Origin: a virus
Strand: one strand, 5' to 3'
IMG/VR virus record: IMGVR_UViG_3300020410_000056
Coordinates: 1-25,158 of that record
Length of the DNA: 25,158 nucleotides
Shown here: in pieces, positions 1 through 25,158 of the stretch
Layout: each line of letters begins with the position of its first letter
Numbering within the stretch: position 1 is the stretch's first letter
The notes under the pieces: generated by a model
What the model was told of the DNA's origin: nothing
The model's database searches: none
Seen by the model: the letters and a program-made list of their open reading frames with translations, nothing else
Translations under genes and position numbers: made by a program

Positions 1-454
1 GTTCTGATAATGATTTTCTATAAATAGCAATTTCATTTCCTGTATCAGAATAAGACATGTTAACCATATCACGAACCCTTCTATTTACTGAAAGGTTTTT
101 AATACCCCCATCATTAGGCAGGGTTAAAATAGAAGGGGTTTCAATTTTTAAAAAGCCCTGATTTCTCCAGCTCCCCCTCATTTGTTTTTTTGCAGAACTT
201 ATACCAAAAGCATTAATAGCAAAATAGTTATCACTACTAGTATAAGCTATAGGATAAAAATCGCCTAATATAAATTCTTGATAAATATTTTTAGCATTTA
301 AAATGCCTTTATTGATATTATCAGCTATTAATTTTGCTCTATGATAATGAATCCAATGTTTTATTTGTGCAGTACTGATATTATTTTCTGCACTATTCTG
401 ACCCCCATAAGCTAAATTCTTAATATTATATGCTATTTCGTTTAATGTAATCAT
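1..454 (-). CDS. Partial virion-region protein, unknown function (C-terminus outside window)
   Basis: The minus-strand reading frame opens with ATG at 454-452 (MITLNEIAYNIKNL...) and runs without a stop to the window edge, giving 151 codons, so the C-terminus is missing. It is the last gene visible in the leftward structural operon, after the putative connector gene, which suggests a neck, tail or other late virion role. Visible features are an Asn/Ile-rich N-terminal helical stretch and a middle part with alternating hydrophobic residues typical of beta strands (SIL-LPNDGGIKNLSV). I see no catalytic motif. The protein is probably virion-associated, but this rests on position only. Confidence 0.7.
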   Translation of the reverse strand, partial: MITLNEIAYNIKNLAYGGQNSAENNISTAQIKHWIHYHRAKLIADNINKGILNAKNIYQEFILGDFYPIAYTSSDNYFAINAFGISSAKKQMRGSWRNQGFLKIETPSILTLPNDGGIKNLSVNRRVRDMVNMSYSDTGNEIAIYRKSLSE

Positions 455-504
455 TAGGCATAAATTAGGTTGTTACAAAATTAATTAATTTTTCTTTATA
501 AAAC

Positions 505-541
505 AAAAATAGGCCTTAACTATTTCTAGTCTTAACCTATT
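505..541 (-). terminator. Hairpin with U-run between two late genes
   Basis: On the minus strand AATAGG (541-536) pairs with CCTATT (513-508), followed by TTTG. Inside is a second small stem ACTA-GAAA-TAGT with a GAAA loop. It lies in the 129-nt gap (455-583) between the putative connector gene and the left-edge gene. It could be a weak terminator or a processing or stabilising hairpin. The rest of the gap is AT-rich and shows nothing else. Confidence 0.4.
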
Positions 542-583
542 CTTGCAGCAGGGAGCAAAAGAACTCTCTTTAAATATCATTTA

Positions 584-1360
584 TTATGACGATGGGGTCA
601 TTAACCCTATATCCACTCTTGTCATTTTTTCTACCGCTAGCTGAACTATTTCTCTTTGATGATGCTCTTTAAAAGATCTAGGTTGTCCAGGTGTAGACGA
701 GCCAGTAAAAGCTTCATTTAAAGTAGGTAGTTGCAGTGTTTGTATATGAACTGATCTTATAGGTATAGCGGGCAAAATCAGCAAATTATTTTCTAAATAC
801 GCCCAACATGGATTAGTATTAGAAGGTTTATTAAAGGGATCATCTGTATTTTGTACTTCTTTATAATCTCTTATTGATTTATTTTTTACAGATATAAAAG
901 GTCCAAAATCAACATCTCCTACACCAACTCCCGCGTTTGGATTTCCTGTAGAGTCTAAAACTTCATCATAATTATAAAAGCTTACAGATACATGTAATAC
1001 ATATAAGTGCTGTTTTGGTAAAACGTATTGATTTCCAGATTCCCAATATCCCTTTGTAGACGTAAACGTATTTATGTCAAACTTTTCTGATAAGGCTGGA
1101 TAGTCAATAGCTCCTGGAGCATTATATATAAGGGCTCCCCCTATAATCTCTGCCTTAGTTAATCCAAAAGTAGCATCGTTTATTAAGCCAGATAACGCAG
1201 ACCTAGAATCTTCATCAACTAGCATTTTTTCATAATGCATGTTTACAAAATCTGAAATCGCAAGATTTAAAAATTTATCTTTTTCTTCTGATGTAAAATA
1301 CGGCTGATCTGCTTTATCTAAAAGCAAATCTATTAATTCTTTAGCCTGGTCTAGCGTCAT
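584..1360 (-). CDS. Putative neck / head-tail connector protein
   Basis: This is a 258-residue protein. The N-terminus (residues 1-60) is helical with the pattern LDQAKELIDLLLDKA...EEKDKFLNLAISDFV, which resembles the start of many phage connector or adaptor proteins that bind the portal ring. A central part from about 100 to 215 is beta-rich, and the end (about 230-258) is again helical with HHQREIVQLAVEKMT, also common at the C-terminus of such proteins. It lies eight bases from the next upstream gene, in the same operon as portal and capsid genes. No enzymatic motif is visible. The connector call is inference from shape and position; another virion protein is possible. Confidence 0.5.
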   Translation of the reverse strand: MTLDQAKELIDLLLDKADQPYFTSEEKDKFLNLAISDFVNMHYEKMLVDEDSRSALSGLINDATFGLTKAEIIGGALIYNAPGAIDYPALSEKFDINTFTSTKGYWESGNQYVLPKQHLYVLHVSVSFYNYDEVLDSTGNPNAGVGVGDVDFGPFISVKNKSIRDYKEVQNTDDPFNKPSNTNPCWAYLENNLLILPAIPIRSVHIQTLQLPTLNEAFTGSSTPGQPRSFKEHHQREIVQLAVEKMTRVDIGLMTPSS

Positions 1361-1367
1361 ATATTAT

Positions 1368-2147
1368 TTACTTTTTCTTATTACCAAACCATCCTTTAGG
1401 TTTAGTAGTTTCGTTTTCTAGTTGGTTAATAGTACTAGTAGACATAGTTTGTGGTTGAGGTGTTTCTTCAACAGCCACTCTTTCAGCTACAGGAACCTCT
1501 TCTACAGCTGGTTTACCAGTTCTTAACTGTCTTCTAAGCAGAGCGTATATATCTGCGTTTTCTTTTAACCATACAATTGCTTGTTCGTCAGCCAGTCCAA
1601 TATTTAAAGACCCGTGTTTCCAAACACCATTAACATTTGTTAATACATTTTTTGCCACTGCTTTCTTTAAAAATATTCTGTACTCTTGATCTATATCATT
1701 TATTAATGATAAAAAATTATCTGGAGTTGTATTAGCATATTGAATAATTTTGGCTTTTAACATAGTATCTTCTATGTCTGAATCCATACCTATTAATATT
1801 GCTAAATCTTTCATGGCATTCATAGATAGGTCGGTAGCCTTTGTAATTGCTTCTGCGCTTTTTAAAGCACTTTCAGCATTTTTTTCATCGTTTGCTCTTA
1901 AATCTTCAATGGTAAATTTACCACTCAATAATGGATGATCTTTTAAAAATTCGTAAACTCTCTTGTCTTGTTTTTGATTAATATCTAAAGACACAACAGC
2001 CTGAAACATTTCATAGCCATCTGTCATTTGATCATTAATATCTACTAAATTTACATTTCTTCCCTGCCTATCTTTATAATTACCAAATTTACAGTAATTA
2101 AATTTATCAGGTCTTTTTGATTTGATTAATACAATGTGTTTTTTCAT
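1368..2147 (-). CDS. Virion-region protein of unknown function
   Basis: This 259-residue protein is not recognised. The N-terminal 75 residues look like a small mixed alpha/beta domain (HIVLIKSKRPDKFNYCKFGNY...). Residues 80-195 are mostly helical with a regular Ala/Lys/Glu pattern. The last 60 residues are low complexity, with Pro/Val/Glu/Thr repeats and a basic KPKGWFGNKKK end. This layout of a folded part plus a disordered charged tail is common in internal or chaperone-like virion proteins. The gene sits between the small gene at 2176 and the putative connector, so it is probably cotranscribed with them. I assign no function. Confidence 0.65.
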   Translation of the reverse strand: MKKHIVLIKSKRPDKFNYCKFGNYKDRQGRNVNLVDINDQMTDGYEMFQAVVSLDINQKQDKRVYEFLKDHPLLSGKFTIEDLRANDEKNAESALKSAEAITKATDLSMNAMKDLAILIGMDSDIEDTMLKAKIIQYANTTPDNFLSLINDIDQEYRIFLKKAVAKNVLTNVNGVWKHGSLNIGLADEQAIVWLKENADIYALLRRQLRTGKPAVEEVPVAERVAVEETPQPQTMSTSTINQLENETTKPKGWFGNKKK

Positions 2148-2175
2148 TTTCTTTCTTTTTAGTTAATACTCCCTG

Positions 2176-2376
2176 TTATTTATTGTGCACTTTTCCTCCT
2201 TTTCTTTCTTTTACTATATTTCCGTTTTCTATCCAAGTTTTGTTAGAAGATTCTGTTTTCCATTTAAATCCAGATCTACCTCCTATTGAAAATACTTGCG
2301 GACTTGGTTCTTTTACCAATTCGTCTTCTTTTAACTCTACTACTTTCCCGTTTCTTACTACTAGTCTTGTTTTCAT
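2176..2376 (-). CDS. Small basic protein, unknown function
   Basis: This 66-residue protein starts at 2376. It is rich in Lys, Glu, Ser and Gly, with a short beta-like N-terminus (MKTRLVVRNGKVVELKEDE) and a polar remainder. A Bacteroidota-type -7 box lies only four bases upstream of the ATG, so the message would be nearly leaderless. A strand-overlapping reading frame exists on the plus strand, but operon direction and the promoter favour this one. No family is recognised. Confidence 0.6.
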   Translation of the reverse strand: MKTRLVVRNGKVVELKEDELVKEPSPQVFSIGGRSGFKWKTESSNKTWIENGNIVKERKGGKVHNK

Positions 2377-2380
2377 TTTA

Positions 2381-2388
2381 CAAATATA
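2381..2388 (-). promoter_or_regulatory. Bacteroidota-type -7 box (TATATTTG)
   Basis: Read on the minus strand this is TATATTTG, a match to TAnnTTTG. It ends four bases before the ATG at 2376. I see no clear TTG -33 element at the usual distance, where the hairpin at 2397-2416 lies instead. It would give a second entry point for the last genes of the structural operon. Confidence 0.45.
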
Positions 2389-2396
2389 AGAATTTT

Positions 2397-2416
2397 GGGG
2401 GAACCGAAGCTCCCCC
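2397..2416 (-). terminator. Strong GC hairpin with UUCG loop
   Basis: On the minus strand GGGGGAGC-TTCG-GTTCCCCC forms an eight-pair stem with one G-U pair and a stable UUCG tetraloop, in otherwise AT-rich DNA. No U-run follows in the minus direction, so it is not a textbook intrinsic terminator. It separates the gene at 2443-2940 from the promoter at 2381 and may stabilise an mRNA 3' end or cause partial termination. Confidence 0.5.
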
Positions 2417-2442
2417 GAAACTCAAATTTACATTACAAACTA

Positions 2443-2940
2443 CTATCCACTATGGTCTGCTCCACCATCGGCTACAGCACCTTGTACACAGTAATAGTTT
2501 GATCCATCACAGATAACTTCTGCCCAATCACCTAATGTTGCGTTTGAAGCAACAAAAGTTATTTTGTCAGAATCTGCAGCAATTGCAGTGTTAGTGTCAC
2601 CCATTTCTATACCAACCATTTTGTCAGCAGTACCTCCGATAATATCTACATCGTTAGCACCTACTGTTCCTACAATGAATTTAGCATGCCAGCCAGATTC
2701 TGTTACAGCAGGTATTGTAATATCATAAGCACCAGCTTGTGATACGATAAAAACTTTACCACTATCTTCTGCTGTTAACTCTGTAGTTGCAGCTAATGGT
2801 TCTACGATTTTCGCAGTACGTAATTTTGGTACGTGGACCGCTTCTTCACCAGCAGCTAAGCTAGTTCCAGAAAGATCTGTACCTGTTAAGAATCCAGCTA
2901 CCGCTGTTCTTAATTTGTTAAAACTAAATTTTAAAGCCAT
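2443..2940 (-). CDS. Putative capsid decoration or head-fibre protein
   Basis: This 165-residue protein has a short basic helical N-terminus (MALKFSFNKLRTAVAGFL) and then a long beta-rich region with Gly, Asp, Thr and Val. The stretch from about 52 to 155 (for example GKVFIVSQAGAYDITIP and ITFVASNATLGDWAEVI) reads as a single beta-sandwich of the kind seen in phage fibre or decoration domains. Two Cys lie near the end (VICDGSNYYCVQG). It lies two genes downstream of the major capsid gene and is flanked by strong hairpins, fitting an abundant capsid-surface protein. The call rests on composition and position; no named family is certain. Confidence 0.5.
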   Translation of the reverse strand: MALKFSFNKLRTAVAGFLTGTDLSGTSLAAGEEAVHVPKLRTAKIVEPLAATTELTAEDSGKVFIVSQAGAYDITIPAVTESGWHAKFIVGTVGANDVDIIGGTADKMVGIEMGDTNTAIAADSDKITFVASNATLGDWAEVICDGSNYYCVQGAVADGGADHSG

Positions 2941-2961
2941 TTTAAAAATTTTTGTGATATT

Positions 2962-2987
2962 GGGGGGTTTTTATTTTTTACCCCCCC
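2962..2987 (-). terminator. G6/C6 hairpin in capsid operon
   Basis: GGGGGG at 2962-2967 can pair with the C-run at 2981-2987 across an A/T-only loop. In the minus direction no U-run follows, so it may be an mRNA-stabilising or partial terminator hairpin rather than a full stop. It lies between the 98-residue gene and the putative decoration gene. Confidence 0.45.
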
Positions 2988-3007
2988 TTTATCTAGTTAT
3001 TTACTAA

Positions 3008-3065
3008 GGTATTCATGCGCATAGGCTATCTATTCACAAATACCAATTAATTAATTATTATGCGC
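3008..3065 (-). other. Interleaved inverted repeats, possible RNA pseudoknot after a capsid gene
   Basis: Two inverted repeats interleave. GGTATT (3008-3013) pairs with AATACC (3039-3044), and GCGCATA (3017-3023) pairs with TATGCGC (3059-3065). The latter overlaps the last two codons and the first base of the stop codon of the 98-residue gene. In minus-strand RNA the two stems would form an H-type pseudoknot. Role unknown; possibilities include mRNA 3' protection or processing. Confidence 0.35.
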
Positions 3066-3354
3066 TAATTGCAACAGCAGCACATGCACTAACATTAGGC
3101 ATAAAAATACTGTTGATATCATCGGCTACAATAAAAACACCTCTTGTTTCAGTTAAAACTCTACCAAGCTCTTTTAAGACCTCATCACCTTTACCAGTGT
3201 CACAAGTAATATCTGCAGTTCCGATTCCGTTATCGTCACCAGCAAATGATATTTCTATGTTAGTATCACTAGTTGCAGAAATAAATCTTATTGCATTACC
3301 AGGTATCATAATTTTCTCGTCAGCGTCTTTTATTAAAACTAAACAATTTTTCAT
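3058..3354 (-). CDS. Small capsid-associated protein (putative)
   Basis: This is a 98-residue, mostly beta protein: MKNCLVLIKDADEKIMIPGNAIRFISA, then alternating strands and turns rich in Asp/Gly, one predicted helix (GDEVLKELGRVLTETRG, about 55-70) and a small-residue C-terminus (CAAVAISA). It follows the major capsid gene by 26 bases in the same direction, the usual place for small cement or decoration proteins. No family is firmly recognised, and the function is inferred from position and fold-like composition only. Confidence 0.5.
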   Translation of the reverse strand: MKNCLVLIKDADEKIMIPGNAIRFISATSDTNIEISFAGDDNGIGTADITCDTGKGDEVLKELGRVLTETRGVFIVADDINSIFMPNVSACAAVAISA

Positions 3355-3380
3355 ATTTTCTAAATTTTAAAGGTTAATAA

Positions 3381-4916
3381 TTACGATGCACTTAAGATAC
3401 CACAAGACAATGGGTTTCTAACAATGATTCCAGTTTCTGAAAGCACGTGGCATTCAAATTTGTCATCAGCGTTAGCAGCCAACATTGCTTTTTGGTCATA
3501 AGGATTCACCATTCCAGCTACGTACTTCTTGATCATACTTCTGTTAACTCCTTCAGCTCCTTTAGTAACTAACTCAACGTTAGAAACACCAGAAGTTTTT
3601 CCGAAGTCCATAAATACCATCTTAGCAGATTCTTTTAATCTGTTGTCACCAAATGCATTAGTTCCACCAGCAGAAGAATGTAAATTAGGGTCATCAAATA
3701 CAGGGCAGTGAGCAACAGTAATTTTGTTACCTAGCGCGCTGTAAGAAACGAAGTTAGCTCCTAAGCTAACATCTCCATTTACACCATTCATAGATCCACC
3801 AGTCATTGCACCAGCAGGAGCAACAATAAGGTCTTTCATAGCTCTGTGGAATGCTAATCTACCTTCAGTTCCAGTAAATACAACCCACTCATTACCTTCA
3901 GCAGCAGTTGCGTTTAATGAAATCTTAGCGATAAACTCAGTAATAATATCTTCTGTTAAAGATCCCATTGAATAAGATGCTTGGTTAGAAGAATCAATTT
4001 GAGCTAATAAACCATCTCCAGTAACAACTGAAGAAGCCATAGTACCTGAAGTACCTATAGCAGACGTGCTATAAGCTCCTGGTCTTTGGATAGAAGTGTC
4101 TGTAACAGACTTTCTACCATACCATCTTTGAAGCTCTTGTTGATACATAAACTCATCCATCATCATTTGCTCTTTAGTAAAGTACCAAAGTCTTGAACCG
4201 TTATTTTCAATCCAAGTTACATCAGTAAGGTCTTTACCAGTTACAGAACATTTCTTACGCATTGTAGTTAACCAATTTGAATGCGTAGATGGGTATACGT
4301 AGTTTTCACCTACATCAGCACCATCAGACCCGTTAGGGAATGCAGAACCAATAGAAGCAATAATAGCCTCATCAGCAACGTCAGTTTCTAATAAAGCTTG
4401 TGCAGAAGCGTCTACCATTTCAAATTTTACAATATAGTCTGTAGTTGCAGCAGAACCTGAAGTATTAGCAATTGGATCTTCTTTTACAATTGCAGTAGCT
4501 CCAGATTGAAATCTTACCATATCAAACTTATTTAAGAAGTTTCCTGTTCTACCAGTTGCAGTTCCATCTATAATGATTTCAAATACATCACCGTTTGCAT
4601 CAGCACCATCAAGAATAATTCCTGTTGAAGATGTTGGTGAAGAAGTAAAAGACGTATCAGCAGATACACCTTTAAAGAAACCTGTAGAATATGATGGAGC
4701 ATTGTACCTTCCCATCACTTTCCATTCAAAAGAGTTGTCCCCTAGGACTTTCTCCGATGCAAAACGACCAGTTCTTTCTAAAAGATAAGTCGCAGCATAA
4801 CGAGGATACTGTTGAATAAGAGTTCTAGCAATCTCTGGGTATTGCATTAGAGCTGTATTCAAAGCATTCTCGGCAGTTGTTCCAGAACCATAAGTTCCAG
4901 TATATAAATTTGCCAT
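3381..4916 (-). CDS. Major capsid protein
   Basis: This 511-residue protein starts at 4916. It is rich in Ala, Gly, Ser, Thr and Asn, with few charges, as expected of a shell protein. It opens with a helical segment (NALNTALMQYPEIARTL..., residues 18-50) and a strand-turn segment (SFEWKVMGRYN, about 62-72). Residues about 230-260 hold an E-loop-to-spine-like helix (KEQMMMDEFMYQQELQRWYG), and a late domain (about 400-511) mixes strands and helices. Gene order portal - scaffold - this gene - small capsid proteins is the classic tailed-phage order and supports the call. An HK97 fold is inferred, not shown. An 86-nt leader (4917-5002) precedes it. Confidence 0.8.
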   Translation of the reverse strand: MANLYTGTYGSGTTAENALNTALMQYPEIARTLIQQYPRYAATYLLERTGRFASEKVLGDNSFEWKVMGRYNAPSYSTGFFKGVSADTSFTSSPTSSTGIILDGADANGDVFEIIIDGTATGRTGNFLNKFDMVRFQSGATAIVKEDPIANTSGSAATTDYIVKFEMVDASAQALLETDVADEAIIASIGSAFPNGSDGADVGENYVYPSTHSNWLTTMRKKCSVTGKDLTDVTWIENNGSRLWYFTKEQMMMDEFMYQQELQRWYGRKSVTDTSIQRPGAYSTSAIGTSGTMASSVVTGDGLLAQIDSSNQASYSMGSLTEDIITEFIAKISLNATAAEGNEWVVFTGTEGRLAFHRAMKDLIVAPAGAMTGGSMNGVNGDVSLGANFVSYSALGNKITVAHCPVFDDPNLHSSAGGTNAFGDNRLKESAKMVFMDFGKTSGVSNVELVTKGAEGVNRSMIKKYVAGMVNPYDQKAMLAANADDKFECHVLSETGIIVRNPLSCGILSAS

Positions 4917-5002
4917 TTTTTTTAAATTTATTAATTAAACACTATTTTACTTTTGTTCAATTAACTTTCAACTATGAGCAGACTTTGTCTTACTTTTTAA
5001 GC

Positions 5003-6025
5003 TTACTCGCTCATGAACGCTTTAGGATCAAACCCGCCTGACTTTACTTTAAAGTTAGATTTGCCTTTTCCTGAGTTAAGGTTTGGCGAGACTATACTAT
5101 CCATAATAGCGGCTTTGCCGTCTTCTAAACCTTGAGAACGAAGAATCTTTTCAATCTGCTTACGATACAACATAAACATAGCAACATCAGCAACATTGGC
5201 GTGATTAGCATATATTTCTTTGTGCATATCGCCTGTAGCATATCTATAAGCTTCTTCTTTCTGTTTTTTTGTTACTTTTCCGCCCATGAACTCATTCATG
5301 TTTTTTATTTGATTTTTTAGCTCTTTCTTTGCGTTCTCTGCTTGTTTTTTTCTTTGTTCTTTTTCTTGTTCGGCTTGCTGGTTTGCTTGTGCAGTTTGTT
5401 GGTCAATAGCATTATTAATAACTCTTCTAATGCTTTTAGCCTTCATTTTCATCATACCAGAGTCCTCTAATTTATCTAAAGACTCCTCTATTTCTGCATC
5501 TTCTATTCCATCTGCCTTTAATTCTTCAGCTACTAAATCTCTGTCTGAAAAATTTAAGTATGATTTTAATTCAGCAACCTGACTGCTTACTGGAGCTTGT
5601 TGTTGTTGGGCTTGTTGTTGTAGTGCGTTTATAGCTTTTACAAACTCGTCTTTTGATGTTATCTCTACACCTAACTCTGCGCCAACTTTAGCCCAGTCTA
5701 ATGATTCTTGAGCTGTTGGAGCTTCTTCAGTTTTTTCTGATCCTGAACCTTCCCAATCATACTCCTCTTCTTTTTCACCCTCTTCTTCGTTACTATCCCA
5801 AGACCAACCCTCCTCTTTTTCGTCACTATCTGACTTTTCCTCTTTAGCTTCTACCTTCTCTTTTGCTTGCTCAGCTTCACCTTCTGTTTTTTCTACTTCC
5901 TCTTCTTGTTTTTCTTCTTTGTAGTTTTCATCACCAGCAAAAGCTAATGGATTAAACTCGTCTTTCTTTTGTGTAGATTCAGTTGTTTCTACAACTTCCT
6001 CTACTAATTTTGATTCTTCTGCCAT
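5003..6025 (-). CDS. Putative capsid scaffolding protein
   Basis: This 340-residue protein is extremely charged. Residues 1-110 are a Glu/Lys-rich acidic, disordered region. Residues about 112-135 contain a small helix (SLDWAKVGAELGVEI), followed by a Gln-rich run near 135-145. Residues 150-290 are long helices with coiled-coil character (QQAEQEKEQRKKQAENAKKE). The end is basic with a short conserved-looking tail, GGFDPKAFMSE. Length, charge and position between portal and major capsid genes match scaffold proteins, which shape the procapsid and then leave. No protease domain is visible here. A -7 box at 6058-6065 could give it its own promoter. Confidence 0.7.
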   Translation of the reverse strand: MAEESKLVEEVVETTESTQKKDEFNPLAFAGDENYKEEKQEEEVEKTEGEAEQAKEKVEAKEEKSDSDEKEEGWSWDSNEEEGEKEEEYDWEGSGSEKTEEAPTAQESLDWAKVGAELGVEITSKDEFVKAINALQQQAQQQQAPVSSQVAELKSYLNFSDRDLVAEELKADGIEDAEIEESLDKLEDSGMMKMKAKSIRRVINNAIDQQTAQANQQAEQEKEQRKKQAENAKKELKNQIKNMNEFMGGKVTKKQKEEAYRYATGDMHKEIYANHANVADVAMFMLYRKQIEKILRSQGLEDGKAAIMDSIVSPNLNSGKGKSNFKVKSGGFDPKAFMSE

Positions 6026-6057
6026 TTTATTTTAATTTAATTAATACTCCCAACTTG

Positions 6058-6065
6058 CAAATATA
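6058..6065 (-). promoter_or_regulatory. Bacteroidota-type -7 box (TATATTTG)
   Basis: On the minus strand this reads TATATTTG, matching TAnnTTTG, 32 bases before the scaffold ATG at 6025. The upstream region lies inside the portal 3' end and shows no clear TTG -33 element. It could boost scaffold and capsid transcription relative to terminase and portal. Confidence 0.45.
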
Positions 6066-6076
6066 CAAAATAATTA

Positions 6077-8380
6077 TTATATTTTCTCGGCTGCTTTTTT
6101 GAGGCTGTCTGAACTTGTGGTTGATCCAGACTCTCTAGCCCTATCATTTTGTTCTTTTTTATCCTCATCTTCTTTATTTTTTCTTTCAATATAATAATCG
6201 GCTGCCTTTCTATCCATTTCATTTCTTTCTTTTGTGTCATGAATATCTCTATCTACATCAGCCTGTATTTTTGCCACTTCTAATCTAGATTCTGCACCTA
6301 TTTGAGCAACTTTAAGTTTAGCCTCATTATCCATTTGTTTCAGTTGTGCTTCAGCCTCAAACTTAGCCTGCTCTATTTCAGCAGCAGCTTGCTGTGCTTG
6401 CATTTGCTCTTGCATAGTTTGCTGTTGTTGTTTTTGCATTTCTGTCATTGCTTGTTCTAACACTTTCTCTGCTTCAGTCATAGTGTCTGACCTTAATACT
6501 TTAATTACACCTAACATATCTATTGTTCCAGCTTGCAATGCAGATTGCGCTAATTGTTGAACTACTTGCTTCATAGAATCGTCCTTACCACTATCACCTA
6601 CATAGATACCGTAATCTTGCAAGGCAATATCTGGCATAACATTTAAAAATTTGTAAGCACCATCTCCTAAAATCATTCCAGCTTTTTTACCTCCAGCCCA
6701 AGACACTTTCATTAGGTTGCATAATCTTTCTAATACTCTTTGCTTACACTCTCCATGAGAATAAAACCAGCTTTCTGTAATAGTTGCAGACTGAACAACA
6801 CTTCTTTGTACATTTCCTACATATTCATATTGTCCTACAGCTCCTTCTCTTTGTCTTGTAACGCCTGAAATCTGACCAGCCATTTCCTCTAACATAACCT
6901 TTAAATTAATTAACTGCTGAACTGATTGTGAAAGCGTAAAGTCTACTTGCTGAAACTGATTAAAGGTTTGCATCTGATTTCCTTCATCTTTTGAATTAAT
7001 AGGTATTATACCATCTGTTTTTAAATGATACAATACTTGTTGTATATCCATTCCCACATTAGTTGGTAATTGCGAAACATCATATACTACCGCCTTACCA
7101 CCAGAACGAGCCATAGCAAGTTCTATTTGATAAACAACTATATTGTATAGCATTTGTATATTATCAAGCATATCTACCATAGACATACTATTACCAGTTG
7201 TATTATTTTTTATACATCCAACATAAGATAGTGGAGTTTTACCTGGATCATCTACACTTCTAACCTGATTATCACGTCTATTTGCATTTACTAAAATTTT
7301 ACCACCTATCATAGTAGCTTCCCAAACATCATCCACCCATTTAGTTTGTATTTTTTCTCCTTTTCTTTTTCTATATGTATCTTTTACCATTTTTCTAAAC
7401 GGCCTAGAAGGATCGTATTTATTGTCAGACAATTTAAACTTTATAGCTCTTAATGATTTCCACTCCGCACTAACAACACGTATTCTGGCTTCTTTTCCAT
7501 GCGCTACATCCACCCACTCAAAACTACTATTATAGTTTGCTAAATCTCCACCTAAATAAAGATTTCTCATTTTGTCTAGCTCTAATAAATCATCTGTAGA
7601 CAAACTATCTTTGTATTCGTCATTTATTTCATTAATTGACAGCCATCTTTCTTCTCCCACCCAAGTGGCGTCATCCAAATAATCTGAATGAAAAGAATCG
7701 TCAAATATTATATTTCTAGGGTCCACTCTTCTTGCGTAGGGGTCGCCATTTTGTATGCTTATTTTATAAAACTCTTTTCCAGTTACTAACAAGTCTCTAA
7801 ATCCTTCTTTGAATACATCTTTTAGATTATATCTGTTTGTAACATACTCTAAACCATCTTGAGCTGTTTCCTCTATCATTTCACGATAGTTATACTTCAT
7901 ATACGTTTCAATATCTTCTGGAACTGGCATTCCTTGACCTTCCTGCAAAACATCTATATTCATTTGCTCTTGAATTTCTTTATGAAAATCTCCCAATAAA
8001 TCTCTCATCATTAATCCAACCTTATGATCGTGTTTTCTTATTACAGCAGCTTTATTAACCGTAGTAACTTTCATATCTAAAGGCCTTCTTAACTCCTCAC
8101 CTAATAATAAATCAATTTTTGGAGATATGATAGGATAGTTTACAAGTCTTGCGGGATAAGTTAGTCCATACTGCTCTGTTATATAAGAATAATCACCTTG
8201 ACTTAAAACCCCATTATATATTTGGTAGTTTCTTATATCTTTTACTCTTGAGCTATGATAAGAGCCTCCTTCCGCGCCCATGTAGTTTGTTATTGCGTCT
8301 AAGACTTGTCTGCACCAGTCTTGTGTTTTGTCTTTTTCGGCAACCACCATTGATGGCATTGATTTGTATCTATTTTCCAT
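6077..8380 (-). CDS. Portal protein
   Basis: This 767-residue protein would form the dodecameric ring at the capsid vertex through which DNA is packaged. Residues 30-120 include a typical portal start (RNYQIYNGV...NYPIISPKIDLLLGEELRRP). Residues about 215-260 show the stem/wing pattern RRVDPRNIIFDDSF...WVGEERWLS found in many podovirus-type and related portals. A central helical core covers about 400-520. The last 130 residues are a long Gln/Glu/Lys/Ala helix (QEQMQAQQAAAEIEQAKFEA), likely a C-terminal barrel or disordered tail. It lies four bases downstream of the terminase gene. The family assignment is by pattern and context; overall I am confident. Confidence 0.88.
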   Translation of the reverse strand: MENRYKSMPSMVVAEKDKTQDWCRQVLDAITNYMGAEGGSYHSSRVKDIRNYQIYNGVLSQGDYSYITEQYGLTYPARLVNYPIISPKIDLLLGEELRRPLDMKVTTVNKAAVIRKHDHKVGLMMRDLLGDFHKEIQEQMNIDVLQEGQGMPVPEDIETYMKYNYREMIEETAQDGLEYVTNRYNLKDVFKEGFRDLLVTGKEFYKISIQNGDPYARRVDPRNIIFDDSFHSDYLDDATWVGEERWLSINEINDEYKDSLSTDDLLELDKMRNLYLGGDLANYNSSFEWVDVAHGKEARIRVVSAEWKSLRAIKFKLSDNKYDPSRPFRKMVKDTYRKRKGEKIQTKWVDDVWEATMIGGKILVNANRRDNQVRSVDDPGKTPLSYVGCIKNNTTGNSMSMVDMLDNIQMLYNIVVYQIELAMARSGGKAVVYDVSQLPTNVGMDIQQVLYHLKTDGIIPINSKDEGNQMQTFNQFQQVDFTLSQSVQQLINLKVMLEEMAGQISGVTRQREGAVGQYEYVGNVQRSVVQSATITESWFYSHGECKQRVLERLCNLMKVSWAGGKKAGMILGDGAYKFLNVMPDIALQDYGIYVGDSGKDDSMKQVVQQLAQSALQAGTIDMLGVIKVLRSDTMTEAEKVLEQAMTEMQKQQQQTMQEQMQAQQAAAEIEQAKFEAEAQLKQMDNEAKLKVAQIGAESRLEVAKIQADVDRDIHDTKERNEMDRKAADYYIERKNKEDEDKKEQNDRARESGSTTSSDSLKKAAEKI

Positions 8381-8384
8381 AATT

Positions 8385-10202
8385 TTAGTTTATTTGCATT
8401 GGCACTCCGTTGTACCCCATTCTATAATATTTAAATCCTATATCTTTTGCTTCCGCCTCCCTTTCGCTTGCTTGCATTCTATAATTATCTATATTATGAA
8501 TTAAGCAAAGACCAAAGGCTATAGCTCGGTCAGTATTTTGCAATCCATAATTAGCAAGCTCATCTATTAAATCTATGAACCATATATCTTCAACACTTTC
8601 TCTTAGGTAATCATCTATTAAATCTTCCATTAGAGCTTTTACCTGTTTATTCATATGCACACCATATCTATTCCTAGTTTTTGTGCCAGGATTGTGCGCA
8701 GATTCTGGTTTTTCTTTTAAATACTTTAAGGCATTCATACGTTTAAAGTAATCTAAAATACCAATCTTGGTATATTCCACTAACATTCTAGCATTATAAT
8801 ATACAGCTAATTTTAAACAACCATCCCAAAAATCCTCTTTCTTTTTTGGCCTATCTGTGTATTCAGCAACTACGTAATCGCTTGACATATTAGTATTTGC
8901 AAATCTACGATAAATTATTGCACTACCCAAAGAATCTGATGCTCCAGCTTGATCTTGGTCATAAGAATCAATCCCTCCTATATCTAAATTCTTGTATTCT
9001 GGCTCTGGATGTTTAAGTATTTTATATGGTCCATTAGGATGAGGTCTCCACTTCACTGTTGGATCAGCCTCTCCTAGTTCCCAATCTAAATAACCTCTTT
9101 GTATTTGACTCCTATGGTCCTTACTAGACAATATTCTTGATCTTTGTGCGTTTAATAAAGATATGTCAAATCTTGCTGAATGCGTATTTAAAAACGCCTC
9201 TTCTATTGTAAGCGGGTAGTTTTGTATATGTAAATTATACGCTTCATTATCTCCAGACCTTTGAATGTCATCTCTATCCGCTATTAATTTTTTCCTTGCA
9301 CCCTCCTCGTCTTCTTTACCAGTTTGTATATCAAAAAATCCATAATACGCTTTAGATGCTGGTATAAAGACAGGAATTAAATTATAAGCGTCATAGCTGT
9401 AATACATATCCATAAAGTCTTTAGAAGCTTTAGATATATCTCCCCCTGTTCCCCCAACGATAGGTATACCAAACTGAATATCTCCATCCATAAAGCACGC
9501 CTTAGATGACATATAGGCATTTTTAAGTTTTTTAAATTCACCCGCCTCTTCAAATACCATTAAAGACACACGCTCACCTTTAAACACCTCTGGATTGTCC
9601 ATTGTTCTACAAATAATAGTAGACTGATAACCTCCTGTTTCCCATTTGCCATCTTTATTCTTTTGCTTGTATCCAGATCTCATTATACCATCAGTGTCTT
9701 TAAGTACAGAGTGTTTAAAGTTAGGGTGTATACCATTAAGGCCTTTTCTGGTTTTGTCAAAAAATGCATCGGCTGTAGCTTGTAACCCTGCCGCTACGCC
9801 TACATCATTAAAGGGGTAAAATGTATATTCATGGGCAACAGCTCCAGAGTTCATATAAGAAAAGCCTTTATCTCTGGCTTTAATAACAATCATACCCTTG
9901 CCCTCTTCTTTGCACAACTCTATTGTGTCAAAATACTCATGGTCCATTGTTCTGTACCAAGGATGTATTAAAGTTTTACGATTACCTGATGTGCCATCAT
10001 TACCAAGTATCATATAATAGTTAAGATAAAAATAATACTTACCAGATATTTTTTTCATGCCTTTTGGCTTGTAGCCATTCATACAACGATCAGTTTCTTT
10101 TGCCCAGTACTCTTGATAAGCAACAGAATCAGGATTTAAGTCTGGATGCCCATTATTTGGAATAGGCCTATATTTTTGTGGGTTAAATTTAATCTTACCC
10201 AT
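8385..10202 (-). CDS. terL: Terminase large subunit (ATPase-nuclease)
   Basis: This 605-residue DNA-packaging motor protein binds the portal, hydrolyses ATP and cuts concatemers. The N-terminal ATPase shows a deviant Walker A, KARDKGFS at 108-115, with the lysine at the front and GFS at the end as in lambda gpA. Walker B is LMVFEE at 214-219, and a coupling motif GGTGG lies at 250-254. The C-terminal RNase H-like nuclease has candidate acidic residues D412 (GGIDSYDQD), E476 (MLVEYTK) and D558 (QNTDRAIAF). Length is normal for the family. The gene overlaps the preceding 72-residue gene by eight bases. No separate small terminase subunit is recognised; one of the upstream small basic proteins could serve. 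Confidence 0.93.
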   Translation of the reverse strand: MGKIKFNPQKYRPIPNNGHPDLNPDSVAYQEYWAKETDRCMNGYKPKGMKKISGKYYFYLNYYMILGNDGTSGNRKTLIHPWYRTMDHEYFDTIELCKEEGKGMIVIKARDKGFSYMNSGAVAHEYTFYPFNDVGVAAGLQATADAFFDKTRKGLNGIHPNFKHSVLKDTDGIMRSGYKQKNKDGKWETGGYQSTIICRTMDNPEVFKGERVSLMVFEEAGEFKKLKNAYMSSKACFMDGDIQFGIPIVGGTGGDISKASKDFMDMYYSYDAYNLIPVFIPASKAYYGFFDIQTGKEDEEGARKKLIADRDDIQRSGDNEAYNLHIQNYPLTIEEAFLNTHSARFDISLLNAQRSRILSSKDHRSQIQRGYLDWELGEADPTVKWRPHPNGPYKILKHPEPEYKNLDIGGIDSYDQDQAGASDSLGSAIIYRRFANTNMSSDYVVAEYTDRPKKKEDFWDGCLKLAVYYNARMLVEYTKIGILDYFKRMNALKYLKEKPESAHNPGTKTRNRYGVHMNKQVKALMEDLIDDYLRESVEDIWFIDLIDELANYGLQNTDRAIAFGLCLIHNIDNYRMQASEREAEAKDIGFKYYRMGYNGVPMQIN

Positions 10203-10413
10203 ACTTTAATTTTTTTGTTTTTCCTATACCAAACATACCAGCATTTTCTTCTTTTTTTGCTAACTTTGTATGATACCTATCTCTCAAATCTACGCCATGT
10301 AGTTTTTGAGCTAAATCATTATATTCGTTAGCCTTATTCATATCAGCCTTCTTATAATGTTTTTTATAAGAGTTGTACAAATATTGTAAATCGTATTTAT
10401 TTTTTTTAGCCAT
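10195..10413 (-). CDS. Small basic helical protein upstream of terminase
   Basis: This 72-residue protein is very rich in Lys, Tyr and Asn, with helical stretches (YDLQYLYNSYKKHYKKADM and NKANEYNDLAQKLHG) and a basic tail (GKTKKLKYG). It overlaps terL by eight bases and the preceding gene by a start/stop overlap, indicating translational coupling. The charge suggests nucleic-acid binding, and a packaging role (for example small terminase-like) is conceivable from position. No family is recognised. Confidence 0.65.
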   Translation of the reverse strand: MAKKNKYDLQYLYNSYKKHYKKADMNKANEYNDLAQKLHGVDLRDRYHTKLAKKEENAGMFGIGKTKKLKYG

Positions 10414-10715
10414 TAGCTATGCTGCACTCTAAAGCCGCCTGTTGATGTTGGCATTTTACAGCCATCATTACAGTTCCATTTACGTAAAGATTTATTAATT
10501 CTAGAGTTAGGATCATTTCTTTTTTTAGATCCTGTTAGTTTCTTTTTCATACCGCTCATTCTTGCACAAAAAGAAGCCTTTCTAGATTTTCTTTTACCTT
10601 TTGGATTTTTTTCCGTAACAGGAGCTTTAACGCCAGCACTCTTACGGCCTTTAGCATTTAAACCGCCAGAAGGACTTTTACCTTCTTTTCTCTGCCAAAC
10701 TGGAGTACTAGCCAT
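10413..10715 (-). CDS. Small very basic phage protein, DUF6321-like
   Basis: This 100-residue protein is strongly positively charged. The N-terminus, with WQRKEGKSPSGGLNAKGR at about 7-24, and the middle KSRKASFCARMSGM at about 43-56 match, from memory, a short conserved phage family (DUF6321-like) usually found near terminase genes. A Cys pair sits near the end (WNCNDGCK). It probably binds DNA or RNA or is packaged in the virion, but the function is not known. The family call is from recall and unverified. Confidence 0.65.
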   Translation of the reverse strand: MASTPVWQRKEGKSPSGGLNAKGRKSAGVKAPVTEKNPKGKRKSRKASFCARMSGMKKKLTGSKKRNDPNSRINKSLRKWNCNDGCKMPTSTGGFRVQHS

Positions 10716-10717
10716 GA

Positions 10718-11089
10718 CTAATCGTGTTGCATTCTACCGCCATGACCGTATTTCATTTTCATACCATGCATAGCTTTATTTTTCATTTTCATGCCATACT
10801 TAGCCTTATTCTTTTTAGCACCGATTATTCTATCAGCAGCAGTTGCTTTTGGATTGTTGTCATATCCAGCTTTTACACTTAACATGCCAAACTCACCTCC
10901 CTTACTATACTTAAGCATCTTGCCACCACCTGCATAGTTTTTCATTTTCATACCTCCGTATGCTTTTGCTGTTTTAGCAGCATCTTTAAAATCTTGTGCG
11001 CTTGGAGCTCCAGGGTCTCCCGCTTTTCTCATTTTTTCACCACGCTTTCTTTTTGCGTGAATGTTTGCATATAAACCTTTTTTTGCCAT
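10718..11089 (-). CDS. Small basic protein with YANIHAKRKR motif and GMKMK repeats
   Basis: This 123-residue protein opens with a motif common in many phages, LYANIHAKRKRGEKMRKAG (residues 6-24), followed by a short helix (SAQDFKDAAKTAKAYGG). The rest is low complexity, Gly/Lys/Met/Tyr-rich, with GMKMK at 46-50, 99-103 and 109-113 and GGK/HGG turns. The same GMKM...HGG motif recurs in the 459-residue protein of this operon (12563-13942). Net charge is strongly positive. It may be a packaged nucleic-acid-binding or virion-assembly protein; function unknown. Confidence 0.65.
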   Translation of the reverse strand: MAKKGLYANIHAKRKRGEKMRKAGDPGAPSAQDFKDAAKTAKAYGGMKMKNYAGGGKMLKYSKGGEFGMLSVKAGYDNNPKATAADRIIGAKKNKAKYGMKMKNKAMHGMKMKYGHGGRMQHD

Positions 11090-11110
11090 TTTTTTATTAT
11101 TTATTAGTTA

Positions 11111-11641
11111 TTACATTTCTTTAATTTCCTTTCTTCTTTCCAAGAAAGATAATCCTTTATCCCCAGCTATCTTTTGTCTTTCTCCTCTCCTGTCTATTGC
11201 ATCTAAAAGAGCTTGTCTTGTTTTAAGTATCTTTTCCACCCCAATCATTAGCTTTTGTAACAGCTCAGCATTCTCTTCATCAAGATGCATACTGTCAATA
11301 AGAGAGGTAAATTGATTAATCTTTTTATTAAAAGCTATCAACTGCTCGTCTAATGGATCAAATTGTAGTTCAGTATATTTAGAGCAAGCAGCTTTTAGCG
11401 TTGCATCTTTTACACCACTCCAATTATACGTGTCATATAAATCCTTAGAGACAGCCTTAACTCTCTCACTTTCACTATAATGCCTATATGGGCTTTCATA
11501 GTCGTAGACTAGGGCAACCCATTTGAGGGCCGTAGGCCCGAATTTTTCTTTCTTAATGAGTGTAAGAAATTCAGGAACTCCAGTTACACCATCATCGTCT
11601 TTAAATATGTCTCCCTTTCTGTTGAGATTTAACAAATACAT
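11111..11641 (-). CDS. Helical structural-region protein, unknown function
   Basis: This 176-residue protein has a mixed N-terminal half (MYLLNLNRKGDIFKDDDGVTG...FGPTALKWVALVYDYESPYRH), then long amphipathic helices from about 100 to 176 (DEQLIAFNKKINQFTSLI, ENAELLQKLMIGVEKIL) typical of a coiled coil. Its start overlaps the stop of the gene upstream at 11641. It belongs to the packaging half of the late operon. No motif points to an activity. Confidence 0.65.
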   Translation of the reverse strand: MYLLNLNRKGDIFKDDDGVTGVPEFLTLIKKEKFGPTALKWVALVYDYESPYRHYSESERVKAVSKDLYDTYNWSGVKDATLKAACSKYTELQFDPLDEQLIAFNKKINQFTSLIDSMHLDEENAELLQKLMIGVEKILKTRQALLDAIDRRGERQKIAGDKGLSFLERRKEIKEM

Positions 11642-11913
11642 TATTTCATATATTTAAGCTTCATCTTAAACACGTATCTTAAAAAATCTACACCCTCTGT
11701 ACTATTATCATTTATTATTGTTTGTATATGATAATAAGGATTTTTTTCCATCATCCAATTGCTTTTTACAATTCTAAATCCGTGTCTTTTTGCTCTGCGT
11801 TTTATTTCCTCCTGTTCTTGCATCAGTTCTCCTAACCCGTCAAATATTTTTTCAAGATAATAAAATCCGTTTTTATTATATATTTTTCCTAAATCTTTAT
11901 CTAATTTTTTCAT
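11641..11913 (-). CDS. Small helical protein, unknown function
   Basis: This 90-residue protein is rich in Lys, Tyr and Glu, with a central helix (LGELMQEQEEIKRRAKRHG, about 27-45) and a basic hydrophobic end (FLRYVFKMKLKYMK). It overlaps both neighbours by a few bases (start against the stop of the putative hydrolase gene), so translation is probably coupled. No family is recognised. Confidence 0.6.
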   Translation of the reverse strand: MKKLDKDLGKIYNKNGFYYLEKIFDGLGELMQEQEEIKRRAKRHGFRIVKSNWMMEKNPYYHIQTIINDNSTEGVDFLRYVFKMKLKYMK

Positions 11914-12563
11914 TTTATTAATGACGATTGTTTAGTTCCAAATATACTATTTATTACGTTATTAACGTTAGGAATTTTATTAATATTATTTGTATCGGCT
12001 AAGTAAGGAGCCATATTCTGCTTATACATTAACTCTTCTTTTTTTGCTTTAATAGCGTCAGTAGAATCTTTAGCTAACATGCTTTTGTTAAAAAGATTAA
12101 GTTTTTCTTGTGGATTATCAGTTCCTGCCCAATGATTCTTTAGCCAAAAGTCTGCGGTAGACTGTTGTCCAGACCAGAGTTTACTAAAGTCAGATGTTGG
12201 GTGTTCTCTATGGTAGCCTAAAAATAACATTTTTTGTTGATCAGCATTTAAACTACTTACATCAACACTTTTTTTACCCTCCCATAGCTCTCTAAGCCAT
12301 TGAGGAACAAATTGATTATTTCTTTCTAGATAATTTACTGTTCTATTTACAGCAAGGTTGCCGCCTTTATTTTCTCCAACCTCAAATTGAAAAAGACCTC
12401 TGCCTGGTCCTCCTCCTTTTTGTTGAGCGGAAGCACTCATTCTTTGGGCTGGCCCAGTTTCGTGAAAGGCAATATAATCCATAAGTTGATTATACTGGTC
12501 GGCAGTACCACCCTTATCTCTTATAATGAGCTGTAGTAATTCGCTGAGTCCTATTTCGTTCAT
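11910..12563 (-). CDS. Putative virion peptidoglycan hydrolase (lysozyme/transglycosylase-like)
   Basis: This is a 217-residue protein. Residues 28-61 show MDYIAFHETGP followed by GGPGRGLFQFE at 51-61, a layout like the lysozyme superfamily: a catalytic Glu (candidate E35) soon after a helix, then a Gly-rich GRGLFQ segment forming the active-site strand. An AVNRTVNYL helix follows at 71-79. The rest is helical and Asn/Lys-rich. In the same operon as a virion-like protein and packaging genes, it could open the cell wall during entry or act as endolysin. No signal peptide or holin lies next to it. A non-enzymatic virion protein cannot be excluded. Confidence 0.45.
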   Translation of the reverse strand: MNEIGLSELLQLIIRDKGGTADQYNQLMDYIAFHETGPAQRMSASAQQKGGGPGRGLFQFEVGENKGGNLAVNRTVNYLERNNQFVPQWLRELWEGKKSVDVSSLNADQQKMLFLGYHREHPTSDFSKLWSGQQSTADFWLKNHWAGTDNPQEKLNLFNKSMLAKDSTDAIKAKKEELMYKQNMAPYLADTNNINKIPNVNNVINSIFGTKQSSLIK

Positions 12564-13942
12564 TAGAACCTGCCGCCATTAAGATAGTTTTTTGGGTTAC
12601 GCTTTCTATGATCGTATCCTTTTTCTTTCATATCAAGATGGTCTTGTAATTTGTTAGCCTTATATGCTTTTCCTGTTTTTGGGTCATACATCATATGTGG
12701 TTTAAACGCACCCCCTTTTGCCATTGACATTGCTCCTTTATTCATTGCGTTAGAAACTAAGCCGCTTAACTGGTTCATTGCTATAGCTTGGTTTGCTTGT
12801 TGAGTGTAATAACCACCATGATTATAATCTGGCATTTTCATTCCGTGTTTAGCATAATCTAATTCCTCCTCTACATTAGGAGTTACAAATGGATTTTCTT
12901 TTTCCCCCACCCAGTCTCCTTCTAGCAATCCTGCTGGATCTGAAGATTTTTTAATATTAGAAAGTACATCCGCTTTCCTTACATTTAATCCAGACATTAC
13001 AGGTTCAGCTGCTTTCTGTATAGGATCTCTTTTTACTGTCTGCAAATTATCTTGTGGCATATTGAAATTGTAAGAATCTCTAGAAGGGAATAATACAGGT
13101 CTAACATACTCATTTAACAAATCTATTGCTCCAAACCCTAAAGATTTAGTTGCGTCTAACGCTCCCTCTATAAGTCCTCCAGCTAAATTTAAACCTGCAC
13201 CCATAATAGGCTCAGTTACATTTCTAACCCCTCTTAAAATAGGTGTTGCTACATCCATTGCTAAATCCATTCCAGGCTCTAATACAGGTTTTATAACTTT
13301 ATTTGCCTCTTTCATTGCAGTAGTTGCCACCTTTCCAGTGCCCTCAACTAAACCTCTTGAGCCGCTAGCTATTGTTTTTACCGCTGGAGTGAGAGCTTTG
13401 TCGCCAACAGTTCTAACAACATTTGTACTTGCCTGAGCTAATGGGTCAACCACATTACCAGCTACATCAAACACTGGATTTAATACAGTATTAAGGGGTT
13501 GTGTAACAGCTTTAACGGCACTAGTAACAGGTTTAAAAACGGATCTAAGAAATCCACCAAGTCCATATTCAGGAACATCATACATACCTCCCTTATTAAA
13601 ACTAGTAACATTTTCTCCCATATACGGATTTAGTGCAATAAGCGGATTTGCATCCATATTACCTTCCACTTGTGCAGATCCACCACCTCCACCTGGGCCT
13701 TTCATACCTCTCGCTTGCTCAATAGAGGTTGCTGATATTCTATTTAAATTGCCAAACAAAGAAGCTAAGTTGCCCTGTCTAGACATTCCTCTTAAATTAG
13801 GCGCATCATCTACTGGTATATCACGATTAACTCGGTTTGCAATATTAAAAGATCTATCTATTGCTGCCAAACCTAAAGGTGCATTTGACATAGGAGCTTC
13901 TGCTGGAGGTAAATCTGTTGTAAAGTTCGGGAAGAATGCCAT
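12563..13942 (-). CDS. Putative internal or ejected virion protein with Val/Pro-rich repeats
   Basis: This 459-residue protein is the first gene of the leftward operon. Residues 133-282 hold imperfect repeats of about 20-30 residues with Pro-Val/Ile and small hydrophobics (LNPVFDVAGNVVDPL at 154-168, IKPVLEPGMDLAMDVATPIL at 217-236), amphipathic or membrane-active in look. A Gly-rich linker (KGPGGGGGSA, 81-90) precedes it. The C-terminal 100 residues carry the HGMKMPDYNHGG motif (366-377) also seen in the 123-residue protein, plus AKGGAF and a final NGGRF. This suggests an ejected or internal virion protein, but the evidence is composition and position only. Confidence 0.5.
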   Translation of the reverse strand: MAFFPNFTTDLPPAEAPMSNAPLGLAAIDRSFNIANRVNRDIPVDDAPNLRGMSRQGNLASLFGNLNRISATSIEQARGMKGPGGGGGSAQVEGNMDANPLIALNPYMGENVTSFNKGGMYDVPEYGLGGFLRSVFKPVTSAVKAVTQPLNTVLNPVFDVAGNVVDPLAQASTNVVRTVGDKALTPAVKTIASGSRGLVEGTGKVATTAMKEANKVIKPVLEPGMDLAMDVATPILRGVRNVTEPIMGAGLNLAGGLIEGALDATKSLGFGAIDLLNEYVRPVLFPSRDSYNFNMPQDNLQTVKRDPIQKAAEPVMSGLNVRKADVLSNIKKSSDPAGLLEGDWVGEKENPFVTPNVEEELDYAKHGMKMPDYNHGGYYTQQANQAIAMNQLSGLVSNAMNKGAMSMAKGGAFKPHMMYDPKTGKAYKANKLQDHLDMKEKGYDHRKRNPKNYLNGGRF

Positions 13943-14122
13943 AGTATATTATTTTTTACAAAGATATAAAAAAAATTTTTTATTTTTCTGAGGGAGGGAT
14001 ACTATATGCTTAAACCCCCCGTTGCATTTCAAAACTTTGGATACCCTACCCTATTTTTTAGATTCTCAATTCTTTTACAACTTAATTATAGACAATATAA
14101 TTATTAATTTAAATTACTTATT
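13943..14122. other. Divergent intergenic region between virion and early arms
   Basis: These 180 bases separate the leftward and rightward gene arms. Besides the leftward -7 box, they hold a G-rich/C-rich pair (GGGAGGG near 13992, CCCCCC near 14018), a GGATAC direct repeat near 13998 and 14038, and one copy of the AACTTA element at 14079-14092. No open reading frame of note is present. A rightward promoter is expected here, but I cannot point to a good TAnnTTTG match. Confidence 0.5.
13959..13966 (-). promoter_or_regulatory. Bacteroidota-type -7 box (TATCTTTG), main leftward promoter candidate
   Basis: On the minus strand this reads TATCTTTG, a match to TAnnTTTG, 16 bases upstream of the ATG at 13942 that opens the 14-kb structural operon. 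The same octamer occurs on the plus strand at 14990 and 23092. I see no strong TTG -33 element at the expected spacing, so activation by a phage or host factor is possible. Confidence 0.55.
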
Positions 14123-14278
14123 ATGGACTATATACTATGGTTATTCTTACTATTCATTGGAATGTTTGCTAAATGCTTGGGTGCTTTGTTAGCATTTGGT
14201 GTAGCTTATTACATTTACAAAACCTATGCAGATAAACTAATTGATAAGGCAGATAAAATAATAAAGGGAGACAAATAG
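14123..14278 (+). CDS. Small single-span membrane protein (51 aa)
   Basis: ATG at 14123 and TAG at 14276 give MDYILWLFLLFIGMFAKCLG..., with one long hydrophobic helix (residues about 4-31) followed by a charged Lys/Asp tail (DKLIDKADKIIKGDK). It is the first gene of the rightward arm. The stop codon overlaps the stem-loop of a terminator (14266-14291), so the gene forms its own short transcription unit. A role at the host membrane (for example superinfection exclusion or lysis timing) is possible but only guessed. Confidence 0.6.
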   Translation: MDYILWLFLLFIGMFAKCLGALLAFGVAYYIYKTYADKLIDKADKIIKGDK

Positions 14279-14291
14279 TCTCTCTTTTTTT
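14266..14291 (+). terminator. Intrinsic terminator overlapping a stop codon
   Basis: GGGAGAC (14266-14272), loop AAATA, then GTCTCTC (14278-14284) form seven pairs with one G-U, followed by seven T. The TAG stop of the small membrane protein lies in the loop and first stem base. Confidence 0.8.
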
Positions 14292-14397
14292 CAATTTAGT
14301 ATAAAATATGCGTATTGAAGTGTCAGTGTGATATAATCTATAACCCTTAATAATCACCCTTATAATAGCTATAATAACAGTATAATTACTCTAAGTT

Positions 14398-14410
14398 ATT
14401 GATAATCAAT
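14398..14410. repeat. Perfect palindrome flanked by direct repeats
   Basis: ATTGAT-A-ATCAAT is a perfect inverted repeat. AGTTATTG occurs at 14394-14401 and again at 14412-14419, 18 bases apart, overlapping and flanking the palindrome. This is the layout of a dimer-binding operator or initiator-binding iteron pair. Confidence 0.4.
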
Positions 14411-14520
14411 CAGTTATTGTTTATTTATCATTTATTACTAATGTATAATATATGTTCTAATATATTTAGATGATTAATAATAATAACTAACTAATGAGTT
14501 GGCGAAGTTATACATTTTAT

Positions 14521-14533
14521 TTGACATTGTCAA
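14521..14533. repeat. 13-nt palindrome TTGACATTGTCAA
   Basis: TTGACA-T-TGTCAA is an inverted repeat in non-coding DNA upstream of the first structured RNA candidate. It may be an operator half-site pair. It also contains a TTGACA hexamer, but no suitably spaced TATAAT follows. Confidence 0.35.
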
Positions 14534-14611
14534 GCGTTTAGCAGTTTTTTTATTCAACTATAATTGCTTATAATATTTAGCTGACTAATTTTTTCAACTT
14601 AATAATAGATA

Positions 14612-14693
14612 ACAAGAATAGAGTACAAGAGTGTGCGCGCTCTCCTCGTGGAAAGGTATATACATCATAGGTTTACCCTCTGTTCTTTTTTTT
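14612..14693 (+). ncRNA. Structured RNA candidate A (three-way junction plus U-tract)
   Basis: AGAATAGAG (14615-14623) pairs with CTCTGTTCT (14678-14686, one U-G pair) and is followed by eight U. Inside are a good hairpin AGAGTG-TGCG-CGCTCT (14628-14643) and a weaker GGTA/TACC stem (14655-14658 with 14674-14677). The 5' flank carries the same AACTTAATAATAGA element as candidate C, and the 3' flank has TTAACTTAA. It lies 23 bases before the metal-site gene at 14716. It may be a leader with conditional termination or a stand-alone small RNA; no known family is recognised. Confidence 0.5.
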
Positions 14694-14715
14694 ATTAACT
14701 TAAATCAAAACTATT

Positions 14716-14976
14716 ATGAAAACTATAGGAATCAATTGCTCTTGTGGCAATACAGAAGGCTTTCAGCTTTCAAGTACAGCAGCTGAATGCACAAGCTGTA
14801 CAACATTACATACAATTACAGATGAGCCTGTGTTCATCACTCGTAACATTACACCTTTACACGTAATAGAACAACGTGCTAAAGAGCAAGCAGTAATAGA
14901 TATGTGGCTAGATGATCAGCCATTTATTGACTGGTCTACTTGCTTTGATATAAATAACATAAGAGTGGCAGTTTAG
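14716..14976 (+). CDS. Small putative zinc-binding protein
   Basis: This 86-residue protein carries CSCG at 8-11 and CTSC at 25-28, a CxC...CxxC zinc-ribbon-like half-site set (C8, C10, C25, C28). The C-terminal half is mixed and acidic (MWLDDQPFIDWSTCFD) without further metal motifs. It is preceded by an A-rich leader after the U-tract of RNA candidate A. Such small zinc-ribbon proteins are common in phage early regions and may touch nucleic acids or host enzymes; the function here is unknown. Confidence 0.65.
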   Translation: MKTIGINCSCGNTEGFQLSSTAAECTSCTTLHTITDEPVFITRNITPLHVIEQRAKEQAVIDMWLDDQPFIDWSTCFDINNIRVAV

Positions 14977-14989
14977 TCACTCTTTTTAT

Positions 14990-14997
14990 TATCTTTG
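14990..14997 (+). promoter_or_regulatory. Bacteroidota-type -7 box (TATCTTTG) for small RNA B
   Basis: TATCTTTG matches TAnnTTTG. Expected transcription start is about six bases downstream, exactly where the first stem of RNA candidate B begins (15006). The -33 region has no clear TTG. Confidence 0.55.
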
Positions 14998-15002
14998 CAA
15001 AC

Positions 15003-15095
15003 TTTTATAGAATGTTCCTCAGTGCTAATCTATATTGTCGTTAATTCTCTATTTAGCATTCTATACATAACGGGGCTTAGCACAGCCCCTTTTTT
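15003..15095 (+). ncRNA. Small RNA candidate B (own promoter, long stem, terminator)
   Basis: A transcript of about 92 nt is predicted from the box at 14990 to the U-tract at 15095. TATAGAATG (15006-15014) pairs perfectly with CATTCTATA (15057-15065). A second hairpin, GGGGCT-TAGCAC-AGCCCC (15072-15089) plus six U, is a strong intrinsic terminator. All six terminator loop bases, TAGCAC (15078-15083), are complementary to GTGCTA at 15022-15027 inside the first stem-loop, so a loop-loop contact is possible. The same upstream bases can alternatively pair with local TTAG (15053-15056). No coding frame is apparent. Unknown family. Confidence 0.6.
15072..15095 (+). terminator. Intrinsic terminator of small RNA B
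   Basis: GGGGCT (15072-15077), loop TAGCAC, AGCCCC (15084-15089), then six T. It is a perfect six-pair, GC-rich stem. Confidence 0.85.
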
Positions 15096-15096
15096 C

Positions 15097-15293
15097 AACT
15101 TAATAATAGAATAGCGAACGTAGTATTGCAAGCTATCCTCTTTTCAGTAGTGGTGAAAGATCCAAACTCTAGATATTGCCCGTAAAGCATATTGATAATG
15201 AGGCTTTAAACCATAGGGCTGATTAACTCGCATGAAATTGCCTATGAAATAACGCGGAGTACTCAATAGAGAGAGGTATACTATTCTTTTTTT
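15097..15293 (+). ncRNA. Structured RNA candidate C (about 190 nt) with competing 3' pairings
   Basis: It begins with AACTTAATAATAGA as in candidate A. AGAATAG (15108-15114) can pair with CTATTCT (15281-15287), which runs into seven U. Alternatively AATAG at 15265-15269 pairs locally with CTATT at 15281-15285, so the 3' end has two mutually exclusive partners. Internal hairpins are ATAGC/GCTAT (15111-15115 with 15132-15136, competing with the outer stem), a CTTTTCA/TGAAAG hairpin near 15139-15159, GCCC-GTAAAGC paired with GCTTTA...GGGC (about 15178-15219), and a bulged ACTCGC/GCGGAGT stem near 15226-15260. It lies 45 bases before the gene at 15338. It looks like a leader switch or a stand-alone RNA; no known riboswitch is recognised. 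Confidence 0.5.
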
Positions 15294-15337
15294 AACTTAA
15301 AAATAACTAATCTAATATTAATCAAAACAATTAAATC

Positions 15338-15706
15338 ATGTCAGAAAACAAAAACACATTAGCAAAAGGTATGTTCGTTAGAGAGCATACATTTGATTCA
15401 GGAACTAAAATTCTTAATGTATCTATCAATGTAGCAGATTTTTGCTCATTCGTTAAAGATAATATGAATACAGATTCTAATGGTAATCAATGGGTTAACC
15501 TAAAATTAATCCCTAACAAAAATGTAGGAGACAATAAACTATCTCATACGCCTATTCTTAATGATTACACTCCTAAAAATGCAGACAGAGCTTTAGATGC
15601 ATTAGCAGAAGTGCTTAAGCCTAGCGTTGAGGAGAGAGAAATAATAGAAACTCCTACAAAGAAAACTAGAAAGAAAGCAACTAAAAAGGCTGATCTGCCA
15701 TTCTAA
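15338..15706 (+). CDS. Putative nucleic-acid-binding protein with SSB-like C-terminal tail
   Basis: This 122-residue protein has a beta-rich N-terminal part (residues 10-70: GMFVREHTFDSGTKILNVSI, then NQWVNLKLIPN) that resembles small early phage proteins of unknown function. A linker rich in Thr and Lys (TPTKKTRKKATKK) leads to a terminal ADLPF. Bacterial SSB proteins end in an acidic peptide closing with Pro-Phe that recruits partner enzymes; here the tail is similar but preceded by basic residues. It is preceded by RNA candidate C and followed, with a TAATG overlap, by a membrane protein gene. An SSB-like role is an inference. Confidence 0.5.
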   Translation: MSENKNTLAKGMFVREHTFDSGTKILNVSINVADFCSFVKDNMNTDSNGNQWVNLKLIPNKNVGDNKLSHTPILNDYTPKNADRALDALAEVLKPSVEEREIIETPTKKTRKKATKKADLPF

Positions 15707-15936
15707 TGAGCATTCTAGGAATAGCATTCTTCGCTGCCATAGGTTATTATATCATAGTATATAAAGCCTTGGGCAGACGGAGACTAGTAAAAACTCAGAC
15801 ATTCTGGGATATATTATTTACATTATTACTACCATTATTATTTATTGGTACATTTAGTGGTCTAGCCACTGCTGTTATTGCAGGAGTATTATTCTCTATC
15901 TTTACGGCAATGACTCCGTCACCTGACGAGCCATAA
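15706..15936 (+). CDS. Small multi-span membrane protein
   Basis: This 76-residue protein has three hydrophobic segments: about 2-19 (ILGIAFFAAIGYYIIVY), about 34-50 (WDILFTLLLPLLFIG) and about 51-68 (FSGLATAVIAGVLFSIF). A basic loop (LGRRRLVKT) follows the first segment, and a short polar end (MTPSPDEP) closes the protein. Start and stop overlap with the preceding gene (TAATG), so the pair is coupled, and a terminator follows at once. It is not adjacent to a lysozyme gene, so a holin call is not supported. Confidence 0.65.
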   Translation: MSILGIAFFAAIGYYIIVYKALGRRRLVKTQTFWDILFTLLLPLLFIGTFSGLATAVIAGVLFSIFTAMTPSPDEP

Positions 15937-15940
15937 AAAT

Positions 15941-15965
15941 AAAGAGCCCTAGTGGCTCTTTTTTT
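15941..15965 (+). terminator. Intrinsic terminator
   Basis: AAAGAGCC (15941-15948), loop CTAGT, GGCTCTTT (15954-15961), with a T-run to 15965. The following sequence starts with the repeated CTACTTATTTATAACTAA element. Confidence 0.85.
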
Positions 15966-15998
15966 CTACTTATTTATAACTAATCAAATACTTTTACT

Positions 15999-16382
15999 AT
16001 GAAAAAAGAAATCTATGAAATCTCATCACAATATATGAAAGATTTAAAAAAATTATTGAAAAACAAAAAAATATCACAGTATGATATAGCCCATCAGTCA
16101 TTTAGAAAAAACAATGCTGATTGGATTATTAAACATGTGAATAAAGCAAAGCTTACAATTACATATCTTAATGGAGACGTAAGAGTACTCCCTACATATA
16201 ATGAGCTTATGCGTAGAGTTAGCTGGAGTAATAACGATTACAAATCAGCTAGACGTAGATTTATTAAAAGATATTATAGAATAGTTAATGCTTTTACTAA
16301 ACATAAAAATAGATTTAAAAGAAATACGATAGCCAACAAACTTAATCCACAACAGATTAAACAGTTAGCTTCGCAAATATAA
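15999..16382 (+). CDS. Basic helical protein, unknown function
   Basis: This 127-residue protein is very rich in Lys, Arg and Asn. Residues 10-45 contain a helix-turn-helix-looking segment (LLKNKKISQYDIAHQSF). Residues 48-68 look beta-rich (AKLTITYLNGDVRVLPTY). The end is strongly basic (YKSARRRFIKRYYRIVNAF, HKNRFKRNTI). The charge and shape suggest DNA or RNA binding, possibly a regulator. It forms its own unit between a terminator and the structured RNA that begins at its stop codon. No family is recognised. Confidence 0.6.
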   Translation: MKKEIYEISSQYMKDLKKLLKNKKISQYDIAHQSFRKNNADWIIKHVNKAKLTITYLNGDVRVLPTYNELMRRVSWSNNDYKSARRRFIKRYYRIVNAFTKHKNRFKRNTIANKLNPQQIKQLASQI

Positions 16383-16619
16383 TGATAAGGTTATTAATGT
16401 AATATACCCTGGACCCTTATCATAGAGTCAGGTCGGGCAACTATTTGTAGAATTAATAAAATTCATAATTAAAGTGTTCTAATTGCAGATAAACTTTAAA
16501 CATAGCAAGTTGGCGTAAAACGTTCCTGACTCTAAACATAAGAAAGGAGGTTAGTAATTTAATTTTAATAACTCAGCGGTTATACTTTGTGTGTTGATTA
16601 CAACTCCTCCTTTCTTTTT
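16382..16619 (+). ncRNA. Structured RNA candidate D (three consecutive long stems, U-tract)
   Basis: Stem I: ATGATAAGG (16382-16390) with CCTTATCAT (16415-16423). Stem II begins at the next base: AGAGTCAGG (16424-16432) with CCTGACTCT (16525-16533). It encloses CAACT/AGTTG (16438-16442 with 16508-16512), GAATT/AATTC (16450-16464) and TTAAAGT/ACTTTAA (16469-16475 with 16493-16499). Stem III: AAGAAAGGAGG (16540-16550) with CCTCCTTTCTT (16606-16616) and a U-run to 16619. Stems I-III are perfect pairings of 9, 9 and 11 bases in non-coding DNA. Stem III plus the U-run can act as terminator. I do not recognise it as a tmRNA, RNase P, intron or known riboswitch. Confidence 0.6.
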
Positions 16620-16639
16620 ATTAATTAAAAACTAAAACA

Positions 16640-16888
16640 ATGAAAGCAAAAAAAATAGGAAAAAACCTTACAAAATCATATAGTGAATGGAAAGAATATG
16701 TTAGCGATAGTTTAAAACAATCTAAACTTAAAAAAGAAGTTCCTAAAACTATAAATAAATTAAAAGATACTCTAAGTAAATTTGATGACAAATTCTTAGG
16801 TAAATACAATTATTTTCTTGATGTAAAATATTTAAGAAAAAAAACAGAAGAAATATATAATCGTAGTAAAAGTCTTATAAATAAATAA
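16640..16888 (+). CDS. Small lysine-rich helical protein
   Basis: This 82-residue protein is almost entirely helical and very Lys-rich (SYSEWKEYVSDSLKQSKLKK, then TINKLKDTLSKFDDKFLGKY). It opens the main early operon, 20 bases after the U-tract of RNA candidate D, with an A-rich leader. The next gene starts two bases after its stop. Function unknown. Confidence 0.6.
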   Translation: MKAKKIGKNLTKSYSEWKEYVSDSLKQSKLKKEVPKTINKLKDTLSKFDDKFLGKYNYFLDVKYLRKKTEEIYNRSKSLINK

Positions 16889-16890
16889 TT

Positions 16891-17139
16891 ATGGAAACTA
16901 ATACAATTTCATTTAATGTTAGCAAAACTATTAACATCGGTAACTTTGAAGCTATTAAAATTAATTATGGTCAAAGCATTACAGTAGACCCTACAAGACC
17001 TATTGAAGAGCAAAGACAAGAATTAATACAAGAATGCTATGCTACTGTTAAAAAAGAAACAGCATTATGGACGTTAAAACACGTGCAACACGTTGATAGC
17101 AAAAAAAATACAACAATTTATAAAAGTAAAATAAAATGA
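16891..17139 (+). CDS. Small early protein, unknown function
   Basis: This 82-residue protein is beta-rich at the start (TISFNVSKTINIGNFEAIKI, residues 5-24), then helical (EEQRQELIQECYATVKKETA). The pattern of two strands followed by one amphipathic helix occurs in several small early phage proteins of unknown function that I recall. It overlaps the next gene by four bases (ATGA), which implies coupled translation. Confidence 0.65.
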   Translation: METNTISFNVSKTINIGNFEAIKINYGQSITVDPTRPIEEQRQELIQECYATVKKETALWTLKHVQHVDSKKNTTIYKSKIK

Positions 17140-17411
17140 AAAAAGAAAAATATAATTGGCAAAGAAGTAAAGCAGACATAGAAAAATACTGGACAGATTT
17201 AGTATCTAAAAATCTAGTCGGTAAAACTATAACAAAAGTTGAATATGTTGATGATGAAGAAGTAGAAGACAATATGTGGTATAAAAAACCAATAGCAATA
17301 CAATTAGACGGTAAGCACTGGTTAATTCCTATGTCAGACGATGAAGGTAATGACGGAGGCGCAATATCAACTACTTTTAAAGATTTAAAAACAATACCAG
17401 TAATATTTTGA
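17136..17411 (+). CDS. Conserved small phage protein with DDEGNDGGA motif
   Basis: This 91-residue protein carries WLIPMSDDEGNDGGAIST near residues 62-79, followed by LKTIPVI. The combination of a mid-protein beta stretch (KTITKVEYV, PIAIQLDGKHW) with the DDEGNDGGA loop and a final IPV matches, from memory, a widespread uncharacterised phage family. The acidic loop could bind a metal or mimic nucleic acid, but that is speculation. Four-base ATGA overlap upstream; downstream, the next gene appears to start with TTG overlapping this stop. Confidence 0.7.
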   Translation: MKKEKYNWQRSKADIEKYWTDLVSKNLVGKTITKVEYVDDEEVEDNMWYKKPIAIQLDGKHWLIPMSDDEGNDGGAISTTFKDLKTIPVIF

Positions 17412-17671
17412 AATCATATTTACTTAAAAAACTTATAGCAGGCTACAAGCTTCATCCTAAACATTCTGGATTTGATCTTGTAGCTCTGCCTTATAAGTAT
17501 ACTAACGAAAAAATACTTGTTAGATATAGTGACAAGAAAATGATAATAGATCAAGATACTCCACTGCTTGGAAAACAAACGTTTCCAGATAAGTTTGGCA
17601 GAGATAAAACATATACTCTTTACTATTATCAATGGCAACCTATTAAAAATCAAATAAAATTAGAACTATGA
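17408..17671 (+). CDS. Small early protein with probable TTG start
   Basis: This is an 87-residue frame. The only early start overlapping the upstream stop is TTG at 17408 (within TTTTGA); the first in-frame ATG is around codon 45, too late to keep the N-terminal part. Coupled translation makes TTG plausible. The protein is Lys/Tyr-rich with hydrophobic strands (SGFDLVALPYKYTNEKILVR) and a Tyr-rich end (YTLYYYQWQPIKNQIK). It overlaps the next gene by four bases. Function unknown. Confidence 0.6.
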   Translation: MKSYLLKKLIAGYKLHPKHSGFDLVALPYKYTNEKILVRYSDKKMIIDQDTPLLGKQTFPDKFGRDKTYTLYYYQWQPIKNQIKLEL

Positions 17672-17937
17672 CAGCATTAGATGTAGAAAAATACATATGC
17701 AAAACATATGGAAAAGAAGCATTAAAACACGATCCACATGCATTAGCAGAAGCAATAAATCAAACACAACAGGATATGGATTATTCTGACGAGTGGCATT
17801 TATTTCATTTATTAATTGAAAACAGGCCAATACCATCTTTGTATACACATAGTTATGGGTTTCATACAGCAAATGGTAGAGGTATAATAGAAAGAATTAA
17901 AAGTTATTATTATGAAAACATATCAAGTAGCAATTAA
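17668..17937 (+). CDS. Small early protein, unknown function
   Basis: This 89-residue protein is helical, His/Tyr-rich and mildly acidic (TALDVEKYICKTYGKEALKH, ...YSDEWHLFHLLIENRPIPS). It starts at an ATGA overlap with the upstream gene, and its 3' end overlaps the next gene by 26 bases. No family or motif is recognised. Confidence 0.6.
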   Translation: MTALDVEKYICKTYGKEALKHDPHALAEAINQTQQDMDYSDEWHLFHLLIENRPIPSLYTHSYGFHTANGRGIIERIKSYYYENISSSN

Positions 17938-18118
17938 CAGAACATATACAACATATATTACATTAAAATTTCCAAATGATGGTAGAAATCATATGGACAT
18001 TATTAGTGAAAAAATAAACAAAGGCGATCAAGACATATGGGATTTAATAGCTGAAAAAGAGCTAGAACAAATGGAAACTAGTAATGAAGACTGGGAAATA
18101 TCAGAATTAACAAAATAA
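17912..18118 (+). CDS. Small early protein, unknown function
   Basis: This 68-residue protein has an N-terminal strand pair (YQVAINRTYTTYITLKF) and an acidic helical end with DIWDLIAEKELEQMETSNE at 41-59. The strand-then-acidic-helix layout is common among small phage proteins of unknown role. The ATG at 17912 gives a 26-base overlap with the preceding gene, which is long but not unusual in packed phage operons. Confidence 0.6.
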   Translation: MKTYQVAINRTYTTYITLKFPNDGRNHMDIISEKINKGDQDIWDLIAEKELEQMETSNEDWEISELTK

Positions 18119-18129
18119 AATAAATAATT

Positions 18130-18615
18130 ATGGGAACAAGAAGTTTAACTTACATAGAAGAATCATGGGAAACTGCGGTTGCCGATGAAGAAAATAATAA
18201 CAAAGTACATAAAACAACACAAAACATACTTTGTATGTATCGTCAGTATGATGGCTACATGAGTGGTCATGGTGCAGAACTTGCTGAGTTTTTGCAAGAC
18301 TTTAATATCGTTAATGGTATGAAGCTAAATGATCCACCACGCACTGCAAACGGCATGGGGTGTTTAGCAGCACAATTAATTGTACATTTTAAAGCAAGCG
18401 CATGTAAAGATGATGGCACGCCAACGTCTGAACCAGGCGGTATATATGTATATCATCCTGAAGCTAAAGATTATGGTGAAGAATTTACTTATACTATTTA
18501 TACAAAAGGCAAAGGAAATATATATATTCGTGCTTATGATGTATGGGCAGAAAAAGTTATATTTGATGGTACTCCAGAAGAATTATTAACTAAATTAAAA
18601 TTAGATTATGCTTAA
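18130..18615 (+). CDS. Conserved phage protein of the MGTRSL / MYRQYDGY type
   Basis: This 161-residue protein starts MGTRSLTYI and holds ILCMYRQYDGYMSGHGAELA (residues 33-52), NGMGCLAAQLIVHFK (about 74-88) and a C-terminal beta part around GGIYVYHP and YTIYTKGKGNIYIRAYD. These motifs mark, from memory, a widespread phage protein family of unknown function, often near DUF932 genes as here (the next gene is DUF932-like and overlaps by eight bases). No catalytic set is evident, though the conserved Cys, His and Asp residues could support one. Confidence 0.7.
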   Translation: MGTRSLTYIEESWETAVADEENNNKVHKTTQNILCMYRQYDGYMSGHGAELAEFLQDFNIVNGMKLNDPPRTANGMGCLAAQLIVHFKASACKDDGTPTSEPGGIYVYHPEAKDYGEEFTYTIYTKGKGNIYIRAYDVWAEKVIFDGTPEELLTKLKLDYA

Positions 18616-19477
18616 TACAGAACAAATTTTAGAACAAAATGGACTTAACTGGAATGTAGTTAAAAAGCCATTAATATATGCAGGCGAATGTACGCCTGAA
18701 GCAAATAATGGATTACATCACACTCCATATTATGGCATAGTAAGAGAAGATACAGGTGAAGTATTTACTACAGTATCAGAAAGTTATGAGCCTACACAAA
18801 ATCATACAATTATTGAAACTATGCAAGAGATTGCAGAAGATAATGAATTAGATATTGTAAAAGCCATACCATTACATGGGGGTAGAAAAGTTGTAGTTCA
18901 AATGAAACGTCCTGATAATATAAATGTTATTGGAGGGGAAACAACAGAAGAGTATATTTATGCAATTAATGGACATGATGGTAGTTCTTCATTAAAATTT
19001 GGCTTTATGAATAAAGTAATATTTTGTCAAAATCAATTTGCATGGTTATCAGGTAATGCTTTTTCTGGCTATAGACATACAAAATCTATACAAAATAAAG
19101 TAAAACAATTGCCTAAAATAATTAACTTTACAGATCAGTATGATAAAATTGCTGATTTAAAAGATTTTGCTGAACAATCTGCTTCACCAAGCCTTATAAT
19201 TGATTTAGTTAATTATTTATTTAACACAGACAGATTAGCAAAAGATGAGGATATTTCTTCTAAAAAGTATAATATGATACATGACATAACAACATGTATA
19301 GATGCTGAAATGAGTAGAATATCACATACTAAATGGGGTGTTTTTAATGGTGTTACAAAATATACTACACATAAAAAATCATCTCCTAATAGAAAAAACG
19401 GACAACAAGAGTCTATACTAACAGGATCTTGTGGTAAAATGAATGAAAAAGCTTTTAAGTTTTTAAAAGCATACTAA
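18608..19477 (+). CDS. DUF932 family protein (phage/plasmid-like protein)
   Basis: This 289-residue protein has the family signs VREDTGEVFTTVSESYEPTQ (45-64), a GGRKVVVQMKRPD strand pair (91-103) and AINGHDGSSSLKFGFMNKVI (119-138) followed by FCQNQFAW (139-146), close to the usual VCxN pattern. Residues 150-289 are largely helical. DUF932 proteins occur in phages and plasmids; their biochemical role is not established, though links to DNA metabolism are often suggested. This is the last gene of the early operon and a strong terminator follows. Confidence 0.85.
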   Translation: MLNTEQILEQNGLNWNVVKKPLIYAGECTPEANNGLHHTPYYGIVREDTGEVFTTVSESYEPTQNHTIIETMQEIAEDNELDIVKAIPLHGGRKVVVQMKRPDNINVIGGETTEEYIYAINGHDGSSSLKFGFMNKVIFCQNQFAWLSGNAFSGYRHTKSIQNKVKQLPKIINFTDQYDKIADLKDFAEQSASPSLIIDLVNYLFNTDRLAKDEDISSKKYNMIHDITTCIDAEMSRISHTKWGVFNGVTKYTTHKKSSPNRKNGQQESILTGSCGKMNEKAFKFLKAY

Positions 19478-19486
19478 TAGAAGCGA

Positions 19487-19507
19487 GGGGGTTAACACCC
19501 CCTTTTT
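19487..19507 (+). terminator. Intrinsic terminator ending the early operon
   Basis: GGGGGT (19487-19492), TAAC loop, ACCCCC (19497-19502), then five T. The next bases are a copy of the CTACTTATTAATAACTAA element also seen after the terminator at 15941. Confidence 0.88.
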
Positions 19508-19535
19508 CTACTTATTAATAACTAAAAAATAAAAT

Positions 19536-19697
19536 ATGAAATTAATAGTATTAGATTTTTTTAAAGACATAACCTATATATATACAATAGGAAAAAGAAT
19601 AAACGATACTGATGTGGAGGCGTTGTTAAAAGATATGGGGCATCGCCCTTCAAATTGCCAATGGATGTTGACACATAACGAAATAATAATAAAATAA
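19536..19697 (+). CDS. Very small protein (53 aa), unknown function
   Basis: ATG at 19536 runs to TAA at 19695, giving MKLIVLDFFKDITYIYTIGK..., a beta-like N-terminal half and a helix (TDVEALLKDMG) followed by a basic/polar end. It sits in the clear space between a terminator and the Cys-rich gene and overlaps the latter by one base (TAATG), which supports it being real. Function unknown. Confidence 0.55.
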   Translation: MKLIVLDFFKDITYIYTIGKRINDTDVEALLKDMGHRPSNCQWMLTHNEIIIK

Positions 19698-19924
19698 TGA
19701 ACTATGATAAATGGAAGTTAAGCAACCCAGTAGATGATGGTTATGGATATGACATGGTATCATCATGTTGCGGTACACACTATGACGAAGACGAAGATAA
19801 CGTTACATGGTGCGCAGACTGTGGTAATGATTGTAATATAATAGAAGACTACGAATACGAAGCTATACGTAGAGAAAATTATTTGGAAGAAAGGGCAGAC
19901 GCTATGCGAAAATATAAAGAATAA
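19697..19924 (+). CDS. Small acidic Cys-rich protein, putative zinc finger
   Basis: This 75-residue protein contains SSCCGTHYDED (C24, C25, H28) and WCADCGNDC (C39, C42, C46), a likely zinc-ribbon or knuckle, with acidic surroundings and a charged helix at the end (REENYLEERADAM-like). This small acidic Zn-protein type is common in phages; no function is assigned. The upstream gene is coupled by a one-base overlap, and a -7 box for the helicase gene follows. Confidence 0.65.
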   Translation: MNYDKWKLSNPVDDGYGYDMVSSCCGTHYDEDEDNVTWCADCGNDCNIIEDYEYEAIRRENYLEERADAMRKYKE

Positions 19925-19927
19925 TTT

Positions 19928-19935
19928 TATATTTG
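19928..19935 (+). promoter_or_regulatory. Bacteroidota-type -7 box (TATATTTG) for replication genes
   Basis: TATATTTG matches TAnnTTTG and lies 19 bases before the helicase ATG at 19955, leaving a leader of about 13 bases. No clear TTG -33 element is seen. Confidence 0.5.
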
Positions 19936-19954
19936 TTAGCTTAAACAAAATCGT

Positions 19955-21244
19955 ATGGACAATAAAACAATAGAAAAAACATTACTGGGCAAACTTATAG
20001 TTGATCCAGAATTAATAGACAAATTTTCACAACTTTTACACGAAAATTTATTTGAACACGATTTTCACAGGTCTACATATCACGCCCTTATAGAGTTAAA
20101 AAATAAAAATAGGCCTGTAGATCTACTAACTGTTTCTAAGCTAATTAAAGGCGACAATGTAGTCTTAGAATTATCATATATGACTGACAAAGCTTATGAT
20201 TTTATGGAGGTTATTACATGTATAGGAGTTTTAACAGAAGCGTTTCAAAAAAGAACCTTAACAGGAATAGTACACAATGTCCATAATCAATTAACTAATC
20301 AAGAAGAGTTAGAATTAATTATTGGAAATTTAAATACAGAAATTTCTAAATTACAGCTTGGGTCTCCTGAAGTTTTAGGCGATATAGGAACGCAAATAAA
20401 AAACTTTTTAGACGACATAGAAAAAAGAATGAACACTGATGGATTGCTTGGTATTGCTTCTGGATTTCAAGATATAGACAGATTTACAGGTGGCTGGCAA
20501 GAAACAGATTTAATTATAGTTGGTGGAGCATCATCTATGGGTAAAACAAGTTTTGCACTTGCACTTGCTTATAATGCTGCAAAATTTACAAATACATCAA
20601 CTGTAATATTTTCTTACGAAATGTCAGCTATACAGCTTTTAAGAAGATTGGCATCTATGGAGTCTGAAATTAGTAATAAATATATAACTAATGGAACGTT
20701 AAACTCTGAAGAATTAGCTAAAATACACAAAGCTATTGGTAATATAGAAAATATACCACTTCATATAGACGAGGGTAGCGTTACTTCTTTAGGTTATTTA
20801 ATATATAGAATAAAAGAATATGTTAAAAATAAAGCTGTTAAATTAGTAATGATTGATTATTTGCAATTAGTAAGCTCTAAAAATAAAGCTGGTAGTAGAG
20901 AGCAAGAAGTTAGTAAGGTAGCTAGAACGCTAAAAAATTTAGCTAAAGAGTTAAATATTACAGTAATAGCACTAAGTCAACTTAATAGAGGTGTAGGAAT
21001 GAGAAACAATAGTAAACCAACATTGTCAGATCTTAGAGAGTCAGGAGAAATAGAACAAGCAGCAGATGTAGTTATGCTTATATATCGTCCTGAGTATTAT
21101 GGTATAGAATTTAATGACGATGGAAAAGAAAGCAAGGGTACCGCCAACATTATATTTGCAAAAGGCAGAAATATAGGCGTTGGAGAAGTTACCTTAAGTT
21201 TTAAAAGTGAAATAACAAAATTTATAGATTATGAAAAAAATTAG
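19955..21244 (+). CDS. dnaB: DnaB-type replicative helicase
   Basis: This 429-residue protein unwinds DNA at the fork as a hexamer. The N-terminal helical domain (1-100) starts EKTLLGKLIVDPELIDKF as in DnaB. The RecA-like core has Walker A GASSMGKTS (191-199), Walker B LVMIDYLQL (297-305), the H3 region SQLNRGV (341-347), the DnaB signature SDLRESGEIEQAADVVML (358-375) and a KGRNIGVG arginine-finger region (403-410). Length is slightly short of typical bacterial DnaB but normal for phage versions. No fused primase and no loader is seen in the window. The stop overlaps the start of the small membrane gene at 21231. Confidence 0.95.
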   Translation: MDNKTIEKTLLGKLIVDPELIDKFSQLLHENLFEHDFHRSTYHALIELKNKNRPVDLLTVSKLIKGDNVVLELSYMTDKAYDFMEVITCIGVLTEAFQKRTLTGIVHNVHNQLTNQEELELIIGNLNTEISKLQLGSPEVLGDIGTQIKNFLDDIEKRMNTDGLLGIASGFQDIDRFTGGWQETDLIIVGGASSMGKTSFALALAYNAAKFTNTSTVIFSYEMSAIQLLRRLASMESEISNKYITNGTLNSEELAKIHKAIGNIENIPLHIDEGSVTSLGYLIYRIKEYVKNKAVKLVMIDYLQLVSSKNKAGSREQEVSKVARTLKNLAKELNITVIALSQLNRGVGMRNNSKPTLSDLRESGEIEQAADVVMLIYRPEYYGIEFNDDGKESKGTANIIFAKGRNIGVGEVTLSFKSEITKFIDYEKN

Positions 21245-21392
21245 TTTGATAGGTAAGTATCCTATTATATTTACTGTATTAATAGCTGCTATTATTTTTG
21301 TCTTAGGACCTATAGTATTTGCTTTAATTATTGCAGGAATTATTGTACTTCCAATGTATTTAGCTGTTCAAATACTTGGAGATTCTGAATAA
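21231..21392 (+). CDS. Small two-span membrane protein (53 aa)
   Basis: ATG at 21231 lies within the last codons of the helicase gene, and TAA ends at 21392. The peptide MKKISLIGKYPIIFTVLIAA... has two hydrophobic helices (about 10-25 and 27-47) and a short polar end (GDSE). It fills the space between helicase and HU-like genes. Translation is likely coupled to the helicase. Function unknown; anchoring of replication or another membrane role is only a guess. Confidence 0.6.
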   Translation: MKKISLIGKYPIIFTVLIAAIIFVLGPIVFALIIAGIIVLPMYLAVQILGDSE

Positions 21393-21405
21393 TATCGTAT
21401 ATTTG
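21376..21405 (+). promoter_or_regulatory. Complete Bacteroidota-type promoter (TTG ... TATATTTG)
   Basis: TTG at 21376-21378 and TATATTTG at 21398-21405 are 19 bases apart, the usual -33/-7 spacing for the Bacteroidota sigma factor. The box ends seven bases before the ATG at 21413, so the HU-like message would be nearly leaderless. This is the best-formed promoter I see in the window. Confidence 0.6.
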
Positions 21406-21412
21406 CCCTAAT

Positions 21413-21652
21413 ATGGACAAGAAAAAAAGGGGCATATCTAAAGTAAAATCAATTATAAATGAGATTGCTTACGATTTAGGAATTGACAAAAAACTTGTTA
21501 GACAAGTATTGCTTTTAACATTTAAAGAATTAGCTGTTACTTTATTGCTTAAAGGTAGACCTGTTATGATAAGGAGATTTGTAAAATTTGTAGTAGCTGC
21601 AGTAGCAGTCAAGAAAATGAAAAAATCAAAACAAAAAGAAACATCAGAATGA
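21413..21652 (+). CDS. Truncated HU/IHF-like DNA-binding protein
   Basis: This is a 79-residue protein. Residues 10-35 (VKSIINEIAYDLGIDKKLVR) match the first helices of HU/IHF. The next segment KELAVTLLLKGRPVMIRRFV (38-57) aligns with the HU helix and first beta strands, where RRF would take the place of PGF in the usual GxVxLPGFGTF. The long beta arm and C-terminal helix of full HU (about 90 residues) are missing; instead a basic tail ends the protein (KKMKKSKQKETSE). It may bend or coat phage DNA or act as a transcription factor. It overlaps the Rad52-type gene by four bases. Confidence 0.6.
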   Translation: MDKKKRGISKVKSIINEIAYDLGIDKKLVRQVLLLTFKELAVTLLLKGRPVMIRRFVKFVVAAVAVKKMKKSKQKETSE

Positions 21653-22140
21653 ATTTAAACGATTTAAAAAAAGAACTACCGTATAAGTGGCGTGTACAGT
21701 CCACTAAATATGGAAAAACAACCTGTGTAGCGTACATAGACGCTAGAGATTGCCAAGACTTACTAGATGAAGTATGCGGTCCAGAAAACTGGCAAAGTAT
21801 ATTCTATGAAGAGAATGGCTTACTGTTCTGTAAAGTAGGCATTTGCTGTGATGCAAAAGATAATGAATCTGAAGTAGCATATCACCAATGGGTGTGGAAA
21901 TCAGACACAGGATCAGAATCTAATGTAGAAAAAGATAAAGGGCATGTATCAGATGCATTTAAACGTGCGTGTGTATCATGGGGAATAGGTAGATTCTTGT
22001 ATAGACTACCAATACAAACTTTAACTACAAAACAATGGAAGGGTAAGGACTATCCTTATGCTCCAGAAAAAGATAAAATTATATTTGATGGCGATACGCT
22101 TACAAAATATATTAATTGGAAAATTAAAAACAATAAATAA
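21649..22140 (+). CDS. Rad52-type single-strand annealing protein
   Basis: This 163-residue protein shows the core of Rad52/Rad22-like phage annealases: an N-terminal PYKWRVQSTKYGKTTCVAYI, CQDLLDEVCGPENWQ (35-49), a strand pair (GLLFCKVGICC), WVWKSDTG (81-88) and the diagnostic EKDKGHVSDAFKRACVSWGI (94-113) with GRFLYRLP. Such proteins anneal complementary ssDNA in phage recombination and work with an exonuclease; a RecE/YqaJ-like nuclease gene lies at 24344. It is shorter than eukaryotic Rad52 but typical for the phage form. It overlaps the HU-like gene by four bases. Confidence 0.85.
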   Translation: MNLNDLKKELPYKWRVQSTKYGKTTCVAYIDARDCQDLLDEVCGPENWQSIFYEENGLLFCKVGICCDAKDNESEVAYHQWVWKSDTGSESNVEKDKGHVSDAFKRACVSWGIGRFLYRLPIQTLTTKQWKGKDYPYAPEKDKIIFDGDTLTKYINWKIKNNK

Positions 22141-22141
22141 C

Positions 22142-22393
22142 ATGGGACCACAACATAAATGGAACGTAGAGCAAATGCTAAAAAAAGCGCACGAAAAAAA
22201 AGAATATTCGTCTGCATTACCAAAAAACAGTATTAATACTCCGTTAAATCCATCAATAGAAGAGCTTCTTCCAAAACTAGATCATTATCGTGAAGAAAAT
22301 GAAAGGTTAAGAAATAATAATGAAAATTATAAATTAGATTTAATAGAAGCTAGACAAAAATTACATAATATATTAGAAATTATAAATAAATAA
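22142..22393 (+). CDS. Small coiled-coil protein, unknown function
   Basis: I prefer the ATG at 22142 (MGPQHKWNVEQMLKKAHEKK), two bases after the annealase stop, over an ATG at 22058 that would overlap the annealase gene by 83 bases. That gives 83 residues. The N-terminal 40 residues are polar and partly disordered. The last 45 are a coiled coil (LDHYREENERLRNNNENYKL). Position between an annealase and an ssDNA-binding protein suggests a recombination accessory, but this is inference. Confidence 0.65.
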   Translation: MGPQHKWNVEQMLKKAHEKKEYSSALPKNSINTPLNPSIEELLPKLDHYREENERLRNNNENYKLDLIEARQKLHNILEIINK

Positions 22394-22395
22394 AT

Positions 22396-22971
22396 ATGGC
22401 ACTACCATTTAATTTAAACACAACAACAACAGGAAGGGCAAAAGGTGAAAAAATAGAATATATTGAACCAGGAGCCCATGAATGTAAAATTACAGGCTTA
22501 ACAACTTCAGAAAATTTAGAAAACTACAATGGATCTCCATTTATACAATATGCTGTTACAAGTAATGGCAAGGTTGGTAGATGTAGATTTTGGGTGGTTA
22601 AAGAATCTGACAAAACATCTACAAGAGAATGGAAAACAAAACAAATAAAAGATTTTCTTGTAAATGCTGGAGTAAGAGATTTTAGTGATGATAGTAAAGC
22701 AATGAATGATGCTATCGGAAAAAGTCTAATGTGTACATTTATATCTGAAGAGTATATAGGTGTAAACAAAGAAAATGAAGAGCCAGTTATAAGAACTGCT
22801 ACTAAATATAGATGGTCTGCAAAAGTTGGAGGTAAATGTACATATAATAATGATATGAACAAAACCTTGACTAATGAAGAAATGGCTGATTTTACAAGCA
22901 AACACGCTACATGGGGCAGACAAAATGCTATAGTGCAAGACGCTGCTAATGATGAAGACATGCCGTTCTAA
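22396..22971 (+). CDS. Putative ssDNA-binding protein (DUF669-like) with SSB-type tail
   Basis: This 191-residue protein begins with a short lead then GAHECKITGLTTSENLENYN (27-46) and a strand-rich OB-like part (PFIQYAVTSNGKVGRCRFWV), a pattern of phage DUF669-type ssDNA-binding proteins. A helical/turn insertion, a second beta part and an acidic linker follow. The last six residues, DEDMPF, strongly resemble the acidic C-terminal peptide of bacterial SSB (which ends DDDIPF), which recruits repair and replication partners. It sits in the annealase-nuclease cluster, so an SSB role in recombination and replication fits. No search was run to confirm the family. Confidence 0.7.
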   Translation: MALPFNLNTTTTGRAKGEKIEYIEPGAHECKITGLTTSENLENYNGSPFIQYAVTSNGKVGRCRFWVVKESDKTSTREWKTKQIKDFLVNAGVRDFSDDSKAMNDAIGKSLMCTFISEEYIGVNKENEEPVIRTATKYRWSAKVGGKCTYNNDMNKTLTNEEMADFTSKHATWGRQNAIVQDAANDEDMPF

Positions 22972-22983
22972 AGATATATAAAT

Positions 22984-23080
22984 GAGAGAGATAACAGATC
23001 CCTAGGATCAGGTAAGTGTCCTACTAGATAGGTTAAACTTTTAAGATTTAAGTGCGCCAAATTCCAAGGGTGAAACTCTC
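22984..23080 (+). ncRNA. Cloverleaf-like structured stretch before the resolvase gene
   Basis: GAGAG (22984-22988) can pair with CTCTC (23076-23080). Between them are GATCC-CTA-GGATC (22997-23009), CCTA-CTAGA-TAGG (23020-23032), TTAAA/TTTAA (23033-23037 with 23047-23051) and CGCC/GGTG (23055-23058 with 23069-23072, one G-U). Stems are short. It fails as a tRNA: there is no proper anticodon loop or TTCRA loop. It may be a 3' UTR or regulatory element; weak evidence. Confidence 0.3.
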
Positions 23081-23091
23081 AAATTTATTAT

Positions 23092-23099
23092 TATCTTTG
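23092..23099 (+). promoter_or_regulatory. Bacteroidota-type -7 box (TATCTTTG), near-leaderless resolvase gene
   Basis: TATCTTTG ends four bases before the ATG at 23104, so transcription would start at or very near the start codon. It is the same octamer as at 14990 and (reverse) 13959. No clear -33 TTG is seen. Confidence 0.55.
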
Positions 23100-23103
23100 C
23101 AAT

Positions 23104-23469
23104 ATGGCAGAGATTTTCATAGCAGGAAATGTCCCATCTAGTAAAAACGGAAAACGATGGACAGGAAAGTATTTAATTCATTCTAAAACAGTTATGAATT
23201 ATATAAAAAAAACAAAACAAGACTGGATTAACAACAAAGAAAAGTTTATAGAACAAATAAAAGACAAGAAAATGCCATACAAAATAGAATTTACATTTAT
23301 AAGAAATAGCAGAAGAAAGTTTGATTATATAAATCCTTGTCAGACTGTTCAAGACTTAATGGTTACATACAATTATATAGATGATGATAATTGTGATTGC
23401 GTAATACCTAGCTTTGGGGAATACAAATACGATAAAGAAAATTCAGGAGTAAAAATTAAAATACTATGA
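23104..23469 (+). CDS. rusA: RusA-type Holliday junction resolvase
   Basis: This 121-residue endonuclease cuts four-way DNA junctions as a dimer. Near the N-terminus is the family pattern GNVPSSKNGKRWT (8-20). The metal-binding core is spread over RRKFDYINPCQTVQDLM (70-86; D74, N77, D84) and YIDDDNCDCVIP (91-102; D93-D95), matching the acidic positions of RusA. Length is normal (RusA is about 120 residues). It follows a likely leaderless promoter and overlaps the next gene by four bases. It fits the annealase-nuclease recombination set. Confidence 0.85.
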   Translation: MAEIFIAGNVPSSKNGKRWTGKYLIHSKTVMNYIKKTKQDWINNKEKFIEQIKDKKMPYKIEFTFIRNSRRKFDYINPCQTVQDLMVTYNYIDDDNCDCVIPSFGEYKYDKENSGVKIKIL

Positions 23470-23909
23470 CACAAAATCAAGCTTTATTAGACTTTTTTAT
23501 TGCATATTGCAATAGAGTTGATTTAACTATAGAGCAATTATATTCTAAATCAAAAAAAAGAGAATTAGTAGAAAAAAGAATGGTTTTAGTTTATGTTCTA
23601 AGAAAGTCAATAGGAATGACTTTTCATAATATAGCTAATGCTTTAGAAAAAAATCATGCAACTATGATACATGCGGTAAAAAGTATAGAAAATTTTATAA
23701 AAGTATATCCACATATACAAAAAATGTATGATATGGCAGAAGAATGCTTAATTGATCATAAACAAAATCTAATAGAATATTATAATTCTCCAATTTTAAC
23801 AGAAATAGAGAGAAATAAACAGCTAGTAGATATATTATTAGATAATAATGATAGATTAAAATTACAAATAAAACAACTTAAAAGTGAATTAAATGGCGTT
23901 AAAGAATAA
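23466..23909 (+). CDS. Stand-alone DnaA domain IV-like protein with coiled coil
   Basis: This is a 147-residue protein. Residues 10-75 follow the DnaA C-terminal DNA-binding domain: IAYCNRVDLTIEQLYSKSKK, then VEKRMVLVYVLRKSIGMTFH, then ANALEKNHATMIHAVKSIEN, equal to the DnaA signature GGRDHTTVIHA with HAT for HTT. This domain binds the DnaA box. The AAA+ and oligomerisation parts are absent. Residues 110-147 are a helical tail (RNKQLVDILLDNNDRLKLQI) able to form a coiled coil. It may bind phage or host origin boxes and regulate initiation. It overlaps both neighbours, by 4 and 17 bases. Confidence 0.75.
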   Translation: MTQNQALLDFFIAYCNRVDLTIEQLYSKSKKRELVEKRMVLVYVLRKSIGMTFHNIANALEKNHATMIHAVKSIENFIKVYPHIQKMYDMAEECLIDHKQNLIEYYNSPILTEIERNKQLVDILLDNNDRLKLQIKQLKSELNGVKE

Positions 23910-24240
23910 AAAAGAAAAAATAAAAATTATGGGAGTTCAATATAAAGTAGAAAAACCTATATCTGAAACAATGAAAGCTATGTCAGATGCTTTAAGATCG
24001 CATGAAGTAGCATTACTTACGTGGGTTCATAAAGATTACGACAACAATGGTAAATTTGACGACCAAGACGTTGAAGAGTTTAGAAAAAGTCTTAATGAAT
24101 ATTGCTTGCAAATACCAGAAGCAAGTAATATTTTAAAAAGGATGGACGAACTTGATAAACAAGTAGAAAAAGAAAACAAAGAAAAGGAAAGTAAAAAAGT
24201 TCAAAACAAACAAGAGAAAGATTCGGGAGCAAAAGAATAA
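23893..24240 (+). CDS. Small charged protein with EF-hand-like loop
   Basis: This 115-residue protein has a helical core (SETMKAMSDALRSHEVALLT), then KDYDNNGKFDDQD at residues 47-59. The 12-residue loop starting D48 fits the EF-hand/dockerin pattern DxDxNGxFDxxD (ligands D48, D50, N52, D56, D59; Gly at 6; aromatic at 8) and is flanked by helix-forming residues. The last 30 residues are Lys/Glu-rich and disordered. One loop alone may still bind calcium weakly or pair in a dimer. Its start overlaps the DnaA-like gene by 17 bases. Function unknown. Confidence 0.6.
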   Translation: MALKNKKEKIKIMGVQYKVEKPISETMKAMSDALRSHEVALLTWVHKDYDNNGKFDDQDVEEFRKSLNEYCLQIPEASNILKRMDELDKQVEKENKEKESKKVQNKQEKDSGAKE

Positions 24241-24245
24241 TTTAC

Positions 24246-24253
24246 TACTTTTG
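24246..24253 (+). promoter_or_regulatory. Bacteroidota-type -7 box (TACTTTTG) before nuclease gene
   Basis: TACTTTTG matches TAnnTTTG, six bases after the upstream stop codon. A start near 24259 would give an 85-nt structured leader for the nuclease gene. The box overlaps the 5' half of the outer inverted repeat. No clear -33 TTG is seen. Confidence 0.45.
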
Positions 24254-24337
24254 TAGAACTTTCTTGTCCATGTTCACATGGTTTTTGTTTTGATTGCATT
24301 GGGGCCTTCCTTCGGGAAGGTCTTAATGTCTACAAAG
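24249..24337 (+). promoter_or_regulatory. Structured leader (two hairpins closed by a long-range stem) upstream of nuclease gene
   Basis: TTTGTAGA (24250-24257) is the exact reverse complement of TCTACAAA (24329-24336). Between them lie CCATG-TTCA-CATGG (24268-24281) and CCTTCC-TTCG-GGAAGG (24305-24320), the latter with a stable UUCG loop. No U-run follows, so it is not an intrinsic terminator. ATG follows at 24344. If the promoter at 24246 is used, the outer stem would be mostly outside the RNA; if transcription reads through from upstream, a three-way junction could form. Confidence 0.5.
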
Positions 24338-24343
24338 TAAAAT

Positions 24344-25158
24344 ATGAAATTAATAGAAAATCACAACTTAACACAAAACAACTATTATAATGATACAGAA
24401 TATGTGTCAAATAGTATGTTAAACAATCTTACTGGTAAATCACCAGAATATTTTAGGTTTGTAATGGATAATCCACAGCCTAGCACGCCAGCTATGAAAT
24501 TTGGATCAGCATTACACATGAATGTATTACAGCCTGAAGAGTTTAATAAAAACTATGCAGTAGCTCCAAAGTTTGATAAACGAACTAAACAGGGCAAGGC
24601 AGACTATACAGAATTTACCAACAATAACATGTTAAAAACTGTTATATCAGAACAAGAATATAACCTAATAGAACAAATGACTCAAAAAATAATGAGAGAT
24701 TCTGACGCTAAATTATTGTTAAGTAATGGTATAAAAGAACACATTATAGCTTGGAAAAATGAAGAGTATAATGTAAAATGCAGAGGTATGCTTGATGTAT
24801 ATAATAAAGATGCTGATATTATAGTAGATCTTAAGACAACACAAGATAGCTCTTATTATGGCTTTGCAAGCTCTGTAAAGAAGTTTAAGTACTACAAGCA
24901 GGCCGCCTTCTATATGGACGCTGTAAGGGCTCAGGAGTTCTATATTGTGGCTATAGAAAAAAATCCACCATTTAGTATTAATATAATACAATTAGGAGAT
25001 AATCTTATAGATATGGGTAGGGATTTGTATAACACCGACCTAAAAATATATAAATATTGTCTTGATAATGATTATTGGCCTAGCCAAGGATTTGATTATC
25101 TTGACAAGAAATCAGAAAGAACTATACATATAATGAACGAAGATTATCTCCTAATTGT
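24344..25158 (+). CDS. RecE/YqaJ-like PD-(D/E)XK exonuclease, partial
   Basis: The frame opens at ATG 24344 and is open to the window edge (271 codons; C-terminus missing). It begins with SNSMLNNLTGKSPEYFRFV (22-40) and KFGSALHMNVLQPEEF (52-67), the usual start of RecE-like PDDEXK exonucleases. The catalytic core is GMLDVY (D151) with IIVDLKTT (D162, K164), then KKFKYYKQAAFYMDAV (179-194) holding the conserved Gln/Tyr. Such enzymes resect dsDNA ends so that the annealase can act; a Rad52-type gene lies upstream, forming an exonuclease-annealase pair. Confident in family, not in exact subfamily. Confidence 0.85.
   Translation, partial: MKLIENHNLTQNNYYNDTEYVSNSMLNNLTGKSPEYFRFVMDNPQPSTPAMKFGSALHMNVLQPEEFNKNYAVAPKFDKRTKQGKADYTEFTNNNMLKTVISEQEYNLIEQMTQKIMRDSDAKLLLSNGIKEHIIAWKNEEYNVKCRGMLDVYNKDADIIVDLKTTQDSSYYGFASSVKKFKYYKQAAFYMDAVRAQEFYIVAIEKNPPFSINIIQLGDNLIDMGRDLYNTDLKIYKYCLDNDYWPSQGFDYLDKKSERTIHIMNEDYLLI

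Follow-up and report, generated by a model that had tools for sequence, protein, structure and literature searches.

By comparing a virus fragment with its marine relatives, we found that two short elements between its early genes, A and C, are probably exchangeable small RNAs belonging to a hypervariable set of early cassettes in a marine lineage related to the crAss-like phages; they may act in trans and be aimed at the host. The fragment of 25.2 kb (25,158 nt; IMG/VR IMGVR_UViG_3300020410_000056), called the window here, was compared with about 25 related marine contigs, and this comparison revealed the cassette organisation, closing stems on the sense strand, compensatory changes in several families and relocation of the RNAs.

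The terminase of the window matches phrog_6681 and has about 29% identity to crAss-like phage terminases. Early and replication genes run rightward and structural genes leftward from about position 13,942. Element A is placed between the genes at 14123 and 14716, and element C between the genes at 14716 and 15338, right after the terminator of another RNA-like element, named B. No early-region relative was found among the INPHARED phages, which were searched by DNA and with the best conserved neighbour protein (there was only a 23-nt chance match), and a broader search, made with the gene at 14716, yielded one small contig beyond the relatives already collected. The features of the window are the following:

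14589 to 14609, + strand: generic junction before A, a T-tract with CAACTTAATAATAGA, outside the RNA's own signature
14614 to 14687, + strand: element A, candidate small RNA
14987 to 15001, + strand: TATTATCTTTGCAAA, host-type -7 box (TAnnTTTG) upstream of RNA B
15006 to 15089, + strand: RNA B
15090 to 15110, + strand: generic junction before C, exact repeat of 14589-14609, overlapping the first bases of C
15108 to 15287, + strand: element C, candidate small RNA (neither closing stem nor fold significant by itself)
16422 to 16533, + strand: RNA with closing stem GAGTCAGG / CCTGACTC
16540 to 16616, + strand: RNA with closing stem AAGAAAGGAGG / CCTCCTTTCTT running into a T-tract
22977 to 23087, + strand: frame RNA, with a conserved frame and swapped cores, AGATAACARATCCCTA ... 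AARGGGYGMAACTCT

Some further places drew attention. Upstream of slot A, a block of about 300 nt (14280-14590) with TTGACATTGTCAAG and repeated TATTTAGCTGATTAA is present in nearly all relatives, and it is possibly an early promoter or a replication origin. The TAG stop of the gene at 14716 lies inside the loop of the gene's own terminator hairpin (14961-14984, AAGAGTGGCAGTTTAGTCACTCTT), and one relative, L093, has the same layout with a different sequence. On the minus strand, a hairpin at 503-546 (GCAAGAATAGGTT...AAGGCCTATTTTTGT) between two late genes is conserved in many relatives.

The preliminary description of A and C was partly confirmed, and its coordinates were correct to within a few bases. 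The closing stem of A pairs 14614-14623 (AAGAATAGAG, with the AGAATAG box) with 14678-14687 (CTCTGTTCTT) and is followed by a T-tract at 14688-14693; that of C pairs AGAATAG (15108-15114) with CTATTCT (15281-15287), and the T-tract extends to 15293. The AGAATAG box is thus present in both elements, as had been described, and so is the order of partner strand, T-tract, AACTTAA and gene; the ATG follows the T-tract by a few tens of bases. The stem and U-tract at the 3' end, by which intrinsically terminated small RNAs are recognised, were found in A and C as predicted terminators. An inner hairpin was found in A (14628-14633 with 14638-14643) and in C (15120-15124 with 15132-15136).

The evidence from these single sequences is weak, and the finding would not stand on A and C alone. 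The closing stem of A is marginal (39/1000 dinucleotide shuffles of the whole intergenic region, 5/1000 counted from the flank), and its hairpin was matched by 1.6% of shuffles. The closing stem of C alone is not above chance, since 409/1000 dinucleotide shuffles were as good. The fold of C was no better than that of shuffles (z=+1.27, 186/200 folded at least as well), and A gave z=-1.96 with its flanks and z=+0.15 when trimmed. Neither element contains a credible ORF: the GTG frames across A, of 51 and 21 aa, are unsupported, as are the ORFs on the strand opposite to C, which reach 40 aa. All three stop codons terminate genes in the window and the late genes are intact under table 11, so recoding is not behind the missing ORFs and a genetic-code artefact was rejected.

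What joins the two elements is an RNA of relative L093 (IMGVR_UViG_3300006919_000089). This 119-nt element lies in the slot of C, its 5' part is as in A (GAGTGTGCRCGCTCTCCTC) and its 3' part is as in C (AGAGAGRGGTATACTATTCT). Global alignment with it gave z=5.7 for A and z=11.8 for C, each with 0/500 shuffles, and the direct alignment of A with C gave z=2.0 only. A and C thus appear to be diverged members of one type, and the statement that their inner parts differ completely was too strong, since both are partly homologous to one L093 RNA. The hairpin directly inside the AGAATAG box recurs in A, L093, C, L097 and L096, with double changes in 4/6 pairs, although this comes from five short sequences only and some controls were only moderate; it was equalled by 0.2-2.7% of shuffles in A, L093, L097 and L096 and by 49% in C. 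L097 and L096 have the A/C architecture and little sequence in common with the others (the L097 alignment is weak, z 3.7 to A and 2.0 to C), so their membership of the A/C type is uncertain. Compensatory changes in the AGAATAG/CTATTCT pairing had been proposed as the check on the structure, but this outer box is nearly invariant in the relatives having it and shows no covariation, so it cannot decide the matter. RNAalifold of L093 with C gave a poor structure, again with no covariation, and was set aside. Exact-pattern scans of viral contigs for the A/C signatures found the L093 lineage only, and the rest were chance matches in unrelated phages.

The shared 5' flank has another meaning. The exact 21-nt repeat TTTTTTCAACTTAATAATAGA is present at 14589-14609 and again at 15090-15110, as had been noticed, but A and C are not the only units to have it. 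Among the roughly 25 related marine contigs it forms the junction that leads from a terminator T-tract to the next early unit, and an ORF of at least 40 aa followed 38 of the 47 distinct junction copies in the relatives, in most cases after 28-31 nt; of the remaining nine, eight stand before an RNA-like cassette and the contig end cuts one. Such a generic flank is uninformative on the kinship of A and C, and because the junction stands before both RNAs and ORFs, RNAs and protein genes hold equivalent positions.

The pattern across the relatives was much clearer than that in the two elements. Non-coding early DNA from 23 loci was examined for long-range stems that close onto a T-tract (p<=0.05), and they were present at 37/111 T-tracts in the sense direction and 2/63 in the antisense direction. 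Clustering of the cassettes gave many unrelated families, and several have compensatory changes, three of them within the window (RNA B, 16540-16616 and 22977-23087). The GUGUGGCC RNA has changes on both sides in 7/20 pairs (0/500 shuffles, a kind of count that here and below ignores sequence relatedness; slid-register controls drop sharply). Covariance models of two families recovered members at E-values of 1e-15 or better with one copy per contig, many of the matches being the building sequences and the weaker reverse-strand matches mirroring the same sites. The longest cassette, of 377 nt (L096, 744-1120), is closed by AAGAATAGC/GCTATTCTT and has no ORF, and it had no Rfam match at the curated threshold. 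A cassette of L064 (18479-18580, minus strand coordinates) carries GTTCGATTC near its 3' end. By eye, the L064/L065 cassette looked tRNA-like, with a T-loop and an acceptor-like closing stem; ARAGORN was negative on L065 and this candidate was rejected.

Within the window, RNA B was compared in 10 relatives and gave 9 double-change cells when 3.8 were expected (0/500). Its stem pairs 15006-15014 with 15057-15065, and its terminator hairpin pairs 15072-15076 with 15085-15089. A loop-loop pairing of 15022-15027 (GUGCUA) with 15078-15083 (UAGCAC, inside the loop of the terminator) is a possible pseudoknot, with one double change only. In L114 the pair is GUGCCA/UGGCAC. The RNA at 16540-16616 has a closing stem matched by 2/1000 shuffles and double changes in 8/20 pairs (20 cells vs 6.8 expected, 0/500), and its covariance model recovered 12 loci. 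Conservation marks the RNA at 16422-16533, which has 2 pairs with double changes and 95-96% identity in L102, L114 and L115, whereas the adjacent gene at 15999 has 70-72% identity in L102 and L114. The frame RNA keeps AGAUAACARAUCCCUA on its 5' side and AARGGGYGMAACUCU on its 3' side in 12 distinct sequences, with a CCC-to-GGG span of 30-66 nt that includes several unrelated cores, and double changes were seen in 6/10 closing pairs (9 cells vs 4.7, 2/500). So the design of conserved ends and swapped cores, first proposed for A and C, is found in this RNA and is only partly true of A and C, because the L093 RNA links them. The frame RNA, which is closely followed by a host-type promoter box and then by the gene at 23104, is perhaps the best entry point to the whole RNA class.

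The host-type -7 box TAnnTTTG is the sigma-A consensus of flavobacteria (PMC9723704). In the window this flavobacterial box stands only before RNA B, where 0 were expected from 100 shuffles, and before the gene at 23104; the box before B is also present in L089, L091 and L096. The search gave no host-type promoter for either A or C. A virion RNA polymerase is typical of crAss-like phages (PMC10136315), and one may be behind the transcription of A and C. Relative G002 has a 2746-aa frame (L208, 11762-19999) with GADLDGDSVHM, which resembles the RNA polymerase catalytic motif. The frame had no match in PHROGs, and its ADLDGD motif alone makes it compatible with a candidate virion RNA polymerase.

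The contents of the slots point to autonomous units. Depending on the relative, the A and C slots are empty or contain an RNA, an ORF or the two together, and the slot after the gene at 15999 holds up to four or five tandem RNAs (L100). The A/C type was found at three places: A lies before 14716, C and the L093 RNA lie before 15338, and the only weakly similar RNA of L097 lies after 15999. The GUGUGGCC RNA is positioned after two different genes. An identical 85-nt RNA is present in L089 and L108, in which the first 400 nt downstream are about 70% alike (275/382 aligned positions), and L041 and L062 share a 72-nt core (71/72 identical) within closing stems of differing sequence. This turnover, together with tandem RNAs, placement after two genes and RNA conservation, fits autonomous units better than gene-bound leaders. 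Cis-acting leaders, in which A and C would be attenuators or riboswitch-like elements with a terminator-like end that controls 14716 and 15338, are the best surviving alternative and an unlikely one. Both elements do sit between a junction and a gene start, with the T-tract close to the ATG, and the L093 RNA precedes the same gene as C. But the same genes have no such RNA, another RNA or an ORF in the slot in relatives, so the stable link to one downstream gene expected of a riboswitch or leader was not found, and sister RNAs change genes and occur in tandem a long way from any start. The preliminary interpretation, which allowed for modular leader RNAs or a small RNA cassette family, was partly supported: RNA types that stand before different genes, in several slots, in tandem and with their own terminator-like T-tract disfavour the leaders, and the cassette family is supported and far broader than A and C, with many families and compensatory changes in several.

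It is a little less likely still that the elements are elaborate terminators or spacers, whose closing stems do no more than end transcripts or stabilise their 3' ends and whose cores are largely neutral. A stem with a T-tract does end every unit, the core of C has no fold signal and the cores are freely replaced, all of which would fit. However, cores are conserved above the neighbouring coding sequence and have paired changes of their own, as in the core hairpin of the GUGUGGCC RNA, and ordinary short terminators are likewise present, which means that long ones are not needed. Improbable too, and the least likely of these, is that C alone is decayed or fortuitous, of L093-like ancestry and no longer a structured RNA: its large insertions relative to L093, weak hairpin and missing fold signal fit this, but the ends, closing stem and T-tract are retained, and reading the alignment of L093 with C gave one compensatory G-C to U-A change in the inner hairpin.

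For the exchangeable small RNAs that we favour, each cassette would have a terminator/leader junction on one side and the next gene on the other. The long-range stem that closes it would run into a U-tract, so that this one helix probably terminates transcription and also shields the two ends of the RNA; the core within the stem would be the working part. Cassettes with an RNA or a small ORF would be gained, lost and swapped among the slots, and recombination at copies of the junction is the probable mechanism. From the sequences we infer discrete transcription, terminator action, function in trans and the target: each unit would be transcribed early and stop at its T-tract, leaving a short RNA whose two ends are paired in a helix. 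As discrete early RNAs, A and C would work in trans against the host, for instance by serving as decoys for host or defence factors or by inhibiting them. That the cassette RNAs help the phage to deal with its host or the host's defences is a guess, drawn only from early location and rapid turnover.

Searches of databases gave no known family. Rfam 15 at the curated threshold had no match in the window or in 13 relatives; permissive scans found nothing in the cassette regions of two relatives and in 16380-16640 of the window, and only weak matches, far below the curated scores, in 13943-15340. ARAGORN found no tRNA or tmRNA in the window or in 43 related loci. The GUGUGGCC core was not found in bacterial genomes, and where the RNAs match other parts of the window in antisense, the matches span 10-13 nt at most. 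In the literature searched, whose coverage was partial, there was no description of such RNA arrays.

The nearest known idea is that of the promoter-early stem-loop (PeSL) cassettes, which Arbiol and colleagues reportedly described in T4-type phages in 2010. In PeSL, repeated stem-loop junctions separate variable early units and are believed to favour the shuffling of cassettes. The present lineage also has variable early units at repeated junctions, with 47 distinct T-tract junctions of this kind; however, the cargo in T4-type phages is small protein genes and here it is often structured RNA, and no consensus for an early promoter was recognised in the junction. Phages also encode small RNAs and RNA mimics, such as RNA anti-CRISPRs and phage copies of type III antitoxin RNAs, and the cassettes resemble them as short phage-encoded non-coding RNAs possibly directed at host systems. 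They differ in having no tandem pseudoknot repeats or CRISPR-repeat likeness (by eye only) and no Rfam match, and in that many unrelated families, not one, stand side by side. The put RNAs of phage HK022 act in cis and let polymerase pass terminators; they too are short structured RNAs in an early phage region rich in terminators, but the elements here end in terminator-like T-tracts and vary between relatives.

The search for phage functions in counter-defence and host takeover usually turns to small proteins. We tentatively suggest, with less confidence than for A and C themselves, that this lineage has an exchangeable arsenal of structured non-coding RNAs from many unrelated families, with up to four or five in tandem in one slot, in the place and role usual for takeover and counter-defence proteins. 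If accessory RNAs are truly regular early cargo, protein-only annotation misses them. The lineage also supplies many new families of structured RNA in which covariation can be measured, and one frame whose cores have been swapped naturally gives a way to ask what RNAs of this sort bind.
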